This document shows positions 1-52,600 of a stretch of 52,600 bases of DNA, one piece after another. The DNA is taken from assembly GCA_003605065.1 (NCBI GenBank), contig QZJM01000072.1:1-52600 (forward strand), read 5' to 3'. Every line of letters starts with the position of its first letter. Within the stretch, counting starts at the first letter, position 1. The notes under the pieces were generated by a model. The model worked only from the letters and a program-made list of their open reading frames with translations, was not told where the DNA came from and searched no databases. Source of the stretch: Dethiobacter sp. (GTDB taxonomy: Bacteria > Bacillota > Dethiobacteria > DTU022 > UBA8154). Position numbers and translations under genes: made by a program.

Positions 1-1646
1 CAGACCCTTGCCGGGCAGTGCTTCTCTTTGATATGTGCCAGATACTCTTTACGAAAATGCCTTAAAGTGCTGAGAACAGGGTTGGGCGCGGATCTACCGA
101 GACCGCACAGTGAGGCGTTTTTGATCAAAATGGCAAGGCTCTCCAGCCGTCCTAAATCTTCTTCTTCTCCCTGGCCTGAGGTGATCTTCTCCAGGATTTC
201 CAGCATCCTTTTGGAGCCAATACGGCAGGTAGTACACTTGCCGCAGGATTCCTGGCGGTTAAAGTCACTAAAATAGCGGGCCACATCAACCATGCAGGTG
301 TTCTCGTCCATGACAATCAGCCCCCCGGAGCCAATCATGCTGCCCACTGCTCTTAAAGAATCGTAGTCCAAGGGCAAATCCAGATGGTCAGCCGTAAGAC
401 ACCCTCCGGAAGGTCCTCCCGTTTGAGCGGCTTTAAATTTTTTGTTATCGGGTATGCCCCCGGCAATATCAAAGATAATTTCCCGTAAAGTTGTACCCAT
501 AGGTACTTCCACCAACCCGGTATGCCGCACCTTGCCGGCAATGGCAAAAACCTTGGTGCCTTTACTTTTTTCAGTGCCGATTTTGGCGAACCAGTCACCC
601 CCGTTTAAAATAATGGGGGGGATATTGGCCAGAGTCTCCACATTATTAATAACTGTAGGATGGCCCCATACACCTTTTTGGACAGGGAAAGGCGGGCGCG
701 GATTAGGGTCACCCCTGGTCCCTTCCACGGAAGTAATGAGCGCTGTTTCTTCGCCGCAGACGAAGGCACCGGCACCGACCCGGATTTCTAGATCGAAGCT
801 AAATCCCTGTTCCAGAATATTATCCCCCAGCAAACGCGCCTCGCGGGCCTCGCCGATGGCCGCTTCCAGCCTGTGGACCGCCAGGGGATACTCGGCACGT
901 ACATAGATGTATCCCTGTTTCGCACCCACCGCATAACCGGACAGGATCAGGCCTTCCAGGACGCTGTGGGGGTCACCTTCCATGATGCTGCGGTCCATGA
1001 AGGCTCCCGGATCACCTTCGTCGCCGTTACAGATCACATATTTTTTCGAACCGGGCGTCTCCCGGGCAGTCTGCCACTTTCTCCCTGTGGGAAATCCACC
1101 GCCCCCCCGTCCCCTTAACCCGGAACGGGTTACCTCCTCAATGACTTTATCCGGGGTTAATTCGGTTAAAGCTTTAGCCAAAGCTGCATAACCTTGGTTG
1201 CTCATATAGGAATTGATATCAGGAGGGATAACCCCGCAATTTCTCAAAACCAGGCGCTTCTGTTTTTTATAAAAGGGCATATCTTCTCTGCGGTGCTGTA
1301 TTTCATTGGAATCGTCATCCCTGTGCAGCAGGTGCTCGAGAAGCCTGCCGCCCAGGACATGTTCCTCGATAATATCCCGTGCATTTTCAGGTTTCAGCCG
1401 GCGGTAAACCACCCCTTCGGGGTAGATAATGAGCGAAGGACCCAGCTTGCAATTGCCGATACAACCAGTCTCCAGGACTTTTACCTTCCCTTCAAGGTTA
1501 TGCTCGTGCAGCTCACCTAATATTGCTTCTTTTACCTGCCGGCAGCGCAGTGATAGGCAGGGCACTCCCCCGCAAAGCAGGATATGCCTTTCTTCGGGTT
1601 CAATTTTTGCCACCCGTTCTTCTAAGTCGTCCATCAGCTTATTCAT
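1..1646 (-). CDS. NADH-quinone oxidoreductase NuoF / HydB-like subunit, C-terminus truncated by window edge
   Basis: Manual minus-strand translation from ATG at 1646 (MNKLMDDLEERVAKIEPEERH...) through GRGGGGFPTGRKW, CNGDEGDPGAFMDR, ESCGKCTTCRIG to ...HIKEKHCPARVC; N-terminal thioredoxin-like 2Fe-2S segment. Not in the ORF track because no stop lies in the window. Confidence 0.9.
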   Translation of the reverse strand, partial: MNKLMDDLEERVAKIEPEERHILLCGGVPCLSLRCRQVKEAILGELHEHNLEGKVKVLETGCIGNCKLGPSLIIYPEGVVYRRLKPENARDIIEEHVLGGRLLEHLLHRDDDSNEIQHRREDMPFYKKQKRLVLRNCGVIPPDINSYMSNQGYAALAKALTELTPDKVIEEVTRSGLRGRGGGGFPTGRKWQTARETPGSKKYVICNGDEGDPGAFMDRSIMEGDPHSVLEGLILSGYAVGAKQGYIYVRAEYPLAVHRLEAAIGEAREARLLGDNILEQGFSFDLEIRVGAGAFVCGEETALITSVEGTRGDPNPRPPFPVQKGVWGHPTVINNVETLANIPPIILNGGDWFAKIGTEKSKGTKVFAIAGKVRHTGLVEVPMGTTLREIIFDIAGGIPDNKKFKAAQTGGPSGGCLTADHLDLPLDYDSLRAVGSMIGSGGLIVMDENTCMVDVARYFSDFNRQESCGKCTTCRIGSKRMLEILEKITSGQGEEEDLGRLESLAILIKNASLCGLGRSAPNPVLSTLRHFRKEYLAHIKEKHCPARV

Positions 1647-2124
1647 GGTCATGCTCCTCCAAAAGCTGCTGCAGGCGCTCAAGAGTCATCTCTCCATATA
1701 ATTCATCCCCGATTTTAACTACCGGAGCGGCACTGCAAGCGCCTACACAGTTCGTGGTTGATACGCTGAACTTACCGTCCTCAGTGACCCCACCTGGTTT
1801 AAGAGACAAGTCTTCCTCCAGGTATTCAAGAAGATTTTTCATCCCTTTAACGTAGCAGGCTGTCCCACTGCAGATTTCTAAGTGGCACCGGCCGGACGTC
1901 TGGGTTTTAAAGAGCGAATAGAAGCTGACCACACTGTAGACCTCGCTTAAGGGCACATCCAGTTCATAAGCGATATGGATCAGGAGTTCGCGGGGCAGGT
2001 AGCCGTAAATCTCCTGGGCCTCCTGGAGGGCTTTAATCAAGACGCCCGCGCGCCCTTTATATTTTTCCAAAACACTGTCCAGTTCCTGGTAATTCTCTTT
2101 TTTTTCAACTGCGGTCTTCTCCAT
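1639..2124 (-). CDS. NuoE / HydC-like 2Fe-2S thioredoxin-like subunit
   Basis: 161 aa; CSGTACYVKG...TTNCVGACSAAPVVKIGDELYGEMT typical of NuoE; overlaps the downstream NuoF-like start. Confidence 0.9.
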   Translation of the reverse strand: MEKTAVEKKENYQELDSVLEKYKGRAGVLIKALQEAQEIYGYLPRELLIHIAYELDVPLSEVYSVVSFYSLFKTQTSGRCHLEICSGTACYVKGMKNLLEYLEEDLSLKPGGVTEDGKFSVSTTNCVGACSAAPVVKIGDELYGEMTLERLQQLLEEHDHE

Positions 2125-2301
2125 AAATGCCTCCGTAACTACTCGAATAATATATTAAAAGTGTGCCTCTCTAGTAACAAATAATACATAAATGCGGCTG
2201 TCGTATGCTATTTTTTTAATAACTTGCCTATTTCCTTCATATACTTTCTTATAATGATATATTTTTTTACTTGTAACTTCAGTTGGAAGGAGGTATTCAT
2301 T

Positions 2302-2805
2302 TTGCGGGTAAATATAAATTTTCTGACCCGTACTGCACTTTTTCTGGCGCTGACTCTGGCACTACAGGGATTTCGTCTGCCACCCTTTTTAACAGGCCCC
2401 TCGGTAAACTTTTTACTGGCCCTGGCCACACTTTGGGTAGGGATAGCCAGCGGGGTAATTATTGGGCTTCTTACTCCCTGGGCCGCCCTGCTTCTGGGCA
2501 TTCTACCTGCTCCCCTGGCGCCCGGCATACCTTTTATTATGATTGGCAATGCCTTTTATACATTTTTTATTGGTTTTCTTTACCATTATATACCTACCAG
2601 GGCCGGCCAGATAGCAGGAGTAGCAGCGGGTGCAACAGCAAAGTTCATCATAATTGCCGGTGCGGCATCCTATATCTTAACCCTGCCGTCCCCCCTCACA
2701 GGAGTTTTGCTTTTGCCCCAGTTCTATAACGCCCTGATTGGTGGCCTGCTGGCAGTAGTATTTATCAGTGTCTCCGAGCCCTTAAAGCTTAAAGGGCCGG
2801 CCTGA
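2302..2805 (+). CDS. ECF transporter S component-like integral membrane protein
   Basis: Hydrophobic ORF with TTG start after GGAAGGAGG; repeated TM segments (LALTLALQGFRLPPFLTGPSVNFLLALATLWVGIASGVIIGLLTPW). Confidence 0.6.
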   Translation: MRVNINFLTRTALFLALTLALQGFRLPPFLTGPSVNFLLALATLWVGIASGVIIGLLTPWAALLLGILPAPLAPGIPFIMIGNAFYTFFIGFLYHYIPTRAGQIAGVAAGATAKFIIIAGAASYILTLPSPLTGVLLLPQFYNALIGGLLAVVFISVSEPLKLKGPA

Positions 2806-2897
2806 AATAACCCATCCTTTGACGCGGGAATCCCCTTCAGAGCATCGCGGTAGATAACCTAACGGCGTTATCCAGGGACTTCCCGCCAGCGCTGTGC

Positions 2898-2963
2898 TCA
2901 TTGATAAGCTCGTTGATGTATTTTAGAAGTCTGCCCGGCGAAGTCGACGAACATCTTCTCCCG
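2898..2963 (-). pseudogene. Degraded IS21-family (IstA-like) transposase fragment
   Basis: Minus-strand reading SREKMFVDFAGQTSKIHQRAYQ* resembles the PGEK-VDWAGQT segment of IstA transposases; no full ORF. Confidence 0.5.
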
Positions 2964-3097
2964 GCTTTGTACAGAATATTTTAATGGCATTCAAAAAGTG
3001 GTATAATTAGTGTAATAAGGCGTAGTATGTGAGATAGTGAATCCTTCCAGCGAAAAAGGTAAAAGTATTTATCGGAATACATTAAGGGAGAAGATCT

Positions 3098-3571
3098 TTG
3101 AAGATTATAGTGGATGCTGATGCCTGCCCCAAAACAGTTTTGCAAATATGCCTAAGGATTGGCCATAAATTTGATGTAGCGGTTTGGACAATAGCCAGTT
3201 TTAACCATAACATAAAGTCGGATTATCATGTCATAGTAGGCAATGCTGCCCAGGAAGCCGATCTAAAAATCTTAAACATAGCTCAAAAAGATGATGTTAT
3301 TGTCACACAGGATTGGGGGCTGGCAGCTATGGTTATGGGCAAGCAAGCGAAATGCCTAAGCCCTGATGGAAGGGAGTACCGACATGACAACATGGAGTTT
3401 ATGTTGGAAGAACGAGAGATAAAAGCCAAATATCGTCGCAGTGGAGGTAGAACCAAAGGTCCTAAAAAACGTACAGGGGAAGATGATCGAAATTTTGAAG
3501 CCGGCATTGAAATGATTTTGAACCAGATAAGAGGTATCGGTATCCCCCACAGCCAGCAATATAATAAATAG
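3098..3571 (+). CDS. UPF0178/DUF188 (YaiI/YqxD family) protein
   Basis: TTG start; [17 protein letters not shown]...[24 protein letters not shown]...[14 protein letters not shown]. Confidence 0.9.
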
Positions 3572-3607
3572 CTGATAGGAATAACTAAAAATTTAATCAT
3601 AAACCTT

Positions 3608-3640
3608 TAAAAACTCCGGAGCAAGTCCCCGGAGCTTCGA
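3608..3640 (+). terminator. Rho-independent-like hairpin after the DUF188 gene
   Basis: CTCCGG-agcaagtcc-CCGGAG stem followed by a T-containing tract. Confidence 0.45.
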
Positions 3641-3643
3641 TTT

Positions 3644-3666
3644 TGGCGGAAAGAGTGGGATTCGAA
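3644..3666 (-). pseudogene. Partial tRNA-Ser 3' end (CCA, acceptor and T-arm fragment)
   Basis: TGGCGGAAAGAGTGGGATTCGAA matches 22/23 to the 3' end of tRNA-Ser(GCT) at 9574-9596; the rest of the tRNA is absent. Confidence 0.65.
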
Positions 3667-3790
3667 AAAGACAAAGAACTTTTCTTTTGGGAAAAATTTT
3701 TAAAAAAGTATTTACCCTATTTTTACATAAATATTTTCATTTTATGATAACGAAAATGAAAAGGCAATCATTGAAGGTATATGAAACCAT

Positions 3791-3829
3791 AATAAGGGGG
3801 TCACATTAAAAATTTGTGAACCCCTTATT
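3791..3829. repeat. Strong inverted repeat / hairpin
   Basis: AATAAGGGGGTCAC-attaaaaattt-GTGAACCCCTTATT, 14-bp arms with one G-T; outer flanks (atatgaaa / ttttcatat) extend the symmetry. Confidence 0.7.
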
Positions 3830-3839
3830 TTCATATTTT

Positions 3840-3934
3840 TGGCGGAGAGAGTGGGATTTGAACCCACGAAACGGCTCATCACCGTTTACTCGATTTCGAG
3901 TCGAGCGCCTTCAACCGGACTCGGCCATCTCTCC
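3840..3934 (-). tRNA. tRNA-Ser (CGA anticodon)
   Basis: Reverse complement GGAGAGATGGCCGAGTCCGG...CTCGA-CTCGAAA-TCGAG...GTGGGTTCAAATCCCACTCTCTCCGCCA; long variable arm, encoded CCA. Confidence 0.93.
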
Positions 3935-4167
3935 ATGCTGTTCTATTTATAAGAAAAAATAAACTGCAAGGCAAATTATACAACAGCGAAGAATTTTTGT
4001 AAAGCAGATAAACAGTGACAGAAATTACGCTATGGCAGCACTTCTGATTAGATTACAACGGCGCAAATCTTATTATTTATTTGAAATTGACATATAAAGC
4101 AGCACCTTTTTCCTGTATACAGCCTTGAAGTACTTTAAGCTAACAACATTTAAGATGCGCTGTATCT

Positions 4168-4599
4168 TTAATCTGAAATAAGGGATGGTAACTCCTGCAA
4201 AAAATCCCCCGGTGTGCCAACCGAAAAATCAACTTTACCCTTCCAGTCTTTTAAAAAATGCCTGTCCAGGCTTAACAACCAGTCTACCCTACCTGTCATA
4301 GCCGCCGCCATTATGGGGGCATCCTTTTCGTTAATTAACGAGTTGGCAAACTTCAAATCATTATCAGCAGGATCAAATATTTTAAATGGTAATGTTTTAA
4401 AAAGAGTGTAAAATTGTTTAACACATCCGGGCATCTTTTTCTGAACGTTCCGTAATACTTCATTAACTACTTCCCCGGAAATATAGGGAATAATAATACC
4501 AAGTTCAGCAAGAGCGAGCACCTCATACGAACCACCACTCCTGGATGCCAGACCGGCAATAATAACGCTGCTGTCAAGGAATACCTTAATCTGTTTCAT
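4168..4599 (-). CDS. PIN-domain toxin of a type II toxin-antitoxin system
   Basis: MKQIKVFLDSSVIIAGLASRSGGSYEVLALAELG...ISGEVVNEVLRN...EKDAPIMAAAMTGRVDWLLSLD. Confidence 0.85.
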   Translation of the reverse strand: MKQIKVFLDSSVIIAGLASRSGGSYEVLALAELGIIIPYISGEVVNEVLRNVQKKMPGCVKQFYTLFKTLPFKIFDPADNDLKFANSLINEKDAPIMAAAMTGRVDWLLSLDRHFLKDWKGKVDFSVGTPGDFLQELPSLISD

Positions 4600-4882
4600 A
4601 TTCGTGGCTTCCTTCTCTCAATCCATCCAAAAGCCCCTTTAGGTCTATCTCGCTCTTTTCCATCTCTTCACGTACAGAAGAAGCAAGTTCTTTCAACAGC
4701 ATCTTTTCCGGAGTAGCCACAATTGCCCTACCTGCCTGAAACACCTCTAGAATCATATCTTCTTTGATTCCCAAACTTTCCCTCATGTCAGCCGGAATGG
4801 TAAACTGCCCTTTACTCCAAACACGTACTTTCTTAATTATAGAAGGATTCACTCGACGTCGCACAAGCTTTTTCTCAGACAT
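4586..4882 (-). CDS. AbrB/SpoVT-type antitoxin
   Basis: MSEKKLVRRRVNPSIIKKVRVWSKGQFTIPADMRESLGIKEDMILEVFQAGRAIVATP; overlaps the PIN ORF start by 14 bp. Confidence 0.85.
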   Translation of the reverse strand: MSEKKLVRRRVNPSIIKKVRVWSKGQFTIPADMRESLGIKEDMILEVFQAGRAIVATPEKMLLKELASSVREEMEKSEIDLKGLLDGLREGSHEYETD

Positions 4883-4970
4883 TCCGACATTCCACCTTTC
4901 AGCCTTTTTTATATTATACGTCCAAAAAGTAAATTTTGCAACGTCCTGCAATCAAGTGCAAAAAAAGCTA

Positions 4971-5005
4971 AAGGGTTTCTTTCCCAATAGGAGAAACCCT
5001 TTTTT
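4971..5005 (+). terminator. Perfect hairpin with T-run
   Basis: AAGGGTTTCT-ttcccaatagg-AGAAACCCTTTTTT. Confidence 0.7.
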
Positions 5006-5181
5006 ATGGAGAGAAATTTCCACTTATAAAACTTCTTATCAAAATTGGGCCTATAACTTGTGCTATAGCATTTGCAATATTCATTTACTTTACTGCAGGA
5101 ACAAACAAGGTTTTGGCCTCAGTGTTGATAAGTGCGCCTTTTTTGATATCTGGTGTTCTATTCCTTATAGCTATATTATAA
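5006..5181 (+). pseudogene. Frameshifted small (about 57 aa) two-TM membrane protein ORF
   Basis: ATG at 5006 is out of frame by 2 nt with an open frame encoding KFPLIKLLIKIGPITCAIAFAIFIYFTAGTNKVLASVLISAPFLISGVLFLIAIL*; removing one AG from GAGAGAAA restores MEKFPLIK... Confidence 0.45.
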
Positions 5182-5183
5182 AT

Positions 5184-5642
5184 TTATTCCCGGCGTTCTT
5201 TAAAAAAATCCTGCAGTAGAGCGGCGCATCTTTCCCCAAGAACCCCTTCTTCAACTTCCAGGCGGTGATTCAATCTCCCGTCCCGGGGGATGTTATAAAG
5301 AGATCCGCATGCTCCTCCCTTGGGGTCCCGCGTTCCAAAAACCAGGCGTGAGACACGGGCCTGGACCAGGGCTCCGGCACACATGGGGCAGGGTTCCAGC
5401 GTTACATAGAGTGTAGTTCCCAGAAGACGCCAGCCCCCCAGCAGCTGACCTGCCTCCCGCAGTACCAGGATTTCCGCATGGGCTGTTGCATCTTTCAGCT
5501 CCTCACGGCGGTTATGATTCTGAGCCAGGATCTCCCCATTCTTCACCAGGACAGCTCCGATGGGGACCTCTCCCCGGCTAAAAGCCTCTTTGGCCAACTG
5601 CAGGGCCAGCTCCATATAGTGCTCATCTTTATTCCCTAACAT
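5184..5642 (-). CDS. tadA: tRNA(adenine34) deaminase
   Basis: MLGNKDEHYMELALQLAKEAFSRGEVPIGAVLVKNG...TAHAEILVLREAG...LYVTLEPCPMCAGALVQARVSRLVFGTRDPKGGACGS. Confidence 0.95.
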   Translation of the reverse strand: MLGNKDEHYMELALQLAKEAFSRGEVPIGAVLVKNGEILAQNHNRREELKDATAHAEILVLREAGQLLGGWRLLGTTLYVTLEPCPMCAGALVQARVSRLVFGTRDPKGGACGSLYNIPRDGRLNHRLEVEEGVLGERCAALLQDFFKERRE

Positions 5643-5665
5643 ATCAAGAACCGCTCCCTTAACTT

Positions 5666-5857
5666 CTAAACCAGAAAAATTGCCTTGTACGGGCAACCTT
5701 TTAAACAGGCACCGCAACCGTTGCAACCATTATCAACATAAGGGGTCCCCTCTTCTTTCTGCGGAAAAGACTTTGTGGGGCAGCTAGCTATAAGAGGACA
5801 GGGATGGCATTTCCGGCAGTTCTGAAGATCGATAAATGCTCTTTTAATTATTAGCAT
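5666..5857 (-). CDS. Small 4Fe-4S ferredoxin-like protein
   Basis: 63 aa; CRKCHPCPLIASCP and CNGCGACLKGCPYKAI cysteine motifs. Confidence 0.8.
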   Translation of the reverse strand: MLIIKRAFIDLQNCRKCHPCPLIASCPTKSFPQKEEGTPYVDNGCNGCGACLKGCPYKAIFLV

Positions 5858-5888
5858 TGCAGGATCTCCTCTCCTCTATCCAAGGCAG

Positions 5889-6185
5889 TTATCCCTTTTT
5901 TAATCTCTTAATTTCTTCCCTTAGCTTCTCTAATTCATCAAGCAACTCCAGAATAATTCCCGCTCCGGCCAGGTTAACTCCCAAAGTCCGGCGCAAACGC
6001 AGGGTTTTATAGATCCGCTGGACCTGGTCTGAACGAATGCCTTTTTCACAAATCTCAATAATACCCACCTCAGCCATTTTTTGCACGAGCTCAGCAGGTA
6101 TATCAAGCTGCTGTAGTTTTACCCAGTCATAATCTTCACCCACAGTGACATCAAAACAGAATACTTCAACCTGGTATTTTTTCAT
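5889..6185 (-). CDS. CbpM/MerR-like chaperone modulator
   Basis: Helix-turn-helix-like ORF (IRSDQVQRIYKTLRLRRTLGVNLAGAGIILELLDELEKL) directly downstream of a DnaJ-family gene. Confidence 0.7.
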   Translation of the reverse strand: MKKYQVEVFCFDVTVGEDYDWVKLQQLDIPAELVQKMAEVGIIEICEKGIRSDQVQRIYKTLRLRRTLGVNLAGAGIILELLDELEKLREEIKRLKKG

Positions 6186-6268
6186 TTTTAAAACCCCCGT
6201 TAAAGCCTTAAGTTTAATTACACGCACCCGTAAAAAAGTTTCGGTAATTTATAATTTCCTAAGGACAG

Positions 6269-7318
6269 TTAACTGTTTACCCGGGACATTTTGCGATACA
6301 AATCTTCTTCCTCAGGGTTTATTTCCCGGGGAATATCGAGGATCAGTTTAATATAAAGGTCTCCATGGCTCCCATCCTTTTTGGGCATACCTTTACCCTT
6401 TAAACGAAGCTTGTGGCCGGTATGGGTGCGGGGAGGCACTGTTACCCGCACAGACCCGTCCATGGTGGGAACGGAAACCTTGGCACCCAACGCTGCCTGC
6501 CAGGGGTAGATCACTGCTTCTGCCTCCAGGTCATCCCCCTGGAGAGAAAAAAGCTTGTGGGGTACCACCTTAATTTTGAGGTAGAGGTCTCCCCGTTCTC
6601 CACCGGGTTCGGCTTCGCCGCCCTGGCCTTTCAGGCGTATTTTCTTACCATCCCTGGCATCCCGGGGAATCTTAAGTTTGATGTTTTTGACACCGGCGAC
6701 GTGGCCGCTGCCGCCACAAATGCGGCAAAAACTGTTGCCGACCAGGCCAGTGCCTCCACACTGGGTGCACAAGTCCTGCAGGGTAATCCCGAACTGCTTT
6801 TCTTTTCCAAAGTAGATATCCTCCAGGGTAACCTCCAGCTCCGCTTCCACATCAAGACCTCGCCGGGGTTGACGTGTCCTTCCTGCACCCCCAGGATTTC
6901 CCCCCGGAAAGCCCCCCCCGAAAATTGCTTCAAAAAATTCACTGAAACTGCTGTCCCCGCGCTCGCCGCCAAAATGAAACGTAAATCCCCCAAAGTCATC
7001 GCCAACGTCCCCACCGGCGTCTCTCCACTGGGCTCCCTGTCTTTGATCCCGGTACCGCTGGTAGGCTGTAAATTCATCCCCGTGCTGCCAGTTTGGGCCC
7101 AGGCGATCGTATTTGGCTCTTTTTTCAGGATCTTTGAGGACTTCGTAAGCTTCATTAATTAATTTAAATTTTTTTTCGGTCTCTTCCTTCTTTTCCTTGG
7201 GCTGGAGATCGGGATGGTACTCCCGGGCCAGCTTGCGGTAAGCTTTTTTAATATCACCTTCGGAAGCATTACGCTCCAGACCTAATATTTTGTAGTAGTC
7301 CTGAAATTTTACAGACAT
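6269..7318 (-). CDS. DnaJ/CbpA-family co-chaperone
   Basis: MSVKFQDYYKILGLERNASEGDIKKAYRKLAREYHPD J domain; Gly/Phe region, short zinc-finger-like CTQCGGTGLVGNSFCRICGGSG, DnaJ C-terminal domain. Confidence 0.9.
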   Translation of the reverse strand: MSVKFQDYYKILGLERNASEGDIKKAYRKLAREYHPDLQPKEKKEETEKKFKLINEAYEVLKDPEKRAKYDRLGPNWQHGDEFTAYQRYRDQRQGAQWRDAGGDVGDDFGGFTFHFGGERGDSSFSEFFEAIFGGGFPGGNPGGAGRTRQPRRGLDVEAELEVTLEDIYFGKEKQFGITLQDLCTQCGGTGLVGNSFCRICGGSGHVAGVKNIKLKIPRDARDGKKIRLKGQGGEAEPGGERGDLYLKIKVVPHKLFSLQGDDLEAEAVIYPWQAALGAKVSVPTMDGSVRVTVPPRTHTGHKLRLKGKGMPKKDGSHGDLYIKLILDIPREINPEEEDLYRKMSRVNS

Positions 7319-7437
7319 ACCCTTATTCCTCGCTTTTTCCAATCGTTAGAGCCGTGTTCCTTTCCGACGTTCCTGATTTTATAAATTATAGCAGAGCGCT
7401 GCTGCCAAAACAATGCGAACTTCTCTTTAGCCATGTT

Positions 7438-9270
7438 CTACATGCTGAGCTGTTTATTATGACGATCCCGTTCATTTTTATTCAGGTATTTTTTACGCAG
7501 GCGGATATTTTTGGGAGTGACCTCCACTAACTCATCATCTTCAATAAATTCAATGGCCTCCTCCAGGGAAAGGAGACGGGGTTCCTTCAGCCTGACCGTC
7601 TCATCCGAGCCGCTGGCCCGCATGTTAGTGAGCTGTTTGCGCTTGCAGACGTTGACCTCCAGATCCTTATCCCTGTTATTGACACCCACGATCATGCCTT
7701 CATAGACCCTGGTGCCCGGTTCTATAAAGAGGGTCCCCCGCTCTTCCGCCTGCAGCATGCCATAGGTGACGGCTTCCCCCTTCTCCCAGGCAATGAGGGC
7801 GGCCCGAAAACGGGTGCGTATTTCGCCCTTATAGGGCTGATAACCATAGAAACTGTAATTCATGACTCCCCTACCCCGGGTCTCCGTTAAGAACTCGGAA
7901 CGGAAACCTACCAGGCCCCGGGCGGGAACGAGATATTCCATGCGGACATCCCCGCCTCCGGCCGGCGCTACTTTGACTATTTCGCCCTTCCGCCGGCCCA
8001 GGTTTTCCATAACGGCTCCCTGGGCATCTTCCGGAGTAAGGATAATAAGGTATTCCACCGGTTCTGTGAGCACACCATCAATAGTTTTATAGATAACCTC
8101 AGGCTTGGAAACCTGCAGCTCGTAGCCCTCCCGGCGCATGTTCTCAATGAGAATGGAAAGATGTAATTCGCCCCGGCCGGACACTTTAAACTGATCCGGG
8201 CTGTCCGTCTCCTCTACCCGGAGGCTGACATTGGAATTAAGTTCTCTAAAGAGGCGTTCCCTCAACTTGCGGGAGGTGACATGCTCCCCCTCCAGACCGG
8301 CAAAGGGACTGTTATTGACCATGAAAGTCATCGTCAGGGTAGGTTCATCCACTGTTATCACCGGCAGCTGTTCGGGATTTTGCAGATCTGCCAGGGTCTC
8401 ACCGATATTGATCTCCTCCAGGCCGGCGATGGCCACCACATCTCCGGCGAGAGCTTTGTCCACCTCTATTTTTTTCAAGCCGCTGTACACAAAAAGCTTG
8501 GCCGCCTTCCCCTTAGCCAGGAAGCCGTCATGGCGGATGACAGCGATCTGTTCTCCCCGGTTTACAGAGCCGCGCTTGATCATACCGATGGCATATTTGC
8601 CCAGGTAGTTGTCGTGTTCCAGATTAGCAATGAGCATTTGAAAGGGGCCCTGGGGGTCGCAGTCGGGCGGCGTCACATGATCGATGATCGTCTCAAAAAG
8701 GGGCTCCATGTTCAAGCGTTCATCGGACCATTCCCTGACGGCCCAACCTTCCCGGGCAGAGGTATAGAGGACAGGAAAGTCCAGCTGACGGTCATTGGCC
8801 CCCAGCTCAAAGAAAAGATCTATTACTTCGTCCAAAACCTCCAGAGGGCGGGCATCGGTCCGATCCGCTTTATTGATCACTACCAGGGGCTGTAGATCCG
8901 CCTGTAAGGCCTTGCTCAAAACAAACTTAGTCTGCGGCATGGGCCCTTCTGAGGAATCCACAATGAGGAGGACGGCGTTGACCATGCTGAGGGCACGTTC
9001 CACCTCACCCCCAAAATCGGCATGGCCCGGAGTATCCACGATATTTATTTTTATCCCCTTATAATTTACAGCCGTATTCTTGGCCAGAATAGTTATGCCC
9101 CGTTCCCGCTCCAGGTCGTTGGAATCCATAACTCTCTCCACAACAGCCGCATGATCATGGAACGTTCCGCTTTGGCGCAGCAGACAGTCCACCAGGGTGG
9201 TCTTTCCATGGTCAACGTGGGCAATAATAGCTATATTTCGGATCTGTTCCTTAGGCAAATTTCCAACCAT
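7438..9270 (-). CDS. typA: GTP-binding protein TypA/BipA
   Basis: NIAIIAHVDHGKTTLVDCLLRQSGTF...VMDSNDLERERGITILAKNTAV...; 600-residue translational GTPase with TypA C-terminus. Confidence 0.96.
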   Translation of the reverse strand: MVGNLPKEQIRNIAIIAHVDHGKTTLVDCLLRQSGTFHDHAAVVERVMDSNDLERERGITILAKNTAVNYKGIKINIVDTPGHADFGGEVERALSMVNAVLLIVDSSEGPMPQTKFVLSKALQADLQPLVVINKADRTDARPLEVLDEVIDLFFELGANDRQLDFPVLYTSAREGWAVREWSDERLNMEPLFETIIDHVTPPDCDPQGPFQMLIANLEHDNYLGKYAIGMIKRGSVNRGEQIAVIRHDGFLAKGKAAKLFVYSGLKKIEVDKALAGDVVAIAGLEEINIGETLADLQNPEQLPVITVDEPTLTMTFMVNNSPFAGLEGEHVTSRKLRERLFRELNSNVSLRVEETDSPDQFKVSGRGELHLSILIENMRREGYELQVSKPEVIYKTIDGVLTEPVEYLIILTPEDAQGAVMENLGRRKGEIVKVAPAGGGDVRMEYLVPARGLVGFRSEFLTETRGRGVMNYSFYGYQPYKGEIRTRFRAALIAWEKGEAVTYGMLQAEERGTLFIEPGTRVYEGMIVGVNNRDKDLEVNVCKRKQLTNMRASGSDETVRLKEPRLLSLEEAIEFIEDDELVEVTPKNIRLRKKYLNKNERDRHNKQLSM

Positions 9271-9441
9271 TTTATCATTAATCCTCCCTCTAGGCAACAT
9301 TCAAAGTATAGCAGGTGAACGTTAAAGTAGCAAGAACGAATAAATGAAACTGAAAAAACTTAACCCGCCAGCCCCCTGCCTTAGCGAATAAACCTCAAAG
9401 AAAGGGCTTCATAGACCGGAACTGCCACTCCCGGTTTAAGC

Positions 9442-9485
9442 TATAAAAAGGTTAAACCCTTCGAAAACTCCGAAGGGTTACTTTT
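9442..9485 (-). terminator. Hairpin near the typA/tRNA boundary
   Basis: AACCCTTCG-aaaactc-CGAAGGGTT. Confidence 0.5.
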
Positions 9486-9490
9486 ATCAA

Positions 9491-9567
9491 TGGCGCGCCC
9501 GGCAGGATTTGAACCTGCGACCTCCTGATTCGTAGTCAGTTACTCTATCCGGCTGAGCTACGGGCGC
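9491..9567 (-). tRNA. tRNA-Arg (ACG anticodon)
   Basis: GCGCCCGTAGCTCAGCCGGATAGAGTAACTGACTACGAATCAGGAGGTCGCAGGTTCAAATCCTGCCGGGCGCGCCA. Confidence 0.95.
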
Positions 9568-9573
9568 ATATTA

Positions 9574-9668
9574 TGGCGGAGAGAGTGGGATTCGAACCCA
9601 CGAAGCGAGCTTTTACCCGCTTAATCGCTTAGCAGGCGACCGCCTTCGACCGACTCGGCCATCTCTCC
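9574..9668 (-). tRNA. tRNA-Ser (GCT anticodon)
   Basis: GGAGAGATGGCCGAGTCGGTCGAAGGCGGTCGCCTGCTAAGCGAT...GTGGGTTCGAATCCCACTCTCTCCGCCA; long variable arm. Confidence 0.95.
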
Positions 9669-9684
9669 GCGTTTAAACACTCTT

Positions 9685-9771
9685 TGGCGGAGGGGGTGGG
9701 ATTCGAACCCACGGCTCTTTCGAGTCACCGGTTTTCAAGACCGGCTCCTTAAACCGCTCGGACACCCCTCC
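9685..9771 (-). tRNA. tRNA-Ser (TGA anticodon)
   Basis: GGAGGGGTGTCCGAGCGGTTTAAGGAGCCGGTCTTGAAAACCGGTGAC...GTGGGTTCGAATCCCACCCCCTCCGCCA. Confidence 0.95.
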
Positions 9772-10080
9772 CGGGTTTTCCTGGTTCGTTTTGTAGGGAA
9801 AGTATAGCACAAGATGGCCATATTGTCAACCAACAACCACGAAGCGCAGGGCCTGAGGTGCCAGTTTTAAGGCTGCCGCGGGAGACGAAATAAACCATTT
9901 TTCATGGCCACCCCCGCAGTTTCAATTGCTAAAATTAAAAGAAGGATAAAGTCAAAAGGTTGTTTTGGTGATACTTTTTGGCCTTGTTTGTCTACCCTGA
10001 AACAAAACCCGGGGATGAAGCCCAAATCAGAAATCTTAGCAGCAGAAGAACATAATTAAAAAGCAAAGTAAAATAATAGA

Positions 10081-11370
10081 TCAGCCCTGAGCCGGCCGGA
10101 TAATTCCTTCGTGAGAAGGTGGGAAATAGGGCCGCAGCACCTCGGGGATAACCACGCTGCCGTCAGCCTGCTGATAATTTTCCAGGATGGCGGCCAGGGT
10201 CCGCCCGATAGCTACTCCCGAGCCATTCAGGGTATGAACGAACTCCGCTTTAGCCCCCGGAGCAGGCCGAAAGCGTATTCCGGCACGACGGGCCTGGAAA
10301 TCACGAAAATTACTGCAGGAAGAAACCTCCCGGTAAGCGCCGTAAGCGGGAAACCAGATTTCCAGGTCATATTTTTTGGCGGCAGCAAAGCCCAAATCTC
10401 CTGTGCACATGAGCACTACACGGTAAGGTATACCCAGAAGCTGTAATACTTTTTCGGCGTTGTTTACCAGCTTCTCCAGCTCCTCGTTAGAATTCTGAGG
10501 CAATGTAAATTTAACCAGCTCCACTTTATTAAACTGGTGCTGCCTGATAAGGCCCCGCGTATCCCTGCCGTGAGCTCCGGCCTCGGCACGGAAGCAGGCG
10601 CTGTAAGCGACGTAGTACAGCGGCAGCTGCTCTGCGGGAAGAATTTCCTCGCGGTGCATATTGGTTACGGGAACCTCGGCAGTGGGAATGAGCCAGTATT
10701 CCGTTCCGGCCACATTAAAGGCATCTTCGGCAAACTTAGGAAACTGCCCGGTGCCCACCATGCTCTGGCTGTGGACTAAAAATGGGGGGAATATTTCCTT
10801 GTAGCCGTGCTCGCCGGTATGCAGATCCAGCATAAAGTTAATCAAGGCCCTTTCCAGCCGGGCACCCTCACCCTGGTAAAGGACAAAGCGAGACCCCGTT
10901 ATTTTACCGGCCCGGGGAAAATCCAGGATGCCCGAAAGCTCACCAATTTCCCAGTGAGCCCTGGGGGAAAAAGCAAACTGCGGGGCCTCCCCCCAGCGGC
11001 GAACCTCAACATTGTCTTCTTCCGCTGAACCGACGGGAACCTCGGGATCAGGGAGATTTGGTATATGTAGAAGGATTTTTTCCAGATTCTCTTCGATTTC
11101 TTTAAGCTCTTCATCCAGAGTTTTGATGCGCTCGTTTACATTGCGCATCTGTCCCATAAATTCTTCTGCATCCAGGCCCTCCTTTTTTAAGCGGCCCACT
11201 TCCCTGGAAACGGTATTGCGCTGGTATTTTAAAGCTTCAACTTCCTGAAGCAGGTCCCGGCGCCTCATATCCAGCTGTAAAAATTCCTCCAGGGCAGCTT
11301 TTTCTCCCTTGGCATTGATGGCCTGGCGCACTGCTTCCGTATTTTCCCGGACAAAACGTAAATCCAGCAT
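10081..11370 (-). CDS. serS: Seryl-tRNA synthetase
   Basis: [24 protein letters not shown]...; class II motifs [37 protein letters not shown]. Confidence 0.97.
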
Positions 11371-11410
11371 ATTTTTTATCCCACCTAATCATCTTTTAAA
11401 AGATCATTTT

Positions 11411-11455
11411 ACCGGGGTAAAAAAACAGCGGCTTTGCGGCTGTTTTTTACCGCGT
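11411..11455 (-). terminator. Hairpin plus T-run between argS and serS
   Basis: Minus strand AAAAAACAGCCGCAAAGCCGCTGTTTTTTTACC. Confidence 0.65.
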
Positions 11456-13192
11456 TTACATTTCCTCAGGCGCCTCTATTCCCAGCAGAGCCAGGCCATT
11501 ATGCAGGACAACACGAACGCCCTTGATCAGCAGGAGCCGTGCTCTCCTCAGGTTTTGGTCTGCGGTAAGAACAGGGCAGTTATGATAAAATTTATTAAAA
11601 TCCCTGGCCAGATCCACAAGATAGCGTGCCAGGTAAGAAGGACGGTAGTCCTGCGCCGCACGCCTGACCTGCTCCCCAAAGCGCGCCAGGGTAATAACAA
11701 GCTGCTCCTCTTCGGGAGAGCTTAAAAAGCCTGTTTCCAGGAGAGCGGGGAAATTATGCTCCAAAGCCAGAGAAACCTCTTCCCCTTCCTGAGCTGCCTT
11801 TCTAAAAATACTGCAGATCCTGGCATGGGCATACTGGACATAAGGGGCCGTTTCCCCGGAAAAATCCAGTACTTTATCCCAATCGAACTCTATATCTTTA
11901 ATGCGGTCGTTTATTAAATCGCCGAATATAACCGCACCCAGGCCTACCATACGCGCCGCATTTTCCTTATGGAGCAAATCCGGGTTTTTCTCCCGGATAA
12001 TGTTATGAGCCAGATCCAGGGCCCTGTTAAGAACATCTTCCAGGAAAACGACCCGGCCTTCCCGTGTGGACATTCGACCTTCCTTAAAATGAATCAACCC
12101 GAAGGGAATGTGGACACAGTCCTGGGCCCAGGAATAACCCAATAACTCCAGGATTTTGAAAAGCTGCTTAAAATGCAGGGTCTGTTCGGCGCCTACCACA
12201 TACAAAAGTTTATGGAAACGGTATTGTTCATACCTGTAAATAGCGGCCGCCAGGTCCCTGGTTATATACAGGGTAGCACCATCTTTTTTGCGCAGCAGGC
12301 AGGGAGGCAGCCCGTAAGGCTCCAGATCCGCGATCAGGGCTCCCTGGCTTTCTTTAGCCAGTCCTTTTTCCACAGCCAGCCCGATGGTCCCCTCCAGCAG
12401 GGGGTTATAAAAGCTTTCCCCCTGGTAAGAATCAAACCGGATTCCCAGGAAGCTGTAAAGCCTTTTAAATTCTTCCAGGCTTAAAGCACGGAAGCGCTCC
12501 CAGAGCTGCACGGCTTCCGCCTCGTTCATTTCCAGGTTTCGGAACCAGAGACGGGCCTCCTCCTCCAGTTCGGGGTTTATCTCCGCTTCCTTATGAAAAA
12601 GGACGTAAAGGTTATAGAGATAATGGACAGGGTCCTCTTCCAGGCGGGAGCCATCACCCCAGCGTTTGTAAGCCACAATTAGCTTGCCAAACTGGGTGCC
12701 CCAGTCTCCCAGGTGGTTAACCCCCACTACACGGTAGCCCATGATGCTGTAAAGACGGTAAAGGGCGCTGCCGATTACCGTGGAGCGCAGGTGCCCGATG
12801 CCAAAAGGTTTGGCAATATTAGGAGCGGAATAATCGATAACTACGGTTTGTCCCTGTCCTTCCCCGTTGCGGCCGTACTCCGGACCCAGTCTTGTAATTT
12901 CCGGTAAAAGCCTGGAAAACAGGTAAGGGCGGTGCACATAAAAATTAAGGTACGGCCCTGCACTCTGGACCTTTTCCAGGTATTCCGCAGGCTTTATTTT
13001 GGCGGCAAGCTCGGCGGCGATAATATGGGGCGGCCTTTTCTGGGAGCGGGCCAGCCCATAACAGGGAAAAGCATATTCCCCCAGGCCCGGCTCCGGCGGA
13101 ATTTCCAGGGAAAAAGCCACTTCCCCGGGGTCCATGCCGGTAAGGGAAGAAAGCAGGTAACAGATCTCTTCTTTAAAGGCAAGCAAGCTCAA
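11456..13192 (-). CDS. argS: Arginyl-tRNA synthetase
   Basis: YSAPNIAKPFGIGHLRSTVIGSALYRLYSIMGYRV, MSTREGRVVFLEDVL, TAPYVQYAHARICSI and C-terminal DALR-type segment. Confidence 0.95.
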   Translation of the reverse strand: MSLLAFKEEICYLLSSLTGMDPGEVAFSLEIPPEPGLGEYAFPCYGLARSQKRPPHIIAAELAAKIKPAEYLEKVQSAGPYLNFYVHRPYLFSRLLPEITRLGPEYGRNGEGQGQTVVIDYSAPNIAKPFGIGHLRSTVIGSALYRLYSIMGYRVVGVNHLGDWGTQFGKLIVAYKRWGDGSRLEEDPVHYLYNLYVLFHKEAEINPELEEEARLWFRNLEMNEAEAVQLWERFRALSLEEFKRLYSFLGIRFDSYQGESFYNPLLEGTIGLAVEKGLAKESQGALIADLEPYGLPPCLLRKKDGATLYITRDLAAAIYRYEQYRFHKLLYVVGAEQTLHFKQLFKILELLGYSWAQDCVHIPFGLIHFKEGRMSTREGRVVFLEDVLNRALDLAHNIIREKNPDLLHKENAARMVGLGAVIFGDLINDRIKDIEFDWDKVLDFSGETAPYVQYAHARICSIFRKAAQEGEEVSLALEHNFPALLETGFLSSPEEEQLVITLARFGEQVRRAAQDYRPSYLARYLVDLARDFNKFYHNCPVLTADQNLRRARLLLIKGVRVVLHNGLALLGIEAPEEM

Positions 13193-13350
13193 TCACTGTC
13201 CTTTGCTGCATCCAGGTATGTAACCTTTTTTCTTATTCTACCTTAAATAAAGTTGGAAAACAATGGGACAGGTAAAAATAGCCTGTGGCTGACTAGATAG
13301 TTGTACCGGTCATTATAGCCATTCTGCCCGGTAATTATGAATTATGTGGC

Positions 13351-15492
13351 CTACTCCGGATTAATATAGAAAGGATACTTGAATTCCAGAACCGGGGAGG
13401 GATAGCCAAAAGGCGGCTTCCAGGGCTCGCCCTCCACGTATAAAACAATACTATTTAGCTGGAAGTTGCTGCCAAGAGTCAGCAGTATTGAATCCAAAAA
13501 GAGTGTCGCCAGTGCTTTCTCTTCCAGGCTTCCCTCCGGTGGAAATAATTTTATAAAGGAAGAATCCCAGTCCAGGATAATTTCTTCCCGCATAACCTTA
13601 ATGGTGCGCGGCTCCGGCACTAACGGAAGGAAACGCCTGCTTTCCGCCAGAAGGATCCTGAGCAGATCCTCAGGGGTATTATATTTATTCCCCAGCCGTA
13701 CTGCCTCACGGGGAAGCAGGAAATAACGTTCTCCGGAGCGGTAGGGGAGATAAAGCATTGTTTTACTCTTAGCAGGGGGACGCGAAGGAAAGACACCATT
13801 AATCATAAAGCCTCCGGCACCGAAGGCCTGAGCCTTCTTTCCTTCCACCAGAAAACGGATCCCTTCGACAGAAGAGAACTGGGAGGCCGTAAGTACCAGG
13901 GAATCAATGATGCCGGTAACCTGCCTGGAATCTCCCAGCCGGTTAAGTTCTTCGGGAAGATCAATCAGGGCGATACCATCCTCAAATATTACTTTAATGC
14001 CGGCATCTTTGGGGATAGTGCGGGAAAGGCCGCTCAAACGGCGCGGCCCTTTAACAAGCTCGTTAACGGCAGCCTGCAGGACTTGGTCAGTTGTCTTTAC
14101 ACTGCGGCTTACAGGAACCAGGTGCAGGGCATAGTCATCATAAAAATAGAGGGTCAGGTAAAGCTCTTCTCCTGATTTGGTAAAAGTAACGGGACGGTAC
14201 AATTCCTTGCCCTGTTCCAAATCTTCGCCTGTCTCTATTTCCTGTGAAAAATCGGCGGCAGGCATATCCAGAATAAAAATATTCCCCTCATTTCCCGCCA
14301 GGGCCAGAATGTTTCCATCACTTGACAGGGCGATTTTTTCGATACGGCTGGCCATTTCTATTTCCTGCAGGGTGTGGCCGTCTCTGTCAAGCACCAGTAC
14401 CCTGCTGAAGTCTTCACTGTACTCCTGCCAGGAGGAAGCCACGATCCTCTCCCCATAGCGGGAAGTCTGTATATACGCACCGCTGGGTATTTTCTTTTCC
14501 CATAACAAAAAGCCATCCTTGTGAAACAGGAAGAGGTTGCTGCCAACCCCGGGAAAGGAGCTGTAGGCAAGTATATGCTCCCCTTTTTCCGTCAAGTTCA
14601 GTGAACTGATTTCCGTGCTCAGGGAGTGGCGCCACATAAGCAGGGGGGATGTTTCCCCCTTCGGTTCCAGGTTATAAAAATAAAGCACATTCCCGCTGTA
14701 AATAACAGCAAACTCCCCGTTCCCGGAAATATCAGCCGCGGAAGCTTTTTCGGTCCACAGGATTTCCCCGTTTTTCAGAGCTGCCAGGCTGTTCCCCTCC
14801 GGCCCTTTTTCCAGGTAGTAAAGTTTATCTTCAGACAGGAGGTCAAGCTGCAGAAGTGGGCCTGTTTCTTTTTCCCACAACAGAGTTCCCCACTGGTCAA
14901 AAAGATAAAGCTTATAAGCACTGTTTCCTTCTTTTATGGATACGGCCAGGCATTCGCTATCCCGGGACAGGGCCATCTGCTCCACTACTCCTTCAAAACT
15001 CTTTTCCCAGGAGGTGCGGCCGTTATAATGTAAAAAATATACTTTTCCCTGGTCTGTTCCCACGGCGATATAATACCCGTTAGCGTCCAGTTCAGCGACT
15101 ACAGGAAGGCCTTGGAAAGCAGCTTCCCATTTCAGGCGGCCCTGGTTGTCCAGCATATTAACGGATCGGGCATCGGAGCTAAAGAGGATCTCTTTTCCGG
15201 AACCGGAGAGAGCAAGGGCATAGATCTTCATTTCCGGATTCATTACAGAAAAACGGCCTCTTAAAAGCATGTCACCACCGGTATTTTCGAGGCCTGTTAC
15301 CACCGGTTCTATGGGCGACTCCTGGGAATAAGGGATGAACGGAGCACAGGCAGAGCTTAAAAGAAGCAGCAGAAGCAGTACAAAGGCCCATGTTCCAGGA
15401 ATACAAACACAAGCCCCACCCAGGCAGGCATTTCTCCGGAAGAAATCTTTTTTCTTTTTTCTGTTTTTCCTGTAAAGTTTATAAAAAGTCAT
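13351..15492 (-). CDS. Putative lipoprotein with N-terminal beta-propeller and two C-terminal GerMN domains
   Basis: 713 aa; N-terminal hydrophobic segment with LLLLSSAC lipobox-like motif; repeated propeller blades (MALSRDSECLAVSIKEGNSAYKLYLFDQWGTLLWEKE...); two GerMN-like regions (TLYFYDDYALHLVPVSRSVKTTDQVLQAAVNELVKGP... and MLYLPYRSGERYFLLPREAVRL...LRILLAESRRFLPLVP). Confidence 0.8.
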   Translation of the reverse strand: MTFYKLYRKNRKKKKDFFRRNACLGGACVCIPGTWAFVLLLLLLLSSACAPFIPYSQESPIEPVVTGLENTGGDMLLRGRFSVMNPEMKIYALALSGSGKEILFSSDARSVNMLDNQGRLKWEAAFQGLPVVAELDANGYYIAVGTDQGKVYFLHYNGRTSWEKSFEGVVEQMALSRDSECLAVSIKEGNSAYKLYLFDQWGTLLWEKETGPLLQLDLLSEDKLYYLEKGPEGNSLAALKNGEILWTEKASAADISGNGEFAVIYSGNVLYFYNLEPKGETSPLLMWRHSLSTEISSLNLTEKGEHILAYSSFPGVGSNLFLFHKDGFLLWEKKIPSGAYIQTSRYGERIVASSWQEYSEDFSRVLVLDRDGHTLQEIEMASRIEKIALSSDGNILALAGNEGNIFILDMPAADFSQEIETGEDLEQGKELYRPVTFTKSGEELYLTLYFYDDYALHLVPVSRSVKTTDQVLQAAVNELVKGPRRLSGLSRTIPKDAGIKVIFEDGIALIDLPEELNRLGDSRQVTGIIDSLVLTASQFSSVEGIRFLVEGKKAQAFGAGGFMINGVFPSRPPAKSKTMLYLPYRSGERYFLLPREAVRLGNKYNTPEDLLRILLAESRRFLPLVPEPRTIKVMREEIILDWDSSFIKLFPPEGSLEEKALATLFLDSILLTLGSNFQLNSIVLYVEGEPWKPPFGYPSPVLEFKYPFYINPE

Positions 15493-15644
15493 ATGGCCCC
15501 TTCGTTTTAAATTATTTTACTTAGTACTATCCTGAAAATGCAAATCTGTCATAAATAATCCTTTGCCCATGAGAGAGCATTTTCTTTCCTCCGATGGTGA
15601 AGCAAAGCTTCATGGGTGTCTACAGCGAGAAGAATAAGTAAGCA

Positions 15645-15755
15645 AAGCCATGGGGACGGTTCTTTTAAGGTAGGGGACACACACCTCTTTCAGAGGAATG
15701 TCCCCATGGTGTGTCCCCATACCTTAACCAGGAAGACGATGGAACCGTAAGACCG
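15645..15755. repeat. REP-like nested-hairpin element
   Basis: Nested complementary arms ACGGTTC/GAACCGT, TAAGGTA/TACCTTA, GGGGACACAC/GTGTGTCCCC and inner CCTCT/AGAGG hairpin. Confidence 0.6.
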
Positions 15756-15897
15756 TGTGAAAATTAATTTTACAAATCATACGTCCCCGCTTCTTTCTTT
15801 ATTTAAGCTATTATTATTGGGATTAGGTATGTATATCATGCCAATTATGAATATTACTCCCCACTCTGGCCAGATTTTTTGACGATAAGATGACTTT

Positions 15898-17364
15898 TCA
15901 CACAGACTGCCGTCTCCGTGGCGTACTGACCTTTTCCAGTTCCTCCTTGTAATGCTGTATAGAGGGGTCTACGGGAAGAGTAAAGAAAAAGGTGCTTCCC
16001 AATCCCTCCTTGCTCTCCAGCACACCGATTGTTCCACCGTAATGCTCAACTGCTTCCTTGCAGATGGCCAGCCCCAGGCCTGTTCCGCCCAGGTAGCGGG
16101 ACCTGGCCTTGTCCACCCTGTAAAAACGCTCAAAAAGATAAGGGAGGGCTTCTTCCGGTATACCACAGCCGGTATCCTGAACAGTAACAATAATTTGATC
16201 GTCTTTGTTTTCGGCACTGAGTTTTAACCAGCCACCGGAAGGCGTATACTTGATAGCATTATCTAAAAGGTTAAAAAGAACCCTTTTTAAATCTTCGGAA
16301 GAAACATACAGACAGGGAAGATCTCCAGGGATTTCCGAAAAGAGCTTTAAACCTTTACGCTCCACGCGGGGGCGGGTTAAATCTAAAACTTCCTCCAGAA
16401 TTAACTTTAATGACAAGACCTCTCTTTTATCCGCTACTTCCTGTCTCCGGGTAAATTCCAGAAGATCTTCCACAAGGTATATTAAGCGCTGTGTTTCATG
16501 GTTGATATCCTCTAAAAACTCTTTCTGCTCTTGGGCATTTAATTCATAGTTCTGCAGGGACTGCAGGCAGATATGGATAGAAGCCAGGGGTGTCCTCAAT
16601 TCATGGGATACATCGGCTACGAAGCGGGTTAAACGCTGGTTCATATCCTTTACCCTGGCGGCCATGACGTTAAACTGCTGGGCCAGGCGCCCAATTTCAT
16701 CCCCGGAATTGATGGGTATCTTCTGGTCCAGCTTGCCTTCAGCCATCTGCTGGGCCGCCATGGTCAGTTCCTTGATGGGTTCCGTAAGGTGATGGGCAAA
16801 GAGGATCACAAGACCACCGGCAAAAACCATGGCGACAAGAGTGGAAACAACAAGAAAACGGCGTACCGCCGTAAGAGTCTGGTAGACAGGCTTAAGGGAA
16901 GAAGACAGGAACACCGCTCCCAGGGGAGTATCACCCTTTTCCACCGGTACTGCCACCTGGAGGACCCACTGGTCTGAGAGGTCGCTGTATTGTATACTGC
17001 GGCCGGTGCCTCCTTCCAGGGCTTCTTTAATTTCTTCCCGTTCCATCTTCGTGCCTAAAAGCCCTCCGACGCGTAACGAATCCCCTACGACCGTTTTCTG
17101 CGGACTCACCACAATTATCCTGGCGTTAATCTGCCGGCTGAAATTTTCTGCTACGTTGCTTAAAAGAACGGCATCAGCGCCTTCCCGAAGATTGGTGGCA
17201 ATAAATTCGGCCGTCAGCCTGCCGGTCCGTTCCAGATTTTCTTCTGCGGAAGACAGGTAATATTTTTCAAGCATATTTAAAAGAATAAGTCCCGTAACCA
17301 GCATAACCACGGCAATAAGCAGCAAATATGTTATTGTCATGCGCTGGCGAATGCCGTTAAACAT
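15898..17364 (-). CDS. Two-component sensor histidine kinase with extracytoplasmic sensor and HAMP domain
   Basis: TM - extracellular loop - TM - HAMP; H-box FVADVSHELRTPLASI; N-box LLDNAIKYTP; DTGCGIPEEALPYLFERFYRVDKARSR; GGTGLGLAI. Confidence 0.95.
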   Translation of the reverse strand: MFNGIRQRMTITYLLLIAVVMLVTGLILLNMLEKYYLSSAEENLERTGRLTAEFIATNLREGADAVLLSNVAENFSRQINARIIVVSPQKTVVGDSLRVGGLLGTKMEREEIKEALEGGTGRSIQYSDLSDQWVLQVAVPVEKGDTPLGAVFLSSSLKPVYQTLTAVRRFLVVSTLVAMVFAGGLVILFAHHLTEPIKELTMAAQQMAEGKLDQKIPINSGDEIGRLAQQFNVMAARVKDMNQRLTRFVADVSHELRTPLASIHICLQSLQNYELNAQEQKEFLEDINHETQRLIYLVEDLLEFTRRQEVADKREVLSLKLILEEVLDLTRPRVERKGLKLFSEIPGDLPCLYVSSEDLKRVLFNLLDNAIKYTPSGGWLKLSAENKDDQIIVTVQDTGCGIPEEALPYLFERFYRVDKARSRYLGGTGLGLAICKEAVEHYGGTIGVLESKEGLGSTFFFTLPVDPSIQHYKEELEKVSTPRRRQSV

Positions 17365-17374
17365 TATCTAGTTC

Positions 17375-18061
17375 TTAGTCCTCTCTGAATTTATACCCGG
17401 TTCCCCATACGGTGAGGATCAAACCGGGATCTGCCGGAAATTCCTCGATCTTTTCCCGTAAATGCCTGACGTGGACATCTACAGTACGAACATCGCCGGA
17501 GTAATCTTCTCCCCAGATTTCCTCGAGCAGCTGCTCCCGGGAATAAACTTTACCCCGGTTGGAAGCCAGAAAGAGCAGCAGGGTATATTCTTTGGAGGTA
17601 AGGGCAACTTCCCGCCCTTTAATAGTAACCTTGTGCTTGATAATATCTATCTGTAAATCGCCTATTTTGATGATTTTTTTTCCGGCAGCGGTCTGCGGCA
17701 CGGTACGGCGTAAAATGGCTTTTATGCGCGCCAGAAGTTCCCGGGCATTAAAGGGCTTGGTCATGTAATCATCAGCTCCCAGCTCCAGGCCCAGAATTTT
17801 ATCTATATCTTCGTCACGGGCCGTAAGCATAATAATGGGAACATCGGAGTCCCGGCGTATGCTGCGGCAAACCTCATAGCCATCTATTTTGGGAAGCATC
17901 AGATCCAGGATAACAAGATCGGGTTCTTCTCTGGACATTGCGCTTAAAGCCTCTTCCCCGTCAAAGGCAACTTCCACACAGAATCCCTCTTTTTCCAGGT
18001 TAAACTTGAGGGCTTTGGACAGGGTTTTTTCATCCTCCACAAGGAGGATTTTCTTATTCAT
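17375..18061 (-). CDS. OmpR/PhoB-family response regulator
   Basis: MNKKILLVEDEKTLSKALKFNLEKEGF...VILDLMLPKIDGYEVCRSIR...LTSKEYTLLLFLASNRGKVYSREQLLEEIWGEDYSGDVRTVDVHVRHLREKIE. Confidence 0.96.
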   Translation of the reverse strand: MNKKILLVEDEKTLSKALKFNLEKEGFCVEVAFDGEEALSAMSREEPDLVILDLMLPKIDGYEVCRSIRRDSDVPIIMLTARDEDIDKILGLELGADDYMTKPFNARELLARIKAILRRTVPQTAAGKKIIKIGDLQIDIIKHKVTIKGREVALTSKEYTLLLFLASNRGKVYSREQLLEEIWGEDYSGDVRTVDVHVRHLREKIEEFPADPGLILTVWGTGYKFRED

Positions 18062-18065
18062 CTGT

Positions 18066-18674
18066 TTAAGTCTCCTCCTGACTGATTTTTCTATGCAGGG
18101 CCATTACCTGCTGTATATCTTCCCAAACGGGCCGTTTTTTACCCGGATCACGAAGGAGTGCGGCAGGATGAAATGTGGGCATAAGCATTCGCTCTCCTAT
18201 TTTATGCCAGCATCCCCGCTCCCTGGTTATGGAAATATTCGGGTTAATCAAAGCTTTGCTGGCAACAGCCCCCAGGCAAACAATAATGCCGGGATCAATT
18301 AGTTCAACCTGTTTCTGCAGAAGGGGGAAACAGGTGTCAATCTCTTCTCTTTGGGGTTGGCGGTTACCGGGTGGGCGGCATTTGACGATATTGGCGATAT
18401 AAACATCGTTTCTTTGCCACCCGGCCGCAGCAAGAATGCGTTCCAGAAGCTGCCCTGCTGCACCTACAAAAGGACGCCCCAGCCTGTCTTCCTCAGCTCC
18501 CGGCCCCTCACCGATGAACATGATCTCCGCCCGGGGATTACCCTCACCGAAAACCACACCGCCGGCCCCCTGGCGTAAAAAGCACCGCTGGCACTGGAGG
18601 CATAAATCACGCCACTCCTCAAGAGAATTTATACTGGCAGCCTGTTCACCAAGAAAATCTTCCACAAGAGACAC
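18066..18674 (-). CDS. Uracil-DNA glycosylase, Fe-S type (type 4/5-like)
   Basis: [57 protein letters not shown]...[14 protein letters not shown]. Confidence 0.92.
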
Positions 18675-18749
18675 CCCCGCTAAAAATCTCCCCTTAATCC
18701 GGGTTTCACTTTTATATTCTTCACTCCTCTTTAGTTTTCCTTTTTGTAA

Positions 18750-18782
18750 AAAATGAAAAAGAAAGGGAAGAACCCTTTCTCC
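18750..18782 (-). terminator. Rho-independent-like hairpin after pdxT
   Basis: Minus strand GAAAGGGTTCTTCCCTTTC followed by TTTTTC. Confidence 0.6.
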
Positions 18783-18840
18783 TGCTTTTTTAAGTTTCTT
18801 AGAGAAACACTGGTAATGAAATTCTAATTATTATCCCGCT

Positions 18841-19476
18841 TTATCCCGCCTTCTGCAGGGCCATTTCCAGAAAATAACCGTGAAAGCGCAGATCGTCCGT
18901 AAGCTCGGGATGAAAGGCCGTGGCGATGAGGTTTTTCTCCCTGACGGCCACAATATACTCCTGAAACCTGCCCAGAATTTCCACTCCTTCTCCAACGGAA
19001 ACAATAAGCGGAGCCCTGATAAACACACCACGGAAAGGCTCTTCACCCAGAACAGGAATATGCAAATCCGTCTCAAAGCTTTCTCTCTGCCGGCCAAAAG
19101 CATTGCGCTTGGCGTTGATAGACATCAGGGATAAAATGGGATCCTGATTTTCCACTTCCCGGGCTAACAGTATAAGTCCCGCACAGGTCCCCAGAGCAGG
19201 CCTGCCGCTGGCAACCAGGGCGCAGATGCCGTCCTGAAAGCCGTACAGCCTGCTCAGGCGTCCGATGGTAGTGCTCTCTCCCCCGGGGATAATGAGCCCG
19301 TCCAGATCATGGAGTAACGAAGAGTTTCTCACGGCAACAGCCCTGGCGCCGCATTTTTCTATAGAGTGCATATGCTCGGAAACGGCCCCCTGTATAGCCA
19401 GAACTCCTATTTTAAGGTCTTTAAAGCTGCTGCTTTTAAAAATAGTAGAAGCGTTTTTCCCCTCATATTCCAGCAT
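18841..19476 (-). CDS. pdxT: Pyridoxal 5'-phosphate synthase glutaminase subunit
   Basis: KIGVLAIQGAVSEHMHSIEKCGA...GLIIPGGESTTIGRL...GTCAGLILLA...TAFHPELTDDLRFHGYFL. Confidence 0.95.
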   Translation of the reverse strand: MLEYEGKNASTIFKSSSFKDLKIGVLAIQGAVSEHMHSIEKCGARAVAVRNSSLLHDLDGLIIPGGESTTIGRLSRLYGFQDGICALVASGRPALGTCAGLILLAREVENQDPILSLMSINAKRNAFGRQRESFETDLHIPVLGEEPFRGVFIRAPLIVSVGEGVEILGRFQEYIVAVREKNLIATAFHPELTDDLRFHGYFLEMALQKAG

Positions 19477-19546
19477 CTTGCTCTTCTCTCCTTGTGCGCA
19501 AATAAATAAAGTACTCATAACGGGCAGGGAGTCCTCTAACTTGCTG

Positions 19547-20431
19547 TTATACTCCTCTTACCTGCATACGTTCAGCATCGGTCAAAAGTGTAATATCAAT
19601 ACCGGGCATGGCCTCGCCCAGGCCGCGGGAAACGGCCGCCAAATGTTCGGGGTCGTCATAGTGCAGCGTGGCCTCTACAATAGCCCGTGCCCTTTTCTCC
19701 GGATCTTTGGATTTAAAAATACCGGAACCTACAAAAACACCATCGGCCCCCAACTGCATCATCAGAGCCGCATCAGCAGGAGTAGCAATACCACCGGCAG
19801 CAAAATTAACTACAGGAAGAGCCCCGAGTCTTTTTACTTCCAGAACGAGTTCATAGGGTGCACCCAGCTCCCTGGAAAGCGTCATCAGTTCCTCTTCCAG
19901 TGTGTTCTGTACCAGGCGGATTTGATCCATTACCCCGCGCATATGCCTGACGGCCTCCACCACATTGCCGGTGCCGGGCTCACCCTTGGTACGAAGCATG
20001 GCAGCTCCTTCACCAATGCGGCGCAGCGCTTCCCCGAGATCCCTGCATCCACAAACAAAAGGCACGGTAAACTTGTGCTTGTTAATGTGATAATGTTCAT
20101 CAGCAGGAGTAAGGACTTCACTTTCATCGATATAATCCACGCCGAGAGCTTCCAATATCTGGGCCTCGACAAAATGACCGATCCGGCATTTAGCCATGAC
20201 AGGAATAGTAACCGCATCCATGATACGCAGGATCTTCTCGGGATCCGCCATACGGGCCACACCGCCAGCCGCCCTGATGTCTGCCGGCACCCTTTCCAGG
20301 GCCATTACTGCCACAGCCCCTGCCGCTTCAGCGAGCTTGGCCTGCTCATGGTTGGTTACATCCATAATAACCCCGCCTTTTTGCATTTCGGCCATACCTT
20401 TTTTAACCCTGAACGTACCTCTTTCTACCAT
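19547..20431 (-). CDS. pdxS: Pyridoxal 5'-phosphate synthase lyase subunit
   Basis: [58 protein letters not shown]; highly conserved PdxS. Confidence 0.97.
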
Positions 20432-20567
20432 ATCTATTCATCCTCCTGTTAATTGCCCAAAGATCGTTTTACAGTTTCAACTCTTACCTATTTTACTACA
20501 TAAAATATCAATTAACAATAATGATTTAGTATGAGAATGAGATGGTAAAGCTGGCGCTCGCTGTTTT

Positions 20568-21689
20568 TTACAAGCTGTGCCCCTCGGGAGAGTACCTGGT
20601 AAGCAGCATACTTTTCATCTGATGTCTTTGCAGGGCGATCTGAATGAGCCTGTCAATAAGCTCGGCGTAGGGAAGACCGCTGGCTTCCCACAGTTTTGGA
20701 TACATACTGATACTGGTAAAACCCGGGATGGTATTGATCTCGCTTACGTAGATCCTGTCTTCTTCTTCCTGGTAAAAAAAGTCGATTCGTCCCAGCCCGC
20801 TGCATTCCACCGCTTGAAAAGCTTCTACGGCATAGGCTTTAAATTTCTCCTGCACCTCTGGCTTTAAAAGAGCCGGGATAACAAGGCGTGAACCGGTATC
20901 GATATACTTGGCGCGGTAATCATAAAAATCCGCACTGGGGATAATTTCTCCCGGAACAGAGGAAACAGGTTCTTCATCTCCAAGGACGCTGCACTCTATT
21001 TCACGACCAGGGATAAAAGCTTCCACAATAACCTTGTGATCATAACGTAACGCCTCATTTATCCCTTTAACAAGCGCCTCCTGGACAGCTGCCTTGCTTA
21101 CGCCAACGCTGGAACCCAGGTTGGCCGGTTTGACGAAACAGGGGTAACCCAGCCTTTCTTCGATGTTTTTAAGCAGGGAAATCTTGTTTCTGGCCCATTC
21201 GTGGGATTTAAAAAAAAGAAAATCACCAACAGGAAGGCCCCTGTGCTGGAAAAGTATCTTCATAACCGCCTTATCCATCCCCACAGCAGAGGAAAGCACT
21301 CCTGCCCCTACATAGGGGATACCGGCCAGTTCCAGTAATCCCTGTACCGTACCATCTTCTCCGTACGGGCCATGCAAAACCGGAAAAACTGCCTCCAGGG
21401 GTAAAAAGCCATGGCTTAAGCCCTCCCGGTCCAGGAGAATCAAACCGGGGGCAAAAGGATCGGTAACCAGGGAGGCAAAATAACAATCTCCCGGGATCTC
21501 TTTCTCCTGCAGGGCCTTCATGGGGTTTCCCCCGGCCAGCCACCGGCCATCTTCAGTTATGCCCACCGGGATAATCTCGTATTTATCATGATCCATAGCA
21601 GAGATGACCGAAGCGGCAGAGAGTAGGGAAACAGCATGTTCACCAGAACGCCCCCCCAAAAGGATACCCACCTTTAACTTTTTTCCCAA
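20568..21689 (-). CDS. ddl: D-alanine--D-alanine ligase
   Basis: KVGILLGGRSGEHAVSLLSAASV...LHGPYGEDGTVQGLLELAGIPYVGAGVLSSAVGMDKAVMK...EINTIPGFTSISMYPKLWEASG. Confidence 0.96.
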   Translation of the reverse strand: MGKKLKVGILLGGRSGEHAVSLLSAASVISAMDHDKYEIIPVGITEDGRWLAGGNPMKALQEKEIPGDCYFASLVTDPFAPGLILLDREGLSHGFLPLEAVFPVLHGPYGEDGTVQGLLELAGIPYVGAGVLSSAVGMDKAVMKILFQHRGLPVGDFLFFKSHEWARNKISLLKNIEERLGYPCFVKPANLGSSVGVSKAAVQEALVKGINEALRYDHKVIVEAFIPGREIECSVLGDEEPVSSVPGEIIPSADFYDYRAKYIDTGSRLVIPALLKPEVQEKFKAYAVEAFQAVECSGLGRIDFFYQEEEDRIYVSEINTIPGFTSISMYPKLWEASGLPYAELIDRLIQIALQRHQMKSMLLTRYSPEGHSL

Positions 21690-21898
21690 GCTCTTCAGCC
21701 CCTTTGTTTTTTATGAAGTTATTTATAAATACTATGCCTAAAAGGGTGTAGGTTGAACTTGCTTAAAACAACGGTAACTTTCCGGCCATCTTGGAACTTG
21801 ACCCAGTTGAACCCGGAACTACGCCACCAGCAAACGCTGCGCCATTATCATACTAAGAAAGCTCCCCGCTCTCCGCGAGGAGCTTCTCTTGTCCTGCT

Positions 21899-23986
21899 TT
21901 AATTTCCTTCTTTTTCGGCTTTGGCGGCGGCGATAATTTTTTCCGCCTCCTGGAAGGGAACTTCCTCATAATGGGAAAATTTCATGGAAAAGAAGCCCCT
22001 GCCCTGGGTCATGGAACGCAAATCTATGGCATAGTCGAACATTTCAGCAAGGGGAACCTGCGCCTTTATTACCTGCAGGCCCTGACCTGGCACCATTCCC
22101 TGAATACGTCCCCTCCTGCTGTTAAGATCGCCCATAATGTCCCCCATGTAATTGTCCGGGATAGTTACCTCCACGTTCATAATAGGTTCCAGGAGGACGG
22201 GATCAGCCTGATCCATAGCTGCGCGTAAAGCCATAGACGCAGCTATTTTAAAAGCCATCTCCGAGGAGTCCACCGTGTGGTAAGAACCGTCATAAAGGGC
22301 CACTTTTAAATCGACAACCTGAAACTTGGCCAGGTTTCCTTCCTCCATGGCCTCCACCACGCCCTTTTCCACGGCAGGAATATATTGACGGGGAACAACG
22401 CCCCCCACAATTTTATCTTCAAAAACAAAGCCCTCTCCCCGCGGCAGAGGGGATATATCCAGGAATACATGCCCGTACTGGCCGCGTCCCCCACTCTGTT
22501 TCTTGTACTTCCCTTCTTTTTTGGCAAATCCGCGGATAGTTTCCTTATAAGGCACTTTGGGGGTTTTAAGATTAACCTCCACGCCAAACTTTTTAGCCAG
22601 TCGCTCCACAATAACATCCAGGTGCGTATCTCCCATACCGGAAATAATAATCTGCTTAGTTTCCGTATTTCTTTCCACGCGGAAGGTGGGGTCTTCTTCC
22701 AGGAAACGGGCTAAACCGGCGCCGACCTTTTCTTCATCACCTTTGGATTTAGGTTCCACGGCAAAAGAAATCACTGGATTAGGGAACTCGATGGGCGGGA
22801 AAATAATGGGGTTGTTTTTATCGCCCAGGGTGTCACCGGTACCGGTTACGGCCAGTTTGGCTACAGCTCCGATATCACCTGCAATTACCTGATCTGTCTG
22901 GATCTGGTTTTTACCCCGCATAAAGAACAGGCTTCCGATACGTTCCGCTTTATCCTTGTTAAAATTAAAAACCTGGGAGTCCGACTTAAATGTTCCGGAA
23001 TAGACACGGAAATAGTTTACCCTGCCTACATAGGGGTCGGCAAGGGTCTTAAAAACAAGGACAGAAAGCGGTTCATCTTTATCAGCCCTCCTGGAGGCCT
23101 CATCGCCCTTGTTGGGCAGGCTGCCCAGGGCCGGAGGCCTGTCTGCCGGCGAAGGCAGTGCGCTTGTCAGCAGGTCCAGAAGGGGCTGTATACCGTAATT
23201 CATCGTTCCGGAACCGCAGAGAACAGGAACGATCTTGCCTTCCAGGGTGCCCTTGCGTAAAGCTTTCCTGATTTCTTCTTCGCTTAAAGATTCCTCTTCC
23301 AGATATTTTTCCATCAGTTCGTCATCCGATTCCGCAGCGGCTTCCACAAGCTTTTCCCGCAGGCTCTGTGCTTTCTCCAACAGTTCTGCCGGTATTTCCT
23401 CTTCCTGCATAGAAAGCCCGGTTCCATCGGTATAAACAAGAGCTTTCATCTTTACCAGATCGATTACGCCCTTAAAGGAATTTTCCTGCCCCAGAGGAAA
23501 TTGCAGGGGGAAAACCTTGAGTCCGAAAAATTTGCGCAGCTGCTCCAGGGCCGCATCAAAATTGGCATTCTCCCTGTCAATTTTGTTAATAAAAACCAGG
23601 CGCGGCAGGTTATGGTTATCCGCATAACTCCAGACTTTTTCCGTTCCCACTTCTACCCCGGAGGCAGCGCAAACTACGAGAATAGCGCTATCCACTACGC
23701 GTAAGGCTCCCTGGACCTCTCCGATAAAGTCAAAAAAACCGGGTGTATCCAGGAGGTTGACTTTTACCCCCTTCCATTCCAGGGGAGCCACGGAGGTACT
23801 GATCGTTACCTGACGTTTAATTTCATCGGGATCGTAATCGGTGATCGTATTGCCCGCATCCACCCTGCCCAGGCGGTTAGTTGCTCCCGAGGTGTAAAGC
23901 ATCGCTTCCGCAAGGGATGTTTTACCCGCGCCTCCATGTGAAATAAGAGCCACATTACGAATTTGTTCGGTACTGTAACCTTTCAT
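21899..23986 (-). CDS. Elongation factor G-like translational GTPase (EF-G paralog type)
   Basis: IRNVALISHGGAGKTSLAEAMLYTSGATNRLGRVDAGNTITDYDPDEIKRQVTISTS; full EF-G length with G1 variant ISHGGAGKTS instead of IAHIDAGKTT. Confidence 0.9.
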   Translation of the reverse strand: MKGYSTEQIRNVALISHGGAGKTSLAEAMLYTSGATNRLGRVDAGNTITDYDPDEIKRQVTISTSVAPLEWKGVKVNLLDTPGFFDFIGEVQGALRVVDSAILVVCAASGVEVGTEKVWSYADNHNLPRLVFINKIDRENANFDAALEQLRKFFGLKVFPLQFPLGQENSFKGVIDLVKMKALVYTDGTGLSMQEEEIPAELLEKAQSLREKLVEAAAESDDELMEKYLEEESLSEEEIRKALRKGTLEGKIVPVLCGSGTMNYGIQPLLDLLTSALPSPADRPPALGSLPNKGDEASRRADKDEPLSVLVFKTLADPYVGRVNYFRVYSGTFKSDSQVFNFNKDKAERIGSLFFMRGKNQIQTDQVIAGDIGAVAKLAVTGTGDTLGDKNNPIIFPPIEFPNPVISFAVEPKSKGDEEKVGAGLARFLEEDPTFRVERNTETKQIIISGMGDTHLDVIVERLAKKFGVEVNLKTPKVPYKETIRGFAKKEGKYKKQSGGRGQYGHVFLDISPLPRGEGFVFEDKIVGGVVPRQYIPAVEKGVVEAMEEGNLAKFQVVDLKVALYDGSYHTVDSSEMAFKIAASMALRAAMDQADPVLLEPIMNVEVTIPDNYMGDIMGDLNSRRGRIQGMVPGQGLQVIKAQVPLAEMFDYAIDLRSMTQGRGFFSMKFSHYEEVPFQEAEKIIAAAKAEKEGN

Positions 23987-24057
23987 ATTCACCTGGTTCC
24001 CAGAAAGAACACAACGTTCTCGGAACCAGGTTAACACCTCCTTCCTCATACAATCAG

Positions 24058-24567
24058 TTACTTTTTATAATTTATTTTCACCTTCTCCTTAACAAAGTTT
24101 ATGAGCCCCCCTTTGGACATAATTTCCTGCATAAATGGAGGAAAGGGAACCGCGGAAAACTTGCGCCCGCCGGAAATTTCCACAATCTCCCCTTTCTCCA
24201 GGTTTACTTCCACCTGGTGGCCTTCTTTTAGAAATGTAGCCGCCTCCGCAGATTCCAGGATAGGAAGTCCGATATTTATAGCGTTACGATAAAAGATGCG
24301 GGCAAAATTCTCGGCAATTACGCAGGCGATACCTGCTTCTTTGATCGCTATGGGAGCATGCTCCCGGGAACTTCCACAGCCAAAGTTTTTCCCGGCCACG
24401 ATAATATCGCCAGGTGATAATTTCCCGGCAAAAGAGGGATCGGCATCCTCCATACAATGCCTGGCCAGCTCTGCGGGATCAGAGGTATTAAGATAGCGGG
24501 CCGGTATAATGGCATCTGTATCAATATCATCTCCAAAAATCCATACTTTACCTTTTATTAAACTCAT
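24058..24567 (-). CDS. leuD: 3-isopropylmalate dehydratase small subunit
   Basis: GKVWIFGDDIDTDAIIPARYLNTSDPAELARHCMEDADPSFAGKLSPGDIIVAGKNFGCGSSREHAPIAIK. Confidence 0.95.
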   Translation of the reverse strand: MSLIKGKVWIFGDDIDTDAIIPARYLNTSDPAELARHCMEDADPSFAGKLSPGDIIVAGKNFGCGSSREHAPIAIKEAGIACVIAENFARIFYRNAINIGLPILESAEAATFLKEGHQVEVNLEKGEIVEISGGRKFSAVPFPPFMQEIMSKGGLINFVKEKVKINYKK

Positions 24568-24568
24568 T

Positions 24569-25840
24569 TTATTTCACCTCCCCGAGCTCCAGGGGGTGGG
24601 CTATAACCCCCGCTACTGCTGAAGCTGCCGCTACGGCAGGGCCTGCCAGGTATACCTGGCTCTGGCGATGGCCCATCCGCCCCACAAAATTGCGGTTGGT
24701 GGTAGCCACGGCCACTTCTCCCTCCGCCAGGATACCCATGTGCCCTCCCAGGCAGGGGCCGCAGGTGGGCGTGCTGATGGCTGCTTCGGCTTCGGCAAAA
24801 ATCTCCAGGAGCCCCTCACGCATGGCCTGCAGGTAAACAGCCGGGGTGGCCGGAATAATAATAAGTCGTACGCCCGGGTGAACCTTCCTGCCTTTTAAGA
24901 GGGACGCTGCCTGGCGCAGGTCTTCCAACCTGCCGTTGGTGCAGGAACCGATCACTACCTGGTCTATCTTTGTTCCGGCCAGGCTGGAAACAGGCCGGGC
25001 ATTAGCCGGGCTGAAAGGAGCGGAAACCTGAGGTTCCAGGTTTTCTACATTCCATTTAAATTCCTGTAACACGGGAGCATCCTCATCGCCCAGGATAACT
25101 TCGTAAGGCCTACTGGCCCTGCCTTCAAGATATTGGAGGGTTATGGCATCAGGAGGGATAAGGCCTGCTTTGGCCCCGGCCTCTATGGCCATGTTGGAAA
25201 TAGAAAAGCGGGCATCCATATTCAGTTGGGATATTACCGGCCCTGTGAATTCCAGCGCGGCATAGCGTGCTCCATCTACGCCCAGCTGCCCGATGGTATA
25301 TAAAATAAGGTCTTTACCGCTTACCCATGGTGACAGCCTGCCTTGAAAAATAATCCTGATGGTGGGGGGAACTTTAAACCAGAGTTCCCCCGTAGCCATT
25401 ACAGCCGCAAGATCCGTGCTCCCCACACCGGTAGCAAAGGCACCCAGAGCGCCGTAGGTGCAGGTATGGGAATCAGCTCCCACTACTACTTCCCCCGGTA
25501 AAACCAGCCCCAATTCCGGCAGGAGGGCATGTTCCACACCCATGCGCCCAACGTCATAATAGTGAACAATTTCCTGCTGGCAGGCAAACGAGCGCATCAG
25601 CTTTACCTGCTCCGCTGACTGAATATCTTTATTGGGGGTAAAATGGTCCGGGATAAGGGCAATACGCTCCTTATCAAAAACCCTATCAACCCCGATTTTC
25701 CTGAATTCGTTTATGGCCACCGGTGCCGTGATATCATTTCCCAGGGCCATATCTATCCGGGCATTAATTAATTCACCGGGAAAGACTTCCTTTTTCCCGG
25801 CAGCCTTGGCCAGGATCTTTTCCGCTATTGTCTGCCCCAT
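24569..25840 (-). CDS. leuC: 3-isopropylmalate dehydratase large subunit
   Basis: MGQTIAEKILAKAAGKKEVFPGELINARIDMALGNDITAPVAI...VGADSHTCTYGALGAFATGVGSTDLAAVMATGE...IGSCTNGRLEDLR. Confidence 0.95.
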   Translation of the reverse strand: MGQTIAEKILAKAAGKKEVFPGELINARIDMALGNDITAPVAINEFRKIGVDRVFDKERIALIPDHFTPNKDIQSAEQVKLMRSFACQQEIVHYYDVGRMGVEHALLPELGLVLPGEVVVGADSHTCTYGALGAFATGVGSTDLAAVMATGELWFKVPPTIRIIFQGRLSPWVSGKDLILYTIGQLGVDGARYAALEFTGPVISQLNMDARFSISNMAIEAGAKAGLIPPDAITLQYLEGRASRPYEVILGDEDAPVLQEFKWNVENLEPQVSAPFSPANARPVSSLAGTKIDQVVIGSCTNGRLEDLRQAASLLKGRKVHPGVRLIIIPATPAVYLQAMREGLLEIFAEAEAAISTPTCGPCLGGHMGILAEGEVAVATTNRNFVGRMGHRQSQVYLAGPAVAAASAVAGVIAHPLELGEVK

Positions 25841-26045
25841 AACTTTCTCCCCCTTTACAAAACTCTAACAATCTTCATTCTACTATAAAATTTTTTGCTT
25901 GTATATATTTTCGGTACGGAACCGCTTAAAGATAAATAGCCGCCCGGGGGAAAAACAGGCGGTTAAGTACGAAAAAAGGGCTGTAGAGACCGGGACCGTA
26001 TAACTTGCCTAATCAAGAGCCGCAGCTTAACTTCAGCCTGTGGGT

Positions 26046-26059
26046 ATTTCCCGGGAAAT
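26046..26059. promoter_or_regulatory. Candidate Noc binding site (NBS)
   Basis: ATTTCCCGGGAAAT, identical to the 14-bp palindromic NBS consensus described for B. subtilis Noc. Confidence 0.6.
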
Positions 26060-26109
26060 CCCCCTTCGTTGCTGGAGGAAAGCTAAAATGCTCTCTTTCC
26101 CAGGGGGCT

Positions 26110-26610
26110 TTAGGCCTTCATGTCCCGGGTAATTTTACTGCCTCGCAATAAGGAAATTTTTCCGGTAGAAGCGATCTCCTTGATACCAAATTCCTGCATC
26201 ATCATCAGAAAAGCATGCAGTTTCTGTTCGTCTCCTGTGACCTCAATAATCATGGAGTCAGGAGACAAGTCAATAATTTTGGCACGGAAGGTAGCTGCCA
26301 TCTGTTGAATTTCACTGCGCCTGCCGGGTTCCGCCTTAACTTTGACCAACATCAGTTCACGTCCCACCGAAGGTTCATCGGTCATATCGCTTACTTTGAG
26401 GACATTAACCAGTTTGTTAAGCTGCTTGACAATTTGCTCCACGGTAAGGGGATCTGCTTCCACGGTAACGGTCATACGGGAAATTCCCGGCTCCATGGTC
26501 CGTCCCACGGCAATATTTTGAATATTATATCCCCTGCGGCTGAAAAGCCCCGAAACCCTGGTCAGTACTCCGGGACGGTCTTCCACCAGTATGGCCAGCA
26601 TTCTTTTCAC
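26110..26610 (-). CDS. ilvN: Acetolactate synthase small subunit
   Basis: MKRMLAILVEDRPGVLTRVSGLFSRRGYNIQNIAVGRTMEPGISRMTVTVEAD (ACT domain). Confidence 0.96.
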   Translation of the reverse strand: MKRMLAILVEDRPGVLTRVSGLFSRRGYNIQNIAVGRTMEPGISRMTVTVEADPLTVEQIVKQLNKLVNVLKVSDMTDEPSVGRELMLVKVKAEPGRRSEIQQMAATFRAKIIDLSPDSMIIEVTGDEQKLHAFLMMMQEFGIKEIASTGKISLLRGSKITRDMKA

Positions 26611-28301
26611 TATTCCTCACCCCCGATCATTTCTACAATAGAGGTGTTGGGGGCCACCATAGGCAGGACATTCTCTTCGGGATCTACCTGAAAATCGATC
26701 ACTACCGGGCCCGGTGTATTAAGTGCAGCTTCAATCGCTGCCGCTACCTCTTCCGGCCTGGTAACGCGAAACCCGCTGGCTCCATAAGCCTCTGCCAGGC
26801 TTACGAAATCGGGGCTTCCGGCCAGAGAACTATGGGCATAACGGCCGCCGTAGAAAAATTTCTGCCACTGCCGCACCATCCCCAGGTACTGGTTATTGAT
26901 AATAGCCACTTTTACAGGGATATTATAGCAGACTGCTGTGGCCAGTTCCTGGGAATTCATCTGAAAACTGCCGTCCCCGGCGATACAAACAACCTGTTTT
27001 TCGGGAAAGGCCATCTGTGCTCCTATAGCGGCAGGAAAACCGAAGCCCATGGTCCCCAGACCGCCTGAAGAGATCAGGGCGCGGGGTCTTTTTACGCGGT
27101 AATATTGCGCTGCCCACATCTGGTGCTGGCCCACGTCAGTAGTTACAATTGCTTCTCCTCCCGTCAGGCGGTAAAGCTCTTCAATAACATACTGCGGCTT
27201 CAGGCAGCTTCCAGGCTCCTGCCGGTAACGCAGGGGGTTAGAGGCTTTCCATTCCAGAACTTTTTGGCACCATTCCCGGGTATTGTGTATATCACCATCA
27301 GCAGGTTGGAGACGTTTAAGGAGCTCTTTTAGTACCAGCTTGACATCTCCCACAATTGGTATATGGGTTACTACATTTTTACCTATTTCCGCCGGGTCAA
27401 TATCGATATGAATAATCTGCGCCTGGGGAGCGAAAGTTTCAAGCTTTCCCGTAACACGATCGTCAAAACGGGCACCCACGGCAATGAGTAAATCTGATTC
27501 GTTAATGGCATTGTTGGCAGCGTAAGTGCCATGCATCCCCGGCATCCCCAGGAAATAATCGTAGTCACAGGGAACACCCCCCATGCCTGTCAGGGTTGTT
27601 GTTACAGGGATGGAAACTTTCCGGGAGAGTTCCAGGAGTTCTTCATGGGCTCCCGAACTGATCACTCCCCCACCGGCATAAAGAAGAGGCCTTTGGGCTT
27701 TTTTAATGGCATTTGCCGCCCTGGCAATCTGCCCTGTATGGCCTTCGTACGTGGGCCTGTAGGTAGACATTTCCACCTGTGCCGGGTAGGCAAAGTCCCC
27801 TTCCTGGGCCTGCAGATCCTTGGGCAGATCGATGAGCACCGGTCCCTTGCGGCCGGTGCTGGCCACGTAAAAAGCCTCTTTTAAGACGTAGGGGAGCTCA
27901 TTAATATCCTTAATAAGGTAATTATGCTTGGTTATGGGCATGGTAATGCCGGTAATATCGGCTTCCTGAAAGGCATCGGTTCCGATAAAAGATGTGGCCA
28001 CCTGGCCGGTAATAGCCACCAGGGGAATAGAATCCATATAAGCCGTAGCAATTCCCGTTACCAGATTGGTGGCACCCGGCCCTGATGTAGCAATAACCAC
28101 ACCGGGTTTGCCGCTGGCCCTGGCATAACCATCAGCTGCATGTGCCGCTCCCTGCTCATGGCGGGTTAAAATATGCCTGATTCCTTTTTTGAAAATCTCG
28201 TCATAAAGGGTTAAGACAGCCCCGCCGGGAAAGCCAAAAATTACGTCGACGCCTTCTGCTTCCAGGCAGGCCAGGACCATCTGCGCGCCTGTTAATCGCA
28301 T
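26610..28301 (-). CDS. ilvB: Acetolactate synthase large subunit
   Basis: [87 protein letters not shown]. Confidence 0.96.
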
Positions 28302-29980
28302 TTCTCTATCCTCCCCTTCTCCGGTTCCAGGATCGCCCCTTTTCCCGCTGAACTAACCTGGGCGGCATAGCGCAGCAGATAACCGCTTTTAATCTTGGGC
28401 TCGGGAAGCTGCAGGTTTTCCAGGCGCTCTTTCCATTCCTGCGGTGAAATCAACAAGTCCAGGCGCCTTCCGGGAATATCTATGGCAATAGTGTCTCCTT
28501 CCTGTACTAGGGCCAGGGGGCCCCTTTCCATGGCTTCCGGAGATATATGCCCTATGGAAGCGCCCCTGGTGGCGCCGGAAAAGCGGCCGTCCGTAATAAG
28601 GGCCACTTCTTTATCCAGCCCCATGCCTGCTACCGCCGAGGTAGGGGCCAGCATTTCCCTCATCCCGGGGCCGCCTTTGGGGCCCTCAAAACGTATCACG
28701 ATAACATCCCCCGGGACAATTTTTCCTCCCAGCACGGCCTCCACGGCCGCCTCCTCGCTTTCGAACACCCGCGCCCTTAAGGTCCGCTGCTGCATTTCCG
28801 GTGCCACAGCGCCCTGTTTAACCACCGCGCCCCCCGGGGCCAGGTTGCCGAAAAGAACAGCCAGCCCTCCTTCGGGGCGGCAGGGGTCATCCAGGAAGCG
28901 TATCACCCTGCCATCGGGCGGGGGTGCACTGGCAAAGTTAACGCTGACCTTTTCAGTGGTAACGGTTACAAGCTCTGTATCTATCAGACCGTTTTTAGCC
29001 AGTTCTTTCATTACGGCCTGGATGCCGCCAGCCTTATCCAGGTCTTCGATATGATCCGGGCCGGCGGGACTTAAAAGGCACAGCTGGGGCGTGCGCCCGC
29101 TGATGACGTTAATCTCGTTTAGATCCCAACTAATCCCCCGTTCATTGGCAATAGCAGGAAGGTGTAAGATAGTGTTGGTAGAACACCCCAGGGCCATATC
29201 CACGGCCAGGGCGTTGCGAAAGGCCCTGGCCGTCATAATTTTAGATGGCCGGAGATCCTTTTTCCAAACTTCCATAATCTTCATGCCCGCTTCCTTGGCC
29301 ATTCTCAGGCGCCTGGCCATTACGGCCGGCACGGTGCCGTTTCCGGGGAGGGCCATACCCAGAGCCTCCGTTATACAGTTCATAGAGTTAGCTGTAAACA
29401 TTCCCGCACAGGATCCGCAACCCGGACAGGCAGCCATCTCCAGTTCACCCAGCTCCTTCTCTGTAAGACGCCCGGCCTTAACAGCTCCCACCGCTTCAAA
29501 AACGTTGCTGAGATCCACCGGGCGACCCTGAAACTCACCGGCAAGCATGGGGCCCCCGCTTATAAAGACGGCGGGCAGATCCAGACGCCCTGCCGCCATG
29601 AGCATCCCCGGGACGATCTTGTCGCAGTTAGGGATAAAGACAAGGGCGTCGAAACCATGGGCCTGTACCATGGCCTCCACGGAGTCTGCAATAAGTTCCC
29701 TGCTGGCCAGGGAATATTTCATTCCTGTATGGCCCATGGCTATACCGTCACAGATGCCGATGGTTGAAAACTCCACCGGTACGCCGCCGGCGGCATATAC
29801 TCCGGCCTTTACCGCTCCAGCAATTTTATCAAGATGAATATGGCCGGGGATAATCTCATTGGCTGAATTTACGACACCGACAAGAGGCTTCTCCAGCTCT
29901 GAAGGAAGGTAACCCATGGCATAAAAAAGAGAGCGATGGGGAGCTTTTTCCAATCCTTTTTTAACCAGCTCGCTGCGCAA
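28292..29980 (-). CDS. ilvD: Dihydroxy-acid dehydratase
   Basis: [61 protein letters not shown]...[26 protein letters not shown]. Confidence 0.97.
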
Positions 29981-30010
29981 TTTTTCTGCCTCCTCTTTGT
30001 ATTTATTTAA

Positions 30011-30892
30011 TTACGGGTATACGGGCGTACCGTTATGCTGGACGTAATCATGGAATTTCCGCATGAGATTCCTGGTAACCGCCCCGGGTATTCCTTCACC
30101 GACGGTACGCCTGTCAATAGAGATAACAGGTATTAGTTCGGCTGCTGTTCCCGTTAAAAAACACTCCCGGGAAATATAAAGATCATGACGTGTAAAGGGA
30201 AGCTCCTTAACAGTTAAACCTTCCTGCCCGGCAATTTCTATGACCGTATTACGTGTAATACCTTCCAGGATCCCCAAATAAGGAGGAGGGGTTATAAGTT
30301 CTCCGTTCTTGTTTATAATAAAAATATTGCACCCGGAACCTTCCACCACATAGCCCTGGGTATTTAAGACTATGGCTTCCATTACACCGGCCTGGGCCGC
30401 CTCTATCTTAACGAGGATATTGTTCAGATAGTTCAGGGATTTAATACGGGGTTCCATGGTATCAGCAGTACGCTGGCGTGTAACGGCCGTGACAACTTCC
30501 AGTCCCCGGTCATAAAACTCCTGGGGAAAAAGAGAAATCTTATCGGCAATTATTACCATACTGGCCCGGGTACATTTTCTGGGATCTAACCCCAGGTCTC
30601 CTGCACCACGGGAAACTACGGTCCTGATATAGGCATCATGCAGGTTGTTCCTGCGTACCGTTTCCAGGGTGGCCTCTTTCATTTCCTCCATGGAAAGAGG
30701 AATATCAAGCAAGATGTGGCGGGCAGATTCGTAAAGCCTTTCCAGGTGCTCCTGTAATTTAAAAATGCGGCCGTTGTAAGCCCTGGTCCCTTCAAAAACC
30801 CCGTCACCATAGAGATAACCGTGATCGAAAACTGAAACTTTAGCCTCTTCCTTTGGCCGGAATACACCGTCAATATAAATCTGAATGCTCAT
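30011..30892 (-). CDS. ilvE: Branched-chain amino acid aminotransferase
   Basis: MSIQIYIDGVFRPKEEAKVSVFDHGYLYGDGVFEGTRAYNGRIFKLQEHLERLYESA. Confidence 0.93.
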   Translation of the reverse strand: MSIQIYIDGVFRPKEEAKVSVFDHGYLYGDGVFEGTRAYNGRIFKLQEHLERLYESARHILLDIPLSMEEMKEATLETVRRNNLHDAYIRTVVSRGAGDLGLDPRKCTRASMVIIADKISLFPQEFYDRGLEVVTAVTRQRTADTMEPRIKSLNYLNNILVKIEAAQAGVMEAIVLNTQGYVVEGSGCNIFIINKNGELITPPPYLGILEGITRNTVIEIAGQEGLTVKELPFTRHDLYISRECFLTGTAAELIPVISIDRRTVGEGIPGAVTRNLMRKFHDYVQHNGTPVYP

Positions 30893-30983
30893 CTTAAGTC
30901 TGATCCCCGGCAAGCCGAAAACCAGACTTTCACCTCCCCTCTTATTGCTTCTCCATTCTTTAAAAAAGCTCCTTTTTATAAAA

Positions 30984-31260
30984 AAGCCCCTTCATCCTTT
31001 GCAAGGGACGAAGGAGCCAGCTCCGCGGTACCACCCTTATTGCCCTTTTTAAACAGGGCCACTTCAAGCGCAAACCTCTCCTTTTAACGGTCTTACCGTC
31101 CCCCCCTACCTTTCAGTCCCCTATTTTACGGGAATGGTTACCTGCTTTCAGGGAGGAGCTCCGGGGTGACCGGGATAACAACTCCCCACCGGCTCCCAGC
31201 ACCACCGGCTCTCTGTAGAAGAGAAATATCTCCTTATGTCCCCGTCATTGCTTTTGCAAT
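30984..31260 (-). promoter_or_regulatory. T-box leader upstream of the ilv/leu cluster
   Basis: Minus strand has AGAGAGCCGGTGGT..., canonical T-box AAGGGTGGTACCGCGG, then terminator GCTCCTTCGTCCCTTGCAAAGGATGAAGGGGCTTTTTT. Confidence 0.95.
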
Positions 31261-31448
31261 TATGGAATTCAGTAAAAAAGAAAAAAAGATACATCCTGTA
31301 TATTTAAAAAATAAGACAGATCCCCTGGGAAATTATTGTTTTTAATTATATATGCACGGTATTTTTTTGTCAATAAGCTAAACGGCCGGTTTGCCTTTTT
31401 TGACCGGTATATTTTTTCCAAAGGCTTCCGGGAATCTGCCGGGCGGCT

Positions 31449-31991
31449 CTAAAACTCTTTAATTACTTCTTCCACAGAAGTTAATTCTGCTCCGTATATC
31501 TTGGTCATGTAATCTAAACCGTTCTTATACTCTTCTTCCGTAATATCTTCGGCCGCATTACCGGGAATAACTATGCGGTAACCCCAGTGATAAGCATCCG
31601 CTGCCGTGTGACGCACACATATATTAACCAGCAGGCCCGTTATAATTAAAGTATCAACTTTGAGTTCATCCAGCAGCAGGTGGAGATCGGTTTGGAAAAA
31701 GCCGCTGTACCTCCGCTTGGGAACAACATAATCTCCTGCTGCCGGTTTCAGCTCTTCAATTATTTCTGCGCCTTCCGTACCGGCCAGGGCATGATCGCCC
31801 CATAAAAGCAGCTCCCTGTCGATACCCTTAAGATGGCTGTCATTACAATAAATTACAGGTATCCCCTTTACACGGGCTGTTTGAATCAGCTTTCTTAAGG
31901 GAGAAATTATGCTTGCGGCACGCTTGCATTTTAAATCCCCCTTAACAAAATCATTAAGCATGTCGACAACGAGAACGGCTTTCCCTGACAC
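31449..31991 (-). CDS. Isochorismatase-family cysteine hydrolase (nicotinamidase-like)
   Basis: KAVLVVDMLNDFVKGDLKCKRA...VPKRRYSGFFQTDLHLLLDELKVDTLIITGLLVNICVRHTAADAYHWGYRI. Confidence 0.88.
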   Translation of the reverse strand: MSGKAVLVVDMLNDFVKGDLKCKRAASIISPLRKLIQTARVKGIPVIYCNDSHLKGIDRELLLWGDHALAGTEGAEIIEELKPAAGDYVVPKRRYSGFFQTDLHLLLDELKVDTLIITGLLVNICVRHTAADAYHWGYRIVIPGNAAEDITEEEYKNGLDYMTKIYGAELTSVEEVIKEF

Positions 31992-32019
31992 CTATGTTTC
32001 CCCCCTGTTTAATGATTTT

Positions 32020-32047
32020 AATAAGGAAGCCAAAAGGCTTCCTTATT
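32020..32047 (-). terminator. Perfect 12-bp-stem terminator after the carboxyltransferase gene
   Basis: AATAAGGAAGCC-aaaa-GGCTTCCTTATT. Confidence 0.7.
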
Positions 32048-32126
32048 AAATTTCCCTTTAAATTATATTTTTCCTTCCTGAAAAACTTTCCGCCTAAATA
32101 TTTGTGCAAGGGTTTCAAATCATCCT

Positions 32127-33653
32127 TCATGCGCTGGGGTAAGTAAAATATTTTTGCTCCTCCTGGCTATCGCAGCACAACAGCGTTTCATCGACCGTAT
32201 ATAGTTTATCAAGATGCAAAGGAGCAGGAGCATCCGGAGAGTTTTGCAGGGAAACGTTACCGGCCTGCTTTTGGCGCGGAACCTCTGCTTTTACGGCGGA
32301 AGTGTGTGTATTACCATGTCTCTGTTTAAAAAATGCCTGGGCTACCTGCGGGAAAAGAATGTAAGAGAGCAGATCTTCCTCATTGGTGATTTCGTTTTTC
32401 ATTTCCTCCCTCGTTTTTTCCAGCTGGGGCTCCAGCAAATCGGCAGGCCTACCCCTGAAAGGTTCCTCCTCTCTTAATACTTTCTTTAAAAGGTCCGGAT
32501 CTATTTCCCCCGGGGGCTGGCCGTAGAGTCCTTTCAGATAGTTCTTAACTTCTGTCAGGATTACCTTATAGCGTTCATCGGTAAGAACGTTCATAACAGC
32601 CTGTGTTCCTACAATCTGGCTTGAAGGCGTCACCAGCGGAGGGTAACCCAGTTCTGCCCGGACACGGGGGATTTCTTTCAGGACTTCACCAAGCCGGTGT
32701 AAAGCATTCTGGCTGGAAAGCTGGGAAATGAGGTTGGAAATCATCCCGCCGGGAACCTGGTAATTTAACACGGCGGTATCAACTCCCATGACCAGATCCA
32801 GGGGAATATCGTAGCCGGAACGGATTTTTTTAAAATACTCGGCTATGCGGGTAATAAGCTCAAGATCTAACCCGCTGTCATAAGGCGTGCCTTTCAAGGC
32901 GGCGACCATGCTCTCGGCAGCCGGCTGAGAAGACCCGTGGGAAAGAGAGGAAACAGCCGTATCCACCACATCACATCCGGCTTCAATAGCCTTAAGATAA
33001 GACATGGAGGCCATTCCGCTGGTAAAGTGCGAATGAAGCTGCACGGGAACCTTCAGGTTTTCTTTAAGCCTGGCCACCAACTCGAAAGCGTCATATGGGG
33101 AAATAAGCCCGGCCATGTCCTTTATGGCAATGGAATCTGCTCCTTTTTTTTCCATCTCCACAGCCAGATCCACAAAGTGAGGGATATTGTGCAGGGGGCT
33201 GGTGGTATAGCTGATGGTGGCCTGAGCATGTGCTCCTGCTTCCTTTGTCGCTTTCATGGCTGTTTCTATATTGCGTACATCGTTTAAAGCATCAAAAATA
33301 CGGATGATATCAATGCCATTTTTAACAGCACATTTAACAAAGGCTTTGGCAACATCATCCGGGTAATGACGGTAACCCACCAGGTTTTGTCCTCTTAAAA
33401 GCATCTGTAATTTGGATTTTTTAAAGCGCTCCCTCAAAAGGCGGAGTCTTTCCCAGGGGTCTTCATTGAGAAAACGCATACAGGAGTCAAAGGTAGCGCC
33501 CCCCCAGACCTCCAGGGAATGATAACCTACTTCATCGATTTCCGCAGCAATGGGAAGCATCTCTACGGTACGCATGCGCGTCGCCATTAACGACTGGTGA
33601 GCATCTCTTAACGTAGTATCGGTAATGCCGACCTTTTTTTTGATTATAGCCAA
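32127..33653 (-). CDS. Oxaloacetate decarboxylase alpha / pyruvate carboxylase subunit B-type carboxyltransferase, no biotinyl domain
   Basis: KKVGITDTTLRDAHQSLMATRMRTVEMLPIAAEIDEVGYHSLEVWGGATFDSCMRFLNEDPWERLR; C-terminus lacks AMKM biotinylation motif. Confidence 0.92.
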   Translation of the reverse strand: MAIIKKKVGITDTTLRDAHQSLMATRMRTVEMLPIAAEIDEVGYHSLEVWGGATFDSCMRFLNEDPWERLRLLRERFKKSKLQMLLRGQNLVGYRHYPDDVAKAFVKCAVKNGIDIIRIFDALNDVRNIETAMKATKEAGAHAQATISYTTSPLHNIPHFVDLAVEMEKKGADSIAIKDMAGLISPYDAFELVARLKENLKVPVQLHSHFTSGMASMSYLKAIEAGCDVVDTAVSSLSHGSSQPAAESMVAALKGTPYDSGLDLELITRIAEYFKKIRSGYDIPLDLVMGVDTAVLNYQVPGGMISNLISQLSSQNALHRLGEVLKEIPRVRAELGYPPLVTPSSQIVGTQAVMNVLTDERYKVILTEVKNYLKGLYGQPPGEIDPDLLKKVLREEEPFRGRPADLLEPQLEKTREEMKNEITNEEDLLSYILFPQVAQAFFKQRHGNTHTSAVKAEVPRQKQAGNVSLQNSPDAPAPLHLDKLYTVDETLLCCDSQEEQKYFTYPSA

Positions 33654-33717
33654 GCTCTTATTACCTCCTTTTTTTAATATAATATCGAGCGTTTGCTGGC
33701 AGAATTCCGTGTTGTCT

Positions 33718-35073
33718 TTACCGCTGGGAGTACCGGGCCGCTGATTCTCCAGCTATTTTCGCCAGGAAAAAAGTTTCACTCAGGGCCATGCCGGGAAGCA
33801 GGGCTTCACCATGCAACCCGCCCACAATTTCACCGGCAGCATACAGGCCTTTAACAACATTTCCATCCTTTTTGACCTCTCCCCGGGAGGTAATAGAGAT
33901 GCCCCCCAGCGTATAGTCTAGACCCGCTCTTAAAGGTGCTACATAGTAAGGGGGTGATGGAGGCCGTGTACCGGGGAAACGGGGAAGAGAATCTAAAGAA
34001 TAGGCCTGCATGAGCTGTTCCAACTCATCAAAACGGCGAAAAAAGCGGCCGAAAGCTGTGGCTCTGTCTTCTGGAGCCATGATCAACGAACCCCCGGGTA
34101 GAGATTGAAGCAGAAAATTAATTGCTTCCCGGGGAGAAGATTCTCCCCAGGACAAAATATGGCCTGTTTTGTTTATAAAATAAGTATTTTCCCAGGGATC
34201 CGGCGGTAAAAAATGAAACTTCTCCTCCAAAGGTGAATAAAGAAGGAGCCTTGTATTTAAGAAACCCATCTGTACCACATCCATGCCGAGATCTACAGCT
34301 ATTCGCAACCCCTCGCCTTTTTGGGAGGGACGAAGCTCAATAAGGTTTTCAACGGGTAAATATTCATGCCAGCGGTGAATATCTCCACTGTACCCGCCAT
34401 CTGCCAGAATTACAGCCTGTATATAAAACCGGTAAGATTCTCCCCGGGCGTTTTCCAGCAATAAAGCTTCTATTTGGCCCTCCGGAGAAAATATAAGCTC
34501 TTTTACCTTATCATCTTTAACCATGATCGTGGAATTTTTTATTTTGACCAGCAGGTTTTGTTTAAATAATAAATCAGAATGGGGATGGGCACTGAGATGC
34601 AAATAAGGCCTTACCTCCGGATGGGGAAGCAAATCGAAGCAAAGCCCGCTTAGTTCTTCTGATTTCCGAAAAAGATCCTGTGATAAAATGAAAGAATCTA
34701 ATAAAACAGGGTCGTTAATACCACCACCGTGTTCCTTTATCTTCTCTTTGAGAAATTCAGGGCCAAATTCGATCCCCAGTTCCTTTTGAGGAGGTGTAAG
34801 TGCCGCTGCCAGGCCCCCTGCTACCAGAAAGGGGACGTCTTCCCCCATTTCCTGCCCGTTGGGAAAAAGAAAAACCTGTGCACCGTGTGCTGCTCCCTCC
34901 AGAGCAGACAGCAGTGCTGCAGTGGTTCCGCCAATAACAGCCAGATCTGCCCCTCTGGGAATTTCTGTGCCTGTTTCTTTTTCTTGCATGGCCGCCTGCA
35001 AAACAAAAATACTAAAAATCGCTGTAATAAGGAGAACAATTATGGCCTGGGAGCTTCCTTTTTTTTGAGGCAT
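33718..35073 (-). CDS. FAD-dependent oxidoreductase (fumarate reductase/succinate dehydrogenase flavoprotein-like) with N-terminal hydrophobic anchor
   Basis: N-terminal TM (SSQAIIVLLITAIFSIFVLQAA); DLAVIGGTTAALLSALEGAAHGAQVFLF; AVILADGGYSG; C-terminal TLGGISITSRGEV...GLYAAGEIVGGLHGEALLPGMALSETF. Confidence 0.8.
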   Translation of the reverse strand: MPQKKGSSQAIIVLLITAIFSIFVLQAAMQEKETGTEIPRGADLAVIGGTTAALLSALEGAAHGAQVFLFPNGQEMGEDVPFLVAGGLAAALTPPQKELGIEFGPEFLKEKIKEHGGGINDPVLLDSFILSQDLFRKSEELSGLCFDLLPHPEVRPYLHLSAHPHSDLLFKQNLLVKIKNSTIMVKDDKVKELIFSPEGQIEALLLENARGESYRFYIQAVILADGGYSGDIHRWHEYLPVENLIELRPSQKGEGLRIAVDLGMDVVQMGFLNTRLLLYSPLEEKFHFLPPDPWENTYFINKTGHILSWGESSPREAINFLLQSLPGGSLIMAPEDRATAFGRFFRRFDELEQLMQAYSLDSLPRFPGTRPPSPPYYVAPLRAGLDYTLGGISITSRGEVKKDGNVVKGLYAAGEIVGGLHGEALLPGMALSETFFLAKIAGESAARYSQR

Positions 35074-35102
35074 GGGGGGGCTCCCCTCCTTTTTACTTAG
35101 AT

Positions 35103-37571
35103 CTACTCCTTAGCCACAGCTGCTACATTAACCACTTTATCTTCAGGTGTAAGCCGGATTAAGGTAACACCCCCGGCATAGCGCCTCTGGATAGGAACTT
35201 GGGATATCTTTGCCCGGATAATAAGGCCGCGGGCTGTAATCGTTATTAATTCTTCCTTTTTTAGAACGGGTATGAAACTAACCATAGAACCCTTGCGCTT
35301 GTTGGGCTTGAAAGCCATAACACCTTTTCCGCCGCGGTTCTGGGGGCGAAATTCTTCCAGCTTGGTCCTTTTCCCGTAGCCGTTCTCAGAAACAAAGAGC
35401 AGGTCGATATTTTCCCCTGTTACGATGTTAAGGCCAATAACCCTGTCGTCTTTATCTTGAAGGGAAATACCTTTAACTCCCCGGGCAGTACGCCCCAGGG
35501 TCCGCAGTTGTGCTACCGGGAAACGAATAAGCAGCCCCCCGGATGTTGCCAGCAGAATATCAGCAGCCTCGGGAACAGCGGTATTTTCGTTTTCATTACC
35601 GTTTTCTTCGTTACTTAAACGCTTTACGGAGATAAGTTCATCTCCGGCTGCCAGGTCAATGGCGATAAGACCGGAACGCCTGGCTGCTGCATATTCCCTG
35701 AGTTGAGTTCTCTTAACTAATCCTTTTTGGGTAGCCAGAATAATGTGGTCTTCCTCACCGTATTCCACCAGGGGGAAAACGGCGGTGATATACTCTCCGC
35801 TTTCCAGCGGCAATAAATTAACAATGGCCGTCCCCTTGGCCTGGCGCCCTACCTCGGGTATTTCGTAAACTTTAAGGGGATATACTTTTCCGTTATTGCT
35901 AAAGAAAAGAAGCTTATCCCTGGTTGAGGAGACAAAAAGCTGGACAATAAAATCTTTTTCCCGGATGGAATGGGCCATGACGCCCCGGCCGCCCCGGCCC
36001 TGGCTGCGGTAGGAGCTAAGAGGCTGGCGTTTAACATATCCTTGATGTGTAAGCGTGATCACCATTTTTTCCTCTACGATAAGGTCTTCCAGGACAATTT
36101 CCCCTTCGTCATGAATAATCTTGGTGAGACGCTTGTTACCATATTTTTCCTTTATTTCATTCAGTTCCTTTTTAATTTCCTTCATAACGAGGCGTTCATC
36201 AGCCAGCAGGGCCTCCAGGTAAGCGATCTCCTCCATCAAGGAGAGGTACTCCTCCTGTAATTTATGCCTTTCCAGAGCGGTTAACCTTTGCAGGCGCATA
36301 TCCAGGATAGCCTGGGCTTGTTTCTCGCTTAACCGGAACTCCTGCATTAAACCTTCCCTGGCTTTTTCCGCATCAGCGGAACCCCTGATCAGGGCAATAA
36401 CACGATCCAGGTTATCAAGGGCAATGCGCAGGCCTTCCACAATATGCGCCCTTTCCCTGGCCCGCCGCAATAAAAACTGAGACCGCCTGGTAACTATTTC
36501 TTTCTGGTGCTGTAAATATGCGGAAAGAAGTTCACTTAAGGTGAGGACTTTTGGTCTTCCGTCAAGCAGCGCCAGCATAATGATGCCGAAGCTCTGCTGC
36601 AGCGGGGTAAATTTAAAAAGTTGATTTAAGATAACCTGGGGATTAAATCCTCTTTTCAGCTCAATGACGATACGTACTCCGTTACGGTCTGATTCGTCTC
36701 TCAGTTCGGAAATTCCTGTAATCTTTTTTTCCCTGACCAGTTCCGCAATTTTTTCAATGAGCCTTGCTTTGTTCTGCTGGTATGGAATTTCCGTAATAAG
36801 CAACCTGTCTTTGCCTTCTTCTGTTTTTTCAAAACTGGTATTTCCACGCATTTTAATGGTTCCCCTGCCGGTAAGGTAGGCATCATGTATACCATTGTGG
36901 CCCAGGATTACCCCCCCTGTAGGGAAATCAGGACCTTTAACATAAACTAGAAGTTCTTTATTGGAAGCATCGGGTTTCTCAATAAGATGAACGAGGGCAT
37001 TAATAATTTCTGTAAGATTATGGGGAGGTATATTCGTAGCCATGCCTACAGCAATTCCCGAGGAGCCGTTAACCAGCAGATTGGGAAAGTGTGAAGGTAA
37101 AACAACAGGTTCTTCCAGAGTTTCATCAAAATTGAGCCTTAAATCCACAGTCTCCTTGTCCAGATCGCGGAGCATTTCCATAGCCAGCGGTGAGAGTCTT
37201 GCTTCGGTATAACGCATGGCTGCAGCAGAATCGCCATCCATGGAGCCGAAATTGCCCTGGCCATCTACCAGGGGATAGCGAATAGAGAAATCCTGGGCCA
37301 TGCGTACCATAGCATCATAAACAGCCTGATCTCCGTGAGGATGGTATTTTCCCAGCACTTCCCCCACGAGCCTGGCTGATTTCTTATGAGGTTTGTCCGG
37401 GCCCATTCCCAGCTCCCGCATGGCATAGAGGATACGCCTGTGCACCGGCTTTAAGCCGTCCCGGACATCAGGCAGTGCCCGGCTGACAATAACGCTCATG
37501 GCATAATCCAGAAAGGAATTCTTTACTTCTTCATAAATAGGGATGGATAAAATTCTCTCTTCCTCTTGCAT
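35103..37571 (-). CDS. gyrA: DNA gyrase subunit A
   Basis: [32 protein letters not shown]...[53 protein letters not shown]. Confidence 0.98.
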
Positions 37572-37611
37572 ATCAGAAGGATTCGGCCTCCTTGTTAAAT
37601 ATTTAGGACTT

Positions 37612-39537
<1,926 letters not shown>

Positions 39538-39550
39538 TTAAGAAAATTTA

Positions 39551-39790
39551 TTATTCCCAAGTTTTTTCGATTCTTTTCTGCAGCGTGAGAGGAGAAATGG
39601 GCGAATAATAAACTTTTTTCGTAGTTATGATGAAGGCATTGCAGTCCTCTTCTTCTTTTTTAGACAGCTTTTCACCGGGAAAACTTTCTAAAAACTGGGT
39701 ATTAACCTGGTTATTTTTTAGTTCCAGGTTGAAGATGCCGATAATTTCCTGCAGAGAGACAATGCGAGAGTTTCCTATGTGTAAAAACAT
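39551..39790 (-). CDS. DUF370/RemB (YaaB)-like regulator
   Basis: MFLHIGNSRIVSLQEIIGIFNLELKNNQVNTQFLES...NAFIITTKKVYYSPISPLTLQKR between recF/DUF721 and gyrB. Confidence 0.85.
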   Translation of the reverse strand: MFLHIGNSRIVSLQEIIGIFNLELKNNQVNTQFLESFPGEKLSKKEEEDCNAFIITTKKVYYSPISPLTLQKRIEKTWE

Positions 39791-39846
39791 GGCCATCCAC
39801 CTTTCTTTTAGCAAAATAAATGTTTTTTTTAATTTGCGTTCATATA

Positions 39847-40746
39847 CTATTTTTTATATAAATAAAGATATAAACCTGGAAAACTTTGTAACACCCTGAA
39901 GATATCAGCTTGTTCGATAAAAACAGGTTCCTTTTCTTCCACAAGCAATATATAGCGCTGTACAATCTTATTTAAGATCCTTTTTTTGATCATATCGCTC
40001 ACGCGCTTATTTTCAAAAACTTTTAAAATGCGCTTTTTATATATTTTAATTATTTCCGTTTTGCATATACAAAACACTTTATGATCCAGAGATGGATACC
40101 GTTCTAGGATGTCATTATACCCTAACCAGGGAGTCCTTTTAAAAAAAACTTTTAGCAGTTTATGCCAGCTTTTAAGCTGCCGGACACAGAGGGGACAAAG
40201 TTCTCCCTCTGAATCCTGGCTATAAAACAGGTCCTGGCAGCTCTGGCAGGTCCTGGCACCTTTTTTTTTCTGCTGCTTTTGATAAAGACAGCTATTTTTT
40301 AAAAACTTGCTGAGTTGAGAGTGGAAAGATTCGGGAGCTAAAAGAATCGACTTTCTTATAATCTCTTCTTCGCCAGGTTCCACGGCCATAATTTCTTCGC
40401 AGAAAATATCCTCCTTTTTTTTAAAAACTGGATTATTTTCTGGCAGGGAACCACGGGCATGAAAATCGGCATTAAAAAATTTTATATCTTTAATTACTTT
40501 ACAGCCGGCAGCGGTATTAAAATCAGTTATGATCCTGTGTTTAAGCATCGTTAAATGATGGATCCAGGTACTATCGGTTACTTCTACAAATAATTTGTTT
40601 TCTTTAATAGCTATAGGCCTGGTGTAATGAACGATATATTCACCTGCTACTTTATACCATAAAGCAAGATGCCCCCTGTTCATTAATTGTTCTTTCAGTC
40701 CTGCTTTTTGTAGAAAGAGATCAACAGATTGTACTATTTTTTCCAT
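39847..40746 (-). CDS. DUF721 (DciA-like) protein with C-terminal zinc-ribbon-like extension
   Basis: MEKIVQSVDLFLQKAGLKEQLMNRGHLALWYKVAGEYIVHYTRPIAIKENKLFVEVTDSTWIHHLTMLKHRIITDFN; CQSC...CPLC downstream; overlaps recF. Confidence 0.75.
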   Translation of the reverse strand: MEKIVQSVDLFLQKAGLKEQLMNRGHLALWYKVAGEYIVHYTRPIAIKENKLFVEVTDSTWIHHLTMLKHRIITDFNTAAGCKVIKDIKFFNADFHARGSLPENNPVFKKKEDIFCEEIMAVEPGEEEIIRKSILLAPESFHSQLSKFLKNSCLYQKQQKKKGARTCQSCQDLFYSQDSEGELCPLCVRQLKSWHKLLKVFFKRTPWLGYNDILERYPSLDHKVFCICKTEIIKIYKKRILKVFENKRVSDMIKKRILNKIVQRYILLVEEKEPVFIEQADIFRVLQSFPGLYLYLYKK

Positions 40747-41875
40747 TACTATTAATCTCCAATATTTTGCCTTCTTGAACATGAAGAAAGGAAGAGCAGG
40801 CAGTTTGTTCCAGAAAAGTATCAAGACAGCTGTCTTTTTTAGTGATGGTCAAAAATACTTGTTCAGCATCCCGAAGAAGCAAAAAACACTGCTGCTTTCG
40901 CCATTCGTCCAGTTCAGAAAAAACATCATCAAGAATAAATAAAGGTTTTTCATTTTTCTTATTGTATGACTGGATCTGTGCCGCTTTAAGGGCAATGACA
41001 GCGCTTCTCTGCTGTCCATGCGAGGCAAACCGCCTGGCATCCCTTCCATCAAGTAAAAAAGTTAGATCATCTCTGTGCGGTCCTAATAAAGAAAAACCAC
41101 GTTTAAATTCTTCTTCTTCCCATGAAGATATTTCTTTATAAAACCTGTTCTCTATTTCTTCAATATCTGCAAATACTGCATCTTCGCCTATAAAGTTATT
41201 ATACACTATTTTCATTTCTGGAGCATATTTAAATAGCACACTGTAATTATGAGCAGCAAGAGTACTCCACGTAGACAATACCTGGGCCCTTTTTTGTATA
41301 ATACGGCTGCCAAAATATACCATTTGTTTGTTCCAGGGGCGAGTTAATTCCTTAATTTCTTTGTTAGATCTTTTTTCCTTTAATACCTGATTCTTTTGAA
41401 AAACAACACGGTTGTAACGGCTTAATAAATCACCGTACAGGCGACTTTCCTGGCTTATTTCACGGTCCAAAAAACGCCTTCTCTCTTCCGGACCCCTTCT
41501 TACAAGTTCCAGATCTTCCGGTAAAAAGAAAACCACGGGACAATATTCCGCTAAGTGAAATTGCTTAACGTTTCTGCCATTAATTTTGACGACTTTTCTT
41601 TTCTTTAACAAATCGTAACCCACTTCAACTTTAAAAAATCTTTGCTGCAGGCAGAGCGTTCCCTGAAGATAATAAAAAGGCTTATTCCAGTAAACAAGAT
41701 CGCTTTCCTTTAGATTTCTAAACGAATGAGCAAAACATAAATTATAAATTGCTTCTAACAGATTGCTCTTACCTTGTCCGTTTGCTCCCTGTATAAGACA
41801 AATACCAGGGGAAAAATTAATTTCTTCTTTTTCATAATTTCGAAAATATTTAAGGTGTAAATCCTTTATATACAA
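40721..41875 (-). CDS. recF: DNA replication and repair protein RecF
   Basis: MYIKDLHLKYFRNYEKEEINFSPGICLIQGANGQGKSNLLEAIYNLCFAHSFR...ASHGQQRSAVIALKAAQI...PLFILDDVFSELDEWR. Confidence 0.97.
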   Translation of the reverse strand: MYIKDLHLKYFRNYEKEEINFSPGICLIQGANGQGKSNLLEAIYNLCFAHSFRNLKESDLVYWNKPFYYLQGTLCLQQRFFKVEVGYDLLKKRKVVKINGRNVKQFHLAEYCPVVFFLPEDLELVRRGPEERRRFLDREISQESRLYGDLLSRYNRVVFQKNQVLKEKRSNKEIKELTRPWNKQMVYFGSRIIQKRAQVLSTWSTLAAHNYSVLFKYAPEMKIVYNNFIGEDAVFADIEEIENRFYKEISSWEEEEFKRGFSLLGPHRDDLTFLLDGRDARRFASHGQQRSAVIALKAAQIQSYNKKNEKPLFILDDVFSELDEWRKQQCFLLLRDAEQVFLTITKKDSCLDTFLEQTACSSFLHVQEGKILEINSNGKNSTIC

Positions 41876-41896
41876 ATACTGCCACCTTCTATTTTT

Positions 41897-43048
41897 TCAA
41901 AGATCCTTTTTTTCAATTTTAATAGGCAGGACCAGGTAGCGATAAGATTTCAGGCTGTCATCCAGCTCCTGGCGATAGTTAAAAATACATGGTCCAAAAG
42001 GACCATTAAATTCTATTTCTACAAAATCCTCTTCCAAAACACGTAACGGGTCTAAAAAGAACCGGTAATTGAGAAGTATTTCTTCCAAATCATCGCCATC
42101 TTTCCCTTCGAGGATCAGTTCTTCCGTCATTCTTCCTATCTCCGAACCGGATCTTACTTGAAGCATTTTATCATTAATACTCAAAGTAATCATGAGATTT
42201 TGGCTATGAACAAGCAAGGAGGCCCGCCCTATGGTTTTCTCCAGAAGCCGGGTATTTACAAGGATTTTAGTATTAAAGCCGGCAGGAAAAGCATTGCTAA
42301 AATTAGGAAACTTGTCTTCCAGTAATCTGCCTTTAAAAGTAAAATTCCTGTATTTAAAGATGATCTCATTTTCTCTAAAAAAACATGCTACTTTTTCATG
42401 GGAATCATCTATAATTCTCGATATTTCTATAAGTGTTTTACCTGGAACCAGTATGCGCAAAGGTTGAATATTCATTTTCTTTTTCAGGGTTTTTTGATAA
42501 TAAGCCAGGCGGTACGTATCAGAAGCCATACAAAAAATGTTTTTTTGCATATCTATTTCCAATAAAATTCCTCTGAATAAATGCTTGCTTTCATCCTGTG
42601 AAACGGCAAAACTGACTTTTTTAATTATTTGTTTGAGTTCCATAGCAGAAAACTCCAGACTTTCCCATTGGCTCCCCAGAAGTTCACCAGTAATGACAGG
42701 AAATTCATCGGCATTCATTCCATATAAAAAAAAATTGGTCTGCTTGCTTAAAATTTCCGTCCGTAGTTCTTCTCCATCTGTTTTAATTTCTATATCCTCT
42801 GAAGGAAGCTGCCTGATAATATCTACAAATTTTTCTGGTAAAACCACCGCTCCTTCTTCTTTAATTTCCACATTGTCACAATCTGCTCTAATACCCATTT
42901 CCAGATTGTTAGTCATAAAAGTAAGACAATTATTTTTGGCTTCCACAAAGATTCCTTTAATTATTTGGAGCGGTGATCTTACAGGAATAGCTTTTTCTAA
43001 AATGCTAAGATTTTCTAGCAAGACACTCTGTTTGGCAAAAAAATGCAT
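41897..43048 (-). CDS. dnaN: DNA polymerase III beta subunit
   Basis: MHFFAKQSVLLENLSILEKAIPVRSPLQIIKGIFVEAKNNCLTFMTNNLEMGIRADC; position between dnaA and recF. Confidence 0.96.
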   Translation of the reverse strand: MHFFAKQSVLLENLSILEKAIPVRSPLQIIKGIFVEAKNNCLTFMTNNLEMGIRADCDNVEIKEEGAVVLPEKFVDIIRQLPSEDIEIKTDGEELRTEILSKQTNFFLYGMNADEFPVITGELLGSQWESLEFSAMELKQIIKKVSFAVSQDESKHLFRGILLEIDMQKNIFCMASDTYRLAYYQKTLKKKMNIQPLRILVPGKTLIEISRIIDDSHEKVACFFRENEIIFKYRNFTFKGRLLEDKFPNFSNAFPAGFNTKILVNTRLLEKTIGRASLLVHSQNLMITLSINDKMLQVRSGSEIGRMTEELILEGKDGDDLEEILLNYRFFLDPLRVLEEDFVEIEFNGPFGPCIFNYRQELDDSLKSYRYLVLPIKIEKKDL

Positions 43049-43134
43049 AAACAAACCTCCTTGTATTCTTAATCAACAACATATTCTTTTATAACTATTT
43101 TTTAAAAAAGATAGAAGTACTAATAATAAGGCTT

Positions 43135-43317
43135 GTGGATTTTGTGCAAAAGCTGTCTTTAGAGCAATGTTCTCAAGATCGGAAGCGTGGAAAAAATGTG
43201 AGTAATTATTATAAAGTTATAAACACAATTAACAGAAGAGGAAAAAAAAGATAGGAAAAAAACAATTATCCACAGAAATATTTAAATATAAACAAATTTT
43301 TCCCAAGCTTGTCCACA
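43135..43317. promoter_or_regulatory. oriC-type DnaA-box cluster, dnaA-dnaN intergenic
   Basis: TTATCCACA (43266-43274), TTGTCCACA (43309-43317), TGTGGATTT (43135-43143), AT-rich spacer. Confidence 0.75.
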
Positions 43318-43319
43318 AA

Positions 43320-44693
43320 TTAATAATTGAGCAGGCTTTTAATATCTTTGAGATAGCGAAGAATCCTTTCGTCATTGGCCATCTCGGAGGAAATCTTTTT
43401 ATAGGCATGAATGACTGTGGTATGATCTTTGCCACCAAATTCTTTACCAATCCTGGGAAGGGAAAAATCAGTGAGTTCACGACAGAGATACATGGCTATT
43501 TGTCTGGGTAAAGAAAAATTTTGTGTTCTCTTTTTAGATTTGATATCGAGTAAGGTTATTTTAAAATAAGATGCCGTTGTAGAGATTATTTCTTCTGGTG
43601 ATAAAACTTTTTGTTTTTGTGTAAAAAAATCTTTTAAGGCTTCTACGGATAGTTTTAAATTTATAGGCTTGTCCTCCAAAGAAGCAAAGGCAATGATCCG
43701 TATAAGAGCACCTTCCAGTTCACGAATGTTATTTTCTACTTTTTGGGCAATAAAAGTAAGGACATCATCAGGGATAAAGATTCCTTCTTGTGAACTTTTC
43801 TTGCGAAGAATGGCAATCCTAGTTTCCAGGTCAGGGGGGTGTATATCTGTAATCAAGCCCCATTCAAAACGGGAGCGAAGACGATCTTCAAGTGTAGGTA
43901 TTTCTTTAGGAGGACGGTCGCTGGAAATAATAATTTGTTTATTATTTTCGTGGAGAGCATTAAAGGTATGAAAAAATTCCTCCTGGGTTTGTTCTTTTCC
44001 AGCCAAAAACTGGATATCATCAATTAAAAGAACATCAATAGTACGGTATTTATTGCGAAATTCAACTGTTTTATTATCCCTGATAGCATTTATAAATTGA
44101 TTTGTGAATTTCTCTGAGGAAAGATAACCAACCTTTTCACTGGTGTTATGAGAGATAACATAATGACCGATAGCATGCATAAGATGAGTTTTTCCCAGAC
44201 CTACACCTCCGTAAATAAAAAGAGGATTATAAGCCTTGGAAGGAGCTTCTGCCACCGCGAGGGAGGCCGCATGGGCCAGACGGTTACTGCCACCTATAAC
44301 AAAACTTTCGAAAGTATATTTAGGGTTTAACCATTTACATGTAACAGAAAGATCTTTCTTTTCCCCATCAGTACCCTTGTTATCAAAAAGATCTCTAAAA
44401 CTTTGTTTCCCCTGAGGACTGTTTTTTTCGGAAAAATCAATATTCTGGGGAGTAACAAAATGTATGTAATAATCACAGTTGCTGACTTTTTGCAGCGCTT
44501 TGGAAATAGTCTTACGGTAATGATTTTGTAACCAGTCTTTGGTAAATTCGTTAGGTACCTCCACTATTAAGGTCCCATTTTGAAGGGCTAAAGGTTTAGT
44601 AGTTTTTAACCATGTTTCATAACTGGGTTTACTGAGAATACTTTCCATTTCAGAAAGAACCGAGCGCCAGATATCGGATAACCGCTCTTCCAT
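43320..44693 (-). CDS. dnaA: Chromosomal replication initiator protein DnaA
   Basis: [35 protein letters not shown]...[24 protein letters not shown]...[28 protein letters not shown]...[16 protein letters not shown]. Confidence 0.98.
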
Positions 44694-44712
44694 ATTAAAA
44701 CCCCCGTAAAAT

Positions 44713-44780
44713 TTATCCACAAAGAACAAAGTGTTGTCCACAAAAATTGTGGACAAATATAAAAAGAGTAATTATACACA
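44713..44780. promoter_or_regulatory. DnaA-box cluster upstream of dnaA
   Basis: TTATCCACA (44713-44721), TTGTCCACA (44734-44742), TGTGGACAA (44748-44756), TTATACACA (44772-44780). Confidence 0.85.
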
Positions 44781-45010
44781 GTAATATAATAACAGAATAA
44801 GTAAAGTGCTGCAATAAATAGAAAAGCTCTAAAAAGAGCATATATGCCTTTTAAAAAGACTTTTAGATATTATAGCTCCTTTATTTGTTTAAAAAAAAGA
44901 AAAAATCAAATGAGGTCTCAAAGGTTGCATGATTTTAAAAGATAAGATATAATGAGTTCCAGAGTTTTACTGGATTAACTACGTAAATTTGCTTAAAGTG
45001 AGGGTTTAAA

Positions 45011-45145
45011 GTGAAAAGAACTTATCAGCCGAAAAAAAGAAAAACAAAAAGAATACATGGTTTTATAAAAAGAATGAAAACGCTGGCAGGGCGTAATCTG
45101 ATTAAAAGGAGAAGAAAAAAGGGAAGAGGAAGTTTGTCTGCTTAG
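45011..45145 (+). CDS. rpmH: 50S ribosomal protein L34
   Basis: GTG start; [44 protein letters not shown]; too short for the supplied ORF track. Confidence 0.97.
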
Positions 45146-45158
45146 TAAAAAGAAAAAG

Positions 45159-45512
45159 GTGTTTAACATAAAGAAGGGGAAAATTGAAAAGCTTCGTAAA
45201 AACTACCAGTTTCAAAAAGTTTATAAAGAGGGTAAAGCCCAGTCCACCGGTAAAACAGTACTAGTTATCAAAAAGAATGCGCAACAATACAACCGGCTGG
45301 GAATTTCTATTAGCAAAAAAGTTGGTAAAAGTGTAGTCAGGCATCATTTAAAAAGGCTTTACCTGGAAGCCTTCCGTAATTTAAGGAAGGAGATCGTCAA
45401 AGAAGGGTTTGATATTGTTATTATTGCCAGGAAAGAAGCCGGCAACATGACATACAGTGAAACGCTTAAGGATCTTAAAAGGTTGCTGGTCAGGGGAAAA
45501 TTAATGAAATGA
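45159..45512 (+). CDS. rnpA: Ribonuclease P protein component
   Basis: KIEKLRKNYQFQKVYKEGKAQSTGKTVLVIKKN...RLGISISKKVGKSVVRHHLKRLYLEAFR. Confidence 0.95.
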   Translation: MFNIKKGKIEKLRKNYQFQKVYKEGKAQSTGKTVLVIKKNAQQYNRLGISISKKVGKSVVRHHLKRLYLEAFRNLRKEIVKEGFDIVIIARKEAGNMTYSETLKDLKRLLVRGKLMK

Positions 45513-45733
45513 AAAATATTATATTGTTAATAATAATAGTTTATAGAAATGTGTTTTCCCCAATGTTAACTCCGAGATGCAGGTTCTACCCTTCTTGCTC
45601 GCAATACTGTTATGATGCAGTGAAGCAATACGGTGTTATAAAGGGGATATTTTTAGGTTTTAGAAGAATGATGCGCTGTCATCCCTTAAACCCCGGGGGG
45701 TATGATCCCCTACCTTTACCCCAGGAAGAATAG
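45509..45733 (+). CDS. yidD: Membrane protein insertion efficiency factor YidD
   Basis: YRNVFSPMLTPRCRFYPSCSQYCYDAVKQYGVIKGIFLGFRRMMRCHPLNPGGYDPLP. Confidence 0.96.
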   Translation: MKNIILLIIIVYRNVFSPMLTPRCRFYPSCSQYCYDAVKQYGVIKGIFLGFRRMMRCHPLNPGGYDPLPLPQEE

Positions 45734-45780
45734 AGGTAAAGTACAGCAGCAAAGATGGATAAAACAAGGGGGCTAACTTA

Positions 45781-46668
45781 ATGATACAGACTCTTGCCGG
45801 TTATATAAATATTATTTTAAGTTATTTTTACAATTTAGTAGGTGACTATGGGCTGGCAATTATCATGCTTACCGCTGTTGTAAATATTATTACTTTTCCT
45901 TTAACAAGAAAACAAATACAGGCATCTAAAAAATTACAGGATATACAACCCGAACTTAGAAAATTACAGGAAAAGTACAAGCACGATAAAGAAAAATATA
46001 ATAAGGTTACCATGGAGTATATGAAAGAACACAAGGTAAACCCCATGGGGGGGTGCCTTCCCCTTTTAGTCCAATTTCCGATCATGATTGCTGTTTTCCA
46101 GCTTCTTCGTGAACCGGGTATAATTGCCCAATCAGTAGAAAACTTTAATCCAAATTTTCTATTTTTCCCATTGGATCTTACCAAGCCGGATCCAATCTAT
46201 CTTTTACCGATAATGGCTGCTGCAGCTACTTTCTTTCACCAGAGACTGGTAATGACGGATCCCAAACAAAAAATGATGTTATATATATTTCCAGTAATGA
46301 TCATGGTTATTAGTGTAAGTTTTCCGGCAGGACTGGTGTTATACTGGTTTACAAATTCTTTGTTTTCTGTGGGAAATCATTATCTTTTAAAAAGAACAGA
46401 GAGTGCAAAAAATATAAAGGAATTAAAACTGAAAGAAAATAATAAGACTGAAAAAGAATATGATAAAAAAGAAGAGGAAAATATTAAGGATAATGGTTAT
46501 AGATCAAAGGATAATGGTTATGGATCAGCTGAAGTCTCTAAAAAGGAAAATACAACTTTAAAGCAAGCCAGAAAGAAAAAAGGAAAAGGCTTACCCCAAA
46601 AAGACGCCCCCAAAACTAGAAAGAAAACAACAAAAGGTAAAAAGAAAGGGGCTGAAAAAGCCAGATGA
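45781..46668 (+). CDS. yidC: Membrane protein insertase YidC/Oxa1 family
   Basis: GDYGLAIIMLTAVVNIITFPLTRKQIQASKKLQDIQPELRKLQEKYKHDKEKYNK...NPMGGCLPLLVQFPIMIAVFQLLRE. Confidence 0.96.
   Translation: MIQTLAGYINIILSYFYNLVGDYGLAIIMLTAVVNIITFPLTRKQIQASKKLQDIQPELRKLQEKYKHDKEKYNKVTMEYMKEHKVNPMGGCLPLLVQFPIMIAVFQLLREPGIIAQSVENFNPNFLFFPLDLTKPDPIYLLPIMAAAATFFHQRLVMTDPKQKMMLYIFPVMIMVISVSFPAGLVLYWFTNSLFSVGNHYLLKRTESAKNIKELKLKENNKTEKEYDKKEEENIKDNGYRSKDNGYGSAEVSKKENTTLKQARKKKGKGLPQKDAPKTRKKTTKGKKKGAEKAR
46486..46527 (+). repeat. 21-bp tandem duplication in the yidC 3' end
   Basis: AAGGATAATGGTTATAGATCA / AAGGATAATGGTTATGGATCA (20/21 identical), encodes KDNGYRS-KDNGYGS. Confidence 0.85.
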
Positions 46669-47288
46669 TTTCCCTTGAAATTAACGCTAAAACTGTAGAA
46701 GAGGCCCTGGATGAAGGTATAAAAAAGTTGGGTGTAAAAAAAGAAAATTTAAAAATTGACATTTTATACGAGCCGGCACAGGGTTTATTAAAATATTTCG
46801 GTTCAAAAACGGCCAAAGTAAGGTTAACGGTAAAAAAAGAACCAGAAGAATTTATAAAAGACTTTATGCTCGAACTGCTGCATATTTTCAGCCTTGAAGG
46901 GGATGTTAACATTGAAAAAAAAGAAGAGGACGATCTTTATGTAAAGATAAACGGGAAAGATCTGGGACTTCTTATCGGTAAACGTGGAAACACATTAAAC
47001 TCCCTGCAGTACCTGGTTAATGTTGTCTTTCATCGGCAGTTTGCTAATAGTAAAGGACGGATTTTGCTGGATGTAGAAAATTACCGGCAAAAGCGTAAAC
47101 AGACACTGGAACAATTAGCAAAAAATTTAGCCCTTAAGGCTTTGAGAACCAAAAAAGAAGTAACTCTGGAACCCATGACCCCGCAAGAGAGGCGTATTAT
47201 ACATCTAGCCTTAAAAAATAACAGGGACGTTATCACTTCCAGTTACGGGGAAGAACCCTATCGCAAAGTTGTTATATCGCCGCGCTAG
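46665..47288 (+). CDS. jag: RNA-binding protein Jag/KhpB (Jag-N, KH, R3H)
   Basis: MISLEINAKTVEEALDEGIKKLGVKKENLKIDILYEPAQGLLKYFGSKTAKVRL...GLLIGKRGNTLNSLQYLVNVV...LEPMTPQERRIIHLALKNNRDVITSSYGEEPYRKVVISPR. Confidence 0.95.
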   Translation: MISLEINAKTVEEALDEGIKKLGVKKENLKIDILYEPAQGLLKYFGSKTAKVRLTVKKEPEEFIKDFMLELLHIFSLEGDVNIEKKEEDDLYVKINGKDLGLLIGKRGNTLNSLQYLVNVVFHRQFANSKGRILLDVENYRQKRKQTLEQLAKNLALKALRTKKEVTLEPMTPQERRIIHLALKNNRDVITSSYGEEPYRKVVISPR

Positions 47289-47480
47289 TCAAAAATCCAA
47301 TAAAAGGGAAAGAGGTCGCATGACCTGCATAAAGGGTTTGCGGCTTTTTTGTATGGTATAAATGCTTGTTTAACATGTTAAAATATGTTAAAATAGAACA
47401 AATGTGCGCAAATAGGAAGGAGGCAGCCTGGTACAGATGGGCCATAAAAGAGAAAAAAAGCGGCTTATTTTTAAGACCAG

Positions 47481-48905
47481 GTGATTGTTTTGGAAAATGA
47501 TAATGATACTATTGTAGCCATTTCTACTCCTCCAGGGGAGGGTGGTATCGGTATAGTACGTATGAGCGGTAAAGATTCTTTAGATATCGCTTTAAAAATA
47601 TTTGTAAGGCCCTCTGAAAAAGCTAACGATAAAATAAAAAATAAAACTGTCCCCAGGAGGTTGTATTATGGTTATATCATCGATGAGCAGGGGAAAGAAA
47701 TCGACGAAGTATTATTGAGCTATATGCAGGCCCCCTATACCTATACACGGGAAGATATCGTAGAAATTAATGCCCACGGAGGCATTGTTCCTTTAAGAAA
47801 TATTATAAAACTAATCATCAGGAAAGGCGCCAGGCTTGCAGAACCGGGTGAATTTACCAGAAGAGCCTATTTAAACGGCAGGATAGATCTTCTCCAGGCG
47901 GAAAGCATCCTGTCTATTATAAGGGCTAAAACGGAAAAAGGTTTAAAAGCAGCCATACAAAGCCTTAAAGGTGCCCTTTCCGGTGAAATATTAAAAATTC
48001 GCGATGATGTTATCGATATACTCTCCGAAATAGAAGTAGATGTGGACTATGCCCATGAGGATATTGATTTTGGAAGCGAAAATTATCAAAATATAACCCG
48101 CCGCATTAAAGATCTAAAAGAAAGAATGGATGCTCTTCTGGAGAAAAGAATTAAGGGGAAAATATTACAAGAAGGTTTAAAAACCGTTATTGTCGGTAAA
48201 CCTAACGTCGGTAAATCTTCCCTCTATAACTATCTTATTAGGGAAGAAAGGGCTATCGTCACAGAAATTCCGGGTACCACCCGGGACCTTTTGATTGAAT
48301 ATATTAATTTGAAAGGTGTACCCTTAAAACTTATCGATACGGCAGGTCTTCGCAAAGATGGCGACAAGGTGGAAAAAATTGGTATGGAATATTCTAAAAA
48401 AGCCATGGAGGAAGCAGATCTGCTTTTGTTTTTACTTGATGCTTCTACAGGTATTACAGCGGAAGATAAATGGATTTACGAACAGATCCCCTCTTTTAAC
48501 CGGCCCAATATCATTATTATTCTTAACAAAATAGATTTAAAAAAGGAGATTAGTAAAGAACTTGTACAGGGAACACTTTCCTGTAAAGCGGTACTGGAGA
48601 CATCGCTGACAACAGGGGAAGGACTTGAGCAGCTGGAAGAAGCAATTACGGAACTGGTTTTTTCCGGTGTTTTTAAAGGAGAAGAAGACGGTGCTTTGCT
48701 CCTGGAAGCCAGGCATGGTGAGATAATTTCCCAGGCAATAGTGAGCCTGGAAGATGTCATGAAAGCTCTTAAAGAAAAATATCCCCTTGATATTGTCAGC
48801 ATTGACCTCCGCCAGGTGCATCAATACCTTGGTAACCTGCTCGGAGAGGACACCGGGGAAGCAGTACTGGATCATATCTTCCAGAGGTTTTGTATCGGAA
48901 AATAG
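47481..48905 (+). CDS. mnmE: tRNA modification GTPase MnmE
   Basis: TIVAISTPPGEGGIGIVRMSGKDSLDIALKIF...VGKPNVGKSSLYNYLIREERAIVTEIPGTTRD...C-terminal CIGK. Confidence 0.97.
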   Translation: MIVLENDNDTIVAISTPPGEGGIGIVRMSGKDSLDIALKIFVRPSEKANDKIKNKTVPRRLYYGYIIDEQGKEIDEVLLSYMQAPYTYTREDIVEINAHGGIVPLRNIIKLIIRKGARLAEPGEFTRRAYLNGRIDLLQAESILSIIRAKTEKGLKAAIQSLKGALSGEILKIRDDVIDILSEIEVDVDYAHEDIDFGSENYQNITRRIKDLKERMDALLEKRIKGKILQEGLKTVIVGKPNVGKSSLYNYLIREERAIVTEIPGTTRDLLIEYINLKGVPLKLIDTAGLRKDGDKVEKIGMEYSKKAMEEADLLLFLLDASTGITAEDKWIYEQIPSFNRPNIIIILNKIDLKKEISKELVQGTLSCKAVLETSLTTGEGLEQLEEAITELVFSGVFKGEEDGALLLEARHGEIISQAIVSLEDVMKALKEKYPLDIVSIDLRQVHQYLGNLLGEDTGEAVLDHIFQRFCIGK

Positions 48906-48922
48906 GAAATGAAGGTTAAATT

Positions 48923-49666
48923 ATGCCAGAAATAAAAGAATTACAAATAAGTGATATTATAACAGAAGCTGCTTCCTGGGATCTTGTACTGCAGGAGGAA
49001 CAAGCCCGGCTTTTGAAAAAGTATTATGAGCTTCTTATCACAGAAAACAAAAATACTAATTTAACGCGTATCGTTGATCCCATGACAGTACTGGAGGAAC
49101 ATTTTATAGACTCTCTCGTAGGGCTTAAGAAAGGAAAAGATAAAACTGGCTATGAATTGTTAGACCTGGGAAGCGGAGCCGGTTTTCCAGGTCTGCCCAT
49201 TAAAATATATCTCTCTCATATCAAGCTATGCTTACTGGATTCATCGGGAAAAAAGATAGCATTTTTAAGATTACTGCTTAAGGAATTGAAATTAGAGGGG
49301 GTAGCTTTACTGCATCAAAGGGCTGAAGACCTGGGAAGGGGTAAAGGAAGGGAAGCTTTTTCCTGGGTTACAGCACGGGCTCTTGCTCCTCTTGTCGTTT
49401 TATTGGAGTTGGCTTTACCACTGGTTAAAAAAGGCGGATATTTTTGGGCATTTAAAGGACCGGATTTTATAAAGGAAATGGAAGAGGCCGGGGAAATCCT
49501 AAGGCATTGCGGGGGAAGACTCGTCGAAACAATCTCTTATCAATTAATAAGGGGACAAAAAAACAGAAACATTTTAATATTTAAGAAAGAAAAAAAAACA
49601 GATGAACGCTTTCCTCGTAAGGCAGGGATTCCCCAAAAAAGACCCTTGCTAAAAAAAGATAAATGA
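48923..49666 (+). CDS. rsmG: 16S rRNA (guanine527-N7)-methyltransferase RsmG
   Basis: YYELLITENKNTNLTRIVDPMTVLEEHFIDSLVGL...LLDLGSGAGFPGLPIKIYLSHIKLCLLDSSGKKIAFL. Confidence 0.96.
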   Translation: MPEIKELQISDIITEAASWDLVLQEEQARLLKKYYELLITENKNTNLTRIVDPMTVLEEHFIDSLVGLKKGKDKTGYELLDLGSGAGFPGLPIKIYLSHIKLCLLDSSGKKIAFLRLLLKELKLEGVALLHQRAEDLGRGKGREAFSWVTARALAPLVVLLELALPLVKKGGYFWAFKGPDFIKEMEEAGEILRHCGGRLVETISYQLIRGQKNRNILIFKKEKKTDERFPRKAGIPQKRPLLKKDK

Positions 49667-49784
49667 AGGCAGGAAAAAAAATGCTTATGTCGAATAATTA
49701 CAGCAAATTATAAAATAACAACAGTATAAAGAATTAGTATTGTTACGACATGTTCATCAAATGTGAACGTTCATAAGGCGAGAG

Positions 49785-50633
49785 GTGATGCTGATGAAAG
49801 AACGCTGGGGAAAGAAAATAATGATAGAACGTAAGGAAGAAGAAAAAGAGGAAATAAGGAAGGTTAAAATGGAATTAGTCCGTTCTAACCCCTACCAGCC
49901 CAGAAAAACATTTGAAAAAGAAAAGATCCAGGAGCTAGCTCAATCAATAAAGACATATGGTTTGCTCCAACCTGTGATCGTAACACCTGACGGTGACGGT
50001 TACTGCATCGTAGCCGGTGAGCGCCGTTTTATGGCCTGTGAAACGCTGGGGTGGACTGAAATTCCAGCTATAATCAGGGCATATCAGGGAAGTTCCATGG
50101 CAGCAGTGGCACTTATAGAAAACCTGCAACGAGAAAATCTAAATTTTATCGAAGAAACTCAGGGCTATAAGAGGCTTATAGATGAATATAACTTAACCCA
50201 GGAAGTCCTGGCACAGAGGCTGGGAAAAAGTCAATCTACTATTGCCAATAAATTGCGCTTATTAAAGTTACCTGATAACATCATAACAATGCTAAAAGAC
50301 GGAGAACTTACGGAAAGACATGCCAGGGCCTTACTAAAACTTAATTCTGAAGAAAAACAACTTGAAGCAGTACAAATTATGTTAGAAATGGAATTAAATG
50401 TAAAAGAAGCAGAAAAATTAGTTCAAGATCTTCATAAAAAGGAAACAACAGCCCCCAAAAGTAACGTTTTGCATCGAAAAGTTGTAATTAGAGATTTAAG
50501 AATATTTTTAAATACGATCAGACAGGCCATAAATATTATTCGCAGGGCCGGTTTAAATCCACAGGTAGATGAATCGGACAATGATCAATTCTTTGAGATG
50601 CGTATTCGTTTGCCAAAAAAAGAAAAAGAATAG
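49785..50633 (+). CDS. noc: ParB-family nucleoid occlusion protein Noc
   Basis: VRSNPYQPRKTFEKEKIQELAQSIKTYGLLQPVIVTPDGDGYCIVAGERRFMACETLGW...ENLQRENLNFIEETQGYKRL; first of two ParB-family genes, between rsmG and parA as in Firmicutes. Confidence 0.85.
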   Translation: MMLMKERWGKKIMIERKEEEKEEIRKVKMELVRSNPYQPRKTFEKEKIQELAQSIKTYGLLQPVIVTPDGDGYCIVAGERRFMACETLGWTEIPAIIRAYQGSSMAAVALIENLQRENLNFIEETQGYKRLIDEYNLTQEVLAQRLGKSQSTIANKLRLLKLPDNIITMLKDGELTERHARALLKLNSEEKQLEAVQIMLEMELNVKEAEKLVQDLHKKETTAPKSNVLHRKVVIRDLRIFLNTIRQAINIIRRAGLNPQVDESDNDQFFEMRIRLPKKEKE

Positions 50634-50670
50634 TACTTGAGAAAATAGTTAGCTTTAAAATAAATAACAT

Positions 50671-50700
50671 AATCCGGGGAAAAAGCCCGGATTTTTATTT
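50671..50700 (+). terminator. Rho-independent terminator after noc
   Basis: AATCCGGG-gaaaaag-CCCGGATTTTTATTT. Confidence 0.8.
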
Positions 50701-50798
50701 CCTTTTAATTTATGGGAAGGAACTATTTTCATGTTTCACGAATATATAGATGAAATATAAAAAAATGTTGTGTACAAGAGCGGAAATGAGGTAAAAAT

Positions 50799-51557
50799 AT
50801 GGAAGGCGTTATCGCCATTGCCAATCAAAAAGGCGGGGTTGGAAAAACTACTACTGCAGTAAATTTAAGCGCATGCCTGGCCAACCTGGGGCATAGAGTT
50901 TTGTTGCTGGATATAGATCCCCAGGGGAATGCTTCCAGCGGAATCGGGGTTGATAAAAAAAATATTAAAACATGTATCTATGATGCCCTTATTAATGAAA
51001 TACCTGTAGAAAAGGTTATTTACAAAAGCAAGCAGCAACAACTATTTGTGATTCCTGCTACCATACAACTTGCTGGTGCTGAAATTGAACTGGTACCTAC
51101 AATCTCCCGCGAAGTAAGGTTATGGAGAGTACTTGAACCAGTTAAAAACAAGTTCAAATTTATTATTATTGATTGCCCCCCTTCATTGGGTTTGCTTACC
51201 TTAAATGCTTTAACGGCTGCTGATTATATTTTGGTTCCCATACAGTGCGAATATTATGCTCTGGAAGGATTGGGGCAGCTTGTCAGTACCGTTAATCTAG
51301 TAAAAAAGCATCTTAACAGCAGATTGAAGATTGGGGGAGTCCTTTTAACAATGTACGATACCAGGACAAACCTTTCCGGCCAGGTCGCCGATGAAGTCCG
51401 TAAATATTTTGGAGATTTAGTTTTTAAAGCTGTTGTTCCTAGAAATGTGAGGTTAAGTGAGGCACCCAGTTATGGCGAGTCGATCCTGGATTACGATCCT
51501 CGCAGCAAGGGGGCAGAAGTATATAAGAATATGGCGGAGGAGGTTCTGGCGCGATGA
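50799..51557 (+). CDS. parA: Chromosome partitioning ATPase ParA/Soj
   Basis: MEGVIAIANQKGGVGKTTTAVNLSACLANLGHRVLLLDIDPQGNASSGIGVDK. Confidence 0.96.
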   Translation: MEGVIAIANQKGGVGKTTTAVNLSACLANLGHRVLLLDIDPQGNASSGIGVDKKNIKTCIYDALINEIPVEKVIYKSKQQQLFVIPATIQLAGAEIELVPTISREVRLWRVLEPVKNKFKFIIIDCPPSLGLLTLNALTAADYILVPIQCEYYALEGLGQLVSTVNLVKKHLNSRLKIGGVLLTMYDTRTNLSGQVADEVRKYFGDLVFKAVVPRNVRLSEAPSYGESILDYDPRSKGAEVYKNMAEEVLAR

Positions 51558-52438
51558 GCAAGCAGAGATTGGGAAAAGGATTGGGAGCTTTAATTCCAGA
51601 ATTTAAAAATGAAAGTATTGACCTAAAGAATCAGGGTGTAACAGAAATACCAATAGAAAAAATAAAGCCTAATCCGCAGCAGCCTAGAAAAGATTTTGCT
51701 GCGGAAAAATTGAGGGAACTGGCGGACACTATCAAAACGTATGGTGTCATTCAGCCGGTAATACTACATAAAGAAAACGAAAGTTATATTCTGGTCGCCG
51801 GTGAAAGAAGGTTCAGGGCGGCGCAGCTTGTAGGGTTAAGAACAATTCCAGCCATAATCAAAGAATACTATTCTAAAGAACTGATGGAGATTGCCCTGGT
51901 AGAAAACTTGCAGAGAGAGGATCTTAATCCCCTGGAGGAGGCCGACGCTTATAAAAGGCTCATCGAAGAATTTGGCTTTATTCAAGAAGAACTCTCCCAA
52001 AAAGTAGGGCGCAGCCGATCGGCAATTGCGAACTCGCTAAGGCTCTTATCCCTGGATGATGAAGTAAAAAAACACCTGACTGAGGGGCGAATGAGCCCCG
52101 GGCAGGCAAGGCCGCTGCTTTCACTGAGCAGTCCCGAAGAACAACGCCAACTAGCTTTAAAAATTATAAATAAAAGTTTAACTGCCAGAGATGTAGAGAA
52201 TCTGGTAAAAAACCTTAAAAGAAAAAAAGAATCACCGGATATCAAAAAAGAAAAAGATGCGGAAAAACAGCTGCAGCAATTATTAATTATTGATTTAGAG
52301 GAAAAGATCAGAAAAAGATATGGAACCAAAGTAAATATCAAAAAAGATACCAAGGAAGGAAAAATTGAGATCTATTTTTATGGGGAGGAAGATCTGGAGA
52401 GGCTGCTTGACTTGTTGTTGAAAGAAGTACAAAGTTAA
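51554..52438 (+). CDS. parB: Chromosome partitioning protein ParB/Spo0J
   Basis: MSKQRLGKGLGALIPEF...IEKIKPNPQQPRKDFAAEKLRELADTIKTYGVIQPVILHKENESYILVAGERRFRAAQLVGLRTIPAIIKEYYSKELMEIALVENLQREDLNPLEEADAYKRL. Confidence 0.97.
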   Translation: MSKQRLGKGLGALIPEFKNESIDLKNQGVTEIPIEKIKPNPQQPRKDFAAEKLRELADTIKTYGVIQPVILHKENESYILVAGERRFRAAQLVGLRTIPAIIKEYYSKELMEIALVENLQREDLNPLEEADAYKRLIEEFGFIQEELSQKVGRSRSAIANSLRLLSLDDEVKKHLTEGRMSPGQARPLLSLSSPEEQRQLALKIINKSLTARDVENLVKNLKRKKESPDIKKEKDAEKQLQQLLIIDLEEKIRKRYGTKVNIKKDTKEGKIEIYFYGEEDLERLLDLLLKEVQS

Positions 52439-52454
52439 TGTTTCACGTGAAACA
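52439..52454. promoter_or_regulatory. parS site 1
   Basis: Perfect TGTTTCACGTGAAACA. Confidence 0.97.
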
Positions 52455-52494
52455 ATTTAAAGTGAGTTATGGAAAAAGGTGAAAGTTGTTGCCA

Positions 52495-52510
52495 TGTTTC
52501 ACGTGAAACA
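52495..52510. promoter_or_regulatory. parS site 2
   Basis: Perfect TGTTTCACGTGAAACA. Confidence 0.97.
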
Positions 52511-52600
52511 TTTAAAGAATATTTATTTTTTATATTATTATATTTTTCTATATTTTTTTATAATAAGCAGGAGAAAAGAAATATCCGGCGAATTTTATAC

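Follow-up and report, generated by a model that had tools for sequence, protein, structure and literature searches.

A regulator, a kinase and a propeller-GerMN protein on one strand

The window, by which we mean the whole stretch of DNA analysed (52,600 nucleotides of contig QZJM01000072.1 from Dethiobacter sp.), contains genes for a response regulator (RR), a sensor histidine kinase (HK) and an anchored extracytoplasmic protein (LP) that follow one another in this order on the minus strand. All three open reading frames were confirmed, and their coordinates bear out the one-strand order of regulator, kinase and lipobox-bearing protein that the first-pass annotation had described. The features, with coordinates in the window, are as follows.

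17375–18061, minus strand: RR, OmpR-family response regulator, 228 aa, WalR-like (Response_reg and Trans_reg_C)
15898–17364, minus strand: HK, HAMP sensor histidine kinase, 488 aa, WalK-like, lacking PAS (domain profiles)
16876–17268, minus strand: HK extracytoplasmic Cache-like sensor domain, residues 33–163 (Pfam; domain absent from G072)
15493–15897, no strand: HK–LP intergenic stretch, with an imperfect GGGGAC-type inverted repeat at 15648–15709
13351–15492, minus strand: LP, anchored propeller-GerMN-GerMN protein, 713 aa (Pfam and AlphaFold model)
15346–15405, minus strand: LP signal/anchor segment with candidate lipobox Cys49 (LSSAC; sequence)
14263–15264, minus strand: LP eight-bladed beta-propeller, residues 77–410 (AlphaFold model, Foldseek)
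13807–14175, minus strand: LP GerMN domain 1, residues 440–562 (Pfam Germane, E 4.2e-21)
13354–13773, minus strand: LP GerMN domain 2, residues 574–713, with conserved PFYINPE terminus (hhalign, hmmsearch, model)

The trio is flanked upstream by a uracil-DNA glycosylase-like gene (UDG) and downstream by argS and serS, all three named from their protein sequences and from conservation among relatives. Three consecutive tRNA genes found with Rfam lie on the minus strand at 9494–9771, between a bipA-like gene and serS. Among relatives, the median spacing is −1 between RR and HK and about 90 bases between HK and LP, and these short distances fit co-transcription of the three genes. The HK–LP gap of the window, at 405 bases, exceeds that of most relatives; the imperfect inverted repeat within it contains GGGGACGGTTCTTTT and is possibly a small mobile repeat element.

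The AlphaFold2 model of LP, built with 27 homologues, places 32 strands within residues 77–410, read as eight four-stranded blades, followed by a short disordered linker and two alpha/beta GerMN-like domains at about residues 443–549 and 579–703. Pfam assigns Germane to residues 447–553 and gives weak propeller matches at about 90–420, and in Foldseek the propeller matches many propellers. Modelling of residues 430–713 (pLDDT 91.8, pTM 0.89) resulted in a structure whose first four fold matches are to the tandem GerMN of B. subtilis GerM (6gzb). The second GerMN domain is recognized both by profile–profile comparison with the first (hhalign, 95.8%) and by its match to GerM (hmmsearch, E 5.6e-9). 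LP carries the GerMN (Germane) fold in two copies, and the domain order first proposed, an N-terminal propeller with two C-terminal GerMN-like domains, is confirmed by the model, Pfam, hhalign and hmmsearch; fold prediction, put forward at that stage as a check, returned the propeller and the tandem GerMN alike. GerMN1 is the most conserved part of the protein, with a mean column identity of 56% compared with 43% for GerMN2 and 39% for the propeller. Full-length homologues share a conserved RPYYINPE-like C-terminus, with INLED and INMEN among the variants of family f6, and the domain ends of GerM align with it. PADLOC gave no match for LP, and a defence role was ruled out on this empty result.

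How is LP held at the membrane? The lipobox originally claimed for it is clear in relatives of families f6 and f8, but in the window Cys49 is preceded by S-S-A, a weak consensus, and in the eleven f3 proteins of alignment A1 the N-terminus is hydrophobic and has no lipobox cysteine. The membrane tether is conserved, and lipidation is probably not always present.

Identity of the regulator and kinase

The first-pass annotation had likened the trio to the actinobacterial MtrAB-LpqB module. With the NCBIfam models, RR scores 277.5 bits for YycF (cut-off 340) versus 253.9 for MtrA (cut-off 300), and HK scores 335.4 bits for WalK (cut-off 725) versus 214.8 for MtrB (cut-off 450). Both proteins thus lie under the MtrA and MtrB equivalog cut-offs and, though YycF and WalK rank first, under the cut-offs of these models as well; the canonical walRK pair of the same genome is also under cut-off (327.6 and 540.6). 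The domain order of HK is HAMP-HisKA-HATPase, PAS was not found in it by Pfam, and sCache_like and Cache_WalK match just over cut-off, the latter marginally (PF23846, 27.9 bits versus 27); kinases of relatives reach 31.2 and 36 bits for Cache_WalK. The kinases of family f8 retain a PAS domain, so the full WalK-like architecture is present in this clade.

A canonical walR-walK(PAS)-yycH-yycI locus is encoded elsewhere in the genome (G000:C26:8000-23000, L076), and the window pair is hence not the sole Wal system with yycH and yycI. Regulators of both kinds are generally carried together by the genomes checked. In the RR tree, the window-type regulators form one clade (100/99) apart from canonical WalR (100/100, including one f5 member), MtrA falls outside the window-type clade, and an exact sister relation of window-type and canonical WalR is at best tentative (support 86/55). 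The recognition helix of the window regulator reads DVHVRHLREK and its wing TVWGTGYK, as compared with DVTVRRLREK and TKRGAGYY in the canonical WalR of the genome, and the differences in helix and wing between the two kinds are consistent. Such distinct DNA-reading elements suggest separate target genes, and thus that the window-type regulator may have a DNA specificity of its own, apart from that of canonical WalR. Because the scores lie nearer WalR and WalK than MtrA and MtrB, and the genome holds a canonical walRK-yycHI set, the pair is, as judged from sequence, best described as an additional WalRK-like system that accompanies the canonical set, and not as MtrAB.

Distribution, linkage and loss

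LP is present in 54 of the 63 genomes of the class that are at least 90% complete. Wherever LP and HK lie on one contig in class genomes of this completeness, LP follows HK immediately and in the same orientation (52/52; coordinates were compared by eye, with family f8 judged from its loci). In G038 both genes are at contig ends, and LP without HK was seen only at contig ends, as in G053, where LP runs off a 6309-base contig. The co-occurrence of LP with the pair, on which the initial reading had been staked, therefore survived. The order HK-LP-argS is kept at eight related loci, including that of a Dethiobacter alkaliphilus bin, and in further full-length relatives wherever the locus extends far enough. 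Neither full-length LP nor its propeller family was found outside the class among 398 genomes sampled across the phylum, a sample in which scoring covered the top few candidates of each genome and may have passed over weak relatives; the propeller relatives recovered elsewhere in the phylum are generic propellers with no HK or RR match in their 1.5-kb flanks. UDG, argS and serS are linked to the module about as stably as LP, and synteny alone is for this reason no proof of function.

Several individual loci depart from the common pattern or carry additional features. An extra gene for a GerMN protein lies between LP and argS at L132:7673-8650 (G066), where the product has tandem Germane domains and a lipobox, and at L247:1382-2401 (G082). 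At L129:5300-5400, in the single-contig genome G083, an in-frame TGA precedes the open frame of LP, seemingly cuts off the signal peptide and may reflect a sequencing error, a pseudogene or a later start. The genes of L001, a record titled Desulfovibrio sp., are 79–94% identical to those of the window and syntenic with them, for which reason this MAG is probably mislabelled.

Losses of LP, of its domains or of the whole module were also observed. RR-HK is joined directly to argS, with LP absent, in G007, G015, G022, G024 and G030, while in G026 LP is reduced to a propeller of 392 aa. G028 has lost the entire trio, and UDG and argS are now neighbours there. In G072 LP is absent before argS and the HK orthologue (L240:4886-6001), 371 aa long, has TM1 running straight into TM2; an in-frame deletion has removed the extracytoplasmic domain and left both TM segments, HAMP and the kinase in place. 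Of all the observations, this joint loss points most strongly to a functional link of LP with the kinase sensor, and it comes from a single genome, as no second species of the genus was found. Since G007/G015, G024 and G030 stand apart on the RR tree, these lineages and G072 add up to four or more occasions on which LP was lost and RR-HK kept, and LP is consequently not obligatory for retention of the kinase. G064, G078 and G084 were not counted as cases of co-absence, since argS was not detected in them either and the region is probably unassembled.

Distances of the LP propeller and the HK sensor correlate at 0.49 in a mirror-tree comparison corrected for ArgS and HK kinase distances (permutation p 0.001). 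However, in an ArgS-corrected control with 19 genomes, the canonical WalK sensor, which is unlinked to LP, performed no worse than the HK sensor (0.54 versus 0.49), and the comparison was for this reason rejected as evidence of specific LP–sensor covariation. Divergence of the HK sensor after LP loss is raised in L077 and L244 and slightly in L078, all of genus g4, but not in L082; accelerated sensor evolution following LP loss was not upheld either, being confined to g4 and not seen in G024.

A possible three-component envelope-sensing system

On balance we think it somewhat probable that RR, HK and LP form a three-component envelope-sensing system in which LP acts on the Cache-like domain of the kinase. 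LP would be anchored on the outside of the membrane, presenting its eight-bladed propeller and GerM-like tandem GerMN pair, and, by analogy with work in M. smegmatis (PMC5845573), would most likely modulate HK through the extracytoplasmic Cache-like domain, presumably by physical contact. LP may thereby set the kinase/phosphatase balance of HK and so the phosphorylation of the WalR-like regulator, which would act on target genes through its own DNA specificity; the signal is presumably the state of the cell wall or envelope, and the module would run parallel to the canonical WalRK-YycHI of the same cell. This reading is supported by the invariant HK–LP adjacency with LP lacking HK only at contig ends, the clean whole-module loss in G028, the loss of LP and sensor domain in G072, the short gene spacing and the presence of C. 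difficile WalA in the wal operon (PMC9210968). It is weakened by the persistence of RR-HK without LP in six genomes (G007, G015, G022, G024, G030 and G072), by inconsistent sensor divergence and non-specific covariation, by the equally stable linkage of UDG, argS and serS, and by the restriction of the joint loss to one genome.

The main competing explanation, which we regard as unlikely though worth serious weight, is that LP has no regulatory effect on the kinase and is an envelope scaffold or wall-assembly factor that either just shares a conserved operon with RR-HK or is itself a target of the pair. Linkage of UDG, argS and serS with no obvious functional relation, loss of LP while the pair persists, the lack of a specific covariation signal and the structural role of tandem GerMN in GerM are all in keeping with a bystander of this kind. 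Against it, loss of LP in G072 coincides with loss of the kinase extracytoplasmic domain, G028 lacks all three genes with the neighbours remaining, and there is the precedent of LpqB (PMC3353115) and a suspicion of the same kind for WalA (PMC9210968). Within the three-component reading, a more tentative and rather doubtful variant holds that the Cache domain is mainly a docking site for LP and that the propeller-GerMN protein reads the signal, such that LP loss would make the sensor dispensable and deletable, as in G072; if so, the class would have two parallel WalK-type systems that differ in their accessories, YycHI versus a propeller-GerMN protein.

Two further explanations have far less in their favour. 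A role of LP in sporulation or germination like that of GerM, with the two-component system reporting spore status, is suggested by the resemblance of the tandem GerMN to GerM and by SpoIIIAH in the genome, but is very improbable: LP is present in 19 of the 20 class genomes where SpoIIIAH was not detected and is missing from 8 of the 43 SpoIIIAH-positive ones (3 of these 8 also lack detectable argS, and the region may be unassembled). LP is thus not tied to sporulation, and of the earlier suggestion of a link to cell-envelope or spore status the spore part is not supported. GerM orthologues are free-standing tandem GerMN proteins belonging to the sporulation set, whereas LP has a propeller attached and is kept where SpoIIIAH is undetected; the real GerM of the genome is probably a separate tandem-GerMN protein of 354 aa, encoded beside an Asp/Glu racemase-family gene at G000:C3:72301-74360 (L093:4302-6361). 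SpoIIIAH went undetected across several related f3 genera (G029, G031, G034-G036, G043-G046, G051-G054 and others), which suggests that sporulation was lost within the order. True orthology to MtrAB-LpqB, whether by common descent with Actinobacteria or by transfer from them, and with the LP domains permuted, is disfavoured and seems scarcely credible. The gene order is identical and the two kinds of domain are the same, yet RR and HK are closer to the WalR and WalK models, MtrA lies outside the window-type clade, full-length LP is confined to the class within the phylum sample, and the LpqB propeller family PF10647 has no match in LP (Pfam scan, E<=10), which leaves a shared origin with LpqB unsupported. 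What remains of the likeness to MtrAB-LpqB is the one-strand RR-HK-lipoprotein order and a lipoprotein of GerMN plus propeller type.

LpqB lowers the activity of MtrB and is known to have its GerMN domain before the propeller, an order reversed in LP, where the propeller is followed by two GerMN domains. LpqB interacts with the extracellular domain of MtrB (PMC3353115). The closest described system is the WalA-WalRK system of C. difficile, where the operon walA-walR-walK-truA2 encodes a predicted beta-propeller lipoprotein, WalA, which its authors compare with MtrAB and suspect of modulating WalK (PMC9210968); the literature therefore already includes a Bacillota Wal operon with a propeller lipoprotein and its comparison to MtrAB-LpqB. 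WalA is reported to have no known homologues outside C. difficile (PMC10601699). Both systems belong to Bacillota and comprise a WalRK-like pair, a Cache-HAMP kinase without PAS and a propeller lipoprotein in the operon. They differ in that walA precedes walR and truA2 follows, whereas LP is downstream of HK, in that GerMN domains are not reported in the published description of WalA, whereas LP has two, and in that the C. difficile system is the essential Wal system, whereas the window pair is a second one. A propeller lipoprotein beside a two-component system, AOT13_14265, was also described in Parageobacillus thermoglucosidasius, with a comparison to LpqB drawn by its authors (PMC13068155); seven blades are predicted for it versus eight for LP, and GerMN is not mentioned. 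B. subtilis GerM shares the tandem GerMN fold (6gzb) but has no propeller and acts in sporulation. With WalRK-YycHI the module shares a WalK-type kinase, an extracytoplasmic Cache-like domain and membrane accessory proteins, along with PAS in f8 relatives, but its accessory is LP instead of YycHI and its regulator has a separate clade and recognition helix. Our literature search found no description of a propeller-then-tandem-GerMN protein with a two-component system.

These comparisons suggest that WalK/MtrB-type kinases have repeatedly gained a propeller protein anchored in the membrane, which may or may not carry GerMN domains, through domain assemblies that differ from case to case. Throughout an entire class of anaerobes, a second system of WalRK-like type is maintained in addition to the canonical set. 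Lineages that have lost LP, its GerMN domains, the sensor part of the kinase or the module altogether provide a natural deletion series, which makes it possible to test by comparison how LpqB or WalA acts on its kinase.
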